NCBI GenBank assembly: GCA_938074535.1
Contig: CALJER010000017.1
Span: 1-64,000, forward strand
Length of the DNA stretch: 64,000 nt
Direction of reading: 5' to 3'
DNA from: an uncultured archaeon
GTDB lineage: Archaea; Hadarchaeota; Hadarchaeia; Hadarchaeales; WYZ-LMO6
Part shown: positions 1 to 64,000 of the stretch, in pieces
How the letters are laid out: each line of letters begins with the position of its first letter
Numbering within the stretch: the first letter of the stretch is position 1
Notes under the pieces: generated by a model
What the model saw: only the letters and a program-made list of their open reading frames with translations
What the model was told of the DNA's origin: nothing
The model's database searches: none
Program-made: the position numbers and the translations under genes

Positions 1-216
1 CTCCAGCACCCTCCTGGGGGTGGAGAGGCCCAGGAGCTCCATCCTCCTCTCCATGGACTCCCTCACCCCTTCCCTGGTCCTCTCCCCTCTCCCGCTCAGG
101 GCCTCGATCACGGGGCAGAACTGGGTGAGGGGCTCCCCCACAGAGACGATCCTGCCCCCCTCCACCACCACCCTGGCCTTGGCCACTTCCCAGACGTGCC
201 TGTCCACATTAAACAT
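1..216 (-). CDS. N-terminal part of DUF2099 / methanogenesis-marker-8-like protein (partial, runs off window)
   Basis: Minus-strand translation MFNVDRHVWEVAKARVVVEGGRIVSVGEPLTQFCPVIEALSGRGERTREGVRESMERRMELLGLSTPRRVLE resembles the DUF2099 N-terminus; not in ORF track because it is truncated. Confidence 0.5.
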   Translation of the reverse strand, partial: MFNVDRHVWEVAKARVVVEGGRIVSVGEPLTQFCPVIEALSGRGERTREGVRESMERRMELLGLSTPRRVLE

Positions 217-261
217 TTCAACATAAACTGATAAAAATAAGCTCCTCACCAAAAGGTTTAA

Positions 262-274
262 ATAACATCGTTAT
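262..274. promoter_or_regulatory. palindromic operator candidate ATAAC-ATC-GTTAT, overlapping TATA-like TTTAAATA, upstream of sufS
   Basis: exact inverted repeat recurring in this island. Confidence 0.7.
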
Positions 275-336
275 AAAAGGAGGAGAACCGCGCACCAGGG
301 AGAACTTTTATTCCGAACTACGGGGGAGGTAAAACG

Positions 337-1542
337 ATGCCAAGTGTGGAGAGGATAAGAGAGGACTTTCCCCTCCTCCGCTCGGGGATTATCTACCTAG
401 ATAATGCAGCAAGTACTCTAACACCCGAACCGGTCTTGGACAAGATGCTAAAGTTCTACCGCGAATGCAGGGCGAATGTGGGGCGGGGAGTCCACAGGCT
501 CTCCATAGAGGCAGGTGAGAGACTCTCCTTAGCTAGGGAGAAGGTGCGAAGGTTCATCGGAGCAAAATCGGAGCGTGAGGTGATCTTCACCAAAAACACC
601 ACCGAAGGCATTAACTTGGTGGCGAAGGGGCTGAAGTGGAAGAGAGGGGATAGAGTGATCACCACCCTCTTAGAACACCACTCCAACCTCCTTCCCTGGC
701 TCGCGCTGGGAAAGCATGGTGTGGAAGTGAGGGTAGTGAGGCCCAGCAAGGAGGGTGTGTTGAGGCCGGAGGACTTCGAAAGGGAAATGGGGAAAAATGC
801 CAAGCTGGTGGCCCTGACCCACGTTTCGAATGTTCTCGGAAGCGTAAGCCCAGTAAGGGAGATTACAAAAGTGGCTCACGAGTACGGGGCCAAGGTACTG
901 GTAGATGCCGCTCAATCCGCCCCACACTTGGCGCTAGACGTGAAAGATCTTGGATGCGACTACCTTGCCTTTTCTGGACACAAGATGTTAGGGCCCACGG
1001 GCATTGGGGTGCTCTACGTGAGGGAACAACATTTGGAAGAACTAGAGCCCCTCTGCTTGGGGGGAGGAGCCGTGGAAGAGGTCTCCTCGGAAGAGTACTC
1101 CCTTACGAGTTCCCCGGAGCGATACGAGGCGGGCACGCTGCCCATCGCCGAGGCCATAGGACTGGGGGAGGCCGTAGAATACCTTCAGAAGGTGGGATTT
1201 GAGACCCTCGCTCAGCACGAGAGGTCAGTGCTCAAACGTCTCCAGGAAGGGTTAGAGGGGATTCCGAAAGCGGAGGTCTATGGTCCCACCGATCCGGAAC
1301 ACAGAGTGAGCATCGTTTCCTTCAACATAAAGGGGATGAACCCCCATGACGTGGCCGCCATTTTGGATCATTCCTCCAGCATCATGGTGAGATCAGGCCA
1401 CCACTGCGCAATGCCCCTCCACAGGGAGTTGCTGGGTCTTCAAGAAGGTAGCGTCAGAGCCTCCGTATACCTCTACAACACGGCAGAGGAAGTGGAGAAG
1501 CTCGTGGAGGTTGTGGAGAAGATAGCCCGCGAACTCCTGTGA
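337..1542 (+). CDS. sufS: cysteine desulfurase, SufS/CsdA type
   Basis: LDNAASTLTP, LLEHHSN, VDAAQSA, SGHKMLGPTGIG, RSGHHCAMPLH: canonical PLP and Cys motifs. Confidence 0.9.
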   Translation: MPSVERIREDFPLLRSGIIYLDNAASTLTPEPVLDKMLKFYRECRANVGRGVHRLSIEAGERLSLAREKVRRFIGAKSEREVIFTKNTTEGINLVAKGLKWKRGDRVITTLLEHHSNLLPWLALGKHGVEVRVVRPSKEGVLRPEDFEREMGKNAKLVALTHVSNVLGSVSPVREITKVAHEYGAKVLVDAAQSAPHLALDVKDLGCDYLAFSGHKMLGPTGIGVLYVREQHLEELEPLCLGGGAVEEVSSEEYSLTSSPERYEAGTLPIAEAIGLGEAVEYLQKVGFETLAQHERSVLKRLQEGLEGIPKAEVYGPTDPEHRVSIVSFNIKGMNPHDVAAILDHSSSIMVRSGHHCAMPLHRELLGLQEGSVRASVYLYNTAEEVEKLVEVVEKIARELL

Positions 1543-1577
1543 GGTTTCTAAAAACCCAGCGTACACAATGCTTATAT

Positions 1578-1590
1578 ATAACACCGTTTT
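1578..1590. promoter_or_regulatory. degenerate copy of the operator (ATAAC-ACC-GTTTT) after TATA-like CTTATATATA
   Basis: one mismatch to ATAAC-N3-GTTAT, upstream of the E1-like gene. Confidence 0.5.
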
Positions 1591-1602
1591 AATTCTTAAG
1601 AG

Positions 1603-2652
1603 ATGGTGCTCCTCACCGAAAAAGAAAAGCAGAGATATTCAAGACAAATCGTCTTTCGAAAAATGGGGGAGAAAGGTCAAGAGATGCTGAAGCAAGCCAA
1701 AGTCGCCATATTAGGTCTAGGAGCGATCGGGAGTCCATTGGCAATTTACCTGGCTTCAGCTGGTGTCGGTTATATAAGGTTAATAGATAGGGATTTGGTA
1801 GAACTGAGCAATATCCAAAGACAAATCTTGTATGAAGAAAAAGATACCGTGGAATGGAAACCCAAAGCAACCGCGGCCAAAGAAAAGCTGGAAAGGGTTA
1901 ATTCAGATATAGTGCCGGAAGCCAGATTTGAGGACTTCAACCCAGCCACGGCCGAAGAACTCGTAGCCGATGTCGACCTCGTTCTGGATGGAACGGATAA
2001 CCTCGAGGCCAGGTTCTTGCTCAACGAGGTGTGCGTCAAAAACAACATACCTTTTATCTACGGAGCTGCGATAGAAGACTACGGCGCGGTCAGCTTTATC
2101 GTTCCAGGAGAGACCCCTTGTTTACGATGCATAATTCCAGAATTGCCTGAACCGGGGAGCTTACCCACGTGCGAAACAGCGGGGGTCCTAGGTCCCGCGC
2201 CCGGTGTAGTAGGTATGATTGAGGCGGCAGAAGCCATCAAATATTTTGTGGGCTTTGGGGAGCTTCTGCGCTCAAAGCTTCTGTACTTCGATCTTTCTTC
2301 TCTTTCCTTTGAGATCATCGATGTTCATAGGAACCCTAACTGCCCCACGTGTGTTCGCGAGGAATTTCCTCTCCTCAACAGAGAAATAAAACAATCTACC
2401 ATCAGCACTCTGTGTGGAAGGAATGCCGTCCAAATCTCCCCCAAAGCTGATTTGGGATTGAACCTGCAGGCCTTGGGGGAAAATCTAAGAAAAAATCCTG
2501 AATTCGAGGTTAAGAAGCTGACTGGGGATTTACTAGTCGTTGAGCACGGCGGACTTTCTATTGCCATAACCCCCTCTGGTAGAGCCATCGTGCGCAACAC
2601 GAATTCTGAGAAAAGGGCAAAAAGCGTTTTAAGTAGGATCATAAGTTGCTAG
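1603..2652 (+). CDS. ThiF/MoeB/HesA-family E1-like adenylyltransferase
   Basis: RYSRQIVFRKMG, GLGAIGSP, NIQRQILY, DGTDNLEARFLLNE, PCLRC...CPTC zinc site. Confidence 0.88.
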   Translation: MVLLTEKEKQRYSRQIVFRKMGEKGQEMLKQAKVAILGLGAIGSPLAIYLASAGVGYIRLIDRDLVELSNIQRQILYEEKDTVEWKPKATAAKEKLERVNSDIVPEARFEDFNPATAEELVADVDLVLDGTDNLEARFLLNEVCVKNNIPFIYGAAIEDYGAVSFIVPGETPCLRCIIPELPEPGSLPTCETAGVLGPAPGVVGMIEAAEAIKYFVGFGELLRSKLLYFDLSSLSFEIIDVHRNPNCPTCVREEFPLLNREIKQSTISTLCGRNAVQISPKADLGLNLQALGENLRKNPEFEVKKLTGDLLVVEHGGLSIAITPSGRAIVRNTNSEKRAKSVLSRIISC

Positions 2653-2663
2653 AGCCGAGAAAC

Positions 2664-3836
2664 ATGAGAGTTTATCTCGATAATGGAACCACGACACAAG
2701 TCGCCAAGGAAGTTCTGGAGGAGATGCTTCCCTACTTCAGGGAGAAATTCGGTCACCCAACTTTCGTTTATTCGCTTGGACAAGAAGCGGCTGACGCTGT
2801 TGAGAGAGCTCAAGAAATAATCGCAGAATCTATCAACGCGAAACGCGAGGAGATAATATTTACCTCTGGAGCCACGGAAGCCAACGATCTCGCCATCCGG
2901 GGTATGGCCTACGCCAATAAGAAAAGGGGAAACCACATCATCACAACTAAGGTCGAAAATCCTTCCGTTTTACGGGTGTGTGAGAGGTTGGAAAGCGAGG
3001 GGTTTAAAGTCGACTACCTAGATGTTGACCCGCAGGGGTTCCTAGACCTAAATCAGCTAGAGGACCTCATAAACGATAAAACCATCTTGATCAGCATAAT
3101 GCACGTCAATGACGAAATAGGCACGATCGAACCCATCGAGGAAGTGGGGAAAATACTCCAGGAACTTAGGCAAAGAGTTTATTTTCATGTAAATGCTGCC
3201 GCTTCTTATGGTAGGGTTCCTATCGATGTAGAGAGAATGAACATCGATGCTCTAAGCATAACTGCGCACAAGATCCATGGGCCCAAGGGCGCCGGAGCGC
3301 TTTATTTGAGAACGAATACGCCCGTAGAGCCGGTGACATGCGGCTATGTCTCCCTCTTTCCCCTTAGGCCAGGCACCGAGAATGTCCCGGCAATCGTGGG
3401 ATTTGGCAAGGCAGCTGAGCTGGCCTTCGATGGTTTTGAAAAACACGTGGAACATATGAAAAGACTGAGAGATAAGCTGATGAATGGCATTGAGGAGAAA
3501 ATTCAACATGTAGTGCTGCATGGACCAAGAGGTGAGAGGAGAAGTCCTGCGAATGTGAACTATTCCTTCAAGTACGTCGAGGGAGAATCAGTGCTGCTGC
3601 ACCTGGACTTAAACGGCATCTCAGTGGCAACGGGCTCGGCGTGCTCGACGCGGAAGCTGGAACCAAGTCACGTCCTCACCGCCATAGGTGTGAAACCGGA
3701 GATCGCGCACGGGGCCATAAGATTCACGCTGAGCAGATACAACACCAGCGAAGAGATAGACTACGTGCTGGAGGTGCTTCCGAAAGTAATCGAAAATTTG
3801 AGGAGGATAAGTCCGATAAAAGCAGGCCAGTTCTAG
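2664..3836 (+). CDS. NifS/IscS-like class V aminotransferase-fold protein with non-canonical PLP pocket
   Basis: YLDNGTTT, SGATEAND, HKIHGPKG, ATGSACST-LEPSHVL; PLP-contact residues substituted (see findings). Confidence 0.85.
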   Translation: MRVYLDNGTTTQVAKEVLEEMLPYFREKFGHPTFVYSLGQEAADAVERAQEIIAESINAKREEIIFTSGATEANDLAIRGMAYANKKRGNHIITTKVENPSVLRVCERLESEGFKVDYLDVDPQGFLDLNQLEDLINDKTILISIMHVNDEIGTIEPIEEVGKILQELRQRVYFHVNAAASYGRVPIDVERMNIDALSITAHKIHGPKGAGALYLRTNTPVEPVTCGYVSLFPLRPGTENVPAIVGFGKAAELAFDGFEKHVEHMKRLRDKLMNGIEEKIQHVVLHGPRGERRSPANVNYSFKYVEGESVLLHLDLNGISVATGSACSTRKLEPSHVLTAIGVKPEIAHGAIRFTLSRYNTSEEIDYVLEVLPKVIENLRRISPIKAGQF

Positions 3837-3845
3837 GTGAGGGAA

Positions 3846-4259
3846 ATGCCCGTAGAATATACTGAAAAAAGCCTTCTGAAATACTCGCAGCGTATAATCG
3901 AGCTATTCAAAAATCCGAAAAATGTGGGAGAAATGGAAAATCCAACGGTAACGGTCAGTGAGGGGGACCCCCAGTGTGGCGACATGATGCAGATGTCACT
4001 AAAAATTGAGGGAAACAAAATCCTTGATGCAAAATTTCTCTCCTTCGGCTGTGCTGCCAACATCGCCACTGGCTCAGCTGTGACCGAAATGATTAAGGGA
4101 AAAACCTTGGACGAGGCAGAGAAGCTTTCTATAAAAGAGGTTTCGGACTCATTAGGGGGCCTTCCCGCTCTTAAAATGCACTGTGCGGTCCTCGCTCACA
4201 AAACGCTCCGGAAGGCGATAAGGGAGTACAGACAAAAAATAGAGGAACTTAAAACCTGA
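3846..4259 (+). CDS. iscU: IscU-type Fe-S scaffold protein
   Basis: GDPQCGD, FGCAANIATGSAVTE, MHCAVLA: three scaffold cysteines present. Confidence 0.9.
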   Translation: MPVEYTEKSLLKYSQRIIELFKNPKNVGEMENPTVTVSEGDPQCGDMMQMSLKIEGNKILDAKFLSFGCAANIATGSAVTEMIKGKTLDEAEKLSIKEVSDSLGGLPALKMHCAVLAHKTLRKAIREYRQKIEELKT

Positions 4260-4267
4260 GAAAGAAT

Positions 4268-5008
4268 ATGGACACGGCCGAGAAGTCCGCTCAATTGATC
4301 CTGCCTGGCTTCAAGGAGAATTGTTCCGTAAGTAGAGGGGTGGAGATTGGAGAACTCTTAAAAATTAGAAAGAATGCCGTGCTTTACATCCAACCGTGCG
4401 TCTCTGAAAGAGGGAAGTTGATAGCCGATGTGGAGCTTAAAAGGGAGGAAGACAAGCCACGGTCCATAGACCCTCCCACACTCTGCTCGATATTAGAAAT
4501 TCACAAAAGGCGGTTTGGGGAGTTCAAGTGCAGTAGGAGTCTGGGAGTGGCAAAGCTCAGGTTTAAGGGAAAAGAAATAAGCATATTCAAGAGCGGGAAG
4601 CTGAAAATACAGCGGGTCCTAGATAAGGAAGAGATACTGAAAACAGCGACTTCCATCACCCGCCTCATTTGGGGGGCAGTGGTATGTGACATTTGCGGAT
4701 ATCCTACCATTGCCTGCGCCTCTGGCAAGTGCGGGAAGTGCATCTCGGAAAGAACTCAACAGGTTACCTTAGAGGAAATTCCCAACGCTGCACCGTTAGT
4801 GGAGGGCTATTCAGCGCTAAAAAAAGCTGAAGAGTTAGGAGGGAAACATCCGGAAGCATTTCAGAAGGCCGTAAACACCGCAGAATATCTAGCGCTCTTT
4901 TTCATCGAAGAGGCTGCGGATAAGGAAACTGCAAGATTGGGATTAATTTTGCTGGGCAAGGCTGAGCAGCTCAAAGAACTCGCATTCAAAAACGTTTTAT
5001 CTCTATGA
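4268..5008 (+). CDS. uncharacterised archaeal protein with Cys-rich zinc/Fe-S-like motif (CDICGYPTIACASGKCGKC)
   Basis: intact 246-aa ORF, immediately downstream of iscU, island codon composition. Confidence 0.7.
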   Translation: MDTAEKSAQLILPGFKENCSVSRGVEIGELLKIRKNAVLYIQPCVSERGKLIADVELKREEDKPRSIDPPTLCSILEIHKRRFGEFKCSRSLGVAKLRFKGKEISIFKSGKLKIQRVLDKEEILKTATSITRLIWGAVVCDICGYPTIACASGKCGKCISERTQQVTLEEIPNAAPLVEGYSALKKAEELGGKHPEAFQKAVNTAEYLALFFIEEAADKETARLGLILLGKAEQLKELAFKNVLSL

Positions 5009-5020
5009 TAACAATGTAAT
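5008..5020. promoter_or_regulatory. degenerate copy of the operator (ATAAC-AAT-GTAAT) just upstream of the HTH gene
   Basis: one mismatch to ATAAC-N3-GTTAT. Confidence 0.5.
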
Positions 5021-5028
5021 TCAGTAAA

Positions 5029-5340
5029 ATGAAGCCCCCTTGCGAAAAGGTGTTTAAAAATGCTCTCCCTGCACTAAGAGCTCTTCTAGTGAAGGATCTC
5101 ATTGAAAGACATAACCTAAGCCAACTCGAGATTGCGCGGAGGTTGGGCATAACCCAGCCGGCGGTCAGTCAGTACCTGAGATCCCTCAGAGGAGTCAGCC
5201 ACAGTAAGATGCTCCTCAGGAAGAAAGATTTGATGAAGTCCTTGAGAAAGTTCTCCGACCTTATCGCAAAGGAGGAAATAAGCGAAGACGAGAAACTCAA
5301 GATGTACTGTAAACTCTGTGAAATTTTGAGAAAGAAATAA
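5029..5340 (+). CDS. small HTH transcriptional regulator (COG2522/XRE-like) with Cys residues
   Basis: LSQLEIARRLGITQPAVSQYLRSLRG HTH; PPCE and YCKLCEIL cysteines. Confidence 0.8.
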   Translation: MKPPCEKVFKNALPALRALLVKDLIERHNLSQLEIARRLGITQPAVSQYLRSLRGVSHSKMLLRKKDLMKSLRKFSDLIAKEEISEDEKLKMYCKLCEILRKK

Positions 5341-5453
5341 CCCTCTTTCCCGCTTCTTATCCCCACCTCCTCTTGAGTGTGTGGTTGTCCCTATATCCCC
5401 AAAGCCTCCCTTCTCACGAACTCATACCAGAGATAACCAGCATATCCCATATT

Positions 5454-5527
5454 TGGAGCCGGGAGCCGGATTTGCACCGGCGTGGGCGGGTCTGCAGCCC
5501 GCCGCCTAACTTCTCGGCCATCCCGGC
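5454..5527 (-). tRNA. tRNA-Cys (GCA), CCA encoded
   Basis: minus strand GCCGGGA...GGCGGG-CTGCAGA-CCCGCC...GCCGG-TGCAAAT-CCGGC-TCCCGGC-T-CCA: acceptor, anticodon and T stems pair; anticodon GCA, discriminator U. Confidence 0.93.
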
Positions 5528-5536
5528 TCTTATTTT

Positions 5537-5549
5537 ATAACGTCGTTAT
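5537..5549. promoter_or_regulatory. operator candidate ATAAC-GTC-GTTAT between tRNA-Cys (-) and thiI-like (+)
   Basis: exact inverted repeat. Confidence 0.7.
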
Positions 5550-5572
5550 ACCTTAAAAAGCTTTCGGAAAGC

Positions 5573-5585
5573 ATAACATAGTTAT
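5573..5585. promoter_or_regulatory. operator candidate ATAAC-ATA-GTTAT upstream of thiI-like gene
   Basis: exact inverted repeat. Confidence 0.7.
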
Positions 5586-5607
5586 ATTTCGAGAATAAAT
5601 CAAAATA

Positions 5608-6294
5608 ATGCAGAAGCTCATCTGTTTAGTTTCGGGGGGGATAGATTCACCAGTAGCCTGCGCGCTGATGGCAAAAAGGTTCGAGGTTCTGCCTATGCAC
5701 TTCTGTCTCTATCCTTATACGTGCGAAAATGCCTTCTTTGAAGTAGTGAAGGTGCTAAAGCATCTCAGGAGCAAGATAGGCTTCGAAAAAGCCATCGTCT
5801 TTCCTTGGGCTTGGGCTTTGCACACTTTTCTCAAAAATCGGAGAAAAAGCTACGCCTGCCTCGCTTGCAGGGAGGGCATGTTTAGGGTGGCAGAAATTTT
5901 CTGCGAGCTGGAAGGGGCGATAGGCATAGTCACCGGAGAGTCGTTAGGGCAAAAAGCGACCCAGACGTTGGCAAACCTCGTAGCAACTTCCTTTGGAAGA
6001 AAGTTCCCGGTTCTAAGACCACTTTTAGGGCTAGACAAGCAGGAAATAATTGAACTCTCGAGAAAGCTCGGCCTTTGGCACGATACGCATGCGGGTTGCT
6101 GTTTTGCCACACCTAGACACCCATGCACAAAAGCGAGGCTCGGGATGCTCGAAGAGTTCTCAGCTGATGCTGAAGTCAGAAAAGCTATTCGAAAGGGCTT
6201 CAAACACTTTCTAGAGATACGGAGATTCGAGGAGGACTTCGAAAACTATCTAACCTTGCTGGTACAACCGGCAGACGACGATGAAACATTGTGA
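5608..6294 (+). CDS. ThiI-like PP-loop tRNA thiolation enzyme lacking THUMP domain
   Basis: LVSGGIDSPVA PP-loop at the extreme N-terminus; TGESLGQKATQTLANL; CLAC and GCCFATPRHPC cysteines. Confidence 0.8.
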   Translation: MQKLICLVSGGIDSPVACALMAKRFEVLPMHFCLYPYTCENAFFEVVKVLKHLRSKIGFEKAIVFPWAWALHTFLKNRRKSYACLACREGMFRVAEIFCELEGAIGIVTGESLGQKATQTLANLVATSFGRKFPVLRPLLGLDKQEIIELSRKLGLWHDTHAGCCFATPRHPCTKARLGMLEEFSADAEVRKAIRKGFKHFLEIRRFEEDFENYLTLLVQPADDDETL

Positions 6295-7109
6295 ATAGCT
6301 TGCCTAAGCCTGCTAAGCATCTCGCTGTGCCTGCGGCAGAATTCCTCCTTCGGCTCCAGTTGGGACTTAATGACCTCCTCTTGCCAGTGGCTGTTGAAGA
6401 GTCTGCAAGTCAACTTATCGCAAAAAGGATTGCCGAAGACCTGGTAGAAGATTGCCTGCATCGCGTATCCCTTCATTACCTCCGTCAACCTTTCATCCTC
6501 ATAGTCGATGAATCTTCCCCTAAATTTTTCTCTAAGGATCTCAACCGGCAACCCGAGCATCGCATACTGTCTCCTGAGGAAATAGAACTCTCTGGGCATG
6601 GCTGGAGCCTCCACGACGCCAGTCGTCGAGATGATGGATGGAAAGCCATAAACACTCACTCGCATGTGGTATCTCCGATCACCCTCGTCAAAAGTGGCGA
6701 AAAGGCGACCAGTGAAAATGATATGGATATGCTCGAAACTCAGTTCTCCAGCCGGCAAAAGTTTCCGAAACAACACCTGAAGCTTGAACCCGTCATACAA
6801 CACCCCAACTCTCCCAATGCTGGGATTTCGCAAAAGCCTCTTCTCGAATTCCATCTCTGCGGGGAGTGGGTGAAAAAAGGTTTTAGGATTTGTTAAGTCC
6901 CTTACCCTTGTCTCTGCAACTTTGCGAGCGAGGATTTCCTCCAATTCTGGTGGGCTCGACAGGAGGGGGGAAGCTCTAATATCAACGATAGGCTCGCCTA
7001 ACTTCTCCCTCAGATAGGACGCTATCTCCCGGAGCCTGAACGATCGGGAAGGAAAATCCTCGTAAAGGTGGATTTTCGAAGGAACCAACGGCACTACTGA
7101 CTCCCCCAT
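6246..7109 (-). CDS. uncharacterised archaeal protein (possibly DUF6775-like); convergently overlaps thiI-like gene
   Basis: 287-aa ORF with island composition; PREFYFLRRQY segment; family assignment from memory only. Confidence 0.6.
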   Translation of the reverse strand: MGESVVPLVPSKIHLYEDFPSRSFRLREIASYLREKLGEPIVDIRASPLLSSPPELEEILARKVAETRVRDLTNPKTFFHPLPAEMEFEKRLLRNPSIGRVGVLYDGFKLQVLFRKLLPAGELSFEHIHIIFTGRLFATFDEGDRRYHMRVSVYGFPSIISTTGVVEAPAMPREFYFLRRQYAMLGLPVEILREKFRGRFIDYEDERLTEVMKGYAMQAIFYQVFGNPFCDKLTCRLFNSHWQEEVIKSQLEPKEEFCRRHSEMLSRLRQAIHNVSSSSAGCTSKVR

Positions 7110-7132
7110 TTAGACTACCCCCTCACCTTGCT

Positions 7133-7909
7133 TCAGAATCCTTTCAATTTTTGCATGGCGATCTCAGCAGCCTTCCTTCCGCTTAAAATCATGGCACCAA
7201 AAGTGGGCCCCATCCTCGGTAAGCCATAAGCCGTGGTCACGGCCATCCCAGCCACTATGAGGCCTGGATAGAGTTCACCCGTGTGCTCGACCACAAGATC
7301 TTCAGAGCGCTCCACCCACATCGCCCCATACCCCGGCACCTTGAGGAGGCCTCGCTTTTCGAGCAACCTCACTACCGCTGCCTCGTGTCCGGTGGCGTCA
7401 ATCACGAGCTTGCTTTCTAGGCCAATAGGATCCACACATGTAAGCTCTCTAGGCAACGTGGTCACAGGGGTCCAGTTCACCACCACGCCCGCAACCCGTC
7501 CTTCACGTAGCACTACATCCTCAATGAAAGTCATGTTGAGAAATTTTGCTCCAGCATCGCACGCAGCAGCTATCAGTTTCGAACATGCATGAGGACCATC
7601 TGTTACATAAAGTCCTCTGACGCTTTCTTTAAAAGGCACGCCAAGCTCACGGAGGACCTCATGCGCTGGAGCTCTTATGGTAACGGGATTGAATAGAAAA
7701 CCGCCTATCCAAAAACCTCCACCCAGATAGTTGTTCCTTTCTATCACAAGCACTCTGGCTTTTTTTGCTGCGAGTTCTCTAGCCGCCATCACTCCTGCCG
7801 GTCCTGCACCCACCACTACAACGTCACTCTCCGCGAAGCTATTGAGAGTGGCCAAAAACTCGGAAGCTATAGCTCTCGTTATTTCCTTTTCCCCAACTGG
7901 CTGGAACAT
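7133..7909 (-). CDS. thi4: Thi4-type thiazole synthase / ribose-1,5-bisphosphate isomerase-like family
   Basis: [60 protein letters not shown]. Confidence 0.88.
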
Positions 7910-7939
7910 CGTTTTATTTTTACTTCTCGCTATATAAAT

Positions 7940-7952
7940 ATAACGTCGTTAT
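7940..7952. promoter_or_regulatory. operator candidate ATAAC-GTC-GTTAT upstream of thi4 (-)
   Basis: exact inverted repeat adjoining TATA-like TATATAAATA. Confidence 0.7.
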
Positions 7953-8068
7953 TTCTCAGAGAACCCGCAGGAGCCAACAGGTTTACAAGGGAGACACGAG
8001 CTGCGCCGCCTTTGTAGGAGTTTAGGATAAGCTCTTCGAAGTTGGGAGCTCCCAACAGCGAAAGAGGT

Positions 8069-8491
8069 TCATAATCGCACCGTTTTCAAGGAGACCGCCA
8101 GTGGGTGACCTTTGGAAGTCATGGAAAAAATTTTTTCCCATCCAAAGGGGGCTTTGCTCACGGAGTAGTTTAAAGATTTGAGTCCTTCGTAGAGTCCTTC
8201 TATTATTCTAGCTGCTACCTCTGGCGTACTTATTTCATTAGAAAGGTGAACAAAGGGGAATACAACCAAGTTTCTCACACCCAAACGCCTAGCGTAGGAG
8301 ACAATCTCCTCAACACCTTTATTGATTACCCTATTGGGGTCACCACCATCACCTTTTTCGACGGTTACAAAAATAACCAAGACATCTTTGATAGCACAAC
8401 TCTTACATCCATCCTGTATCTCCTCAGCCGCTTTAGTTGGCTCGGTGACGAGGAAAGAGAAGTAATCGCAATGCAGGAGCAGGAGCTTCAT
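8069..8491 (-). CDS. stand-alone archaeal threonyl-tRNA synthetase editing domain (DTD-like fold)
   Basis: MKLLLLHCDYFSFLVTE, VLVIFVTVEKGD, VVFPFVHLSNEISTPEVA, SKAPFGWEKIFSMTSKGHPLA match the ThrRS-ed N-domain; no synthetase domain. Confidence 0.85.
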   Translation of the reverse strand: MKLLLLHCDYFSFLVTEPTKAAEEIQDGCKSCAIKDVLVIFVTVEKGDGGDPNRVINKGVEEIVSYARRLGVRNLVVFPFVHLSNEISTPEVAARIIEGLYEGLKSLNYSVSKAPFGWEKIFSMTSKGHPLAVSLKTVRL

Positions 8492-8528
8492 ATGTACCTA
8501 ATAATGTAGTACCACAAGCTTTATAAAT

Positions 8529-8541
8529 ATAACGTTGTTAT
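8529..8541. promoter_or_regulatory. operator candidate ATAAC-GTT-GTTAT in divergent ThrRS-ed/SepCysS promoter
   Basis: exact inverted repeat after TATA-like TTTATAAATA. Confidence 0.7.
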
Positions 8542-8560
8542 AATACAATGGGGCGATCAA

Positions 8561-9946
8561 ATGGGTGAGAATGCCGTGAGGGCGACCTTTGAAGCCCTAT
8601 TTGCTCTAACGGATCTAAGGCAAATTTTGCGAGAAACTAAACCTACTCATGACCTCGGCACCGAGCAAAAGAAAAAAGTGAGAGAAATCCTCGAAAAAGT
8701 GAAAAGGAGCCTGGATGTCATCGAACGTGACTTAAACAATTGCCAAGAGGAACTCAGTAAACTCGGGAAGATTGTGAACGGAATTGAAGTCAGGGAAAGG
8801 GAAGAACTGTTCATCAACATCCATCCCATTCAGCCGGGGGGGCGACTCACGCCTGAGGCTATGAAAGCCCTGATTGCGTATGGCGATGGTTATTCCACTT
8901 GCGATTGGTGCCGAAAACCCTTCAGGCTGGACAAGATCAAGAGACCACCCATCGAGGAATTTCACGCAGAATTGGCAGAGTTCCTTGGGATGGACCAAGC
9001 CAGAGTAGTCCCGGGTGCGAGGAGGGGTTTTCAAGCCGTAGTATCCTCGCTCGTTGAAAGAGGAGATCCGGTAATCGTTTCATCGCTCGCCCACTACACA
9101 GAGTTCTTGGCAGTGGAGGATGCGGGAGGAATCGTCAAAGAAGTCCCGCTGAACGAAAAGAACGTCATAACGGCAGACGCAGTAGCCCGGAAGATAGAGG
9201 AGGTTAAGAAAGAAACCGGAAGATTGCCCAGACTGATAATGATAGATCATTTTGATTACATGCTAGGAAACGAGCACGACGTTCGCGGAATCGCTAAGGT
9301 AGGAAGAGAATATGGGATACCCTTCTTATACAACGGGGCCTATACAATAGGCATCATGCCTGTAAACGGAAAAGAGATTGGCGCAGATTTCTTGGTCGGA
9401 TCCGGGCATAAATCGTTTGCATCGCCAGCGCCCTCTGGGATTGTAGCCACGAGCAACGAGTGGGCGGAGAAAATATTCAGGACTACTCAAATGGTAGGCG
9501 ATGTAACACGGAGAAAGTTCGGGATTAAGGAAGTTGAGATGCTGGGCTGTACCCTGATGGGCGCTAACCTCATCGGCATGATGGCCTCCTTTCCCGCCGT
9601 CAAGGAAAGGGTAAAACATTGGGACGAGGAACTTAAAAAAGCAAACTGGTTAGTGAATGAGTTTTTGAAGATTGAAGGAAACAAAGTCTTGAGTGAAATG
9701 CCCAGAAAACATACTCTAACGAAGGTGGATACTACCGAAAGCTTTGATAAGGTCGCTCGAACGCACAAAAGAAGAGGATTTTTCCTAAGCGACGAGCTGA
9801 GCGCCAGGAAAATAGTGGGGGAATTTGCGGGGGCTACAAGGAGTTGGAAATTGAACACATATGGACTGACTTGGAAGCAGGTTGCATATCTTGCTCAGGC
9901 CTTCAAGGATATTGCGAGAAAATACGGAATAAAAGTTCTGGAATAA
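8561..9946 (+). CDS. pscS: Sep-tRNA:Cys-tRNA synthase (SepCysS) with ~80-aa N-terminal extension (candidate SepCysE-like domain)
   Basis: FINIHPIQPGGRLTPEA, YGDGYSTCDWC, NGAYTIGIMPV, GADFLVGSGHKS, EMLGCTLMGANLIGMMASFPAV. Confidence 0.92.
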   Translation: MGENAVRATFEALFALTDLRQILRETKPTHDLGTEQKKKVREILEKVKRSLDVIERDLNNCQEELSKLGKIVNGIEVREREELFINIHPIQPGGRLTPEAMKALIAYGDGYSTCDWCRKPFRLDKIKRPPIEEFHAELAEFLGMDQARVVPGARRGFQAVVSSLVERGDPVIVSSLAHYTEFLAVEDAGGIVKEVPLNEKNVITADAVARKIEEVKKETGRLPRLIMIDHFDYMLGNEHDVRGIAKVGREYGIPFLYNGAYTIGIMPVNGKEIGADFLVGSGHKSFASPAPSGIVATSNEWAEKIFRTTQMVGDVTRRKFGIKEVEMLGCTLMGANLIGMMASFPAVKERVKHWDEELKKANWLVNEFLKIEGNKVLSEMPRKHTLTKVDTTESFDKVARTHKRRGFFLSDELSARKIVGEFAGATRSWKLNTYGLTWKQVAYLAQAFKDIARKYGIKVLE

Positions 9947-9989
9947 AACAGGCTACGAAAAAGTCTCCACGGGAACCTGCACTCCTAGC

Positions 9990-10658
9990 TTAAGCCCCGA
10001 AGCCTGGGGTGGGGAGGGCCTCCAGCCCCCTCCTGAAGACCCTCAGGAGGAGGAAGAGGGAGAGGAGGGCGTAGAGGCAGCCGGCGGCCAGGTCCTGCCA
10101 GTAGTGCTCGCCGAGGTAGAGGGTGGAGAACATCAGCAGGAGCCAGCTAAGCCCCCAGACGAAGGCCGGCGCCCTTCCCTGCCTGCGGGCGAAGAAGAGG
10201 GCGAGCAAACCGTTGGCGGCGTGAAGGCTGGGGAAGGCCCCCCAGGGGAAGGCGTTGAACCTCTCCGTAACCCCGAAGAGCTCCCTCCTCACCTCCCTCA
10301 CCCCCGATACGGCCATGCGGGGTGGAGAAACGGGAAAGAGGAGCCAGGTGGCAAAGCCCAGGAGCTGGCACAGGCCAAAGACCCAGAAGTACTCCTTGAA
10401 GGACCTGCTGTCGCCGGCGAAAAGGAGGAGCAGGGCCGTGGCGTAGATCAGGAAGAGATAACCGAAGGAGTAAACGGCCACCCACCACCTGTCCGAGAGC
10501 TCTCCCGAGAGGTGCTCCTGCAGGAAGAGGACCTCTTCCCCCCCGAAGCTGTGGGGGGAGGAGGGCGCGGGAAAGGCCCTGGGGAGGGCGTCCAGGACCA
10601 GCGTCAAAAGGAGGAAGAGCAGGAAGGGGGTGGTGAGGCCCCTCACCCTTTTCCGCAC
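9990..10658 (-). CDS. PAP2/inositolphosphotransferase-like membrane protein
   Basis: FPVSPPRMA, AFPSLHAAN, YLGEHYWQDLAAG phosphatase motifs. Confidence 0.75.
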   Translation of the reverse strand: MRKRVRGLTTPFLLFLLLTLVLDALPRAFPAPSSPHSFGGEEVLFLQEHLSGELSDRWWVAVYSFGYLFLIYATALLLLFAGDSRSFKEYFWVFGLCQLLGFATWLLFPVSPPRMAVSGVREVRRELFGVTERFNAFPWGAFPSLHAANGLLALFFARRQGRAPAFVWGLSWLLLMFSTLYLGEHYWQDLAAGCLYALLSLFLLLRVFRRGLEALPTPGFGA

Positions 10659-11353
10659 CTGCCTCCACCCCCCAAGAAGAGCTTCTCCCTCTGGGCGTAC
10701 CTCTCCTCCATCTCCCTCACCAGGGAGTCTAACTCCTCCGCCCTGACCGCTCCCGTCTCCACCAGCGCTTTGGCCAGCTCCCTGGCCTGCACCACCTCCG
10801 CCAGCTCCCTGTCGCACGTCCTCCCGAAGGCGGGTGCCCTGCAGTTCTGCCCCACCCTGAGCCCGAAGTACCTGACGGTGTCCGGGGAGGCGGGCTTCCC
10901 CTCCAGAGCGCTGGAGGCCTCCGCGGTGGAGCCGCAGGGAGATCCCCTCAGGAGCCTCACCTTCGCGATCCTCCCGTTCTCCACCTCCAGCCCGAACCTG
11001 GGCCTGCCGAAGAAGCGGGCGAACTCGTCGAAGACCTTCACCCCCGTGTTCCCCTCCAGGGAGCACATGGTGGGGGGCGCGAGCACGTGCGGGTTCCTCC
11101 CCCTCGCCTGGCGCAAAAAGCCCTCCCCGAAGCTCACCCCCAGGATGGTGGGCACCCCCTTCCCCGCCACCTCCAGCGCCACGTCAGGGTGCCTGGCGTA
11201 GGAGAGGTAGAGGTCGCAGGGCGGAAGCTCCAGCTCGAGCTCGTCCACCACCGGGGAGGAAGGAAAGTCCACCAGGATCCACTCCACCCTGAACCTCTTC
11301 CCCACGTTCTCCCTCGCCCTCTCCCCGTACTTCCCGTCCGAGACGATCCCCAC
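10643..11353 (-). CDS. DUF166-like archaeal protein
   Basis: VGIVSDGKYGERA...CDLYLSYARHPDVA...SPCGSTAEA...GQNCRAPAFG; GTG start after galT stop. Confidence 0.6.
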   Translation of the reverse strand: MGIVSDGKYGERARENVGKRFRVEWILVDFPSSPVVDELELELPPCDLYLSYARHPDVALEVAGKGVPTILGVSFGEGFLRQARGRNPHVLAPPTMCSLEGNTGVKVFDEFARFFGRPRFGLEVENGRIAKVRLLRGSPCGSTAEASSALEGKPASPDTVRYFGLRVGQNCRAPAFGRTCDRELAEVVQARELAKALVETGAVRAEELDSLVREMEERYAQREKLFLGGGGRCGKG

Positions 11354-11355
11354 CC

Positions 11356-12399
11356 TCAGCCCTCTCCCCCCTCGAAAACTTTCCTGAGCCTCGCCGCCAG
11401 CTCCTCCGGCACGGTCTCCACCACGGGTTCGTACTGGAACCTCTCCATGAACCCGCTGTCGCTGGTGTAGAGGGGGCGGAGGGGCGGGCGGGAGATGAGC
11501 CTGAGGGTGAGCCTGTGGTACCCTCTGCTCCCCCCTCCCTCGGGGCCCGAGAAGGAGGTGAGGTTGAAGGTCTCCACCCCCAGGTCCGCGTATCCCTTCA
11601 GGAGGAGGGAGAGCCCCTCGGCCAGCTCCCTCACCTCCTCCTCCCCCACCTCCCCGAAACAGGAGCTCTCCCTGAAGACGGCCCAGACCTCGTTCTGCCC
11701 CTGCGGGGCGAAGGCGGCAAGCCAGCAGATTCCCTCGCCCTCCCCTATCCACCTCTCCCCCCTCCTGCGCTCCTCCCTCAGCAGGTCGAGCCAGAAGTTC
11801 CTCCCCGTTCTCCTCCTGTACCTCCTCCCCCCCTCCATCACCCTCCCCAGCCAGAAGGTGGGGGTGCGGTCGGCGAGGAGCTGGAAGTGCGGGTGCACGA
11901 TGCTGGCCGCGGCGGAGGGGAGGTGGTTCCAGTTCAGCATCAGGTACTCACTCCCCGGCTCCACCTCCCTCACCCTCCCGAAGTACTCCAGGGAGAGGCG
12001 CAGCGCGTCCTCCAGCATGCGGGGAGGGAACTCGCGGACGGTGAGGAGGTGCTCCCTGCTCAGGACCACCACGGCGTGGAACTCGGCGAAGGGGAAGAGG
12101 TTGGGGAAGAGCACTGCCTCCCCCCTCCTCATCCTCTCCTCCCCGAACTCGGGCGGGAGCTTGGGGGTGGAGCGCTCCAGGTTCTCGGGGCAGAAGAAGC
12201 ACCCGCTGGCCGAGGCCTTCAGGAGCTCCAGTGGGCTCTCCCCCATCGCCTGCCTCACCCTCTTCGCCCTCTCCAGGTTGATCCTGCTCCACCTTCCCGT
12301 GAGGGGGTCCCTCCTGAACTCCACCCTCTGGGCCACGGGGGTGAATCCCTCCAGGGGGCTGAGGAAGCGGGCTATCCTCACCTCCTTGCGAAAAAACAT
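11356..12399 (-). CDS. galT: galactose-1-phosphate uridylyltransferase-like
   Basis: PLTGRWSRIN, CFFCPEN, LMLNWNHLPSAAASIVHPHFQ. Confidence 0.8.
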   Translation of the reverse strand: MFFRKEVRIARFLSPLEGFTPVAQRVEFRRDPLTGRWSRINLERAKRVRQAMGESPLELLKASASGCFFCPENLERSTPKLPPEFGEERMRRGEAVLFPNLFPFAEFHAVVVLSREHLLTVREFPPRMLEDALRLSLEYFGRVREVEPGSEYLMLNWNHLPSAAASIVHPHFQLLADRTPTFWLGRVMEGGRRYRRRTGRNFWLDLLREERRRGERWIGEGEGICWLAAFAPQGQNEVWAVFRESSCFGEVGEEEVRELAEGLSLLLKGYADLGVETFNLTSFSGPEGGGSRGYHRLTLRLISRPPLRPLYTSDSGFMERFQYEPVVETVPEELAARLRKVFEGGEG

Positions 12400-12438
12400 C
12401 GACCAAATATTAAGGGGGGTAGAAATATAGGTGATGGT

Positions 12439-13005
12439 ATGGGCAGGGGACCCCTTCCCAGGTTCAACGAAGTCCACGTGAGGGCGGCGCTGGAGCTGAT
12501 CCACAGGATGGGAAGGGTGGGAAGGCCGGAGCTGGGGGAGAGACTGGGGCTGGGTGAGGGAAGCACCAGAAGCCTTCTCCTTCTCCTGAGAAAGAGGGGG
12601 CTGGTCAGGCCTTCCAGGGGGGGCCATACCCTGACCGAGAGGGGCAGGAAGGAACTGGGGGAGCCCCTGCAGTTCGTGAGGCTGAACTGCGGTGCCCTCA
12701 CCGTGGGGGAGGTGGATGTGGCCGTGCTGGTGAGGGGGGCCGCGGAGAAGGTGAGGGGAGGGGTGGAGGAGAGGGATGAGGCCATCAAGGCGGGGGCGGA
12801 GGGAGCCACCGTCCTGATCTTCAGGAAAGGTGCGCTGTGCTTCCCGGACAGCGGAAGGGAAGTGGGCGGAAAAGTGGGGAGGGAACTGGTGAAGAGGCTG
12901 AAGCCTGCGGAAGGGGATGTGGTGATCATAGGGACGGGAAAAAAGGAAGTGGAGGCGGAGATGGGGGCCAGGGCGGCCGCCATGAGGCTGCAGAGGAAGC
13001 GGTGA
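12439..13005 (+). CDS. winged-HTH regulator with DUF4443-like C-terminal domain
   Basis: VGRPELGERLGLGEGSTRSLLLLLRKRGLV wHTH; C-terminal EGATVLIFRKGALCFPDS. Confidence 0.65.
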   Translation: MGRGPLPRFNEVHVRAALELIHRMGRVGRPELGERLGLGEGSTRSLLLLLRKRGLVRPSRGGHTLTERGRKELGEPLQFVRLNCGALTVGEVDVAVLVRGAAEKVRGGVEERDEAIKAGAEGATVLIFRKGALCFPDSGREVGGKVGRELVKRLKPAEGDVVIIGTGKKEVEAEMGARAAAMRLQRKR

Positions 13006-13008
13006 TCA

Positions 13009-13437
13009 TCAGCCGGGCACCTCGTACCTGAACTTCACGTTGTCGCCGTCCCTGAGCTCGTAGGAACCCGCCCCCACGCTGGCGTACTCCCACCTGCTGT
13101 TCTCCCATACGTAGAACATCCAGTATTTGCCTCCAGCGGGGTCGTTGCTGAGCCCGTTGATGGAAGTGATGAACTCCCCCAGCCCCGCGTAGTGCCGGGT
13201 CTCCACCGCAGCCACCCTTTTGAGGGCCTCCAGGGCCGTGGCACCCTTGGCGAGATGCACCCTGTAGGAGAGCTCCCCCTCCCCGTTGTCCACGACCACA
13301 CCAGCGTCCACGGTGATGAGGGTTCCCTCCAGCTCCTTCAGGTCCGCGCGCAGGTCCGAAACTTGGTACCCCAGGTACACCGTTCCCATGGCCAGCACCA
13401 CCAGCACCACCAAAATGCCCTTGGTCACCTCTTCCAT
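13009..13437 (-). CDS. membrane-anchored DUF4430-domain protein
   Basis: N-terminal TM; GATALEALKRVAAVETRHY...ITSINGLSNDPAGGKYWMFYVWENSRWEYASVGAGSYELRDGDNVKFRY. Confidence 0.75.
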   Translation of the reverse strand: MEEVTKGILVVLVVLAMGTVYLGYQVSDLRADLKELEGTLITVDAGVVVDNGEGELSYRVHLAKGATALEALKRVAAVETRHYAGLGEFITSINGLSNDPAGGKYWMFYVWENSRWEYASVGAGSYELRDGDNVKFRYEVPG

Positions 13438-13442
13438 CCCTC

Positions 13443-14072
13443 TCACCTCCTCTGAGCTGTGGAAGCCCCCACCCTCACCGGGATGGGGACCTCGAGCCTG
13501 ACCCTGGTGCTGAGCTTCAGCAGGCCCACCAGAGGGGGGATGAAGAAGAGGGAGGTGAGGTGGTAGAGGGTGAAGGGAACCTGCAGGACCAGGGCCGTGA
13601 GCCAGGTGGAGGGGGAGGTGAGGGGCCCGTAGAAGCCCGTGAGGGGGCTGCCTATCACCCCCGTCCAGAAGTCGAAGAGGAGGATGGCCGCGGCCGCGGT
13701 GAGGGCGGTCCTTCCCACCAGGCCCCAGAAGCCGGAGAAGGGGGAGAGCCTGTTCCTGGTGGCCACCCACCACACCAGCAGGAAGCCCGACCAGGTGAAG
13801 AGGTAGATCCGGTGGAGGCCCCAGAACAGCAGGTCCGCCAGCAGCACCCCCGCCAGCACCATCAGCCCGAAGCTCCTCCCCAGCTTCCTCTCCGCCCCAC
13901 CGCCAGCGTTCCAGAGGTAGGTGGAGCCCGCCACCACCAGGACGGGAATCACCAGCTCCATGTTGGGGAGGGTGAGCCCCCTCAGGTAGAGGAGCTTGCT
14001 CATGCCTGCGAGCAGGAGGCACAACCCGGCGAAAAGCCAGAGCCTCCTCCTCAGTTCCCTCTCCGTGCCCAT
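13443..14072 (-). CDS. integral membrane protein, possible ECF-type substrate component
   Basis: multiple TM segments, co-directional with DUF4430 gene; ORF-track TTG start replaced by ATG (MGTEREL). Confidence 0.5.
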   Translation of the reverse strand: MGTERELRRRLWLFAGLCLLLAGMSKLLYLRGLTLPNMELVIPVLVVAGSTYLWNAGGGAERKLGRSFGLMVLAGVLLADLLFWGLHRIYLFTWSGFLLVWWVATRNRLSPFSGFWGLVGRTALTAAAAILLFDFWTGVIGSPLTGFYGPLTSPSTWLTALVLQVPFTLYHLTSLFFIPPLVGLLKLSTRVRLEVPIPVRVGASTAQRR

Positions 14073-14074
14073 CT

Positions 14075-14095
14075 TATTGGATATACTGTCCAATA
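14075..14095. promoter_or_regulatory. perfect inverted repeat TATTGGA-N7-TCCAATA upstream of membrane/DUF4430 operon
   Basis: 7-bp arms, 7-bp spacer, AT-rich promoter context. Confidence 0.5.
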
Positions 14096-14115
14096 TAAAA
14101 AGCCTTTCCCAAAAA

Positions 14116-14439
14116 CTAAACCCTCTTGTAGGTGTAGACCCTGAACCACTCCTCGAGCGCCTCCACCAGCTTCTCCCTGAGCTCCTCCCCCCTCGCCCCC
14201 TCTTTCCTCAGAGCGGAGATCCTGGAGGAGAGAAAGGCCAGACCGAAGACCTCCTTTATCCACCTCTCGAAGTCCCCCCTGTAGAGATGGAACTCCAGGG
14301 AGTCCGTTCCCACCTTCTCCACCGCCTCCCTGAACTCCAGCAGGCTGTGTGCCAGGACTCCAAGGGGTCTGTCCACACCCGAGTAGAAGGAGAAGGGTTT
14401 GTCCACCCTACGGGCGGGATCCATCACTTTCTCTCCCAA
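14116..14439 (-). CDS. DUF5752-like small protein
   Basis: KPFSFYSGVDRPLGVLAHSLLEFREAVEKVGTDSLEFHLYRGDFERWI. Confidence 0.55.
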   Translation of the reverse strand: MGEKVMDPARRVDKPFSFYSGVDRPLGVLAHSLLEFREAVEKVGTDSLEFHLYRGDFERWIKEVFGLAFLSSRISALRKEGARGEELREKLVEALEEWFRVYTYKRV

Positions 14440-14538
14440 CCCCGCCTAAAAAGGCTTCCACGGGAAACAGCCCAGCTTACGGAGGGTTCCGGTGCGGAGC
14501 CTTCTCCCGTCCTTCATCCCACCGTTCCTCCGGGAGTC

Positions 14539-16008
14539 TCAACCTCTTCCGTAGAGCTCCGTCAGCTCCTTCAGCCTCTCCACGGCCCCGGCGGTGAGCT
14601 GCCAGGGTTCCACCCTCCATCTCCAGTTTCCCTCCGCCTTTCCCGGGGTGTTCATCCTGGCCTCTTTCCCCAGCCCCAGCACGTCCTGAAGGGGGAGGAC
14701 GGCCAGCTCGGCCACGGAGCCCAGCGCCAGCCTCATGAACTCCACATGGACCTCCTCCGCCCCGACCTCCCTCCCCACGTACTTGAAGAACCTCCTCCTC
14801 ACCTCGGGGGAGGCCTCCTCCTCGAACCACCCCCTCACGGTGTTGTTGTCGTGCGTGCCCGTGTAGACCACGCAGTCCCTCCTGTGGTTGTGGGGGAGGT
14901 GGGGGCTGGAGGGACCCTCCCCGAAGGCGAACTGGAGCACCCTCATCCCCGGAAAACCGAGCTTTTCCCTGAGCTCCACCACCTCCTCCGTGATGGTTCC
15001 AAGATCCTCGGCCACGAAGGAGAGGAAGCCCAGCCTCCTCCTGGCCTCCCTGAAGAGCTCCTCCCCCGGTCCCTCCACCCACCTCCCCCTCTCCGCCGTC
15101 CTCTCCCCCGCCGGGACCTCCCAGTGGGCGACGAAGCCCCTGAAGTGGTCCACCCTCACCAGGTCGAACATCCTCCGGGCGTGCTCCATCCTCCTCACCC
15201 ACCACTCGTAGCCCTCCTCTTCCATCCTCTTCCAGTCGTAGACGGGCTGCCCCCAGAGCTGGCCGGTGGGGCTGAAGTAGTCGGGTGGCACCCCGGAGAC
15301 GAAGAGGGGTCTCCCTCCGCGGTCCAGCTTGAAGAGCTCCCTGTGCGCCCACACATCCGCGCTGTGGTGGTCGAGGTAGAAGGGCAAATCGCCCACCAGC
15401 CTGATCCCCCTCCTGCGGCAGTACCCCCTCACTCCCTCCCACTGGAGGTGGAAGAGGTACTGCAGGAGCTTCTCCTCCTCCACCTCTTCCCTCAGCTTTT
15501 CCCCCGCCCCCCGCAGGGCCCCTGGGTCCCTGTTCCTAAGCCCCTCCGGCCACTCCGTCCAGGGTTTGCCCAGCCTCCTGGAGAGGGCGGCGAAGAGGGA
15601 GAAGTCCTCCAGCCACCAGGAGTTCCTGGCGCAGAACTCCTCAAAGCCCTCCCCCCCTCCCCTCCTGAAGCGCTCGCAGACCTTCTGAAACAACCCGCGC
15701 TTGTGGAGGAGGACGGAGGGGTAGTCCACCCGGCCGTGGGGGAAGGGAGGGGGAGAGGCCTCCTCCTGCGTGAGCCATCCTTCCCTCACCATCTCCTCGG
15801 GGCTCAGGAGGAGGACGTTTCCCGCGAAGGCTGAGGTGGGGTGGTAGGGGGAGTCACCGGAGGGGGGGAGGAGGGGGAGGAACTGCCAGTACCTCTGCCC
15901 GGCTTCGGAAAGGAGGTCGGCGAAGCCCTTGGCCCAGGGACCCAGATCCCCTATCCCGTGGGGCGAGGGCAGGGAAGTGAAGTGCAGAAGGATGCCGCTC
16001 GCCCTCAT
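14539..16008 (-). CDS. malQ: 4-alpha-glucanotransferase
   Basis: SGILLHFTSLPSPHGIGDLG, SAFAGNVLLLSPE, DLPFYLDHHSADVWAH, VRVDHFRGF, EDLGTIT, TGTHDNNTVRGW. Confidence 0.93.
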   Translation of the reverse strand: MRASGILLHFTSLPSPHGIGDLGPWAKGFADLLSEAGQRYWQFLPLLPPSGDSPYHPTSAFAGNVLLLSPEEMVREGWLTQEEASPPPFPHGRVDYPSVLLHKRGLFQKVCERFRRGGGEGFEEFCARNSWWLEDFSLFAALSRRLGKPWTEWPEGLRNRDPGALRGAGEKLREEVEEEKLLQYLFHLQWEGVRGYCRRRGIRLVGDLPFYLDHHSADVWAHRELFKLDRGGRPLFVSGVPPDYFSPTGQLWGQPVYDWKRMEEEGYEWWVRRMEHARRMFDLVRVDHFRGFVAHWEVPAGERTAERGRWVEGPGEELFREARRRLGFLSFVAEDLGTITEEVVELREKLGFPGMRVLQFAFGEGPSSPHLPHNHRRDCVVYTGTHDNNTVRGWFEEEASPEVRRRFFKYVGREVGAEEVHVEFMRLALGSVAELAVLPLQDVLGLGKEARMNTPGKAEGNWRWRVEPWQLTAGAVERLKELTELYGRG

Positions 16009-16619
16009 CCCTTTTTCCCCCCGCATCCCCCCGAGGCCGGGCAGGAGGTGCACCTCTTCCTCCTGCAGTACTCCAGGCCGAGCCTGACCAGCCTGGGCTC
16101 CAGCCCCTTCATCCTCCCCTCCCCCCTTATGCCCAGCCTTCCCGCCACCTCCCTCGCCAGAGGAGAAAGAGGGGGATCGGCCTTCTCCCAGATTCCCCTG
16201 AGCTCCCTGAGGAAGATGCAGGCGGTGGTGGGGCCTATTCCCCTGAACTCCTGAAGCTTCCTCATGAGGTCCTCAGGGTCGGCGGCCGAAGCGTGAAGCC
16301 TCTCCAATCCGCCCTCCTCCTTCAGCCTCCTGCAGATCTCCAGCAGCCTGTCGGCGGTGGAGAAGTCGTAGCGGACGTAGCCCCCCTCGTCCAGGGCCCT
16401 GACCAGCCTGGCCCATCCGGCCTCCAGTATCCTCCCCGGGCTGGTGTATCCCCTGCGCTCGAACTCCCTGAAGGTCCGGAGGGCTATCCCCGCGGAGATC
16501 CTTCTGCCAAAGAGGAGGGAGGCCAGGAACCACTTGAACCTGTCGCCCGGCTTCCTCAGGTCGAGGCCCAGCTCCTCGGGATAGCTCCTGAGGGGCACCC
16601 GAGCCATACCGGACCTCAT
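16005..16619 (-). CDS. HhH-GPD endonuclease III-like DNA glycosylase with C-terminal Cys cluster
   Basis: GIGPTTACIFLREL HhH; CRRKRCTSCPASGGC. Confidence 0.7.
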   Translation of the reverse strand: MRSGMARVPLRSYPEELGLDLRKPGDRFKWFLASLLFGRRISAGIALRTFREFERRGYTSPGRILEAGWARLVRALDEGGYVRYDFSTADRLLEICRRLKEEGGLERLHASAADPEDLMRKLQEFRGIGPTTACIFLRELRGIWEKADPPLSPLAREVAGRLGIRGEGRMKGLEPRLVRLGLEYCRRKRCTSCPASGGCGGKKG

Positions 16620-16667
16620 CCTTTCCAGTGGGAAAACTGTGGAAAAAAGGGGAGGGGGTGAGAAACC

Positions 16668-17531
16668 TCACCCCGAAACGCTCTGGATCAGCTCGGGCAT
16701 CGCCACCTGCTCGGCCTGTAGGTGAATCGTCTTCATGGTGACGCCGGTCATGGTGATGGTGGGCAGCAGATGCTTTGAAATGCTCACGATCCACGGGACC
16801 GAGCTCCCCCTCCACTCCAGGGGTAGCAGACCTATCGCCTTCCCCTTCACGTAGGTGGTGTAAAGGAGAGCGTTCTTCATCTCGATCCTTGGAGAGGACA
16901 TCACGTAGGAACCCGCGGACATGGTGACTCCCTTGGTGCTCATGCCACCCGCCTGAATCTTGGTGGCCTTGACACCGCTGTAGGTGGTCCCCACGATGTC
17001 GTAGCTGGACATGGTGCTGGAGCTGGCCTTCACCTCCACCTCGGAGGGGAAGGTTTTTGACAGGAAACCCTGGACGGAAACATTGGTTCCGCGGAGATAC
17101 AGGGCGTGCATGATCACCCTGGGCAACGTGGCCGGATCCCCCAGCGCCTCCTTGAGGGTGAAGACCCTCCCGGTGTAGGGATCCTTCAGGCCCAGCGGCA
17201 CTTGGTCTCCCGTCCAGGAGATCCCCCCGCCCCATGCTCCCACGTACACCGCATAGATGCTCACGTTCTCCCACACCAGCTTGGATGCCGTGAGCTCGAA
17301 GCCGCTCTGGTACATCCCCGTCACTTCCATGCGCTGGGCGGTGATGAGGGTGCAGGGAATTCCGTTGTAGCTGGATGGAACCATCTCCCACCCCCACATC
17401 TTCACTTCGCTCGCCGTGACCAGATAGCACGCTGTTCCCTGGGCCAGAGCCCCTCCCGCGAAAAGCGTGGAGAGCGGGACCAGGGCCAGCACTAAGCATA
17501 GCCCGGTCGAAACCGATTTCACCGGAACCAC
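16668..17531 (-). CDS. secreted protein with two internal repeats related to neighbouring surface proteins
   Basis: signal peptide; repeats YNGIPCTLITAQRM... and YSGVKATKIQAGGM...GSSVPWIVSISK. Confidence 0.65.
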   Translation of the reverse strand: MVPVKSVSTGLCLVLALVPLSTLFAGGALAQGTACYLVTASEVKMWGWEMVPSSYNGIPCTLITAQRMEVTGMYQSGFELTASKLVWENVSIYAVYVGAWGGGISWTGDQVPLGLKDPYTGRVFTLKEALGDPATLPRVIMHALYLRGTNVSVQGFLSKTFPSEVEVKASSSTMSSYDIVGTTYSGVKATKIQAGGMSTKGVTMSAGSYVMSSPRIEMKNALLYTTYVKGKAIGLLPLEWRGSSVPWIVSISKHLLPTITMTGVTMKTIHLQAEQVAMPELIQSVSG

Positions 17532-17535
17532 TTCC

Positions 17536-18048
17536 TCACACTATCTGGATGTAGGCCTTCATGTTGTCGATGGTGATGGTGGCCAGGGACTGCTTGATCA
17601 CCTTGGCGCTCAGGTTTTCCATCTGCGCGCTGCCTGCCAGCACGTAGACTCCCTCGGGTATGTCCCTCCCCTCCATGGACATGTTGTTCATGATGGCTTT
17701 GCCCGCATTGATCTGGGTAGCCGTCATCGAGAGACCGCTGCCCGCGGCCGCGTCTCCCAGAATCCAGGCTCTCACCGTGGCCCCTCCCAGGTTGAACTCC
17801 CGGAGAATCTTCATCTTCTGGATATTGACGGTCTTCATCTCCGTTACCAGCACGGGTTCTATGAGTCCCCCCTGGACTATCGTGGAGCCGTACATCTTCA
17901 TGTTGTCACCGACCACCTTCTCTGCCGTCAAATCGAAGGTGTACCCTGGGAGGCCGAAGACGATGCCCATCGAGAGGCTCAGCACCAGTATCCCCACCAT
18001 CGAACCCACTCCTGCCACCGAAGCTGCCAAGAAGACTCCTTTCCTCAT
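17536..18048 (-). CDS. DUF6230-like exported protein
   Basis: MRKGVFLAASVAGVGSMVGILVLSLSMGIVFGLPGYTFDLTAEKVVGDNMKMYGS...; start inferred at MRKGVF within the longer ORF. Confidence 0.55.
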   Translation of the reverse strand: MRKGVFLAASVAGVGSMVGILVLSLSMGIVFGLPGYTFDLTAEKVVGDNMKMYGSTIVQGGLIEPVLVTEMKTVNIQKMKILREFNLGGATVRAWILGDAAAGSGLSMTATQINAGKAIMNNMSMEGRDIPEGVYVLAGSAQMENLSAKVIKQSLATITIDNMKAYIQIV

Positions 18049-19199
18049 TCCTTCACCTCTGGGTGTTCTTCGCCGTGGATCGGGGCTCGACCGCTCTCCG
18101 GGGTTGCGGGTTTTTCTCCCCTCCTCTCCACCGACGAGCGCAAGAGGGAATGAATCCTGCCCACCGCCTCCTCCAGCCCACCGCCCCCACCCCTCCTCTC
18201 CGTCTGGGCGGGGAGAACACCCTCCTCCAGGGGTGGGACTTTCTCCTCGCGCCGAACGGGTTCCTCTACTAGGGAGGGGGCCTGCGAAAGCGAGGGGGGC
18301 TGCCAGGCCAGGGCGTGGGCCCCGGCCACGATGGTGAAGAGGGAGGCGAAGACCTCCCCCACCGGCATGGAGAAGAAGGAAACGACGCCCACGACGATGA
18401 ACACCACCCCTATGATGGAGGTGAGGCGGTCCGAACGGAGCCAGAGCATGGCCCCTGCCAGCCCCATGGTGAGGAGGGCCAGGAGAGGGGTGAGGAAGAG
18501 GTCGGGGTGGCGGAGGTAGAGCTGGCCCGGCACCACCCTGCAGGAGGTGAGGATCCAGGCCCCTCCCAGGAAGGCGAACAATATGGCCCAGAAGGGCCAC
18601 CTCTCCCTGAAGCGCCTGAGGGAGGAGAGGGAGTTCAGGAAGAAGGGGACGGAGAGGCAGAGAAGGACGAAGAAAAGCAGCCTGAGCAGGCCGCTGGACA
18701 GGTACCAGGCCGCGGCCAGCCCCACCGAGGGGAGGGCCGTGAGCCCCTCCCTGAGGGTGAGGTGGGGCCTGCTTAACTTCACCTCGGGCATGGCCCAGGT
18801 GAAGGCCAGGAGAAAGAAGAGACTCGCGAAGAGGGCTATGCCCAAGGGGGAGCGGGCGAAGAGGAAGAGGGAACCCAGCCCCGGAATCACCCTGTCCACC
18901 TTTCCCACCACCGCGCTCTTTGGCACCGCCCAGGGATCTGGATCGGGATTGGCGTCCCCCTTGGTGGTGAGGGTCTCCTCCCCCACGGAGAGCACCCGGT
19001 GACAGATGTTTCTGTAGACCACCACGTCGCCCTCCCTTATCTCTCCCGCAGGCTTCAGGAGGACCAAATCCCCGTTGGAGATGGAGGGCTCCATGGACCC
19101 GCCCTGCATCACGTACACCCTTCCCTTCAGCAGGAGGGGGACCGCCAGCAGGAGGGAGAAAAAGAGCAGTATCACCGGCAGGAGCTTTCTCAGGCTCAA
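18045..19199 (-). CDS. type I signal peptidase fused to DUF6114-like membrane module and proline/charged C-terminal tail
   Basis: VMQGGSMEPSISNGDLVLLKP, EGDVVVYR, TKGDANPDPDP S26 motifs; then HPDLFLTPLLALLTMGLAGAMLWLRSDRLTSIIGVVFIVVGVVSFFSMPVGEVFASLFTIVAGAHALAW. Confidence 0.75.
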   Translation of the reverse strand: MSLRKLLPVILLFFSLLLAVPLLLKGRVYVMQGGSMEPSISNGDLVLLKPAGEIREGDVVVYRNICHRVLSVGEETLTTKGDANPDPDPWAVPKSAVVGKVDRVIPGLGSLFLFARSPLGIALFASLFFLLAFTWAMPEVKLSRPHLTLREGLTALPSVGLAAAWYLSSGLLRLLFFVLLCLSVPFFLNSLSSLRRFRERWPFWAILFAFLGGAWILTSCRVVPGQLYLRHPDLFLTPLLALLTMGLAGAMLWLRSDRLTSIIGVVFIVVGVVSFFSMPVGEVFASLFTIVAGAHALAWQPPSLSQAPSLVEEPVRREEKVPPLEEGVLPAQTERRGGGGGLEEAVGRIHSLLRSSVERRGEKPATPESGRAPIHGEEHPEVKE

Positions 19200-20080
19200 C
19201 CCATCTCCACCCCCCTGAGCGTGATTCTACCCCCCTCCATCGAGACCATGTGCATGGTGACGTCGGAGAAGGTGGTGGGGTTTCCCAGGAGCCCCACCGT
19301 CCAGGGTGGAGAGCTCCCTCCCTTCCAGCCGGACTGTACGCGCATGCCGAAGGCGCTGCCCGTCCCCCTCATGTAGGTGACGTAGGCCTGGAGGTTCTCC
19401 ACCTCCATGGAGGAGGCCCACAGCCCCAGCCCCCCTCCCGCCATCTCCTGCCCGGAGATCCTGGCCTTCCTGGCCGTGATGCGGGTGCAGGGCACCCCCT
19501 GGTACTCCACCGGCCCCTCGATGTCATAGTCCCAGAGGGTGACCTTCCCCACCTTCACCCCGTACTCACCGGCGGCCGTGGGGGGTTCGGGTGGCGGCGG
19601 CATCGCCATCATCACGACCGCCGGTGAGACGAGGAACCAGACCCCCAGAACGATGATGAGAAAAACCGCAACGATGAAGACGGAGAGGAAGGCGTAACGC
19701 AGACCGAGCATGAAGGAGGAGGGAAGGGAGAAGACGATCATGAGGAAGACCAGAAAACCGACCAGGGGCCAGAGAGACCAGGAGGGGAGGCGGGAGAAGA
19801 GAACGAGCAGGAGGATGAGGGAGGAGAGCGCGAGGTCGAAGATCAGCCTGTGCCTGTTCACCCTCATCCAGAGGGAAACGTTGAAGCCGAAGAACTTCGC
19901 CCACACCCTGGAGGGGACAAGCCTCAACCGCTGGAGCCTCCTCTCCTCCTCGGGCGGCGTGGGAGGAGGTACCTTCTCCGGGGGTGGCGGGGGGGGTCTT
20001 CCCTCTATCCTCCGCAGGAGCTCTTCTCTCCACGCCTCCCGGTTCTCAGGGTGTTTCCCCCAGGTCCCCAGACCGCCCAA
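19196..20080 (-). CDS. membrane-anchored protein with one copy of the locus-specific repeat domain
   Basis: several N-terminal TM segments; C-terminal YQGVPCTRITARKARISGQ...SSMEVENLQAYVTYMRGTG...GSSPPWTVGLLG. Confidence 0.65.
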   Translation of the reverse strand: MGGLGTWGKHPENREAWREELLRRIEGRPPPPPPEKVPPPTPPEEERRLQRLRLVPSRVWAKFFGFNVSLWMRVNRHRLIFDLALSSLILLLVLFSRLPSWSLWPLVGFLVFLMIVFSLPSSFMLGLRYAFLSVFIVAVFLIIVLGVWFLVSPAVVMMAMPPPPEPPTAAGEYGVKVGKVTLWDYDIEGPVEYQGVPCTRITARKARISGQEMAGGGLGLWASSMEVENLQAYVTYMRGTGSAFGMRVQSGWKGGSSPPWTVGLLGNPTTFSDVTMHMVSMEGGRITLRGVEMG

Positions 20081-20248
20081 CCTTCACCCGCCCCATCTGG
20101 CTTGATCCAGCCGCTGCGTCTCGGAGAGGGATTTCAAGAGGTCCGGTAAAAGCGACTACTGAAGTTTGTTCTGGAAGATTGTTCGGTGGAAACCCACCCC
20201 AACGAGCCCCTGCTCTATCCCCTAGGCTCCCGCTCCCACAGTCTGGGA

Positions 20249-21061
20249 CTAGTAGAGAGCCTGAGCACCTGCCGCATCACCCGGCTCCAGGGAAACCTTG
20301 CAGGTCTCCCCGAAGTCCGCATAACCGTACATGGTCATGGCCCAGTAACACTCATCATAGAGGTCGTCGAGACCCGTGACGTGACCCGCCTCGTGGGTTG
20401 CTATGTTCTGGAGATCGAAGGCACCGATAAGCGTATATCCAGAACCCTCACCGTCCCGGTCTATCCCCCAGCGGTAGTAGGAGTTGAACACCATATCCGC
20501 GTCCACCAGCTCTCCCGTATCCGTGAGGTACCAAAGGTAGGTTACCGCCACCACCCCCTTCTTCAATCTGCCCCATGTCACCACGTTCTTATAGTCGGGG
20601 CGCCTGGTGCTTGCGCTGGCGAACCTGTCCGTGGTGACCCTGTGGTCGTACAGCTCCACCTCCACCGCCTCGTCCCAGTTCTCGAAGGCCCTCCGGATGG
20701 CTCCCACCACCTCACCTTCCTTCAACCCGTAGGATCTTACTGCCAGGGTGGGATTCACCACGTAAGGAACACCCTTGGGGTATCTGGAAAGATCCCACCA
20801 CACCCCTAGGAGCGCGTAGGCATCCGGATTACCATCGTTATCAGGATCCCCTATTCCCACCACCTCCCCCTGAGCCGAGATCTTTTCCTCCCCCGCATAG
20901 CGGATGAGGATCAATCTGCTCAGCTTCCCGAAGTGGTCCACAACCTTCCGCTTTCCCTCCCACTCCCCTGGGAAGAGGTCTTCCTCCGGAGGAACAGCCA
21001 GAACGGGGGAAGAGAGAGCCAGGAGGAGGAAAAAAACCAGCGGCAAAGCCAGAACCCTCAT
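20249..21061 (-). CDS. secreted matrixin-like zinc metalloprotease
   Basis: signal peptide; HEAGHVTGLDDLYDE; MTMYGYADFGETCKVSLEPGDAAG; DPDNDGNPDAYALLG Ca-loop-like. Confidence 0.8.
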   Translation of the reverse strand: MRVLALPLVFFLLLALSSPVLAVPPEEDLFPGEWEGKRKVVDHFGKLSRLILIRYAGEEKISAQGEVVGIGDPDNDGNPDAYALLGVWWDLSRYPKGVPYVVNPTLAVRSYGLKEGEVVGAIRRAFENWDEAVEVELYDHRVTTDRFASASTRRPDYKNVVTWGRLKKGVVAVTYLWYLTDTGELVDADMVFNSYYRWGIDRDGEGSGYTLIGAFDLQNIATHEAGHVTGLDDLYDECYWAMTMYGYADFGETCKVSLEPGDAAGAQALY

Positions 21062-21393
21062 TGGAGAAACCTTCAGTGGGGGTAGTTATAAAGTTATGGT
21101 AAGCCGTGTTTCCTCTGAGTATCACTTTTTCATTGTCAGACCTCCAAGCGCCCTCACCCTGCGCTCGTACCTCACGGAAACGTCCGGGACCGGGAAGAGA
21201 TGCTCCTCACCCTCGTGTGTGGAAAGCCCCACGTGCAGGACGGGCTTCACCAGACCCTCGGCAATCTTGGCCAGACCCTCCATCTTCTCCACCCGAGCCC
21301 CGGGATAAAGGCGCCCACTGAAAACAGTTCTGGCGCCTTCTTCTGGCGCTAACTCCAGTTCTCCTTTAAGCCATCCCTCACACCAGCTTCTCC

Positions 21394-21648
21394 GTGCCCG
21401 GACTCGAGGACTCCTTCGAGGAGATCAAGAGGAGGCTGGGGGGAAAGTGGGGTGAGGAACTGGCGGAGGAGATCCTCGGGATCCTGAGCGACGGGACCCC
21501 GCACTCCCTCACGGAGCTGGCGGAGCTCACGAAGGCCTCCAGGGAGAGCATAAAGGCCGTGCTGAAGCTGCTGGAGGAGACGGGTTTCGTAGAGAGGGAG
21601 TACCGGTTGACGGAGTTCGGAAAAAGGACGCTGGTCTCCCAGGAGTAG
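21394..21648 (+). CDS. small winged-HTH protein
   Basis: HSLTELAELTKASRESIKAVLKLLEETGFVEREYRLTEFGKRTL. Confidence 0.6.
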   Translation: MPGLEDSFEEIKRRLGGKWGEELAEEILGILSDGTPHSLTELAELTKASRESIKAVLKLLEETGFVEREYRLTEFGKRTLVSQE

Positions 21649-21649
21649 C

Positions 21650-21913
21650 TCAGCAGAACATCCTCCTTAGCTCCCTGAGCTTCCGCAGCACCCTCCTTCC
21701 TTCCTCCGTGATGCAGTAGACCCTCCGCGAGCTCTCCCCACCATTGAATTTCATCTCCAGCAGCCCCCTCCCCATCAGCTCGTCGATGTACTTCTGGGCC
21801 AGCCCGAAGCCCAAGTTGGTCTTGTAAGCTATCCCCGTCTTCGTCATCCCCCCCAGACCGGCCAGCTCCAGAATCTCCCCTATGATCTCCAGTCTGTTCC
21901 TTCTCCCCTTCAT
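21650..21913 (-). CDS. small winged-HTH regulator, COG3432-like
   Basis: MTKTGIAYKTNLGFGLAQKYIDELMGRGLLE...RRVYCITEEGRRVLRKLREL. Confidence 0.7.
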   Translation of the reverse strand: MKGRRNRLEIIGEILELAGLGGMTKTGIAYKTNLGFGLAQKYIDELMGRGLLEMKFNGGESSRRVYCITEEGRRVLRKLRELRRMFC

Positions 21914-22118
21914 GCGCTTTTGCCGTTTTCACACCCCCATCCTAAAAATGGCCCGTGGTCCTTTCCCCCCACACCGTCACACGGTGACCCTTTTTCGAAA
22001 CATCCTTCCCTTTTCGTCCCTCAACCTTCCCCCATCCTCCCTGCTTCTTTCCGCTTTTCTTGTGTGATACCAAATTGTTTAAATATGGTGGCGAGGAAGA
22101 AATAAGCGGGATCAGGGG

Positions 22119-23204
22119 ATGAAGGTGGGGGGTCCTAAACACCTACCCATAGGGGCATATCTACCCGGCAGGAAGATCGTCGAGTACCTCGTTCTGACCG
22201 AAGACCCTGTGAGCACCCTCGCAGAAATCACCTGGAGGGCCAAGGAAAAGGGAGTGGAAATCGTGGCGGGGAACCTCACCGCCGAACCCCGATCCCCCCT
22301 CAGGCACTTCTCCTTCTTCGCCGACCTCACCCACTCCGAGACCACGCCCGAGGAGCTGGAGAAGGAACTTGCCAAGGTGGAGGGGGTGAAGGAGGTCTTC
22401 TCCCAGCCGGGAACCTCCGAGGGCCTGCTGGTGGACAGGCTGCACTTCCCCCTGATGGTGATGGAGGAGAGGGCCATCACCCTCAGGGTGGAGACCTTCG
22501 GGGACCTCCTGCAGAACCTCAACCAGGTGGAGAGCAACAAGCTCTCCTTCTTCAGGCTGGGGGTGAAAGCGGGGCTGAGAAAGGCCAGGAAGGTCTCCCA
22601 GCTGGGGCTGAGCGGGGCACAGGCCCTGGAGCTGGTCCTCACCGAGAGGATAGCGAAGGGCTGGGGTTTCCCCTCCATCAAGAAGTTCAACGGGGAAACG
22701 GTGGAGGTGGAGATGCAGGACCTCTTCGAGTGCCTGCCCTTCAGGGGGAAGGGAAAGGAGAGCAGGAGCCAGTTCTTCCGGGGCTACCTCTCTGGCCTGG
22801 TATCCGGCCTGATTGGAAAGGAGGTGATCATGGAGGAAACGAAGTGCATAGCCAAGGGAGACAGAAGCTGCTACTTCGCCTCCATCCCTGGCCCCCTCTC
22901 CGAGGTGGGCACCAAGCCAAGCGAGACCCCCCAGGTGAGGGAGGAGCTTTTCGCCACGGTGAAGGAGATCTTCGGGGAAGAACTGAAGTTCAAGGCCCTG
23001 AAGTTCCTGGCCAGGAAGGGGGTGGCCTCCATCAGGGAGATCGCCAGGAAGATCAACATCGCCCCCAAGAACCTCACCCGCCACCTGGAGCACCTCCTGC
23101 AGAAGGGAGTGATAGAAACCGTCTACAGCGGGAAGAACATCAAGCTCTACAGGCTCTCCCCAAAGGCGGAGGTGCTGGGGAAGTTCCTGCGCAGCGATCT
23201 CTGA
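22119..23204 (+). CDS. ACT-like + V4R (4-vinyl-reductase-like) + wHTH regulator
   Basis: SRSQFFRGYLSGLVSGLIGKEVIMEETKCIAKGDRSCYF V4R; C-terminal ASIREIARKINIAPKNLTRHLEHLLQKGVIE wHTH. Confidence 0.75.
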   Translation: MKVGGPKHLPIGAYLPGRKIVEYLVLTEDPVSTLAEITWRAKEKGVEIVAGNLTAEPRSPLRHFSFFADLTHSETTPEELEKELAKVEGVKEVFSQPGTSEGLLVDRLHFPLMVMEERAITLRVETFGDLLQNLNQVESNKLSFFRLGVKAGLRKARKVSQLGLSGAQALELVLTERIAKGWGFPSIKKFNGETVEVEMQDLFECLPFRGKGKESRSQFFRGYLSGLVSGLIGKEVIMEETKCIAKGDRSCYFASIPGPLSEVGTKPSETPQVREELFATVKEIFGEELKFKALKFLARKGVASIREIARKINIAPKNLTRHLEHLLQKGVIETVYSGKNIKLYRLSPKAEVLGKFLRSDL

Positions 23205-23231
23205 CCCTTTTTAACCGGGAAGAGTAAGGGA

Positions 23232-23912
23232 GTGATGCTGGAGACCCCTCTGGTCATCGTGAACTTCAAGGCCTACGCGGAGGCCACGGGAAAGAAGGCC
23301 GTGGAGCTCTCCAGGATCCTCTCCTCCGTCGCTGAGAGGGAGGGGGTGTGCGTGGCCGTGGCGCCCCAGGCCCCCGACCTCAGGAGCGTGGTGGAGGTGG
23401 GGCTTCCCGTCCTGGCCCAGCACGTGGATCCCCTCACCCCCGGTGCCCACACCGGCTGGATCCTCCCTGAGGCGGTGAAGGAGGCGGGGGCGGCGGGCTC
23501 CCTGATCAACCACTCCGAGCGTCCCCTGAGGGCTGAGGAGATAGAGGCCTGCGTGAGGAGGCTGAGGGAGCTTGGTTTGGTGAGCGTGGTGTGCGCGGCG
23601 GACCCGGGGCTCTGCAGGAAGGTGGCCTCCTTCCGCCCCGACTTCGTGGCCGTGGAGCCCCCCGAGCTGATAGGGACGGGAAGGGCGGTCTCCAAGGTGA
23701 GGCCGGAGGTGGTGAGCGAAGCCGTGAAGCTGGTGAAGGAGGTGGACCCGGGCGTGAGGGTCCTGTGCGGGGCCGGGATCTCCACCGGGGAGGATGTGAG
23801 GACGGCGCTGAAGCTGGGGGCGGAAGGAGTGCTCCTGGCCTCCAGCGTGGTGAAGGCCAAAGACTGGAGGGCCGCGGCCGAGGACGTGGTGAGGGGAGCC
23901 AGGAGGGACTAG
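23232..23912 (+). CDS. tpiA: archaeal triosephosphate isomerase
   Basis: VNFKAYAEATG, INHSERPLRAEE, VAVEPPELIGTG, CGAGISTGEDV. Confidence 0.93.
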   Translation: MMLETPLVIVNFKAYAEATGKKAVELSRILSSVAEREGVCVAVAPQAPDLRSVVEVGLPVLAQHVDPLTPGAHTGWILPEAVKEAGAAGSLINHSERPLRAEEIEACVRRLRELGLVSVVCAADPGLCRKVASFRPDFVAVEPPELIGTGRAVSKVRPEVVSEAVKLVKEVDPGVRVLCGAGISTGEDVRTALKLGAEGVLLASSVVKAKDWRAAAEDVVRGARRD

Positions 23913-25552
23913 CCCTCCTCCACCCGAAAGGGCACGTCCCTGAGGGGATCCGAGAGCTCCTCCTCCGTCATGGGCTCGGGCGAGGGAACGGAGAGGCGGA
24001 GGATGGGCTGGAGCCTGCGCTCCACCTCCCTGACCAGACCCTGCATGCGTTTGACCTTCCTGCGGGAGGAAAAGTGGGAGGCCAGGTCGAACCTGGACTC
24101 GGAGAGGAGGATGACCACCCTCCCGAAGGAGAAGCGTCCCGTTCTCCCCTTGCGCTGGATGTACCTTATCTCCGAGGGAACGGGCTCGTAGAAGACCACC
24201 ATGTCGACGGAGGGTACGTCCAGACCCTCCTCCGCTATGGAGGTGCCCACCAGAACCCTGGTCTCCCCCCTCCTGAACCTGTCCAGGACCTCCAGCTGCT
24301 CCCTCTGCTTCAATCCCGAATCGCGGGCCCTGCTGGACTGCCCCACGAACCTCTCCACCCTCACCCCCTTCAGACCCTGGGAGAGGTACTCCACGAGCCT
24401 GGAGGCCGTGGCCCTGTACTGGGCGAAGACCAGCACCCTGGACTCCCCGGAGGACTCCAGCTGGGCCTTCACCTCCGCCAGCAGCCTCTCCATCTTGGGG
24501 TGCTCCGGGAGGGCGGAGGCCAGCAGCTCCCTGAGCCTCGCGTACCTCGGATCCCTGAGGAGAAGGGAATAGGTCCTCCTCTCGCCGCTCTTCCCCTCCA
24601 CCCCCTCCAGAAAGGAGCGGAGGGCATGGGGGCCCTGGGACTCCAGCAGCTCCAGGGCGTGGTAGAGGGTGAGGGAAAGGGACTGGTACCTCATGGCGGT
24701 GAAGAGGGGCCCCTTCTCCCTGGCCGTCCCCAGCTTCTTCCTCAGTTCCTCCCCCACCCCGAGCAGGATCTTCCTGGTCACCCTGCTGGGGGGAACCCTC
24801 AGGTAGCCGTGCTCCCACAGCCACCTCACCTTCTCCCCCGCCATCTCCCTGAGGAGGGAGGAGAGGGGGGAGTACTCAGGAGGAAGGGGCACCCTGTGCC
24901 AGCTCACCTCCACGGGGTGGACGTAGGGGCTCACATCCTCGTCCAGCTCGGTGCGGTACTCCACGTGCTCTATCCCCAGCGCCCTGCAGACGGCCTCTAT
25001 CCTCTCAGGGGAGGAACCCGGCGAGGCAGTGAGCCCCAGCAGCAGGGGATGGGGGCACTCCTGCAGGTAGCGCTGGGCCACCAGCGTGTAGGCATACTCC
25101 TTCACCGCCCTGTGGCACTCGTCGAAGACCAGCAGGACGAACTCCTGCAGGCTCAGCCTCCCCCCCTCCAGGTCGTTCCTCACCACCTCCGGGGTGGCGA
25201 AGAAGACCCTTCCCTCCCTCCAGGCCCTCCCCCTCCTCTCCGGGTCCACCCTCCCCGTCAGGACCCTGAGCTCGGAGGGTAGGAGGCGCACGGAGGCCAG
25301 GAAGCTTCTGGCGTGCTGGACCACCAGGGGACGGGTGGGGGCCATGACCAGGACCCTCCCCCTGCGGTACCTGTGGAGGAGGTGCGCCGCCGCCAGGATG
25401 GAGATCACCGTCTTTCCCAGGGCGGTGGGAAGGATCACCAGGGTGTTCCTCCTCACCGCCTCCTCCACGATCTCCTCCTGGTACCTCCGGTACCTCAGGG
25501 TCTTGGGCCTGAGCAGGGGATGCTCGAAGAACTCCTTCAGATCCTCCTGCAA
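23909..25552 (-). CDS. Hef/FANCM-like SF2 helicase, no XPF nuclease domain seen
   Basis: LPTALGKTVIS, MAPTRPLVVQH, DECHRAVKEYAY, LLGLTASPGSS, VFAQYRATA, TSIAEEGLDVPSVD, RKGRTGRFSFG. Confidence 0.85.
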   Translation of the reverse strand: MQEDLKEFFEHPLLRPKTLRYRRYQEEIVEEAVRRNTLVILPTALGKTVISILAAAHLLHRYRRGRVLVMAPTRPLVVQHARSFLASVRLLPSELRVLTGRVDPERRGRAWREGRVFFATPEVVRNDLEGGRLSLQEFVLLVFDECHRAVKEYAYTLVAQRYLQECPHPLLLGLTASPGSSPERIEAVCRALGIEHVEYRTELDEDVSPYVHPVEVSWHRVPLPPEYSPLSSLLREMAGEKVRWLWEHGYLRVPPSRVTRKILLGVGEELRKKLGTAREKGPLFTAMRYQSLSLTLYHALELLESQGPHALRSFLEGVEGKSGERRTYSLLLRDPRYARLRELLASALPEHPKMERLLAEVKAQLESSGESRVLVFAQYRATASRLVEYLSQGLKGVRVERFVGQSSRARDSGLKQREQLEVLDRFRRGETRVLVGTSIAEEGLDVPSVDMVVFYEPVPSEIRYIQRKGRTGRFSFGRVVILLSESRFDLASHFSSRRKVKRMQGLVREVERRLQPILRLSVPSPEPMTEEELSDPLRDVPFRVEEG

Positions 25553-25935
25553 CCCCTCCCCCTCCTCCCCAGCCACCCGTCCAGCGGCTCCCCGTCCCCG
25601 CGCTCCAGCCTGTAGCTCTCCCCCCCGCTCTTTCTGAGCTTCCCCAGCTCGCACACGAGGGGGGAGGTCCTGCGGAAGCCGAAGCACAGGAGGGGCCTGG
25701 CCCCCATTCCCCTCGCCTCCCTCCTCAGCTCCTCCACCTCCTCGGCGGGCACGTAGAGGCGGTCGCCCATGGTCTTCTTGCACGAGACCAGGAACTGCGG
25801 TCTGCCCTTTTTCGTGATGAGCAGATCGTAGCTTCCCAGGGAGCTCCCGGACCTCCTCCACTCGTAGCCCCAGCGCTCGAACCTGTGGGCCACCCTGTAC
25901 TCCCACCTGGTCCCTCTGCTCTTGGGGGTCACCAT
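25537..25935 (-). CDS. hjc: Hjc-like Holliday junction resolvase / archaeal endonuclease
   Basis: GTRWEYRVAHRFERWGYEWRRSGSSLGSYDLLI...FLVSCKKT. Confidence 0.75.
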   Translation of the reverse strand: MVTPKSRGTRWEYRVAHRFERWGYEWRRSGSSLGSYDLLITKKGRPQFLVSCKKTMGDRLYVPAEEVEELRREARGMGARPLLCFGFRRTSPLVCELGKLRKSGGESYRLERGDGEPLDGWLGRRGRGCRRI

Positions 25936-25956
25936 CCCTTCAGACTTCTCCCTTCT

Positions 25957-26652
25957 CTATAAAGAAGGGAGCATCTCCCCCAGGGTGACGAACTCCACCC
26001 CCCTCTCCCCCAGCCAGAGGAGGAGCTCCCTCAGTCTGCGCAGCGAGGTTTCTCCCGTGGAGAACCCGAGGTCCCACCTCACCCCCCTCATCTCCACCGC
26101 CTCCCAGGGATGGTAGTCCAGCACGGTGAGGGGAAGGTGGCGCACGCACCACCCCAGGATCCTCCGGGAGAGGGAAAGGGGAAGGCGGAGGATGCTGGAG
26201 GGGAGGGTGTTGGGGAACTCCGGGAGGCCGGGAGGCCCGAGGCCGGGATAGGGCTTGTAGAGGGCGAGGGAGGAATCGTAGGAGTACCCCAGCCTCCTCA
26301 CCTCATCCAGGACCTCCGCTGTGGGCCTGAAGTTGGGGGCCCTGAAGCCCCTGGGCCTCCACCCCATCCTCCTCATCCTCTCCGTGGCCTCTCTCACCCT
26401 CCTCCTCCCCTCCGCGGGGGGAAGGCGGTCCAGCCTCTCGTGGCGGAGGCCGTGGCAGCCGACCTCGTGCCCTTCCGGCCTCCCGGGGAGCCTCCCGGCG
26501 GCCTCCGCGGTGCTGAAGAGGGTGGCCCTTATCCCCAGCTCCTCCAGCAGCTCCAGCAGGGCGGGGAGACCCTCCTCCATCCCCCTCCAGGTGCGGAGGA
26601 AGGGGGGTGCGTCCTCCTCCAGGTCCAGGGTGAAGGCCACCTTTCCCCTCAA
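25957..26652 (-). CDS. NodB-type polysaccharide deacetylase
   Basis: AFTLDLEEDAP, GIRATLFSTAEAA, HEVGCHGLRHERLD, GFRAPNF. Confidence 0.85.
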   Translation of the reverse strand: MRGKVAFTLDLEEDAPPFLRTWRGMEEGLPALLELLEELGIRATLFSTAEAAGRLPGRPEGHEVGCHGLRHERLDRLPPAEGRRRVREATERMRRMGWRPRGFRAPNFRPTAEVLDEVRRLGYSYDSSLALYKPYPGLGPPGLPEFPNTLPSSILRLPLSLSRRILGWCVRHLPLTVLDYHPWEAVEMRGVRWDLGFSTGETSLRRLRELLLWLGERGVEFVTLGEMLPSL

Positions 26653-27755
26653 GCGATCTCCTCGTAAAGCCTGAGGGTTAGCCTGGCCGTGCGCTCCCAG
26701 CTGAACCTTCTGGCCGTCCTCAGGCCGCCCCGGCGGAGGGTCCTGACCAAGCCCCCGTCGGAGAGGAGCCTGAGGAGGGCCTCCTTCAGGGAAGAGGGAT
26801 CCCCGGGTTCGAAGAAAAGACAGTTGTATCCCTCCCTGGCGAACTCCAGGATCCCTCCGGCCCTCGGACAGATCACGGGGGTCCCCACCGCCATGGCCTC
26901 TATCGCGGCCAGACCGAAAGCCTCCACGGAGGAGGGAAGGACGAAGACATCGGCCCCCGCCATGAGCCTGGCCACCTCCGGATGTGGAAGACGGCCCAGC
27001 AGCTCCACCCTTTCACCCAGCCCCTCCCTCTCCACCTCCCTCCTTATTCCCTCCTCCTCCGGCCCCTCACCCGCCATCACCAGCCTGGCACCCGGGACCT
27101 CTCTCCTCACCTCCTGGAAGGCCCTCAGGAGCAGGTAGGGCCCCTTCCTTTTCACCAGCCTTATGGCCGTGGCCACCAGGGGCTCTCCGTCCCCCACCCC
27201 CATCCTCCTCCTGAGCCCCTCCGCGTCCAGCCCCCGGCGGAAGGTGGAGAGGTCCACGCCGTTGGGGATGACCTCTATCCTCTCCCGCGGCACGCCCAGG
27301 AAAGCACAGAAGTCCTCGGAGGCCCTGCTCACCGCCACCACCCTGCTGGCGCGCCTGAGGAAGAAGGCCAGGGGAAGATGGACCGCCCTCCAGAGCCCGA
27401 AGGGGTGGAGGAAGGAATGACAGGTGAGGACCGAAGGCAGTCCCCTTCCTCTGGCGAAGCGTGAAGCCGCCAGGGCCAGGGGTGAGTACATGTCCGTGCC
27501 GTGAACCACGGAGAAGTCCTCCGAGCGGAGCTGCCTGCGGAGCTCGGAGAAAATGAAGGGGGAGACGGACCTGTTCTTCACGGAGAGTCCCCTGAGACCC
27601 CTCACCTCCACCTCCCCTCTGGCCTCCGCCCCCTCCCTGGTGAAGACCACCACCTCCACCCCCAGCCTGGAGAGGGCGGAGCCCAGCTCCGCGGCATAGG
27701 TGGCCGCTCCTCCCGTCACGGGGGGGTACTCGTCACCGACCAGCGCCACCCTCAT
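26649..27755 (-). CDS. GT4-family glycosyltransferase
   Basis: YPPVTGGAATYAAEL, VIPNGVDLSTFR, LPSSVEAFGLAAIEAMAVGTPVI. Confidence 0.88.
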   Translation of the reverse strand: MRVALVGDEYPPVTGGAATYAAELGSALSRLGVEVVVFTREGAEARGEVEVRGLRGLSVKNRSVSPFIFSELRRQLRSEDFSVVHGTDMYSPLALAASRFARGRGLPSVLTCHSFLHPFGLWRAVHLPLAFFLRRASRVVAVSRASEDFCAFLGVPRERIEVIPNGVDLSTFRRGLDAEGLRRRMGVGDGEPLVATAIRLVKRKGPYLLLRAFQEVRREVPGARLVMAGEGPEEEGIRREVEREGLGERVELLGRLPHPEVARLMAGADVFVLPSSVEAFGLAAIEAMAVGTPVICPRAGGILEFAREGYNCLFFEPGDPSSLKEALLRLLSDGGLVRTLRRGGLRTARRFSWERTARLTLRLYEEIA

Positions 27756-27780
27756 CCTCACTTCCCCGGAGAGGGGAGAT

Positions 27781-28812
27781 TTAGCCTTTGGGAGGGCGGG
27801 CGCGCCTGAGGGGTGAAGGCCCCGTCAGGCCCAGGTAGGAGAGAACCCCCGCCCCCACCAGCGTGCTGAGGAGGAGGGAAATCATCCTCTCCAGCAGGGT
27901 GGCCGCCAGAGCCGTGGGGAGGGGGACCCTGAAGAAGGTGAAGACGGAGAGCATGGTGGCCTCCACCAGCACCAGCCCCCCCGGGAGGAAGGGCACGAGC
28001 CCGGCCAGCGTGGGGAGGGAGGTGGCCAGGAGGAGCATGGGCAGGCCCGGGCGGTAGCCCAGGGAGAGGAAAACCAGGAAGAGCCGGAGGAGATCGAGGG
28101 ACCACATGAGGAGGGAGAGGAGGAGGAGGGGGACCACGCACCTCCAGCTGGAGAGCACGGAGCTGGAGCTCCGGTACATCTCCCGGATGGGGGGGAGCGC
28201 TCCCTTCCCCCTGCCCAGCAGCCTCGCCAGGCGGTTCAGCAGCCTCCCCAGCGCCCCCATTCCCACCTCCTTCCTCACCACCCCGAAGACTAGGAAGGGG
28301 GGGAAGAGGAGGAAGAAGAGCCAGAGCAGGAGGAACCAGTGGAGGGGAAAGGGAAGGGAGATCCCCAGGAGAAGCCCCAGCATCAGGAAGGAAATGACGA
28401 CGGGGAAGTCGAAGAGGTGGTCCAGGAAGGTGGTGGAGAGGGCGGAGGAGTAGGGGACCCCCCTGAGCTTCCCCAGCAGGTAGACCCTTCCTAGGGGATC
28501 GGCCCCTCCCCTGAAGAGGGGGGTGACGTTGTTGATGAAGACGCTCCCGGAAAGGATCAGGTAGAGATCCTTCAGGCCCACCCCGAAACCCAGGTAGGAA
28601 AGGGAGACCCTCCAGCGGAGGGCCCAGATCACGATACTCCCGAAGTACAGCAGGATGGCCGCCGCAAACCAGCGGAACCTCACCCCGCGGAGGATCCCCG
28701 CCATGGAGTGGAGGTCGTCCCTCCAGCACACCAGGAGCACCGAGAGGGCGAGGGAGAGGGGGAGGAGAACGAAAAGGGTTCTTCTGAGAGTTCTTCCCAT
28801 CATCCCCTCCAT
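27781..28812 (-). CDS. flippase-like (LPG synthase TM-type) membrane protein
   Basis: SGSVFINNVTPLFRGGADPLGRVYLLGKLRGVPYSSALSTTFLDHLFD; multi-TM. Confidence 0.75.
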   Translation of the reverse strand: MEGMMGRTLRRTLFVLLPLSLALSVLLVCWRDDLHSMAGILRGVRFRWFAAAILLYFGSIVIWALRWRVSLSYLGFGVGLKDLYLILSGSVFINNVTPLFRGGADPLGRVYLLGKLRGVPYSSALSTTFLDHLFDFPVVISFLMLGLLLGISLPFPLHWFLLLWLFFLLFPPFLVFGVVRKEVGMGALGRLLNRLARLLGRGKGALPPIREMYRSSSSVLSSWRCVVPLLLLSLLMWSLDLLRLFLVFLSLGYRPGLPMLLLATSLPTLAGLVPFLPGGLVLVEATMLSVFTFFRVPLPTALAATLLERMISLLLSTLVGAGVLSYLGLTGPSPLRRARPPKG

Positions 28813-28842
28813 ATTTATCTCACCCCTAAAAACTGAAGGAGT

Positions 28843-30231
28843 ATGGCGTCCGTTCTCTTCATCTATCCTCCCCTGAGCTTCGAGGAGAGGGGCGCCCTCT
28901 CCGCCTACGCCCCACCCCTCGGGATCCTCTACCTGGCCTCCGTCCTGCAGGGAGCAGGACACAGGGTCCAAGTGGTGGACGCGGAAGCCGAGCGCCTCTC
29001 CCTGAGGGAGCTGGGGGAGAGGATCCGGAGGGAGAAGCCCGACGTGGTGGGCCTCACCTGCCTCACCCTCACCCTGGAGTCCTGCAAGCGCATCGTGAAG
29101 GAGGTCAGGAGGAGGTCCGGGGCCTACGTGGTGGTGGGGGGGCCCCACATCTCCGTCTCCCCTCCGGAGTACCTGAAGGAGATAGGGGCGGACGCCTACG
29201 TGGTGGGGGAGGCGGAGGAGGAAATCGTCAGGATCGTGGAGGAGAGGCCCTCCGGGATCATCCGGGCTAGGGAGCCCCAGGACATGGACTCCCTCCCCCT
29301 GCCGGCCAGGGAGCTGGTGGAGCATGTGGAGTACGGGCAGTTCTACGGGATGAAGATGACGGGGAAAATCACGGGGATCCTGACCTCCAGGGGGTGCAGG
29401 TACGGATGCACCTACTGCAACCGCCCGAAGAAGCTGGGCTTCCGCTCCCGCTCCCCCCGCCAGATCGTGGAGGAGCTGAAGCTGCTGGACAGGGAGGGTT
29501 TCGACTCCATCTGGATCGCCGACGACAACTTCACCAACGATCCCAGGAGGGTGATCAAGCTGGCCGAGCTGATAAGGAGGGAGGGCCTGAAGTTCCACTT
29601 CTTCGGGCAGGCAAGGGTGGACACGCCCAGCAGGGCCCTCTACAGGGCCATGAGGGAAATGGGGGTCCTGGCCCTGAGCTACGGGGTGGAGTCCGTGGTC
29701 CCCGAGGTGGTGAGGTGGTACGCGAAGACCCCGCACCCGGAGCGCTGGCCCCACTACGTGAAGCGCTCGATGGACCTCTGCAGGGAGTACGGGATCATCT
29801 TCCTGGGAAGCCTGATCTTCGGGGCGCCCATGGAGACCAAGGAGGACATGGTGCGCTCCATCGAGTTCCTGGAGAAGGGAGGGGCGGACTTCATCAACGG
29901 CAACATCCTGCTCTACATGGTGGGCTCCGCCATCTGGAACTGGGCCGTGAGGGAGGGGAGGCTGCGTCCGGACCAGTTCGTGGCCACGGCCCCCGAGCTG
30001 GGCCTCACCCCCTACTCCAAGGAGGAGCTGCAGGAGCTCTGCGACCGCTGCGCCGACTTCTCCAAGAGGGAGGGATGGAAGAGCTCCTTCAGGAAGATCC
30101 TGCAGAGGAGGGAACTGGGGCTGATATGGATGGGCCTGAGGAGGTACGTGGGGGACTACCTGAAGATCAGGAGGGTGAGGAGGGAGATCTACGGGTACGG
30201 GTACGGAAAGAGATATACCGCCGGGAGGTGA
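28843..30231 (+). CDS. B12-binding-domain radical SAM protein
   Basis: [43 protein letters not shown]. Confidence 0.88.
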
Positions 30232-30434
30232 GGGAGAAGGTGCCCGCCATAAGCAGGGGACTGCTGAGGATCCTCGCCTGCCCGGTGTGCAAGGGGGGGC
30301 TGAAACTGGGGAGGGAGGAGCTGGTGTGCAAAAGGTGCTCCCAGCGGTATCCCATCGTGGACGGCATACCCCATCTCCTCCCTCCCGAGCTGATGCCCGG
30401 GGCCCGCAGGGCTAGAACTCCACCTCGACGGTGA
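30228..30434 (+). CDS. Trm112-like small zinc-binding protein
   Basis: GTG start overlapping previous stop; [37 protein letters not shown]. Confidence 0.65.
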
Positions 30435-30831
30435 TCTCCACCGGCAGGCCCTTTCTGAGGAGGCTCACGAACTCCCGGGAAAGGTCCGAGGCCGACCTGT
30501 CCGCCCTCACCGCCAGCGTCCTCCCGCACACGAAGGAGCTCCTCCTCACCACCATGTCCGTGGGGTGGTCCAGGGTGAGGGAGGGGTGGCCCCAGCCCCG
30601 CACGGTCTCCACCCTTCCCCCCACCTCCATCCTCACCACCACCCTTCCGCCCTTCCTTATTCCCCCCTTCAGTTCCCTCCCCAGGTCGAGCACGGACTTG
30701 TCCGCCCCCACGGCCACGATGCAGTCGCCCCCGGGCCCCACCTCCCCCTCCTTCGTGATCATGAGGGTGGTGGGATGGAGGGCGGTGAGGAGCGGATGGC
30801 CCCTGGCCCTCACCCTCTCCCTTTTTTTCAT
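30412..30831 (-). CDS. DUF371-like archaeal protein
   Basis: [48 protein letters not shown]. Confidence 0.75.
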
Positions 30832-30886
30832 TCCCCCTCCTAGTTTTTCGGGGGTATTTCTGGGTTTTGAGGAGGAGAGGGAGGAA

Positions 30887-31516
30887 ATGGTGGAAGAGCT
30901 GGTGAGGTGGGGGTACCTCCGCACCCCCTCCCTCATCGAGGCCTTCAGGAGGGTCCCCAGGGAGGAGTTCGTCCCGTCCTCCCTCCGGAAATACGCCTAC
31001 GAGGACCACCCGCTTTCGATAGGTTACGGGCAAACCATCTCCGCCCCCAGCATGATCGCCCTGATGCTGGAGTCCCTGGACCTGAGGAAGGGACAGAAGG
31101 TGCTGGAGGTGGGGACGGGCTCCGGCTACAACGCCGCCCTCCTGGCGGAGCTGGTGGGAAGGGAGGGAAGGGTGGTCTCCATGGAGCGCCTCCCCGGCCT
31201 GGCCTCCTTCGGGAGGGAGAACCTGAGGAGAACGGGGTATGGCTGGGTGGAGGTGGTGGTGGGGGACGGCACCTGCGGTTATCCCCCCGGAGCCCCCTGG
31301 GACCGCATCCTCATCACGGCCTGCTCCCCCGGTTTTCCCCCTCCCCTCGTCGAGCAGCTGAAGGTGGGCGGGAGGATGGGGGCACCCGTGGGGCACTTCT
31401 ACGGGGGGCAGGTCTGGAAGGTGGCGGAGAAGAAGGAGGGGGGGGACCTGCGCGTGGAGAACTACTCACCCTGCTCCTTCGTTCCCCTGGTGGGGAAGTA
31501 CGGGTGGAAGGAATAG
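30887..31516 (+). CDS. pcm: protein-L-isoaspartate O-methyltransferase
   Basis: RVPREEFVP, DHPLSIGYGQTISAPSMIALMLE, VLEVGTGSGYNAALLAEL. Confidence 0.9.
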   Translation: MVEELVRWGYLRTPSLIEAFRRVPREEFVPSSLRKYAYEDHPLSIGYGQTISAPSMIALMLESLDLRKGQKVLEVGTGSGYNAALLAELVGREGRVVSMERLPGLASFGRENLRRTGYGWVEVVVGDGTCGYPPGAPWDRILITACSPGFPPPLVEQLKVGGRMGAPVGHFYGGQVWKVAEKKEGGDLRVENYSPCSFVPLVGKYGWKE

Positions 31517-31517
31517 C

Positions 31518-32531
31518 TCAGAACCACCTCTCCAGGGAACTCTGCCTCCCCCCCCTCCCCCTGAGCAGCTTCTGGATCCCCGACTGGACCCTGTCCTCCG
31601 AGAAGTCGTGCTCCCCGCAGAGGAACCCCTTTATCCCCTCCACCTCGGGCTGGCCCCACTCTATCCTGTACTCGTCGGAGACCTCCGGTTCCAGGAAGAT
31701 CCTCCTTATCCCCTCAAAGTCCTCCACCCTCACCCCTTCCCTCTCTATTCCCTCCAGAGACCCGTGCTTCCTCACCAGCTCCAGCGCCCTCTTGGGCCCT
31801 ATCCCCTTCACCCCCTCGTTGAAATCCGTCCCCACCAGGATCCCCACATCCACCAGCTGCTCCCTGGTGATCCCCAGCTCGGAGAGGGCCCTTTCCAGCT
31901 CCACCACCTCCGGCCTCACCTCCACGTACACATCCTTGCCGGGGAGCTTCCTCCTCCCCGTGAGGGCCAGGTTTCTCACCAAAACCGGGGAACCGAAGAG
32001 CAGGCTGTCGAAGTCCTGGCTGGCCACCGCCCAGGCATCCCCCCTCCTCACCAGGTGCGCGGCCTGGGCCTCCCCCTCGGCGGGAGCCTGAACGAAGGGA
32101 ACGCCCATCAGGCGCAGCAGGCGCTTGGCATCCTCCACCACCCGCTCCTCCACCGTCGCCGCCTGCGCCGCATACCTCCTGGCCTCCTCCAGCCTCCCCT
32201 CCCTCAGCGCCCTCTCCCACTCCTCCGCCGCCCTCTCCCTCACCACCCTCCTCTCCTCCAGGGTCCTCCTCTTCAGCTCGGGGGGCTTCCCGTCGAACAC
32301 GTAGATGGGGTAAATCTCCGCCTCCAGCAGGTTGGCGGTGCGGTAGAAGAGCCCGGAGAGGTGCGAGGTGATCCTTCCCCTGGAGTCCCTGAGGGGCTCA
32401 CCATCCCTCTGGCGGATGATGGCCAGGAACTGGTAGAGGAAGTTCAGGGCGTCCACCGCCACCCTTTTCCCCCTGAGCTCCTCCAGCCCCACCTCCGTCC
32501 GCGGGAGGAGGGGCCCCAGCTGGACTCCCAT
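31518..32531 (-). CDS. fen: flap endonuclease 1
   Basis: VAVDALNFLYQFL, YVFDGKPPELK, PAEGEAQAAHL, SQDFDSLLFG, VGTDFNEGVKGIGPK; C-terminal PIP box QSSLERWF. Confidence 0.95.
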   Translation of the reverse strand: MGVQLGPLLPRTEVGLEELRGKRVAVDALNFLYQFLAIIRQRDGEPLRDSRGRITSHLSGLFYRTANLLEAEIYPIYVFDGKPPELKRRTLEERRVVRERAAEEWERALREGRLEEARRYAAQAATVEERVVEDAKRLLRLMGVPFVQAPAEGEAQAAHLVRRGDAWAVASQDFDSLLFGSPVLVRNLALTGRRKLPGKDVYVEVRPEVVELERALSELGITREQLVDVGILVGTDFNEGVKGIGPKRALELVRKHGSLEGIEREGVRVEDFEGIRRIFLEPEVSDEYRIEWGQPEVEGIKGFLCGEHDFSEDRVQSGIQKLLRGRGGRQSSLERWF

Positions 32532-32566
32532 CCCAAAGTCCTTGGAGGGGCGAAGCTAAAAGCCCG

Positions 32567-33127
32567 GTGCCCCCGGGGAAAGCGGTGGAGAGGCTCAGGC
32601 TGGAGGAGCTGGCGGGGGAAGCGGAGGAGAAGGAGGACCTGGTGGTGGAGCACGAGCTGAGGGGGGTCGAGCCGGAGATGATCGACTGGTTCTGGACCTA
32701 CCTCGCCGAGGGTGGCGCGAAGGGAACGGAGGAAGCAACCAGGAGATACAAACTCTGGCACCCGCGAGACCACGTGTCCTTTGAGTGGGAGGGAGAAACC
32801 GTGCACAGGGTGGTGGAGAGGATAGGGGAAACCCCTCCCGTGGAAATGAGGATGAGGGCCGAACCTCCGGACGAGATACCCATCCCCCGCTCCCCTTCCT
32901 ACTCCCATGCCATGGCCGAGAGCATCCTGGGAAAGGGGGACAAACCCTTGGGGTGGCTCCTCCACGAGTACGAAAAAATGCCCGGAGGGACCAGGATGCG
33001 CTCCACCTTCAGGCTGCCCGCCACCCTCCTCTCCGTGGTCCGGGAAGCCCTGAGGAAACACTGCCTGGAGGAGATGGGGGAGCTCACGAGCCTCCTGCCC
33101 GAGCTCTACCGCAAGGAGAGGGGATGA
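32567..33127 (+). CDS. DAPG-hydrolase (PhlG)-like START-fold protein
   Basis: MIDWFWTYLAEGG...RYKLWHPRDHVSFEW; recognition from memory. Confidence 0.45.
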   Translation: MPPGKAVERLRLEELAGEAEEKEDLVVEHELRGVEPEMIDWFWTYLAEGGAKGTEEATRRYKLWHPRDHVSFEWEGETVHRVVERIGETPPVEMRMRAEPPDEIPIPRSPSYSHAMAESILGKGDKPLGWLLHEYEKMPGGTRMRSTFRLPATLLSVVREALRKHCLEEMGELTSLLPELYRKERG

Positions 33128-33355
33128 TCAGGATTCTCCCGGGGGCTCCCTGAGCACGGTGATGGGGCACACGCCCTTCTCGAACTCGTAGAGGGCGATC
33201 TCCACCGAGCTCTTCAGGTGCTTGGGGACCTCCACGAGAACAGGCGCCCCCATGGAGATCTGGAGGGCGCGGGCCCCTATGATCCTGGCCTTTTCGAATT
33301 TGGTGTACTTCCTTACGGAGAAGATGCCGAACCCCCCCAGCTCAGCTGTCTGCAT
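33128..33355 (-). CDS. rpoK: RNA polymerase subunit Rpo6 (RpoK)
   Basis: [29 protein letters not shown]...[19 protein letters not shown]. Confidence 0.93.
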
Positions 33356-35017
33356 TCAGAACTCCGGTGAGGGGGGAGTCTCTCCCTTCTCTCCCTTCTT
33401 TTCTTTTTCTTCCTTTTCCTCCGTCTTCACCGCGGCGATGACGTCGTCTATCCTCAGGATCATCTCGGCGGCCTCGCTGGCGGATTTTATGGCCTGCAGC
33501 TTCACCCTGATGGGCTCCACCACTCCTTTCTCCATCATGTCCACGATCTGCCCGCTCATCACCTCTATCCCCTTGCCCATCCCATCGGGCTTTTCATGCT
33601 CCGCGCGCAGCTTCACCAGGATGTCGATGGAATCCAGGCCGGCGTTCTCCGCCAGCGTCCTGGGGATGACCTCCATGGCATCGGCGAAGGCGTTGACCGC
33701 CAGGGCCTCCCTTCCCCCCAGCTCCTTGGAGTAATCGCGGAGGGCCTTGGCCACCTCCATCTCGCACGCCCCACCTCCCGGGAGGATCCTCCCGTCCTCC
33801 AGGGCCACGCAGGCCACGGAAACTCCGTCGTGAACCGCCCTCTCCAGCTCATCCACCACGTGCTCCGTTCCGCCCCTCACCAGGATGGTCACGGCCTTGG
33901 GGTCCTTGCACCCCTCCACGAACACCATTTCCTCCCCCGCCACCTTCCTCTCCTCCACGAGCTCGGCCGAGCCCAGGTCGGAGGGGCTCAGGTCCTTCAG
34001 GCTCATCACCACCCTGCCCCCTGTGGCCTCCGCCAGCTTCTGCATGTCGGACTCCTTCACCCTCCTCACGGCCAGAATGCCAGCCTTGGCCAGGTAGTGC
34101 TGGGCCACGTCATCTATGCCCTTCTGGCACAGGACCACGTTGGCCCCCACCCTCTTCACCTGCTCCACCATGTCCATCAGCATCTTCCTCTCCTCGTCCA
34201 GGAAGCTCTTCAGCTGCTCCGGATCGGTGATGTTGATCTTGGCGTCCGTCTCGGTCTTCTCCACCTCGAACGCGCTGCTGATGAGGGCGATTTTGGCGTT
34301 CTTCACCCTCTTCGGCATGCCCGGGTGGACCACCTCTTTGTCGAGCACGATGCCCCTCACCAGCTGGGAGTCGGAGGAAGAGCCCCCTATCTTCTTCTCC
34401 AGCTTGATCTTGTCCCTGTCCGCCCTGATCTTCCCGTTCTCCTCCTTCGTGATCTGCCTGGCGGCCTCCACGATGAGGCTCACCAGCCTGTCTCCCTTTA
34501 TCTCGGATCCCTTGCTGCTTATGGAGGTGGCCACGATCTTCTTCAGCATCTCCACATCATCCTTGGAGATCGGGCGGGCGATCTTCTGCAGGATTTCCTG
34601 CGCCCTTGCCGCCGCCTTCCTGTACCCGCTGGCGATGATGGTGGCATGGATGTCCTGGTCCAGCAGCTCCTCCGCCTTCTTCAGGAGCTCCCCGGCCAGG
34701 ACCACGGTGGTGGTGGTCCCGTCGCCGGCCTCGTCCTCCTGGGTCTTTGCGATCTCCACCATCATCTTGGCGGCAGGGTGCTCCACATCCATCTCCTTCA
34801 GGATGGTGACCCCGTCGTTGGTCACCGTGATGTCGCCCAGGCTGTCCACCAGCATCTTGTCCATCCCCCTGGGTCCCAGGGTGGTGCGGACGGCCTCCGC
34901 GATCACCCTGGCGGCCATGATGTTCATGTGCTGGGCGTCCCTGCCCAGGTACCTCATGGCCTTCTCGGGGAGGACCAGCACGGGAGTGCCGCCCAGCTGA
35001 GCTGCTGGCGCTGCCAT
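33356..35017 (-). CDS. thsA: thermosome subunit (group II chaperonin)
   Basis: [69 protein letters not shown]. Confidence 0.97.
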
Positions 35018-35131
35018 CTCGTCACCTCACAAACTCTAGAATCAAATGTGTTAATCAGAGTTCCCATATAAAAGATTTTCTCTCCACCCTCTCCCCGCCC
35101 CCAGCTTTAAACAAGCCGGAGAAAAGAGGAT

Positions 35132-35818
35132 GTGGATCCAAGCGCCCTTTATAAGCTCAGCTACGGGCTGTACGTGCTGACCTCGAGGGACGGGGAAAGG
35201 CTCAACGGGCAGGTCGCCAATACCGTGTTCCAGGTGACCTCGGAGCCCCCTCAGGTGGTGGTCTCCGTGAACAAGAAGAACCTCACCCACGAGTTCATCA
35301 GGAAGAGCAGGGTCTTCGCCGTCTCCGTGCTCTCCAGGGACACCCCCCTGAAGTTCATAGGACACTTCGGCTTCAAGTCCGGGAGGGAGGGCAACAAGTT
35401 CGCCGGGGTGAGGTACAAGGTGGGAAAGACGGGAGCACCCCTCCTGCTGGACCATACCCTGGCCCACATAGAGGCGGAGGTGGTGGGGGAGGTGGATGCA
35501 GGCACCCACACCCTCTTCCTGGGGAGGGTGGTGGAGGCCGAGGTGGTGAGGGAAGGCGAGCCCATGACATACTCCCACTACCGGGAGGTGAAGGGTGGGA
35601 CCACCCCCAAGGCCGCACCCTCCTACGTGGAGAAGCCAGCGGAGGTGAAGAAAATGGACAAGTACCGGTGCTCCGTCTGCGGGTACCTGTACGACCCCGA
35701 GAAGGGAGACCCTGAGGGGGGCATACCGCCGGGCACACCCTTCGAGATGCTCCCCGACGGCTGGGTCTGTCCCGTGTGTGGGGCCGACAAGTCCCTTTTC
35801 AGGAAGGTGGAGGGTTGA
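35132..35818 (+). CDS. flavin reductase-rubredoxin fusion (high-molecular-weight rubredoxin, Hrb-like)
   Basis: N-terminal flavin reductase; C-terminal [44 protein letters not shown]. Confidence 0.88.
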
Positions 35819-37005
35819 TCCCCAGGGAGATAGCCCCCGGCGTCTACGCCGTGGGGGCGGTGGACTGGGAGAGGAGGCTGTTCGACGGTCTCATCCCCCT
35901 GCCGCAGGGAACGAGCTACAACTCCTATCTGGTGAGGGGGCGGGAGGGTACGGTCCTCCTGGACACGGTGGACCCCTCCAAGCAGGAGGTGCTGCTGGGC
36001 AACCTCCGTGAGCTGGGCGTGAAAAGGCTGGACTACGTGGTGGTCCATCACGCCGAGCAGGACCACTCCGGTTCCCTCCCGGCGGTGCTGGAGGAGTACC
36101 GGGAGGCGAAGGTGCTGGCCCACCCGAAGGGAAGGGAGCTCCTGCAGCTCCTCCTCCGCGTGCCCGGCGAGAGGGTGAGGGAGGTCGGGGACGGGGAGGT
36201 CCTCTCCCTGGGGGACAAAACCCTGCAGTTCCTGCACGCCCCCTGGGTGCACTGGCCCGACACCATGCTCACCTACCTGAGGGAGGAGAGGATCCTCTTC
36301 ACCTGCGACTTCCTGGGCTCCCACCTGGCCACCTCCTCCCTCCACGCCGACGAGAAGGAGGTCCATCCCGCCGCCAAGAGGTACTACGCCGAAATCATGA
36401 TGCCCTTCAGGGGCCAGGTGAGGAAGAACCTCGAGAAGGCCAGGGGACTGGAGGTGAGGCTGATCGCCCCCAGCCACGGCCCCCTGCACCCCAGCCCCGA
36501 GTTCATCCTCAGCGCCTACGAGGACTGGAGCTCCGACGCCGTGAAGAACGAGGTGGTCCTTCCCTATCTCTCCATGCACGGGAGCGTGAAGAGGATGGTG
36601 GAGCACCTGACGGGGGCCCTGGTGAGGAGGGGGGTCGCCGTGAAACCCTTCGACCTCACCGTGACGGACGTGGGTGAGCTGGCCATGGCTCTGGTGGATG
36701 CCGCCACGCTCCTGCTGGGTTCACCCACCGTCCTGGGGGGTCCCCACCCCTTGGCCCTATACGCCGCCCAGCTGGTCGGTGCCCTGCGCCCCAAGCTCAA
36801 GTTCTTCGGGGTGGTTTGCTCCTACGGATGGGGGGGAAGAACGGTGGAGGTGCTCTCTGAAATCCTTTCCAGAACGGGGGCGGAGGCCCTTCCCCCCGTC
36901 TCGGTAAAGGGGTACCCCTCTGAGGGGGACCTGAAGGCCCTGGAGGAGCTGGCGGAGCTGGTCGCCGCCAGGCACCGGGGGTTGGGGCTGGAGGCGGGCC
37001 GTTGA
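35815..37005 (+). CDS. fprA: flavodiiron protein (FprA)
   Basis: [38 protein letters not shown] start overlapping upstream stop. Confidence 0.92.
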
Positions 37006-37469
37006 ACCTAGAGGGGTTCATGAGGGAGATGGTGAAGAGGGAGGAGGAAATCGTGGCCTCCCTGAGGGAGAGCCTGGGGAGGATCTCCCATCCAGCCGTG
37101 AGGGGGGTGCTGGAGGGAATTTCTCTGGACTCCGTGAAGCACGCGCGCATGTACGAGGCCGCCCTGAAGCTCCTCCAGGGGGTGAGGGAGGAGGTGAGGG
37201 AGGAGCAGCTCAGGGAGCAGGAGGAGCTCCTGAGGAAGCACCTGAGGTGGGAGGAGGAGCTGCTGGAGAAGATAGCTTCCGTGCTGCCCGAGACGGAGGA
37301 TGAGAAGGTGAGGATGCTCCTGCAGGCCATCCGCGAGGACGAGAGGAGGCACCACCTCCTGCTGAAGAAGGTGATGGAGCTTCTGGTGAGGAGGGAAACC
37401 GTGACGGAGGAAGACGTCTGGGACCTCCTCTGGAAGAACGTCCCCTTCCACGGCACCCCCGGGGGGTGA
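37002..37469 (+). CDS. ferritin-like diiron (rubrerythrin-type) protein
   Basis: repeated E-x(n)-ExxH helices: EEEIVASLRESL...DSVKHARMYEAAL...EEELLEKIA...EDERRHHLLLKKV. Confidence 0.7.
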   Translation: MNLEGFMREMVKREEEIVASLRESLGRISHPAVRGVLEGISLDSVKHARMYEAALKLLQGVREEVREEQLREQEELLRKHLRWEEELLEKIASVLPETEDEKVRMLLQAIREDERRHHLLLKKVMELLVRRETVTEEDVWDLLWKNVPFHGTPGG

Positions 37470-37475
37470 ACTCCC

Positions 37476-39593
37476 CTGAGGGAAAGCCACGCCCACCACG
37501 GGGCGGGACATGCACACCACCCCGGCGACTTCAAGCGCAGGCTGCTGGTTTCCGTCTCCCTCACCCTGCCCGTCCTCCTCCTCTCGGAGATGATCCAGGA
37601 GTGGGCGGGCTTCAGCCTGAGGATACCCCTGCAGGGGGGCATCATGCTGGTGCTTTCCGGGATCATCTACTTCTACGGCGGCTGGCCCTTCCTGAGGGGA
37701 CTGGCGGAGGAGGTGGGGGGCAGAAAACCGGGGATGATGACGCTGGTGGGGACCGCCCTCTCCGTGGCCTTCTTCTATTCCTCTCTCACCCTGTTCAGGG
37801 AGGGTGAGGACTTCTTCTGGGAGCTGGCCACGCTGGTGGACCTCATGCTGCTGGGGCACTGGATGGAGGCCAGGAGTCTGCTGGGGGCCTCCAGGGCCCT
37901 GGAAAAGCTCGCCAGGCTGATGCCCTCACAGGCTCACCTCCTCGTGGGGGATGAGGTCAGGGAGGTGGCCGTCTCGGAACTCCGGAGGGGGGACCTGGTG
38001 CTGGTCAGACCGGGGGAGAAGGTGCCCTCGGACGGAAGGGTGGTGGAGGGAGTTTCATCCGTGGACGAGGCCCTCCTCACGGGAGAATCCAGGCCCGTGC
38101 CCAAGCGGCCCGGAGACAGGGTGATAGGGGGCTCCCTCAACCTGGAGGGTGCCCTTAGGGTTGAGATCGAAAAAACGGGGGAGGAGAGCTACGTGGGGCG
38201 GGTCATGGAGATGGTGAGGAAGGCACAGGAGAGCAGGAGCAGGACGCAGGAGCTGGCGGACCGTGCCTCGGCCCTCCTCTTCTACGTGGCCCTGGGGACG
38301 GCCCTGCTCAGCTTCTCCTACTGGTACCTCTCGGGACGGCCTTCCTTCGCCTTCGAGAGGGCCGTGACCGTGATGGTGGTAGCCTGCCCGCACGCGCTGG
38401 GTCTGGCCATCCCCCTGGTGGTCTCCCTCTCCACCACCCTCACGGCCAGGAGGGGGATCCTGGTGAGGGAGAGGAGGGCCTTCGAGGCCCTCAGGAAGGT
38501 GGGGGTGGTGGTCTTCGACAAAACGGGGACCCTCACCTCCGGAACCCTGGAGGTTTCGGACTACCTCTCCCTCCTCCCCGAAGAGGAGCTCCTCTCCCTG
38601 ACCGCTGGGGTGGAGAAGAACTCCGAACACCCCATAGGGAAGGCTCTGGTGGAGTTCGCCAAAAAGAAGGGGGCGGCGATACCGGAGGCAGAGGAGTTCC
38701 AGTCCCTGCCCGGGAGGGGCGCCAGGGCCAGGGTGCTGGGGAAGGAGGTCCTGGTGGGAGGGGTCTCCCTCCTGCGGGAGAGGAAGGTGGAACCGGTGGG
38801 GAAGGAGGGATGGAGGGGCAAGACCGTGATCCAGGTGCTGGTGGAGGGCAGACCCGCGGGAGCCTTCGCCCTCTCCGACAGGGTGAAGGAAGAATCCAGG
38901 GAGGCCGTGGAGGGGCTGAAAAAACAGGGGCTCAGGGTGATGATGATCACGGGAGACGGGGAGGAGGCCGCGAGGGAGGTGGCAGAAAAACTCGGTGTGG
39001 AGGAGTACTGGGCCCAGGCCTCGCCGGAGGAGAAAGCCGCCAGGATAGAGGAGCTGAGGAGGAAGGGAGAAACGGTGGCGATGGTGGGAGATGGGGTGAA
39101 CGATGCACCCGCGCTGGTGGCGGCGGATGTGGGGATAGCCATAGGGGCGGGGACGGACGTGGCCGTGGAGAGCGCGGACCTCGTCCTGGTCAGGAACGAT
39201 CCGAGGGACATCGCCCATCTGATGGAGTTCTCCCGCAAAAGCTACTCCAAAATGGTCCAGAACCTCTGGTGGGCGGCAGGGTACAACGCCCTCACCATAC
39301 CCCTCGCCTCCGGTGCCTTCCGGGAGTGGGGCCTCACCCTCAGCCCGGCCCTGGGGGCGCTCCTGATGTCCCTCAGCACCGTCGTGGTGGCTTTAAACAC
39401 CCAGACCCTGAGGAGGTACGGGCCCGAGGAGGTGGAGGAGACGGTCGCGGATCCCGTCTGCGGGATGGAGGTGGAGCCCTCGAGCGCCGCCGGCAGGGCG
39501 GAGTACGGGGGCAAAACCTTCTACTTCTGCTCCAAACGATGCGAGGAGACCTTCAGGAAAGACCCGGAGAAGTACTCCTCCAGGGAGAGATAG
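37476..39593 (+). CDS. copB: CopB-type (CPH) copper-transporting P-type ATPase with C-terminal YHS domain
   Basis: [37 protein letters not shown]-terminal [11 protein letters not shown]...[10 protein letters not shown]; likely CTG start ([14 protein letters not shown]). Confidence 0.9.
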
Positions 39594-39630
39594 CCACAGC
39601 CTAAAAGGGGCGAGGGGGAGAGAGGAAAGG

Positions 39631-40173
39631 ATGACGGCCCTGGGGACCCTCCTCTCCTCCGTCTGGTTCATCCTCCCTGCCTACGCCGCCAACATGACCC
39701 CCGTGGTGGCGGGGGGGGGAAGGCCCATCGACGGGGGAAGGAGGTTCGTGGACGGGAGGCCCCTGCTGGGCCCTGGCAAGACCGTGCGGGGCTTCTGCTG
39801 GGGGCTCCTGGCGGGCTTCTGCGTGGGACTGGTGCAGGCCCTCCTCCACCCCTCTCTGGAGCCCCGCCTCGCCCTCCTCTTCGAGGACCCCTGGGAGACG
39901 GTGCTGGGCGGCTTCCTGCTCTCCCTCGGCGCCATGGTGGGGGATACGGCGGGAAGCTTCTTCAAGAGAAGGGCGGGGGTGGAGAGGGGAGAACCCTTCC
40001 CCCTGCTGGACCAGCTGGACTTCGTGGCCGGGGCCCTCCTTTTCTCCCTGCCCCTGGTCCTCCCGCGCCTGACGCTGGGGGTCCTGGCGGTCCTCTTCCT
40101 CCTCACCCCTCCCCTCCACCTCCTCACCAACTACGCCGGGCACAGGATGGGGCTCAAGAGCAGGCCCTACTGA
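39631..40173 (+). CDS. carS: CDP-archaeol synthase (DUF46)
   Basis: LPAYAANMTPVVAGGGRPIDGGRRFVDGRPLLGPGKTVRGF; GDTAGSFFKRR; PLLDQLDFVAGAL. Confidence 0.92.
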   Translation: MTALGTLLSSVWFILPAYAANMTPVVAGGGRPIDGGRRFVDGRPLLGPGKTVRGFCWGLLAGFCVGLVQALLHPSLEPRLALLFEDPWETVLGGFLLSLGAMVGDTAGSFFKRRAGVERGEPFPLLDQLDFVAGALLFSLPLVLPRLTLGVLAVLFLLTPPLHLLTNYAGHRMGLKSRPY

Positions 40174-40205
40174 CACCCTTTTTAGAGGGGGAGGGGAGGA
40201 AGGGT

Positions 40206-40781
40206 GTGGAAGGGTTCCTCCACCTGAGCTGGGGAGAGGTGCAGCACCTCTGCGAGCGGCTCTCCAAAAAGCTCAGGGAAGCGGGGTACCGCCCCGACCT
40301 GGTGGTGGCCGTAAGCAGGGGGGGCTTCCCCGTGGGGAGGATCATGTGCGACCTGCTCGGGGTGGAGGACCTGGCCTCCCTCCAGGTGAGGCACTACGTG
40401 AGGCCGGGGGAAACGGGGCGGAAGCCGGAGGTCGTCCATCCCCTCAACGCCAGGCTGAAGGGGAGGAGGGTCCTGGTGGTGGACGATGTGGCCGATACGG
40501 GGCACTCCCTGGCTGCCGTCCGCGACCTCCTCTCGGGGGAGGGGGCGGCGGAGCTCAAGGTGGCCACCCTCCACTACAAGCCCTGGAGCATCTTCAGGCC
40601 CGACTTCTACGTGGAGGAGGTGAGGGAGTGGGTGGTCTACCCCTGGGAGGTGAGGGAGACCATCCTGAAGCTGGCCCTGAAGCTCAGGGGGGAGGGAAAA
40701 TCGAGGGGAGAGGTGGTCTCCTCCCTCAAGGGATGGGGCTTCGACCCCTCCCGCGTCGAGGAAGTGGTGGAGAGTATTTAA
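40206..40781 (+). CDS. PRT-type purine/xanthine phosphoribosyltransferase
   Basis: LVVAVSRGGFPVGRI, RVLVVDDVADTGHSL. Confidence 0.85.
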   Translation: MEGFLHLSWGEVQHLCERLSKKLREAGYRPDLVVAVSRGGFPVGRIMCDLLGVEDLASLQVRHYVRPGETGRKPEVVHPLNARLKGRRVLVVDDVADTGHSLAAVRDLLSGEGAAELKVATLHYKPWSIFRPDFYVEEVREWVVYPWEVRETILKLALKLRGEGKSRGEVVSSLKGWGFDPSRVEEVVESI

Positions 40782-40805
40782 CCGGGCGGGGACCATTTCT
40801 CTCGG

Positions 40806-40976
40806 ATGGGAAGACTGACGGGAACCTGCGAGCTCTGCGGTGGAGCCACCTCCGAGCTCAGGAGGTGCAGGATCTGCGGCACGGCGGTCTGCCCCAGGTG
40901 CTACTCCGAGGAAAGCGGGACGTGCAAGAAGTGCCTCTCCAAGGGGCTCTGGGTGGAGGGGGAAGAGGAGGAATGA
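40806..40976 (+). CDS. 56-aa zinc-finger (B-box/FYVE-like) microprotein
   Basis: MGRLTGTCELCGGATSELRRCRICGTAVCPRCYSEESGTCKKCLSKGLWVEGEEEE: four CxxC pairs; absent from ORF track (short). Confidence 0.65.
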   Translation: MGRLTGTCELCGGATSELRRCRICGTAVCPRCYSEESGTCKKCLSKGLWVEGEEEE

Positions 40977-40998
40977 GCCCACGCTGACGGGCGAGGCG

Positions 40999-41376
40999 AT
41001 GGAGGAGCTGGAGGAGGTGCTGGAGGAGCTCAGAACGGAGAGCGGGAAGGGGACACCCGTGCTGGTGGAGGGGATACGCGACAGGAAAGCCCTCTCCTCC
41101 CTGGGGGTGGAGGGGAGGATCCTGCACCTGAACGGGAGAAGGGGGCTCCTGGCCTCCCTGGAGGAGCTGGAGGGGTGCGAGAGGGCGGTGGTGCTGACGG
41201 ACTTCGACCGCACGGGGGAGGAGCTGGCCCGCAGATGCTCCAGGCACCTGAGGGTGATGGGGGTGGAGCCCCTCCTCGAACCCAGGGAAAGACTGAAGAA
41301 GCTCCTCAGGAAGGAAGTGAAGGACGTGGAGGGAATGGCCCGCTTCCTCCTCCGCCTCGCGCCCGGAAAGGAGTGA
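40999..41376 (+). CDS. Toprim-domain protein (UPF0292-like)
   Basis: PVLVEGIRDRKAL, VVLTDFDRTGEELA. Confidence 0.8.
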   Translation: MEELEEVLEELRTESGKGTPVLVEGIRDRKALSSLGVEGRILHLNGRRGLLASLEELEGCERAVVLTDFDRTGEELARRCSRHLRVMGVEPLLEPRERLKKLLRKEVKDVEGMARFLLRLAPGKE

Positions 41377-41813
41377 GCTTGCTCCCCCTCTGGGTTTCCC
41401 TCCTCCTCTCAGCCGTGCCCCTCTTCGAGGGTAGGTACGCCATCCCGGTCGCCATCCTCCTGGGTCTCTCCCCGCCCCTGGCCTACCTCCTCTGCACCGC
41501 CGCCAATCTGGCCGTCATACCGGCAGTGCTCCTGGGCATGGAAGCGGCGGCCCCGCACCTCCGCAGGAGGTGGAAGGGGGTGGACAGACTCTTCAGGTTC
41601 ATGGTCAGGAAGAGGCTGAGGGGGAGGCACTTCGCCGCCCTTTTCGCCTTCGTGGCCCTCCCCCTCCCGGGGACCGGGGCCTACACGGGGACGATCCTGG
41701 CCTGCATGCTGGGAATGAAAGGGTGGAGGCCCGCGGCCACCGTGGCCCTGGGGGTGCTCGCCGCCAACGCCCTCACCGCCCTGGCCGCGGCCGGGCTCTC
41801 CCTCTGGCTCTAA
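41373..41813 (+). CDS. small multidrug export-like membrane protein
   Basis: PLFEGRYAIPVAILLGL...LPLPGTGAYTGTILACMLGM. Confidence 0.75.
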   Translation: MSLLPLWVSLLLSAVPLFEGRYAIPVAILLGLSPPLAYLLCTAANLAVIPAVLLGMEAAAPHLRRRWKGVDRLFRFMVRKRLRGRHFAALFAFVALPLPGTGAYTGTILACMLGMKGWRPAATVALGVLAANALTALAAAGLSLWL

Positions 41814-42907
41814 GCCGGCTGGCCGGAGGGCTCCCTCCTCCCGTACTTGTACTCGATGGCGCAGGAACCCTCTGAAGAGACCATGCAGGGACCCACCGGG
41901 CTCCTGGGGGTGCAGACCCTCCCGAAAAGGGGGCAGTCGGGGGGATCCAGAAGACCCCTCAGGACCCTGTCGCACCTGCAGGAGGGGTGCGCTCTGAACT
42001 CCTTCCCCTCCAGCTCCCTCAGCTCGTCCTCGTATCTCTTCCTGGCGTCGTGCTCTTCGAACTCCTCCCGGAGGGCCATGCCCGATCCGGGGATCACGGG
42101 AAAGCCCCTCCAGTCCACATCGACGGGCTCGAAGACCTCGCCCATCGCCTTCAGCGCCCTCACATTTCCCTCCGGCCTCACGGAGCGGGTGTACTCGTTC
42201 CTCACTCCCACTTCGCCCCTCTGGACCATCTTGGCCAGCAGGTACACCCCCATCAGCAGGTCCAGGGGCTCGAAGCCCGCCACCACCTGGGGGATCCTGT
42301 ACCTCTCCGCGATCTCCTCGTAGGGGCGGGTGCCTATCACGGTGGAGACGTGGCCAGGCTCTATCAATCCCTGTACCCTGGTTTCCCCCATGTCCAGCAG
42401 GGCCCTTATGGCTGGAGGGATGTACCGGTGGCAGCAAAGGACGGAGAAGTTGGGCGGAGGGTCCCTCAGGAGGGTGATGGCCGTAGAGGGGGCGGTGGTC
42501 TCGAAGCCTATGGCGAGGAAGACCACCTCCTTCCCCGTTCTCTCCGCCAGCCCCACCGCATCCCTGATGCTGTACACCACCCTCACATCCGCCCCCTCAC
42601 CCCTGAGCCCCGCGAGCGAGCCGCTTTCCCCCGGGACTCCCACCATGTCCCCGAAGGTGGCCACCAGCTTTCCCCTCCTGGCCAGCGCCAGCGCCTCCTC
42701 TATCTCCCTCTGGGTGGTCACGCAGACGGGGCAGCCCGGACCCTGCCTTATCTTGATCCCGCAGGGCTCCAGCAGGCGGTCGAGCCCGTACCTCACCAGC
42801 GTGTCCTGGTGGGTGCCGCACACGTGCATCAGGAAGAGGTTCAACCCCATCTTCCTGAGTCCCTCCACGATCCTGCCGGCGGTCTCCCTGTCCCTGAACC
42901 TGAACAT
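41810..42907 (-). CDS. hypD: hydrogenase maturation factor HypD
   Basis: MHVCGTHQDTLVRYGL, GPGCPVCVT, FLAIGFETTAPSTA, CRCDRVLRGL. Confidence 0.95.
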   Translation of the reverse strand: MFRFRDRETAGRIVEGLRKMGLNLFLMHVCGTHQDTLVRYGLDRLLEPCGIKIRQGPGCPVCVTTQREIEEALALARRGKLVATFGDMVGVPGESGSLAGLRGEGADVRVVYSIRDAVGLAERTGKEVVFLAIGFETTAPSTAITLLRDPPPNFSVLCCHRYIPPAIRALLDMGETRVQGLIEPGHVSTVIGTRPYEEIAERYRIPQVVAGFEPLDLLMGVYLLAKMVQRGEVGVRNEYTRSVRPEGNVRALKAMGEVFEPVDVDWRGFPVIPGSGMALREEFEEHDARKRYEDELRELEGKEFRAHPSCRCDRVLRGLLDPPDCPLFGRVCTPRSPVGPCMVSSEGSCAIEYKYGRREPSGQPA

Positions 42908-42909
42908 GC

Positions 42910-43128
42910 CTAACCCTGGGAGAGGAGCTCCTGCCAGAGCCTGAGGCTCTCCCTGGCCTCCTCCTCGTCGAGAACCTGAATGGCGAAACCGGCGTGGACG
43001 ATCACGTACTGCCCCACCTCCACCTCCACCAGGGAGACGTCCACCTCCCTCAGGGTGCCGTCCCCGAAGTCCACCCTGGCCAGCTCGCCCCTCTTCTCCA
43101 CCACCCTACCGGGGATGGCCAGGCACAT
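42910..43128 (-). CDS. hypC: hydrogenase maturation factor HypC
   Basis: MCLAIPGRVVEKRG...VDVSLVEVEVGQYVIVHAGFAIQVLDEEEA. Confidence 0.95.
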   Translation of the reverse strand: MCLAIPGRVVEKRGELARVDFGDGTLREVDVSLVEVEVGQYVIVHAGFAIQVLDEEEARESLRLWQELLSQG

Positions 43129-43629
43129 CTAACCCCTCTCCTCCTCCCGGCATAAATCCCCGAGCAAGGATGAAAGGAAGTCGGCCAGCCTCCCCGCCGC
43201 TTCCTCCAGCTCCTTCGTCATTCCCTCCCCGAAGTCCGTGTCCTTGGGCTGGATGCAGAGGAGGGCCACCTTGGATCCCACCACCTCCCTCACGTAGTCG
43301 CAGAAGATCCTGAGGGGGAGGAGATGGGTGGAGACCGTCTCCACGGGGAGCTCCTCCGAAGTCACCAGCCTGCTCTCCCCTGGCTTCAGTCCCAGGAGGG
43401 CCGCGTCGAGGAGGAGAAGGTGACTGGGGCCTGACCTCTCCACCTCCTCCAGGAAGTTCTCCGCCACCGACTCGCACTCCAGCAGCTCCACTCTCCTGTC
43501 CACCCTGCCCTCCATTCTCCTCACCACCTCCAGCCCCACCGCGTCGTCCCTCCTCAGGGGGTTGCCTATCCCCATCACCACCACCTTCCTGCAGCCTGAG
43601 AGCCACTCCCTGAGCTCCCTCTCCATCAT
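43129..43629 (-). CDS. [NiFe]-hydrogenase maturation protease
   Basis: VMGIGNPLRRDDAVGLEVVRRM, LLLDAALLGLKPGE. Confidence 0.88.
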   Translation of the reverse strand: MMERELREWLSGCRKVVVMGIGNPLRRDDAVGLEVVRRMEGRVDRRVELLECESVAENFLEEVERSGPSHLLLLDAALLGLKPGESRLVTSEELPVETVSTHLLPLRIFCDYVREVVGSKVALLCIQPKDTDFGEGMTKELEEAAGRLADFLSSLLGDLCREEERG

Positions 43630-43662
43630 ACGGACGGGGAAAGAGGGGAAAAAAGACTTGGG

Positions 43663-45120
43663 TCAGGACCTGGTGAGGGTGCGCAGGAGGTTGCGGTCCT
43701 TGTCGTAGATCTTGACCTCCAGGGGCATCTTCCCCAGCGCGAAGTGGGTGGCGCAGGCGTAGCAGGGGTCGTAGGCCCTGAAGGCCATCTCGATCATGTT
43801 CAGGATTCCGTCCGTGATCTTACCCCCCGAGATGAGGGCTTTGGCCGCGTCCCTTATGGACATGCAGATGGGGGCGGCGTTGTTGGTGGTGGCCACGATC
43901 AGGTTGGCCCTCTTGATCCTCCCGTCCTCGGTGAGCTGGTAGTGGTGGTACAGGGTCCCCCTGGCCGCCTCCACCACCCCCACGCCCTCCCCGGGGGCCC
44001 CCACGGGGTTCCTCACGTCCTTGCTGGTGATCTCCGGATCCTGAGCCAGCTCCAGCGTCCTCTCGCAGGCGTAGAGGAGCTCTATCAGCCTGGCCCAGTG
44101 GAAGGCCAGGGTGGAGTGCACGGGCTTCCCCCCCAGCGTCTCGTACATCCTCCCGTACTCCCGCTGGGCGAGGGGGGTGGCCATGCCGTCGGCGGCGTTC
44201 AGCCTGGCCAGCGGACCCACCCTGTACACCCCGCTGTCGGGACCGTCCACCAGCCCCTTCCACCCCACCTTCTTCAGGTAGGTGAACTTCACGTAGGTCC
44301 ACTCCTCCACGTGCTCCCCTATCACGTCCAGGTACTGGGAGGGGGCGAACTTCACAAATTCCCTCCCGCTGGGGTCCACCACCCTGATCTTCCCGTCGTA
44401 GAAGTTCACGCGGTTCTTCTCATCCACCATCCCCATGTAGTAGGTCTTCAGGGTGTAGGCGTCGCTCTTTATCAGCTCCACGTACTTCTGGTTCTTCAGG
44501 ACGACCTGGTCAAAGATCTGAAGGGCCTTCTGGGCGAACTCCACGCATGACCTGGCCATCCTCTCTATTTCCCTCCTCTCCTCCTCGCTGAGGGACTTGC
44601 TCACCCCTCCCGGCAGCCCGCAGACGGGGTGGGTGGCCTTCCCGCCCAGGATCGCCGTGATCTTCTGACCGTAGGCCCTGTGCTTGATCACTTCCTTCCC
44701 CACCTCCAGGCCGGCCTTCCTGATCACCCCCAGGACGTTCCTCTCGGCGGGGGGAGCATCGGGGCCCACCACGAAGTCCGGCCCCCCGAGGTAGAAGAAG
44801 TGCAGGATATGGTCGTAGATGTAGTAACCCGAGTAAATCAGCTCCCTGAGCTTCTTCGCCGCCGGGGGGGGATCCACGTGGAAGGCAGCGTCCAGGGCCT
44901 TCGTTGAGGCCATGTGGTGGGCCACGGGGCAGACCCCGCAGATCCTGGAGGTGATCTGGGGCATCAGCTCCGCCCTCCTCCCCTCGGAGAAGCGCTCGAA
45001 GCCCCTCAGCTCGGGCACCTGCAGGTAGGCGTTGGCCACGTTCCCCTTCTCGTCCAGGAAGATCGAGATCTTCCCGTGGCCTTCCAGCCTGGTGATGGGA
45101 TCTATGGTGATGACCCTCAT
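43663..45120 (-). CDS. mvhA: [NiFe]-hydrogenase large subunit, MvhA/group 3-like
   Basis: TRLEGHGK, RICGVCPVAHHMAS, C-terminal DPCYACATHFALGKM (processing site). Confidence 0.9.
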   Translation of the reverse strand: MRVITIDPITRLEGHGKISIFLDEKGNVANAYLQVPELRGFERFSEGRRAELMPQITSRICGVCPVAHHMASTKALDAAFHVDPPPAAKKLRELIYSGYYIYDHILHFFYLGGPDFVVGPDAPPAERNVLGVIRKAGLEVGKEVIKHRAYGQKITAILGGKATHPVCGLPGGVSKSLSEEERREIERMARSCVEFAQKALQIFDQVVLKNQKYVELIKSDAYTLKTYYMGMVDEKNRVNFYDGKIRVVDPSGREFVKFAPSQYLDVIGEHVEEWTYVKFTYLKKVGWKGLVDGPDSGVYRVGPLARLNAADGMATPLAQREYGRMYETLGGKPVHSTLAFHWARLIELLYACERTLELAQDPEITSKDVRNPVGAPGEGVGVVEAARGTLYHHYQLTEDGRIKRANLIVATTNNAAPICMSIRDAAKALISGGKITDGILNMIEMAFRAYDPCYACATHFALGKMPLEVKIYDKDRNLLRTLTRS

Positions 45121-46109
45121 TTCTTCTTCACCCTCCTTCCCAGCACCGAGGCCGGGAGGGTGTACATGTAGAAGGTTCCCACGGGATCCACCACCTGGTC
45201 CACCAGCTTCTGGGGATCGTAGCCGGCCTCCCTTTCCCCCTCCACCCCCAGGATGGAGGAAAGGGCGCTGATCATGGCCGCTCCCTGGTCGATCTCGTTG
45301 GGGCAGGGGCCCTGGCAGCCCGTGCAGGGCATGTTGCCGTCCACGCACCTGGCATCGCACCCGCCCCTGGTGGCGGGACCCAGGCAGATCACCCCCTGCG
45401 CCAGGAAGCACTTCTCAGGGTCCAGCTCCGCCTCGTGCGGCCTCTTCAGCTGGGAGATGGAGAGCTTCTCCGGCTTCGTCTTGTTCCTCTCGCACTCATC
45501 GCACACGGACTTCAGGGGGGCCAGCACCGAACCCTTCGGGGGCAGCTCGCCCTTCGCTATGGCCTCGACCGCCTTCAGGATGAGGCCGGGGGCGGGGGGG
45601 CATCCAGGAAGGTAGTAGTCCACCTCCACCGTCTGGTCCAGCGTCTTCACCGCGTCGTAGAACTCCGGAAGCCTCAGCTCACCCTCCTTCACCCTCGTGG
45701 AGGTCTTCGGAACCACGCGCTGGGGGTTCTCCGTGGAGGGGGATTCCAGGTACGCCCTGGCGAAGATCTCCTCCCTGTCCGCCAGGTTGGCCAGACCAGG
45801 CACCCCCCCCGTGTGGGAGCAGGCGCCGAAGGCCACCAGCACCTTCGCCTTCTTCCTGAGGAGCTTCGCCAGATGCTCCTGCTCCTCCGTCCTTATCGCC
45901 CCGTTGAAGAAACAAACGTCTATGGACCCATCCGGCATGGCCTCCACATCCTTGTACTTCACGTCCAGGGCTACGGGCCAAAAAACGATGTCCGCCAGCT
46001 CCACCACGTCCAGGATCTTCTCGTCGATATCCAGAACCCCTATCTCACACCCGCCGCAGCTGGCCGCCCAGTAAAAGGCGAACTTCAGCTTTTGCTTCGG
46101 CCCGGCCAT
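45117..46109 (-). CDS. mvhG: [NiFe]-hydrogenase small subunit, MvhG-like
   Basis: WAASCGGCEIGVLD, GACSHTGGVPGLANL, YLPGCPPAPGLI, CVDGNMPCTGCQGPCP. Confidence 0.9.
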   Translation of the reverse strand: MAGPKQKLKFAFYWAASCGGCEIGVLDIDEKILDVVELADIVFWPVALDVKYKDVEAMPDGSIDVCFFNGAIRTEEQEHLAKLLRKKAKVLVAFGACSHTGGVPGLANLADREEIFARAYLESPSTENPQRVVPKTSTRVKEGELRLPEFYDAVKTLDQTVEVDYYLPGCPPAPGLILKAVEAIAKGELPPKGSVLAPLKSVCDECERNKTKPEKLSISQLKRPHEAELDPEKCFLAQGVICLGPATRGGCDARCVDGNMPCTGCQGPCPNEIDQGAAMISALSSILGVEGEREAGYDPQKLVDQVVDPVGTFYMYTLPASVLGRRVKKK

Positions 46110-46175
46110 TCGCTACCCCAACCCAATTTTAACGCAAATTTTCTCCAATCCTTCTTTTAAGCTTTATGGTGGGCC

Positions 46176-47174
46176 TCAGGAGATGTCGTTCATGTAGAGA
46201 AGCTTGTTCTGGGGCAGGTAGGAGATGGTAATGGCGTCGCCTATCACCAGGGGGTCCTTCATCCAGAACTCCAGCACGTCCCCGGGGGAGAAGTCGTAGA
46301 CCTGGGACTGGACGTAGGACATCCTCAGGTTCCTCACCCTGTGCTCGTTGGTGAGGCCCCCCGTCCTGGCCCCCCAGCCGAAGAGAGTTTTGTTCTTCCT
46401 GCCGCCGGCCTGGTAGTCGATGTACCTCAGCCTGCTCGCGTACTCGTTGTCTATGTACATCTCTATGACCTTGTCGTCGAAGACGATCCTCGCATCGTGC
46501 CACCTGCCGTCGTCCATGCCTGTCTTTCTCACGGAATACAGGAGGGTTCCGTTGTAGTAAAGCTCTAAATTGTCGCTATACTCGTTGTAAGCGAACACGT
46601 ACCCCCCCGCCTGGCTCGACTCCCAGAGGGGAGTACTCCCACAGTAGGCGTAGAACCAGGTCGCATTTCCCCCCGTGCCTCCCCCAGCCCAGAGCTGGAA
46701 CTCCACCACGAAGCTTGCTGGGGGGGTGCCCAGGACGTACTCGAGCTGGCCGTTCTCATTGCTTGCGGCGCGGGTGAGCCTGACCCATCCGTTCTCAGCC
46801 TGGTAGGTGGCCGAGTTCTTGAGCGTGCCGGAGGGGGCGGAAGTCATGTCCTCGTAGATGAGATAGCCAAGACGCTTTCCGTTGAAGCGCAGGTTAAGGG
46901 GCTCCACCTCCCTCCCCGTCCTCTTCACCACCAGGTCCTTCCACCTGAAGCTTCCCTCCCTGCTCTCGAAGGCCTCCCTGATCACGTCCCCCCCCAGATG
47001 GTAGATGACCAGCCTCTGGCTGCCCCACTCGAACCCATCCACCCCCAGCTTGGCGTCCAGGGTCCTGACGGAGAAGCTCACCCCCCCCAGCACCACGATC
47101 ACCGCCGTGGCGATGGAGAAGACTGCGGCGATGAGGATGATCTCGGCTATGAGGGGTGAAACTCCCTTCTCCAC
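46176..47174 (-). CDS. archaeal type IV pilin-like protein with LamG/ConA-like lectin domain
   Basis: KGVSPLIAEIILIAAVFSIATAVIVVLGG class III-like N-terminus; C-terminal beta-rich ...DGRWHDARIVFDDKVIEMYIDNE. Confidence 0.65.
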   Translation of the reverse strand: MEKGVSPLIAEIILIAAVFSIATAVIVVLGGVSFSVRTLDAKLGVDGFEWGSQRLVIYHLGGDVIREAFESREGSFRWKDLVVKRTGREVEPLNLRFNGKRLGYLIYEDMTSAPSGTLKNSATYQAENGWVRLTRAASNENGQLEYVLGTPPASFVVEFQLWAGGGTGGNATWFYAYCGSTPLWESSQAGGYVFAYNEYSDNLELYYNGTLLYSVRKTGMDDGRWHDARIVFDDKVIEMYIDNEYASRLRYIDYQAGGRKNKTLFGWGARTGGLTNEHRVRNLRMSYVQSQVYDFSPGDVLEFWMKDPLVIGDAITISYLPQNKLLYMNDIS

Positions 47175-47236
47175 ATTTTTAGCTGATTCCTACCAGAATT
47201 AGAAGTTTTTTATAGGGTAAATTCAAAGGGGGGGAG

Positions 47237-48958
47237 ATGAGCGGGCTGAGCTACAGCGACCGCCCGTGGCTCAAGATTTATGAGCAGATAGGCCTTCCCT
47301 ACCAGTTCGAGTATCCCAAGATACCCCTCTTCGAACTCATCGATCGGGCGGCCGCGGAATACCCCAACAGCAGGTCCATGGTGTACTTTGACAGGGAGTT
47401 CACCTACGCCGATCTCAAGTCCTGGGTGGACCGCCTGGCCACGGCCCTGAGCGGGAAGATGGGCATAAGGAAGGGAGACGTGGTGGGAGTGCAGCTCTTC
47501 AACTCTCCCCAGTTCCTGATAGGCGTCTACGGGTCCCTGAAGGCCGGGGCCACCGTGGCCCTCATGAGCCCTCTCCTTCCCGCCCAGGAGCTGGAGTACG
47601 AACTGAGCACCTCCGGCGCCAGGGTCCTCCTCACCGACGAGTCCAGGCTGGAGGAAGTGAAGGCCCTGAGGAGCCGAACCAGGCTGGAGCATGTCATCAC
47701 CACCTCCGTGAAGGATTTTTCACCCATGGAGGATCCCGTGCCACCCAAGACGGAGGGGGCCCTCCAGCTGCGTGACGTGCTCTCGGGAACCGAGGCCGAT
47801 CCCCCCAAGGTTGATATAAATCCCGTGGAGGATGTGGCCCTCCTCTTCTTCACGGGGGGGACCACGGGCATCCCCAAAGGAGTGATGCTGACCCACTACA
47901 ACCTGACCACCAACATCATCCAGACTTTCGGCCCCACCGCCGCGGGGATGCTGGAACCCAACAAGGGGAACTTCTCGGTGATGGGGTGCCTCCCCTTCTT
48001 CCACATCTACGGCTTCACCTGCGCCATGAACGTGGCCCTCTACTGGGCAGGGTGTCTTCTGCTGGTCCCGGATGCCAGGGACGTGAAGATGATTTACGAG
48101 CTGCTGGTGAAGTACCGCCCCCTCCTGATGCCAGGAGTACCCACCCAGTTCATGAGGCTCCTCCGAGAGAGGGGGGTGGACCTCTCAGAGCTCAAGGGGT
48201 GCGTCCCCTACAGCGGTGCCGCGGCCCTTCCGCCGGAGATCTCCAAGGAGTACGAAGAGAAGGCAGGGGTGCTGGTCAGCGAGGGCTACGGCCTCTCGGA
48301 GACCAGCCCGGTCACCCACTCCAACTTCGTGGCCATCCTGAAGGGGGCGGGGCTCGACCTGGGCCTGCCGGTGAAGGTGGGATCCATAGGAATCCCGGTG
48401 CCCGACACCGACGTGAAGATAGTGGACATAGAAACGGGGACCAGGGAAATGCCCGTGGGAGAGCCGGGGGAGATGATCATCAAGGGACCGCAGGTGATGA
48501 AGGGCTACTGGCCCACTCCGGGAAGCGGCCTGAGGGACGGATGGCTCTACACGGGGGATGTGGCCAAGATGGATGAGGACGGGTACTTCTACATCGTGGA
48601 CCGCACCAAGGACATGATCAACGTCTCCGGCCTGAAGGTGTACGGCAGGGTGGTGGACGACATCCTGTACGAGCACCCGGCCGTGGCCAAGGCGGCGGCC
48701 GTGGGGATACCCGACCCCGAGCGTCCAGGAAGCGAGAGGGTGAAGGCCTTCATCGAGCTCAAGGAGGGGTACGAGCCCACCGAGGAGCTGAAGGAGGACA
48801 TCCTAAGGCACTGCAGGGAGAGGCTTCCTCCCTACGCCGTGCCCAGGTTCGTGGAGTTCAGGAAGGAGCTTCCCCTGACGGTGACCGAAAAGATCTTCAA
48901 GAGGAAGCTCAGGGAAGAGGAAATAGAGAAGATGAAGAAGGCTGGGCTCCTCAAGTAA
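47237..48958 (+). CDS. AMP-forming acyl-CoA synthetase
   Basis: LLFFTGGTTGIPKGVMLTHYN, YGLSETSPVTH, GWLYTGDVAKMDEDGYFYIVDRTKDMI. Confidence 0.92.
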   Translation: MSGLSYSDRPWLKIYEQIGLPYQFEYPKIPLFELIDRAAAEYPNSRSMVYFDREFTYADLKSWVDRLATALSGKMGIRKGDVVGVQLFNSPQFLIGVYGSLKAGATVALMSPLLPAQELEYELSTSGARVLLTDESRLEEVKALRSRTRLEHVITTSVKDFSPMEDPVPPKTEGALQLRDVLSGTEADPPKVDINPVEDVALLFFTGGTTGIPKGVMLTHYNLTTNIIQTFGPTAAGMLEPNKGNFSVMGCLPFFHIYGFTCAMNVALYWAGCLLLVPDARDVKMIYELLVKYRPLLMPGVPTQFMRLLRERGVDLSELKGCVPYSGAAALPPEISKEYEEKAGVLVSEGYGLSETSPVTHSNFVAILKGAGLDLGLPVKVGSIGIPVPDTDVKIVDIETGTREMPVGEPGEMIIKGPQVMKGYWPTPGSGLRDGWLYTGDVAKMDEDGYFYIVDRTKDMINVSGLKVYGRVVDDILYEHPAVAKAAAVGIPDPERPGSERVKAFIELKEGYEPTEELKEDILRHCRERLPPYAVPRFVEFRKELPLTVTEKIFKRKLREEEIEKMKKAGLLK

Positions 48959-48977
48959 AAAGAAAAAAGAGAAAAAG

Positions 48978-49547
48978 TTACACGTACTCGTCCACGAAGA
49001 TGGTTGGAACCTGCGAGGCTACCTTGCCCATCTGCTGGGTGGCCTTGATGTACCTCATCACCTTGCTCATGTCCCCCTGCAGCTTCATCTTCCCGGTCAG
49101 CACCAGCTTGGTGGCATCGGTCTCCGCCTTGGCCAGCTTCTTCCAGGACTCGTACCCGCCTATGAGTTTGAAGCCCGCCTGAACCTCGTTGGGATCCTTG
49201 AGCAGGCGCATGCCCGTGCACTTCCCGTCCCTAAGACCAACGTACGTGTAAATGGTCTTGCCCTTCAGGTACTCCCTCATAACCGTCTTGAACTCTTCCT
49301 GAATCTTCTTTGCTTCCTCCACCGGAACTCCAGCCTTCTCGGCCAGCTGCTTGAGCTCGTCCTCCGACATCGTCTCGGCCTTCTGCAGCTTCTCCACCGG
49401 TACCTCATCTATCTGGAAGATGAAGTCTCCGTTCCAGCCCACGCCCCAGCCCTTGCCGGCCTCCTGCATCACCGGATCGCTGTTCAGCTTTCTGACGTAC
49501 TCCTCGTTCCAAGCCTGGGTTCCGAAGGCAAACTTAGCCAAACTCAT
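48978..49547 (-). CDS. SCP2-like sterol/lipid-binding domain protein (copy 1)
   Basis: LVLTGKMKLQGDMSKVMRYIKATQQMGKV SCP2 C-terminus. Confidence 0.75.
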   Translation of the reverse strand: MSLAKFAFGTQAWNEEYVRKLNSDPVMQEAGKGWGVGWNGDFIFQIDEVPVEKLQKAETMSEDELKQLAEKAGVPVEEAKKIQEEFKTVMREYLKGKTIYTYVGLRDGKCTGMRLLKDPNEVQAGFKLIGGYESWKKLAKAETDATKLVLTGKMKLQGDMSKVMRYIKATQQMGKVASQVPTIFVDEYV

Positions 49548-49634
49548 CCCCCCTTCTGCTGGAGGCTTCTCCCAATAAATAACCTTCGGTGGACGCGCTG
49601 GCGATCCTGGGAAAAAAGAAGAGAAGAGTAAATT

Positions 49635-50132
49635 TCAGACCAGCTCGTCCAGGAACTCAGTGGGAACCTGCGAGGCTATCTTGCCCATCAACTGGGTGGC
49701 CTTGATGTACCTCATCACCTTGCTCATGTCCCCCTGCAGCTTCATCTTCCCGGTCAGCACCAGCTTGGTGGCATCGGTCTCCCCCTTGGCCAGCTTCTTC
49801 CAGGACTCGTAGTCCCCCACCAGCCTGAAGCCAGCCTGAACCTCGTTGGGGTCCTTCAAAACTTTCGCACCGGTGCACTTCCCATCCTTCAAACCTATCC
49901 AGGTATATACCGTGGTGCCTGCAGCGTACTTCTCCACCATCTCTTTCATGTACTTCTTCAGATCACCCTCAGGAAGCTGCTCGATCTTCTCCACCGGCAG
50001 TTTGTCTATCTGGAAGATGAAGTCTCCGTTCCAGCCCACGCCCCAGCCCTTGCCGGCCTCCTGCAGTTCCTTGCTCTCATTCAGTTTTTTCACGTACTCC
50101 TCAAGCCAGTCCGGCGTCGGAAACGGTACCAT
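49635..50132 (-). CDS. SCP2-like protein (copy 2, tandem paralogue)
   Basis: near-identical C-terminal half to copy 1. Confidence 0.75.
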   Translation of the reverse strand: MVPFPTPDWLEEYVKKLNESKELQEAGKGWGVGWNGDFIFQIDKLPVEKIEQLPEGDLKKYMKEMVEKYAAGTTVYTWIGLKDGKCTGAKVLKDPNEVQAGFRLVGDYESWKKLAKGETDATKLVLTGKMKLQGDMSKVMRYIKATQLMGKIASQVPTEFLDELV

Positions 50133-50174
50133 CGATTCACCCCTTTTTTACCCTTTGCTTTTCGATTCCATCCG

Positions 50175-50807
50175 TTATAAGGCTTTCCCCCCAGCTTCCC
50201 CCTGAGGCCTCCTGCCAAGCAACCTGGGGAGGAGCTTCATCAGGGGGGCCAGCCTCATCGCGTCCGCCACCTTCCCCTTCACCCTGTACCTTCCGCTGAG
50301 GGCGCCCCAGATGGGGTCGAGCCTGCCCGTGAGGAGCCCCACGAGATCGGAGGTTGAGGCCGAGACCGTGAGGTCCGCCCTCATCGCCGTCTTTCCTCCT
50401 CCCGAGAGCCTCCCCCCGCTCACCCTGAAGTGCCCAACCATGGGAGAATCCTCGGCCCTGAAGTTCACGGTGAGGGGCTCCATCTCCAGCAATTTTTGCC
50501 TGATCTCCGGGTCCTGCTCCGCCAGAATCCCCACGCCCTCCCACATGACCTCCAGAAACCTGGAGGAGGCCTGCGGCGCCTCCCTCACGAAGCTCGCCAG
50601 GTCCAGCGACTCCATCTTCCCCACCATCCTGGAGAGGAGGTCCGGGACCGCCTTCAGGAACTCCCCGATCCCCACGCTCTGGATGGCATCCAACAGGAAG
50701 GGGAGGCTGGCCTTCAGCTCCTCCTCCGAGAGGCTCAGGGCATTTTCCACCACCGACCTCAGGCTCTCCCCCACTCTCCCCGATAGGGTTAATTGCCCCT
50801 CACCCAT
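50175..50807 (-). CDS. SCP2-like protein (divergent third copy)
   Basis: C-terminal DLVGLLTGRLDPIWGALSGRYRVKGKVADAMRLAPLMKLLPRLL. Confidence 0.65.
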   Translation of the reverse strand: MGEGQLTLSGRVGESLRSVVENALSLSEEELKASLPFLLDAIQSVGIGEFLKAVPDLLSRMVGKMESLDLASFVREAPQASSRFLEVMWEGVGILAEQDPEIRQKLLEMEPLTVNFRAEDSPMVGHFRVSGGRLSGGGKTAMRADLTVSASTSDLVGLLTGRLDPIWGALSGRYRVKGKVADAMRLAPLMKLLPRLLGRRPQGEAGGKAL

Positions 50808-50816
50808 TTTACTTTT

Positions 50817-52028
50817 GTGGAGAAGGGCAGGCTGGGCGCTCTGCTGATGTGCGCGGCCATCTTCGCAGGGGGAGGGACTATAGGCTCCCTCGCCCCCACC
50901 TTCCTCCTCATGATGGAGGATTTGAAAACCGATCCTCTCCGGATGGGTTTTCTGGCCTCCGCCCCCCTCCTGGGTCTTTCCCTGCTCGGCCTCTCCCTCA
51001 TGCTCTGGTGGAAAAGGCTCGTCACAAGAGAGGGCTTCGGAAGGATGGTGGCCCTGCTGATGGCGGGCACATCCCTCTCCGGGTTTTCCGCTCTTTCCAA
51101 GAACCTCTGGGTTCTGGGTGTGAGCAGGATCCTGCTGGGGACCTGCAGCATGGGCCTCGTCCTCCTCCTGCTGGTGCTGAGCCTGGAGTGGTTCCTGGAG
51201 GAGGTGAACCTGACGGTGGTCATGGGCCTCGTTTCCCTGCTGCTGGGAACGCTCGTCTCCTCCTTCTTCGGCTCCCTGCTCACCCAGCTGCTGGGTGGGT
51301 GGGAGAAGATTCCCCTTCTCTTCGGCGTGCTGGCGGGAGGATCCCTCCTCCTCTGGCTCCTCCTGGGGCCCTTCCTGCGCCCCTCTCTCCAGGATGGTGG
51401 AACCCCTGAGGGGGGGGCCTTCCGGGTGCTCAAGAACCCCGCCCTCCTCTTTTCCTCCCTCATCCTCTACACCCTGCTGGCCTATCTCGGGGCCTTCTCT
51501 TTCATCTTCGTGGTGCTCCCGGGAAGCTGGGACCTCGCCCTCACCAGCAAGGAGATGACCTTCTCCGCTCCCTTCTACGTAGCCGCGGGGGCTCATTCCC
51601 TGCTGGTGGCCCTCGCCGCTCCCCTCTTTCTTCTCCTGAGCAGGGACAGGGGAAAGAGAAGGCTGATGTGCCTGGGTTCCGGTCTGCTGTCCCCCCTCTT
51701 CGGCCTCCTCGCCTTCAACCTCCCCTTCTCGGGAGGATGGATGGTCCTCTCCTTGGAAGCCGTGGCTCTGGCCCTCCTCCAGCTCTCCGTCCTCCTCCCC
51801 TTCTGGGTGCTGCAGCTCCAGGAGCTCCCCGGAGTGGACCTGGAGAACTTCGTCCCCTCGATGGGGGGCATCCTGCTCCTCTCCGGAGCGATGGGGGGTC
51901 TGGCCACCTTCGCCACGGGGTGGGCTCTTCACCACAGCTGGCTCGCCTTCAGGATTGTGGTGAACCTTCTCGTCCTCAGCTGGGGAGCGAGTGCCCTGGG
52001 GGGGTACCTTCTCAGAGGGGAGGAGTAA
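50817..52028 (+). CDS. MFS transporter
   Basis: about 12 TM segments; GRLGALLMCAAIFAGGGTIGSLAPTFL. Confidence 0.75.
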   Translation: MEKGRLGALLMCAAIFAGGGTIGSLAPTFLLMMEDLKTDPLRMGFLASAPLLGLSLLGLSLMLWWKRLVTREGFGRMVALLMAGTSLSGFSALSKNLWVLGVSRILLGTCSMGLVLLLLVLSLEWFLEEVNLTVVMGLVSLLLGTLVSSFFGSLLTQLLGGWEKIPLLFGVLAGGSLLLWLLLGPFLRPSLQDGGTPEGGAFRVLKNPALLFSSLILYTLLAYLGAFSFIFVVLPGSWDLALTSKEMTFSAPFYVAAGAHSLLVALAAPLFLLLSRDRGKRRLMCLGSGLLSPLFGLLAFNLPFSGGWMVLSLEAVALALLQLSVLLPFWVLQLQELPGVDLENFVPSMGGILLLSGAMGGLATFATGWALHHSWLAFRIVVNLLVLSWGASALGGYLLRGEE

Positions 52029-52065
52029 ACTTTTTTATCTACGCTCCGCAAGAAGGAAGGTCGAG

Positions 52066-53922
52066 TTGTTCGGCTGCATGGGAAAAATCCTGAGGGTGGA
52101 CCTCTCCCTGGGCAAAGTGGTCGAAGAAGAAATAAAGGAGGGAGAGGTCAGGAGGTTCCTCGGCTGCCGGGGACTGGGGGCCCGCTACCTCTTCGAGGTG
52201 AGAAAAGGCGTGGATCCCCTGGGGCCGGAAAACAAGCTCATCTTCATGACCGGCGTCCTCACCGGCACCGGCTTCCCCACCGCAGGGAGGTACGATGTGG
52301 TGGCCAAATCCCCGCAGACCGGCTTTTACGGCCACGCCAACTCCGCGGGGCTCTGGGGAGTCGACTTCAAGCGCACGGGTTTCGACGGGATCATCTTCGA
52401 GCGGATCTCCCCCAGGCCCGTCTACCTGCTGGTGGAGGACGGAAGGGCAGAGCTCAGGGATGCGGGGCACCTTTGGGGCAAGGGGGTGCACGAGACCACC
52501 AGGATGCTGAAGGAAGAACTGGGGGAGAAGTTCAACGTGGCCGCGATAGGGCCCGCCGGGGAGAACCTGGTGAGGTACGCCTCCATCCTCAACGACTACA
52601 ACAGGGCGGCCGGCAGGTGCGGCATGGGAGCGGTGATGGGTGCGAAGAGATTGAAGGCGGTGGCCGCGAGGGGTTCGAGGAAGGTGGAGGTGGCGGACCC
52701 GGAAAAGCTGAAGGAGCTGACCAGGGAGGCCATAGAGTCGGCCAACCAGAGCATGCTGAAGACCAGCTTGGAGACCTTCGGAACCAACTCGGGCTTCGAC
52801 CTGGTGAACGCCGTGGGTGGAATGCCCACCAGGAACTGGCAGGAGGGGGTTTTCCCCGCAGGGGACAAGATCAACGGACCCTCCCTGGCCGATAAGGTGC
52901 TGGTGGGGACGAAAGGATGCTACGTCTGCCCCATCCACTGCGCCAGGCTCTCGGAGGTGAAGAGCGGCCCCTACGCCTGCAAAACGGAGGGACCGGAGTA
53001 CGAATCGGTGGGGGCCCTTGGATCCATGTGCGGGGTGGACAGCATGGAGGCCATCACCTACGCCCACAACCTCTGCAACGATTACGGGATGGACACCATA
53101 TCCGCGGGCAGCAGCATAGCCTTCGCCATGGAGTGCTTCGAGAAGGGCATCCTGACGAGGGAGGACACGGGAGGGTTGGAGCTACGGTTCGGGGACGCGG
53201 ACCTTCTGGTCAGGCTCGTACACATGATAGCCCGCAGGGAGGGAATAGGGAACCTGCTGGCGGAGGGGACAAAGAGGATGTCGGAGAAACTGGGGAAGGG
53301 ATCGGAGAGGTTCGCCATGCACTCCAAGGGGCTGGAGCTCGCGGCCTACGATCCCAGGGCGGCCAAGATCGTGGGGCTCTCCTACGCCACCTCCAACCGG
53401 GGAGGGTGCCACATCAACGCCTACGTGCAGCTCCAGGCCTTCATAGGGGCACCCCAGCCCCTCCTCCCCGAGGATATAAGGGATCCCTTCTTCGATCCGC
53501 TCTCCGAGGACCCCATCCTGGGGAGGGTGGTGAAGGAGACGGAGGACGCATACGCGGCCGTGGAGGCCCTGGGGATGTGCAAGTTCCTGGGCTGGATGCT
53601 CACGGCCGACAAGGTGGCGGAGGTCGTCTCCGCCGCCGCGGGCTGGAAGGACTTCGACGAGAGGGAGTTCAGGAAGTGCGGGGAGAGGATTTACAACCTG
53701 GAGAGGATGTTCAACGTGAGGGAGGGCCTCAACCGTTCCCACGACTCCCTCCCCAAGCGCCTGCTGGAGGAGCCGCAACCCTCGGGACCCGCCGCCGGAC
53801 AGGTGGTCCATCTCGAGCCCATGCTGGACGCCTACTACCGGTACCGGGGATGGGACAGGAACGGGATACCCACCAGGGAGAAGCTGGCCGAACTGGAGCT
53901 GCTGGACCTGCCCATGGGCTGA
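52066..53922 (+). CDS. tungsten-dependent aldehyde:ferredoxin oxidoreductase family
   Basis: LFGCMGKILRVDLSLGKV (TTG start), GYLFE-like GARYLFEVRKGVDPLGPEN, TGRYDVVAKSPQTGFYGHANSAG. Confidence 0.92.
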   Translation: MFGCMGKILRVDLSLGKVVEEEIKEGEVRRFLGCRGLGARYLFEVRKGVDPLGPENKLIFMTGVLTGTGFPTAGRYDVVAKSPQTGFYGHANSAGLWGVDFKRTGFDGIIFERISPRPVYLLVEDGRAELRDAGHLWGKGVHETTRMLKEELGEKFNVAAIGPAGENLVRYASILNDYNRAAGRCGMGAVMGAKRLKAVAARGSRKVEVADPEKLKELTREAIESANQSMLKTSLETFGTNSGFDLVNAVGGMPTRNWQEGVFPAGDKINGPSLADKVLVGTKGCYVCPIHCARLSEVKSGPYACKTEGPEYESVGALGSMCGVDSMEAITYAHNLCNDYGMDTISAGSSIAFAMECFEKGILTREDTGGLELRFGDADLLVRLVHMIARREGIGNLLAEGTKRMSEKLGKGSERFAMHSKGLELAAYDPRAAKIVGLSYATSNRGGCHINAYVQLQAFIGAPQPLLPEDIRDPFFDPLSEDPILGRVVKETEDAYAAVEALGMCKFLGWMLTADKVAEVVSAAAGWKDFDEREFRKCGERIYNLERMFNVREGLNRSHDSLPKRLLEEPQPSGPAAGQVVHLEPMLDAYYRYRGWDRNGIPTREKLAELELLDLPMG

Positions 53923-53932
53923 GGGACGAGCG

Positions 53933-55849
53933 ATGACCCCCTTTCCCACCCTCTTTTCTCCCCTCTCCATAGGCCGAATGACGGTCAGGAACCGCATCGT
54001 GATGCCCGCCCTCACCACCGGCTACGCCTTCGGGGAGGTCACGGATCAGCTGAAGCGCTACTTCGAGGCCAGGGCGAGGGGAGGGGCGGGACTGATCGTG
54101 GTGGGGATAGTCGCGGTGGAAAAGGGGATGGAGTACGTGATCTCCGCTGCCGACGACTCCTACCTCCCCGGGCTGAGGGAGCTGGCGGAAGCCATCCACG
54201 CCCACGGCGCCAGGGCCGCCCTGCAGCTCTGGCACCCGGGAAGGTACGAGTTCGTGGAACTCACGGGGAGGGAACCCGTTTCCGCCTCCGATGTTCCTCC
54301 CCCCATCTTCAGCCGTGCGAAGCCCAGGGCCCTCACCGTCCCGGAGATCAGGAGGATAGAGGAGGAGTTCGCGCAGGCGGCAGGGAGGACGAAGGAGGCC
54401 GGCTTCGACGCGGTGGAGTTCATAGGCTCCGCGGGCTACCTGATAAGCCAGTTCCTCTCCCCCGTCACCAACCGGCGGACCGATGGGTACGGCGGGTCCC
54501 TGGAAAACAGGATGAGATTCCTGCTGGAGATCGTGGACCTCACCAAGGAAACCGTGGGAAGGGACTTTCCGCTCATGTGCCGCCTCTCTGGGGACGAGCT
54601 CATCCCGGGGGGCAATACGCTGAGGGAGATGAAGGTGGTGGCCAGGGCGCTGGCGGAGGCAGGCATCTCGGCCATCAACGTGACCGCAGGGTGGCACGAG
54701 TCCAGGGTCCCCATGATCACCATGGAGGTTCCCAGGGGAGGATACGTGTATCTGGCGGAGGGGATCAAGGAGGCCCTGAAGGGGACGGAGGTGAGGGTGG
54801 CCGCCAGCAACCGGATCAACGAACCCGCCCTCGCCGAGAGAATCCTGAGGGAGGGAAGGGCGGACCTGATCTCCATGGGAAGGGCGCTGGTGGCTGACCC
54901 CGACTTCCCCAGGAAGGCCCAGGAGGGGAGGACGGATGAAATCGTCACCTGCATCGGATGCTGCCAGGGATGCTTCGACAGGCTCTTCGAGGGCAGGCCC
55001 CTGACCTGCATGGTCAACCCCGGGGTGGGGAGGGAGGGGGAGGTGAGGATGGAGCCCGCGGGAAGGAAGAAGAGGGTGCTGGTGGTGGGGGGAGGACCGG
55101 GAGGGCTGAAGGCCGCGGAGACGGCCGCCCTCCGGGGACACCAGGTGATCCTGTGCGAGGAGGATGGAGAACTGGGGGGGCAGCTCAACCTGGCCTCCGT
55201 CACCCCCGGGAGGGAGGAACTGGGAACCGCGGTGAGGGAGCTGGCCCTGCGTGTCAGGAAGGCTGGGGTGGAGGTGAGGCTGAGAACCAGGGTGGATGCC
55301 GGGATGGTGGAGGAAGTGGGGCCCGATGCCGTGGTGGTGGCCACCGGTGCCCTGCCCATCGTGCCTCCCTTCCCTGGCGTGGACCTCCCCCACGTCTCGC
55401 AGGCCTGGGAGGTCCTGGCGGGGAAGGAAGTGGGAAAGAGGGTGGTGGTCGTGGGGGGAGGCGGGGTGGGGTGCTACACCGCGCACTACCTCTCCTCGAG
55501 GGGGAGGGAGGTGACGCTGGTGGAGATGCTGGAGAAGGTGGCGGGAGATGTGGGGATTACCACCCGCTGGATCCTGAGGGAGAACCTGAAGAAGGGAGGG
55601 GTGAAGATCTTCACCTCGACCAAGGTGAAGGAAATCAGGCCGGAGGGGGTGGTGGCCACAAGGGGTGAGGGGGAGGAGGTCTTCCCCGCCGACTCGGTGG
55701 TGCTGGCCGTGGGCTCCAGGCCCAACTCCGCCCTGGCGGAGGAGCTGAAAGGGAGGGTGGAGGAGCTCTACCTCGTGGGGGACTGCTCCCAGCCCAGGAA
55801 GGCCCTGGAGGCCATCCAGGAGGGGTGGGAGGTGGGTCTCAGGCTCTGA
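53933..55849 (+). CDS. Old-yellow-enzyme / 2,4-dienoyl-CoA reductase-type NADH:flavin oxidoreductase
   Basis: LFSPLSIGRMTVRNRIVMPAL, CIGCCQGCFDR Fe-S, GGGPGGLKAAETAALRGH. Confidence 0.92.
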   Translation: MTPFPTLFSPLSIGRMTVRNRIVMPALTTGYAFGEVTDQLKRYFEARARGGAGLIVVGIVAVEKGMEYVISAADDSYLPGLRELAEAIHAHGARAALQLWHPGRYEFVELTGREPVSASDVPPPIFSRAKPRALTVPEIRRIEEEFAQAAGRTKEAGFDAVEFIGSAGYLISQFLSPVTNRRTDGYGGSLENRMRFLLEIVDLTKETVGRDFPLMCRLSGDELIPGGNTLREMKVVARALAEAGISAINVTAGWHESRVPMITMEVPRGGYVYLAEGIKEALKGTEVRVAASNRINEPALAERILREGRADLISMGRALVADPDFPRKAQEGRTDEIVTCIGCCQGCFDRLFEGRPLTCMVNPGVGREGEVRMEPAGRKKRVLVVGGGPGGLKAAETAALRGHQVILCEEDGELGGQLNLASVTPGREELGTAVRELALRVRKAGVEVRLRTRVDAGMVEEVGPDAVVVATGALPIVPPFPGVDLPHVSQAWEVLAGKEVGKRVVVVGGGGVGCYTAHYLSSRGREVTLVEMLEKVAGDVGITTRWILRENLKKGGVKIFTSTKVKEIRPEGVVATRGEGEEVFPADSVVLAVGSRPNSALAEELKGRVEELYLVGDCSQPRKALEAIQEGWEVGLRL

Positions 55850-57017
55850 TTTTCCCCACCCTGGAAAGGAAAGCGGAGAAGAGAGAAATCAGGCAGAAAG
55901 CGGCCCCCAGGAAGAGGAAGGCCGGGTCGTGTCCCCTCTTGGAGAGGGGGCTGAAGATGGCCACCGTCAGGAGGAGGCCTCCCAGATTGCCGGAGGTGAG
56001 GACCACGCCGGAGGCCCCCCCGCTGTACCTGGGCCCCACCTCGGGGAGGAGAGGGGGATAGGCCAGCAGGAGGGGGGGAATGCCGCCTGCCATCAGCCCT
56101 CCCGCGAACACCAGCAGCCAGGTCTGGAGACCGTAGGCCTCGAACCAGGCCAGGAAGAGGAGGGGACCGGAGGTGAGGGAACACAGGACGAGGAAGGTCC
56201 TGAACCTGCCCGTCCGGTCGGCGAGGGGAGGCCATACCAGGTTCCCCACCACCATCCCCACCACGGCGAGGGCGGAGAGGGCTCCGGCCTCACCGGCGCC
56301 CACCCCGAAGACTTCCTGAACGGCGTGGGTGAGGCCCCCCGTGTAGGAGACGAAGGCCCCCAGGAAGAAGAACTGGGAAAGGGCCAGCAGCCACACATTC
56401 CTGCTCCTGGCGGCGCGGGAAAGGCTCTCCCGAAGGGGCACTCCCCGGTGCCTTCCCTGCGGGGGCTCCCTGGCGAAGAGGAGCCAGAAGAGGGAGGAGA
56501 GGAGCATTCCCATTCCCGTGCAGAGGAAAGCCCATTTCCAGGAGGGGAAGAGGGCCCCCGTGAAGAGCCCGGCCGAGATCCCCAGCCCCATGGAGCTGAC
56601 GTAAATCCCCGAGGCCGCACCGGTCTCCCCCTCGGGGAACCACTCCCCCACCATCTTCGGGAGGTTGGGCACCACCAGGCCCATGGAGGCCCCCACCAGG
56701 AAGGTCAGGGACCAGAGGAGGGGGAAGCCCGTGGAAAGGGCCCTCGCCGTCCCCACCACCGAGCCGAGCAGGATGCCCGCCAGAACCGTCCTCCTCACCC
56801 CAAGCCTGTCCCCCACCGCTCCCCCCGGTATGCTGCTCAGGGCGGCCGCCAGCGTGGGAGCGGTGAGGAGGAGATAGAGCTGATCGGTGGAGAGGCCCAG
56901 GGAGGAGGAGAGCTCCTCCTCCAGAGGGGGGAGGATGTACCAGCCGTAGTTCACGAAGAAGATCACGAACCAGGCCACCGCCAGGATGACCCACCGGTAG
57001 GGTGAAGCTTTCAACAT
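55839..57017 (-). CDS. MFS transporter
   Basis: 12-TM pattern; GAVGDRLGVRRTVLAGILLGS. Confidence 0.85.
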   Translation of the reverse strand: MLKASPYRWVILAVAWFVIFFVNYGWYILPPLEEELSSSLGLSTDQLYLLLTAPTLAAALSSIPGGAVGDRLGVRRTVLAGILLGSVVGTARALSTGFPLLWSLTFLVGASMGLVVPNLPKMVGEWFPEGETGAASGIYVSSMGLGISAGLFTGALFPSWKWAFLCTGMGMLLSSLFWLLFAREPPQGRHRGVPLRESLSRAARSRNVWLLALSQFFFLGAFVSYTGGLTHAVQEVFGVGAGEAGALSALAVVGMVVGNLVWPPLADRTGRFRTFLVLCSLTSGPLLFLAWFEAYGLQTWLLVFAGGLMAGGIPPLLLAYPPLLPEVGPRYSGGASGVVLTSGNLGGLLLTVAIFSPLSKRGHDPAFLFLGAAFCLISLFSAFLSRVGKIRA

Positions 57018-57081
57018 TACCCCCTGGGTCTGCTCCCTTTTATCCGATGTCCTCGAGCTTTAACCTGGGAGGGGGAAGGGC

Positions 57082-57447
57082 GTGAGGTCCTTCAGGTACA
57101 AGCAGGTGGTGGTGGTGAGGGAGGACCTGCCCATGAGCAGGGGGAAGCTCGCCGCACAGGTGGCCCACGGCGCGGTGCTGGGGGCGGAGGAGTGCAGGAG
57201 GAAGAGGGAGGAGTGGTTCAGGGAGTGGATGGGGGAGGGACAGAGGAAGGTGGTGGTTTCGGTTCCGGGGGAGGGGGAGCTGAGGGAGCTCCTCAGGGAA
57301 GCCCTGGAGCTGGGGCTGCCGGCGGGGCTGGTGGAGGACGCCGGGCTGACGGAGCTCCCTCCCGGGACGGTCACGGTGCTGGCGGTGGGGCCGGCGCCCT
57401 CCGAGCTGGTGGACAGGGTGACGGGAAAACTTCCCCTGCTGAGGTGA
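57082..57447 (+). CDS. pth2: archaeal peptidyl-tRNA hydrolase (Pth2)
   Basis: KQVVVVREDLPMSRGKLAAQVAHGAV, AGLTELPPGTVTVLAVGPAP; GTG start. Confidence 0.93.
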   Translation: MRSFRYKQVVVVREDLPMSRGKLAAQVAHGAVLGAEECRRKREEWFREWMGEGQRKVVVSVPGEGELRELLREALELGLPAGLVEDAGLTELPPGTVTVLAVGPAPSELVDRVTGKLPLLR

Positions 57448-57450
57448 GGA

Positions 57451-58413
57451 ATGAGGCTCAGAGAGGTGGGGGAGAGGAAACTGCTGGAGAGGGTGAGGAG
57501 GCTCTTCCCCCCCGCCCCCTGGGTGGAGGTGGGGGTGGGGGACGACGGGGCGGTCCTGAGGTGGGGGAAGGAAAGGGTGGTGGTGTGCTCGGACATGCTC
57601 ACCTCCAGCAGGGACCTTCCCCCCGGACTCGACCTCTTTTACCTGGGGTGGAAGGCGGTGGTCTCCAGCCTCAGCGATCTTGCCGCCATGGGGGCCAGGC
57701 CCCTCGCCCTCCTCTTCTCCCTCGGTCTTCCCCCTGACCTGGAGGAAGGAAGGGCGAACAGGCTCCTGCGGGGAATAGAGAGGGCCTCCTCCCTCCACGG
57801 GGTTCCGGTGGTGGGCGGGGACTTCAGCGGCTGCGAGGAGGTGGTGGTGGGAGGGACCGGGATCGGGAGGGCGAAGAGGGTCATGCTGAGGAAGGGGGCC
57901 TCCCCCGGCGAGCTCCTGGCCCTCACGGGGGAGGTGGGGAACGCAGGAGCCGGTCTGGAGGTCCTCAGGAGGAGGAGGAAAGGACATGAGAGGCTGGTGA
58001 GGAGCTTCCTGCAGCCAAGGGCCAGGGTGAGGGAAGGGGAGAGGCTGGTGGAAAGGGGTGCCACCTCCGCCCTCGACCTCTCGGACGGGCTGGCGCGGGG
58101 GCTGTGGAGGCTGGCGGAGGAAAGCGGGGTGAAGCTCAGGGTGGACCCGTCCTCCCTCCCCCTTTCCCTTCCCCTCACCAGGTTCTGCAGGGAGGAGGGT
58201 CTCTCCCCCCTGGACTTCGCCCTCTACGGAGGGGAGGACTTCGAGCTCCTCTTCACCCTCCCCCCGGAGCGCTGGCAGGGGGTGAGGAAGGCCCTGGAGG
58301 GGGTGGGATGCAGGGCCCGCCTCATAGGAAGGGTGGAGAGGGGGAGGGGAGTTCTGCTGGGGGAGAAAAAACTTCCGGACAGGGGATACGAGCACTACCG
58401 CAGCGGCCCCTGA
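57451..58413 (+). CDS. thiL: thiamine-monophosphate kinase
   Basis: GVGDDGAVLRW, VVSSLSDLAAMGARPLALL, VGGDFSG, SALDLSDGLARGL, YGGEDFELLFT. Confidence 0.93.
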   Translation: MRLREVGERKLLERVRRLFPPAPWVEVGVGDDGAVLRWGKERVVVCSDMLTSSRDLPPGLDLFYLGWKAVVSSLSDLAAMGARPLALLFSLGLPPDLEEGRANRLLRGIERASSLHGVPVVGGDFSGCEEVVVGGTGIGRAKRVMLRKGASPGELLALTGEVGNAGAGLEVLRRRRKGHERLVRSFLQPRARVREGERLVERGATSALDLSDGLARGLWRLAEESGVKLRVDPSSLPLSLPLTRFCREEGLSPLDFALYGGEDFELLFTLPPERWQGVRKALEGVGCRARLIGRVERGRGVLLGEKKLPDRGYEHYRSGP

Positions 58414-59303
58414 TCCCTCCAGGCCCTGCGGTAGACCGCCCTGTACTTCCCGTGCTTCCTGGGCCTGGGGACGCGGCGCCCGAAGCTCCTCCGGCACTCC
58501 GGGCAGAGGAGGAGGGGCTCCCCCTCCAGCTCGTAGAGGGAGAAGCATGGGGAGGAACAGACGAAGCACTTTCCACCCAGGGACTCGGTGAACTCCTCCC
58601 CCAGAGAGAGCATCTCCACCGCCCCAGGCACCTCCCGCACGGAGGGAACCACGGCATCCGCTTCGACCCCCTCGGGGGTTTGCCGGCTGAGGAGGACGAG
58701 GCGCATCCCCACCCCCCTCGCCCCCTTCCCGTCCGTGTCGGTGCGGTCGCCCACGTGCACGGCCTCCCCCGGGGAAACCCCCAGCTCCCTGAGGGCCCTC
58801 AGGAAGATCTCGGGATGGGGCTTGCGGTACCCGACCTCACCCGACACCAGGATGACCCCGAAGTACCTGTCGAGCCCCCTCTCCTCCAGGAACCTCCTGG
58901 GAGCAGGGCTCATGGAGTTGGAGATGACCCCAAGCCTGTAGAGGCCGGCCAGCTCCTCCACCACCCTCCCGGCCCCTCTCTTCAGCCTGCGGGGAAAGGA
59001 GGAGAGGTAGAGGGAGAGCATCTCCTCCAGCAGCCAGGGGACCGGCTCCACCCCCGCGCCGGAGAGCTGGAGGGAGGAGAACTCCTGGAAGGACATCTCC
59101 CTTCCCTCCTTCCTCCTCCGTGCGAGCTCGGAGAGGGCGGCGGAGGTCGCCTTCCCCCACTCCTCCTTCCCCACCCCGAAACCGAGGGAGGCGAGGCGCG
59201 AGAGGACCCTCTCCTCATAGAGCCGGTGGTCCGGCTTTCCCTCCGCCAGCACCCCTCCCACGTCGAAGGTGATGGCCTTTATCCCCCTCTCCCCCGCTTC
59301 CAT
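58395..59303 (-). CDS. HAD-superfamily hydrolase with C-terminal zinc ribbon
   Basis: ITFDVGGVLAEG, VISNSMSPAP, GYRKPHPEIF, HVGDRTDTDGKGA; C-terminal CFVCSSPC...CPEC. Confidence 0.8.
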   Translation of the reverse strand: MEAGERGIKAITFDVGGVLAEGKPDHRLYEERVLSRLASLGFGVGKEEWGKATSAALSELARRRKEGREMSFQEFSSLQLSGAGVEPVPWLLEEMLSLYLSSFPRRLKRGAGRVVEELAGLYRLGVISNSMSPAPRRFLEERGLDRYFGVILVSGEVGYRKPHPEIFLRALRELGVSPGEAVHVGDRTDTDGKGARGVGMRLVLLSRQTPEGVEADAVVPSVREVPGAVEMLSLGEEFTESLGGKCFVCSSPCFSLYELEGEPLLLCPECRRSFGRRVPRPRKHGKYRAVYRRAWRDQGPLR

Positions 59304-60010
59304 GCCTCGTACGCCCTCTCGTATCCCCTCTCCACCACCAGGTCCACGAACCTCAGGTGCTCTCTCACCAGCTCCCTCACCTCTTCCTCCCCCAGCCTCC
59401 TCCCCCCCATCATCTCCTCCCTCACCCTTCCCAGCAGGAGATCGAGCGGCCTGCAGGGCGGGTCAACCGTTCTCACCTCCGTCTCGAACCCCAGCTCGGA
59501 GAGGAGGCGGACCAGCTCGGGTGGAGCATCCAGGCAAACATTTTCCTCCCCGGCCCTGGAGGCTATGAAATCGGCCTCCAGCCCTGCGGCCTCGAACCTG
59601 TTGAGCACCTCCCTCCTGAGCGCTTCCTTCCACTCCTCCGCCTTCACCCTCCCGAGCTTCGCCCTCATGGTCAGACGCAGGAGGACCACGGCCGTCTCCC
59701 TGGAGATCCTGTAGGAGGAGAGGTCCCTGTACCCGAAGAGCCTGATGGCCCTGCCCCTGACCGCGCTCAGGAGGGGTCCCAGCGCCCTGAGCTCCTGCAG
59801 GTCCTCCGGCACCCGGACCTTTCCCCTCCTCTCCATCTCCTCCACCACCTTCTCAGGCTTCTCCCCCCTCGCCATCCTCCCCAGGTACTCGGTGTGGTCC
59901 ATGGGAAGGTCGAGGAAGAGGCACTCGCAGGAGGGGCGGAGGAGGGACCCCGCTCTCTCCTTCGAGGAAAGGGTCTCCGCCGTCACCAGCACCTCCATCC
60001 TCCTGGCCAA
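59279..60010 (-). CDS. uncharacterised protein (overlaps HAD gene start)
   Basis: intact 243-aa ORF, translationally coupled. Confidence 0.6.
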   Translation of the reverse strand: MARRMEVLVTAETLSSKERAGSLLRPSCECLFLDLPMDHTEYLGRMARGEKPEKVVEEMERRGKVRVPEDLQELRALGPLLSAVRGRAIRLFGYRDLSSYRISRETAVVLLRLTMRAKLGRVKAEEWKEALRREVLNRFEAAGLEADFIASRAGEENVCLDAPPELVRLLSELGFETEVRTVDPPCRPLDLLLGRVREEMMGGRRLGEEEVRELVREHLRFVDLVVERGYERAYEAWKRGRGG

Positions 60011-60058
60011 GCCTCTCCCCTTTCTTCCCTCTCTCCTTCCTCCTTCAAAAAGTTGGGG

Positions 60059-61087
60059 TCAGGGAAGCTCACCCACCACCGGTATCTCCCTCCCGCACCT
60101 CGGGCACCTCTTCCCCTTCAGCCTGCACTCCTCCAGGGAAAGACCGAAGCGCCTGAGGAGGAGCTCCCCGCAGGAGGGGCAGTAGGTGTGCTCGTACCTG
60201 TGTCCTGGAACGTTTCCCACGTAGACGAACTCCACCCCCTCCTCCACCGCCAGGTCGTGCGCCCTCTCCAGCGCGGAGACGGGCGTGGAAGGGGCCGTGA
60301 ACCTGAAGGAGGGGTAGTAGGCGGTGAAGTGCAGGGGGGTTTCGGCTCCCGCCTCCTTCAGGTGGCGGCGGATCAGGGAGAGCAGCTGGTCCTCCCGGTC
60401 GTTCACCCCCGGGATGACCAGGTTCACCACCTCCACATGCAGACCCAGACGCCTGGCCAGACCCACGTTCCTCCAGACCTTCTCCAGGTCGGCCCCGCAC
60501 TGCGTCCTCACCACCTCCCCGTCCCCCTTCACATCGATGTTGATGGCATCGAGCCCCGCCTCCGCCAGGGCCCTCAGGGCCTCCTCCGTCATGTAGCCGT
60601 TGCTCACGAAGGTGTTGTACAGCTTCTTCCTCCTGGCGAGGGGGAAGACCTCCAGGGCCCACTCGAAGAGGAGGGTGGGCTCGTTGAAGGAGAGGGAGGT
60701 CCCCCGGCACCCCTCCCTGAGGGTGAGCCTCACGAAGTCCTCCGGGCTCAGGTAGTTCGCCCTCTCGGGCCTTGGCCTGGCCTTCGAGAGGGTCCAGTTC
60801 TGGCACCACCCGCAGGTGAAGTTGCAGCCCCAGGTCCCCACCGTCAGGGCCGTGGATCCAGGCCAGAAGTGGTAGAAGGGTTTCTTCTCTATGGGGTTGG
60901 CGGAAAGGGAGGAGATGTCGCCGTACACCAGGGTCCTGAGCTCTCCCCCCACGTTCCTCCTGGTCCCGCAGAAGCCCTCCCCGCCCTCCTCCACCCGGCA
61001 CCTCCTCTCGCACAGCCCGCACCTCACCCTCCCCCCTTCCAGTCTTTCCCAGAGGAGGGCCCTTCTCACCGTGGGAAGGAGTTCCAT
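60059..61087 (-). CDS. amrS: AmmeMemoRadiSam-type radical SAM enzyme (AmrS)
   Basis: CGLCERRC, IEKKPFYHFWPGS, GTWGCNFTCGWCQNW, YTFVSNGYMTEEAL-like segment. Confidence 0.9.
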   Translation of the reverse strand: MELLPTVRRALLWERLEGGRVRCGLCERRCRVEEGGEGFCGTRRNVGGELRTLVYGDISSLSANPIEKKPFYHFWPGSTALTVGTWGCNFTCGWCQNWTLSKARPRPERANYLSPEDFVRLTLREGCRGTSLSFNEPTLLFEWALEVFPLARRKKLYNTFVSNGYMTEEALRALAEAGLDAINIDVKGDGEVVRTQCGADLEKVWRNVGLARRLGLHVEVVNLVIPGVNDREDQLLSLIRRHLKEAGAETPLHFTAYYPSFRFTAPSTPVSALERAHDLAVEEGVEFVYVGNVPGHRYEHTYCPSCGELLLRRFGLSLEECRLKGKRCPRCGREIPVVGELP

Positions 61088-61118
61088 CCACCCTACTCGG
61101 AGGGAGGGGTATAAGCGG

Positions 61119-61224
61119 TGGCGCCCTGGCCGGGATTTGAACCCGGGGCACAGGCTCGACAGGCCTGTATGTTTGGTCTCGGGAACTCCTCGCCCCCGAT
61201 TAGACCGGGCTACACCACCAGGGC
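61119..61224 (-). tRNA. tRNA-Asp (GTC) with ~27-nt non-canonical intron in the D arm, CCA encoded
   Basis: GCCCTGG...CCAGGGC-G-CCA acceptor; CAGGC-CTGTCGA-GCCTG anticodon arm; CCGGG-TTCAAAT-CCCGG T arm; extra 27 nt between TAATC and ATACAGGC. Confidence 0.85.
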
Positions 61225-61271
61225 GCCAAACTTTCTTCCCCCCCGCCGTTAAAGTAATTTTCCCGTCCGGG

Positions 61272-62105
61272 CTAGGCCATCTCCCTCCTCCTGAACCTCC
61301 AGACGCTGAAGCCCAGGAGGCCCATCCCGTATCCGGTTAGGAGGAGGGAGGCCACCACCGGATCCCCGCTCGCCCTCACCATCCTACCCATCGCCTGGCC
61401 TCCGCCCACCATCTCCCCGAAGGCCTCCTCGAAGGAGATGCCGTAGGTGGAGGCCATGGCATCGCTCGCCCGATCAGGCATGAACCAGGGTTCGTGCCCC
61501 GCGTGGCTCAGGCCGGTCGAAACGGTGGAGAAGAGCACCATGTAGGTGAGGAGGGTGGCCAGCGTCGCACCCGTCCCGCCCTTCAGGGCCGAGCTGAAGG
61601 CAAAGGCCATGCCGTTCACGAAGACCGCTATGGCCAGGGTCACGCCGAAGGAGCCCGCCATTCCAAGCGGCACCCTCCCGTAGAACGCCAGCGTCAGGAG
61701 AGCGGAGAGGAGGAAGCCCGCCCCCAGCACCAGGACGGTGGCAAGGAGGCAGGCCAGGTACTTCCCCAGCACCAGCGTGCCCCTTCCCACCGGGTTGGGG
61801 AAGAGGAGGTAGCCCGTCCCGCGCTCGAACTCGGAGGCGAGGACATCCCCTGAAAAGAAAACGGCGGCAAGGAGGGCGAGGGCGCTCATGGAGGAGACCC
61901 AGAGGGCGAAGAGCTCGGCCCCCTTCTCCTCCAGCAGCCGGGCGGGAAGCCCCATCCTCGCCAGGAGGTCCCACCCCTCGCACATGGCGGCCGAGAGGAC
62001 CACCGCCAGCACTACCACCACCGTCGCCCCGTAGAACCTCCTCCTCCGGTACTGCTTCAGGAACTCGTACCTCACCACCACCCCAAGCCTGTCCAGCTCC
62101 CTCAT
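61272..62105 (-). CDS. ABC-2 type transporter permease
   Basis: RYEFLKQYRRRRFYG, FSGDVLASEFERGTGYLLFPNPVGRGTLVLGKYLA. Confidence 0.85.
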   Translation of the reverse strand: MRELDRLGVVVRYEFLKQYRRRRFYGATVVVVLAVVLSAAMCEGWDLLARMGLPARLLEEKGAELFALWVSSMSALALLAAVFFSGDVLASEFERGTGYLLFPNPVGRGTLVLGKYLACLLATVLVLGAGFLLSALLTLAFYGRVPLGMAGSFGVTLAIAVFVNGMAFAFSSALKGGTGATLATLLTYMVLFSTVSTGLSHAGHEPWFMPDRASDAMASTYGISFEEAFGEMVGGGQAMGRMVRASGDPVVASLLLTGYGMGLLGFSVWRFRRREMA

Positions 62106-62824
62106 ACCGCTCCCCCCGTGAGCCCGAGGTACGCCTTCTCCAGGGACCCGTACTTCCTCCTGAGGGAAGAAAGGGACCGGTGAGCGACCAGCCTGCCCCG
62201 GTGGAGGATGGCCACCCTGCCGCAGAGGTGGGAGACCTCCGTGAGGAGGTGCGAGGCCAGGAGCACGGTCTTCCTTTTTCCCGCCTCCCTCAGGATCCGC
62301 CTGAACTCCAGCATGCCCCCGGGATCCAGGCCGGAGGAGGGCTCGTCCAGGAGGAGGATGGGGGGATCGTGCAGGAGGGCCTGGGCCAGGGCCAGGCGCT
62401 GCTTCATCCCCCTGGAAAAGCTGCCTATCCTGGTCCTCCTCCGCTCCCCCAGGCCCACCAGCTCCAGCACCTCCTCTATTCTCTCCTCGAGCCTCCCACC
62501 GTCCATGCCGCGCAGGAGGCCCAGGTACCTCAGGGTCTCCTCGGGGGTGAGGAAGGAATAGAACTCCGGGGTCTCCACCATGACCCCCACCCTGGCGACC
62601 GCCTCCTCCCTCTCCTCCACCACGTCGAAGCCCGCCAGCCAAGCTCTCCCCGCCGAGGGGCGCAGCAGCCCGCAGAGGAGCTTCAGGGCGGTGGTCTTCC
62701 CGGCGCCGTTGGGTCCCAGCAGGGCCACCTTTTCCCCTTCCCCCACCCGGAGGGAAAGACCGTCCAGGGCGAGGAAACCACCGTAGCGCTTCGTCAGCCC
62801 CTCCATCACGATGGGTTCCTTCAC
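62102..62824 (-). CDS. ABC transporter ATP-binding protein
   Basis: LLGPNGAGKTTALKLLCGLLRP, FSRGMKQRLALAQALLHDPPILLLDEPSSGLDP. Confidence 0.95.
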   Translation of the reverse strand: MKEPIVMEGLTKRYGGFLALDGLSLRVGEGEKVALLGPNGAGKTTALKLLCGLLRPSAGRAWLAGFDVVEEREEAVARVGVMVETPEFYSFLTPEETLRYLGLLRGMDGGRLEERIEEVLELVGLGERRRTRIGSFSRGMKQRLALAQALLHDPPILLLDEPSSGLDPGGMLEFRRILREAGKRKTVLLASHLLTEVSHLCGRVAILHRGRLVAHRSLSSLRRKYGSLEKAYLGLTGGAV

Positions 62825-62855
62825 ATCCCCCCTCCCGCGCCGGGCCTAAAAAAGC

Positions 62856-62977
62856 GGTTGGCGGCGTCCTGGAGTTCCCGTCCGCTTCCGCAGGACAGTA
62901 CCGTCCAGATCGCTGGCGGGCTTAACTTCCGGGATCGAACGAGACCGGGTGTTTCCCCGCCGCTATGGCCGCCAACC
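62856..62977 (-). rRNA. rrf: 5S rRNA (stand-alone)
   Basis: minus strand GTTGGCGGCCATAGCGGCGGGGAAACACCCGGTCTCGTTCGATCCCGGAAGTTAAGCCCGCCAGCG...GGGAACTCCAGGACGCCGCCAACC. Confidence 0.93.
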
Positions 62978-63017
62978 AAGAAAAAAGGGGAGGAAGAGTT
63001 ATTAACCTTACGAGGGG

Positions 63018-63269
63018 CTACGGCTCCACCTCCACCCTCACCAGCTCCCTCAGCTTGTCGGGATGGGCGGAGCTGAGGTGGTGGAGGGCGATGGAGAAGA
63101 GGACCACCTCCCGGGCGAAAGAGGGGTCCTGCCAGCTGACCTCCCTGAGGAGCCCCAGCGCCTCCGAAAGCTGCTTCCTCACCTCCTCCGGCAGCTCCTG
63201 GAGCCAGGAGAGCTGGGAACCCCTGAAAAGCACCTGACCGCAGACTCCGCACCTCACCACTATCTCCAT
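63018..63269 (-). CDS. small uncharacterised protein with CGVCG motif
   Basis: intact 83-aa ORF. Confidence 0.5.
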   Translation of the reverse strand: MEIVVRCGVCGQVLFRGSQLSWLQELPEEVRKQLSEALGLLREVSWQDPSFAREVVLFSIALHHLSSAHPDKLRELVRVEVEP

Positions 63270-63337
63270 CCCTCTAACTCGGACCGCCCCCTTATTAGCT
63301 CCCCCAGCTTCAAAAATCCGTGAAAATATCGGTCTTG

Positions 63338-64000
63338 ATGAGGCTCCTGGTAACGGGGATGGGGGGTGAAGGGGAGGGACTGGCCGAGTGGGAGGGAAGA
63401 ACGGTGAGGGTGCTCCACGCCCTGCCGGGGGAAGAGGTGGAGGCCGAGCTGCTCGCGGAGGGCAGGAACCCCGTGGCCCTGGTGAAAGAGGTTCTCACCC
63501 CCTCCCCGGACAGGAGGAGTCCCCCCTGCCCCCTCTTCACGCGCTGCGGGGGCTGCCAGCTCCAGCACCTCAGGTACCCCAGGCAGCTGGAGCTCAAGAG
63601 GGAGTGGGTGGAAAAAGCCCTGAAGGCGAAGGTGGAGCCCACCCTCAGCGCTGGGGAGTTCGGCTACCGGAACCACGCCAGGCTCACCGCCAGGAGGGGG
63701 GAGGTGGGCTTCAGGAACAAGCACACGGGAGAGTTCGTGAGGGTGGACCGCTGCCTCCTCATGTCCCCTCCGGTGAACGAGCTGCTCTCCAGGGTGCAGG
63801 GAAGGTGCTTCAGCAGGATGGTCTCCATCAGGACGGGGATCAGGACGGGGGAGTACCTCATTCAGCCCAGTCTCTTCCTGGAGGATCTGCCCACCGGACA
63901 GCCCTTCTACCACGAGGTCCTGCTGGGGAGGAGGTTCAGGGTCTCCGCCTCCTCCTTCTTCCAGACCAACACGGAGGGCGCGGAGGAGATGGTGGGGATG
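63338..64000 (+). CDS. TrmA/RlmD-family RNA m5U methyltransferase (partial)
   Basis: MRLLVTGMGGEGEGLAEWEGRTVRVLHALPGEEVEAELL TRAM-like; CPLFTRCGGCQLQHLRYPRQLELKREWVEKAL Fe-S motif; open at window end. Confidence 0.85.
   Translation, partial: MRLLVTGMGGEGEGLAEWEGRTVRVLHALPGEEVEAELLAEGRNPVALVKEVLTPSPDRRSPPCPLFTRCGGCQLQHLRYPRQLELKREWVEKALKAKVEPTLSAGEFGYRNHARLTARRGEVGFRNKHTGEFVRVDRCLLMSPPVNELLSRVQGRCFSRMVSIRTGIRTGEYLIQPSLFLEDLPTGQPFYHEVLLGRRFRVSASSFFQTNTEGAEEMVGM

Follow-up and report, generated by a model that had tools for sequence, protein, structure and literature searches.

A signal peptidase I-DUF6114 fusion in an archaeal locus of DUF6230-like and beta-domain proteins, and signal peptidase genes linked to enlarged actinobacterial clusters of the same families

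In Bacillus, a dedicated archaeal-like signal peptidase, SipW, is encoded together with the matrix proteins TasA and TapA (PMC10269814, PMC9674648), and in the pilus islands of Streptococcus pyogenes the signal-peptidase-like protein SipA acts in pilus assembly (PMC4049620). DUF6230 (PF19741) and DUF6114 (PF19609) co-occur in many Actinobacteria, yet almost nothing has been published on either: in the full-text literature DUF6230 was mentioned only incidentally, a single time, and DUF6114 was not found. The archaeal locus described here has, as in the SipW-TasA case, an extra archaeal/ER-type signal peptidase encoded with exported proteins predicted to be beta-rich. It may best be regarded as analogous to that system, which provides the nearest known logic, rather than as a member of it. 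Its peptidase falls far under the SipW equivalog cut-off (38.3 versus 190 bits), none of the three accompanying proteins (A, C and D below) has a Pfam match to a TasA/camelysin-type substrate, and DUF6114 is without counterpart in the Bacillus system.

The locus lies on the minus strand at positions 16668-20080 of the window (the whole stretch of 64,000 nucleotides that was analysed), and consists of four packed co-directional ORFs in the order A, B, C, D:

19196..20080, minus strand: gene A, 294 aa, TTG start; Pro-rich N-terminus, hydrophobic segments at about residues 76-162, C-terminal beta domain
19199..19600, minus strand: beta domain of A, residues 161-294, from hhalign and an AlphaFold2 model
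18045..19199, minus strand: gene B, 384 aa, TTG start; signal peptidase I and DUF6114 in one ORF
18813..19163, minus strand: signal peptidase I domain of B, residues 13-129, from TIGR02228 and motif positions
19095-19097, 18999-19001 and 18954-18956, minus strand: predicted catalytic residues Ser35, His67 and Asp82 of B, respectively, from motif positions
18300..18617, minus strand: DUF6114 domain of B, residues 195-300, from PF19609
17536..18048, minus strand: gene C, 170 aa, DUF6230-like exported protein; N-terminal hydrophobic segment at residues 3-38
16668..17531, minus strand: gene D, 287 aa, GTG start; predicted signal peptide, then two beta-domain repeats
17037..17441, minus strand: repeat 1 of D, matching A at E 4e-10
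16671..17036, minus strand: repeat 2 of D, matching A at E 3e-9

The observed four-gene locus with its peptidase-DUF6114 fusion was confirmed as real. All four ORFs are coding-like in codon-position composition, with a GC3 of 0.81-0.86 as expected for genes of the host genome, and the archaeal nature of the host, assumed in the sequence-only reading that had first singled out this locus, is borne out by genes for PCNA, a TFIIS zinc ribbon protein, a Csl4-like exosome subunit and an archaeal/eukaryotic primase large subunit. The 4-nt overlaps which that reading described are present between A and B (TTGA) and between B and C (ATGA), whereas C and D are separated by a 4-nt gap.

The proposed fusion of signal peptidase I with DUF6114 is contained in a single ORF, and both of its parts exceed the cut-offs of their models. 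Gene B scores 68.7 bits against TIGR02228, the archaeal signal peptidase I model (S26B type; cut-off 51.85), and 31.9 bits against PF19609 (cut-off 27.9), the latter match spanning residues 195-300 and almost the full model length; in the whole-genome profile search the DUF6114 score was 35.9 bits. Serine, histidine and aspartate form the catalytic set of the archaeal/ER class of signal peptidases. The B sequence, which contains GGSMEPSISNGD and KGDANPDPDP, presents Ser35 in GGSMEP, His67 in CHRV and Asp82 in KGDAN, all placed as this type expects, and begins with a hydrophobic segment at residues 1-31. To judge from these motifs, B is an archaeal-type signal peptidase I with Ser, His and Asp intact, and cleavage activity is predicted. 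It is an extra enzyme, since the host genome has a separate, ordinary archaeal signal peptidase (G000:C44), located beside PCNA, TFIIS and exosome genes, as well as a further pair on contig C23. The peptidase domain of B forms a long branch in the tree, with support for neither an actinobacterial nor an archaeal source.

The neighbours of B had been described as DUF6230-like and repeat proteins, which is correct in its first part for C; A and D carry a third module instead. In the profile checks, where B passes PF19609 outright, C matches PF19741 at E 5.8e-5 with 23.8 bits, under the curated cut-off of 27.5, yet the archaeal DUF6230 set that includes C aligns with the actinobacterial set at 98.5% in hhalign (score 100, column shuffles giving at most 17.8). 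A relative of the same family, in genome G003, passes PF19741 at 41.2 bits, and the archaeal and actinobacterial DUF6114 profiles align at 97.5%. C appears from these comparisons to be a divergent DUF6230 protein, and it overlaps B and hence adjoins DUF6114. Both C and D start with N-terminal hydrophobic segments; a plausible signal cleavage site in C, judged by eye, lies between VFG and LP, and a candidate site in D between ALA and QG. The AlphaFold2 model of C alone reached a pLDDT of 35.

Gene A matches no Pfam or NCBIfam family. Its C-terminal domain is repeated twice in D (29-32% identity; the E values listed above are from a one-genome search), and aligns with the C-terminal domain of long actinobacterial DUF6114 proteins at 83.8% in hhalign (score 38.1, compared with at most 18.6 in 40 column shuffles). 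Against actinobacterial DUF6230, the A/D domain gave 13.7% only, and the assignment of A and D to DUF6230 was rejected because their profiles are nearer to the DUF6114 C-terminal domain. The A/D domain is a third module, present in A and in the D repeats and similar to the C-termini of long actinobacterial DUF6114 proteins. Third proteins of sister loci (157-184 aa) align at 87.8% with the domain of A but at 0.1% with the actinobacterial domain, and were assigned to no family for this reason. For the A domain, AlphaFold2 gave a weak, all-beta model (pLDDT 63, pTM 0.61), and no solved structure proved significantly related to it, either in a structure search with this weak model or by sequence comparison; an LptA entry that the structure search ranked below significance was not counted as evidence. 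Two-domain proteins that contain the A/D domain adjoin a geranylgeranyl-reductase-like FAD protein in genomes of two genera (G001 and G003), and a UbiA-like protein is encoded near this gene group in G003.

The actinobacterial counterparts were surveyed in 54 DUF6230 loci, mostly of 10-14 kb, which are those matched in genome draws rather than a full census. DUF6114 adjoins DUF6230 in 53 of them, in agreement with the adjacency named in the sequence-only reading. The archaeon is like the actinobacterial pair in that both families are present and adjacent, and in the resemblance of its A/D beta domain to the C-terminus of long DUF6114 proteins. It differs in the divergence of its sequences, in gene order, in encoding the beta domain separately, either joined to membrane segments or free of them, and in the fusion of DUF6114 to a signal peptidase. 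Six of the 54 loci (L074, L075, L076, L119, L120 and L122) form enlarged clusters, defined by two DUF6114 and at least three DUF6230 genes, and all six include a divergently oriented gene for a bacterial Lep-type signal peptidase I; in the 48 others, whose flanks were covered to about 6 kb on most sides, no signal peptidase I gene was present. For the first 44 loci (6/0 versus 0/38) the Fisher p is about 1e-7, a nominal value which is weakened because the six clusters are partly related. The query that led to three of the six genomes was an unrelated SipW-like peptidase, and it matched a different gene, so that the linked Lep-type gene had no part in their selection. All six genomes encode a further signal peptidase at another place. 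Five of the cluster peptidases read as complete genes, in which a serine motif and a lysine motif with KR are present, and that of L122 is broken across two frames. The loci L074-L076 have flanking genes in common, dnaJ among them, and the flanks of L119, L120 and L122 are different in each; the resulting four flanking contexts indicate that peptidase and cluster appear to move together.

The actinobacterial loci thus support a link between signal peptidase I and enlarged DUF6230/DUF6114 clusters and, by data independent of the fusion, a signal peptidase dedicated to such clusters. Two peptidase classes, archaeal-type and Lep-type, are tied to the same gene set. The archaeal locus shares with the enlarged clusters the combination of several exported relatives, DUF6114 and a signal peptidase I of their own; the Lep-type enzyme is encoded by a separate divergent gene, whereas the archaeal-type enzyme is fused to DUF6114. 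The neighbourhood survey suggested earlier therefore bears out a peptidase association in the 6 enlarged clusters as against 0 of 48 other loci, but not the fusion itself, which was seen nowhere else. The basic pair can do without a dedicated peptidase, because 48 of the 54 actinobacterial loci and the second loci of the archaeal family are without one.

Among 394 archaeal genomes (249 genera), DUF6230 is found in only four, all of one family, and lateral transfer with Actinobacteria is therefore likely; within one actinobacterial class it occurs in 32 of 148 genomes. Outside the archaeal family, the gene set was encountered only in Actinobacteria, bacteria of a soil type. Transfer, in one direction or the other, would be the simplest account of this distribution. 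Weak DUF6114 matches in four further archaeal genomes (G033, G038, G047 and G013) were discounted, since their ORF lists are without DUF6230 or a similar cluster, and plasmid and viral collections gave nothing useful.

Conservation of the fusion is not supported; it is so far unique to the host genome. The host has a second locus with genes for a coiled-coil protein, DUF6114 without peptidase, DUF6230 and a third exported protein. G001 and G003 show this order in full. The G002 contig stops behind the genes for the coiled-coil protein and DUF6114, which a DUF6230 match accompanies; no signal peptidase is found near this second locus in the four genomes. No DUF6114 reading frame of the actinobacterial loci was seen to contain the fusion either. 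In G001, which is of the same genus as the host, the syntenic locus (L041) encodes A, a 157-aa exported protein, DUF6114 without peptidase and a DUF6230-like protein. Identity between the two loci is 72-82% for flanking genes, 72% for A, 36% over 176 aa for the DUF6114 halves and only 20% for C, compared with 77-80% for the second-locus copies, which suggests rapid evolution or a replacement of this part of the locus. Upstream of its syntenic locus, at a distance of about 2 kb from it and from A, G001 encodes a 633-aa archaeal-type signal peptidase, with 94.3 bits to TIGR02228 and 71.2 bits to the SipW profile, the latter below the SipW cut-off. Its position is between the end of the locus on the metalloprotease side and the conserved gene that follows, and its neighbours include exported proteins and a DUF5305 protein.

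We lean, with slightly better than even confidence, towards a signal peptidase dedicated to maturing the exported beta-domain proteins, with DUF6114 as the membrane platform on which this takes place. The locus would be a cell-surface system common to the archaeon and Actinobacteria. C and D would be exported via the general secretion route, with N-terminal signals either cleavable or anchoring, and A, anchored by several membrane passes, would display the same beta domain on the outer side. The DUF6114 part of B would bind the exported proteins as their membrane partner, a role to which the archaeal fusion points, while its peptidase domain would cut the signals of C and D on the spot, thereby coupling signal removal to release or assembly. 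The presumed substrates are C and D or else the A-type domain, and the product would be located at the surface, where its final role may be in a surface layer, a fibre or lipid handling. This reading builds on the observed gene content, the fusion, the positions of Ser, His and Asp, the homology of three modules and the peptidase linkage in Actinobacteria. We count in its favour the single frame of the fusion, the 4-nt overlaps on both sides, the two profiles above cut-off, the ordinary signal peptidase encoded elsewhere in the host genome, which makes B an extra enzyme, and the archaeal-type peptidase with SipW-profile similarity about 2 kb from the fusion-less G001 locus; against it, the fusion was seen in one genome only, and there are just six enlarged clusters, some of them related and one with a split peptidase gene. 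The "dedicated processing system" for these surface proteins of the sequence-only reading is thus one that we also infer. Such a processing step for this gene set would be previously undescribed, and the occurrence of two peptidase classes linked or fused to one gene set leads to a testable hypothesis of its role, namely export and maturation of beta-domain surface proteins, to which the likely cross-domain transfer of a surface system is added. It is tempting to go further, if more tentatively, and to see in DUF6230/DUF6114 a surface export-and-assembly machinery that has gone unrecognised, was passed between Actinobacteria and one archaeal family, and possibly gained a peptidase at least two times, as a Lep-type neighbour gene and as an archaeal-type fusion, with peptidase and membrane platform forming one working unit.

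Alternatively, the fusion could be incidental, a spare peptidase domain having joined DUF6114 in one lineage as a general or redundant enzyme undedicated to C and D, whose signals an ordinary signal peptidase could plausibly cut. The restriction of the fusion to one genome, the syntenic DUF6114 protein of the same genus without peptidase, and the DUF6114/DUF6230 loci of three relatives without a linked one all fit this. We nevertheless consider it unlikely: an unrelated signal peptidase I class is linked to the enlarged actinobacterial clusters (6/6 versus 0/48) and the same-genus locus has an archaeal-type peptidase, similar to the SipW profile, in its vicinity, so that three coincidences would be needed.

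A rather doubtful reading, concerned with purpose and compatible with a dedicated peptidase, is that the exported proteins handle lipids (binding, transfer or ester hydrolysis), with DUF6114 as their membrane partner and the peptidase only maturing them. The location of two-domain A/D-domain proteins beside the geranylgeranyl-reductase-like FAD protein in two genera, with the UbiA-like protein nearby in one, is compatible with it. Streptomyces DUF6230 proteins, moreover, have reportedly long been annotated as "cholesterol esterase" after Xiang et al. 2007. PMC4098958 cites Xiang et al. 2007 and lists a secreted "cholesterol esterase" protein, at most a putative DUF6230 member. Set against this, there is no catalytic motif or family match, no solved relative, and no significance in the structure search with the weak model. 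A lipid role is thus a possible lead only.

It is improbable that the peptidase domain serves as an assembly chaperone rather than a protease. The precedent would be SipA, a signal-peptidase-like protein encoded with surface subunits and essential for pilus polymerisation in streptococci (PMC4049620); unlike in that case, the catalytic Ser35, His67 and Asp82 are all present in B and no sortase gene was seen in the region read, and five of the six actinobacterial cluster peptidases are likewise complete with their serine and lysine motifs. Finally, an assembly or binning artefact, conceivable in a draft genome of 53 contigs, is very hard to reconcile with one open frame joined by 4-nt overlaps to conserved neighbours, with flanking genes syntenic and 72-82% identical to those of the same-genus genome, and with a C-terminal part of B that still matches the G001 DUF6114 protein (36% over 176 aa).

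Five further features lie beside gene A, which carries membrane segments and a C-terminal beta domain, or elsewhere in this genome (G000) and related ones:

Window 20249-21061, minus strand: exported metalloprotease of the matrixin type (M10), encoded immediately upstream of gene A
L079 2215-7279, same-genus genome G001: gene for a 633-aa protein, grouped with a DUF5305 gene and with two neighbours whose products are exported
L132 6163-9656 and L133 1-2067, from G001 and G003 (another genome of the family): two-domain proteins of the beta family shared by genes A and D, with a small exported protein
L058 292-1410, G003: another signal peptidase
G000:C23 (L077), G001:C1 (L080) and L063: a pair of small genes resembling signal peptidases, separated by about 1 kb

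In a profile search the metalloprotease scored 49 bits against the myxosortase-dependent metalloprotease profile, far below that profile's cut-off, and a homologous reading frame seems to lie upstream of gene A in G001.

The 633-aa protein runs from an N-terminal membrane part through an archaeal signal peptidase domain to a C-terminal exported domain; its gene group is missing from the matching place in the window. The signal peptidase of L058 has an N-terminal soluble part and a coiled-coil-like C-terminal tail, and its gene stands next to genes for exported proteins that form one family (L081). The small gene pair is kept across the phylum, and its second copy may be inactive, since DWGMG or DWNMG replaces GSSM as the serine motif.

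Gene order is similar between L132 and L133, across two genera. Among the neighbours of the two-domain proteins is a beta-propeller protein of the PQQ type that begins with a hydrophobic segment; they also adjoin a geranylgeranyl-reductase-like FAD protein in both genomes and a UbiA-like protein in G003.
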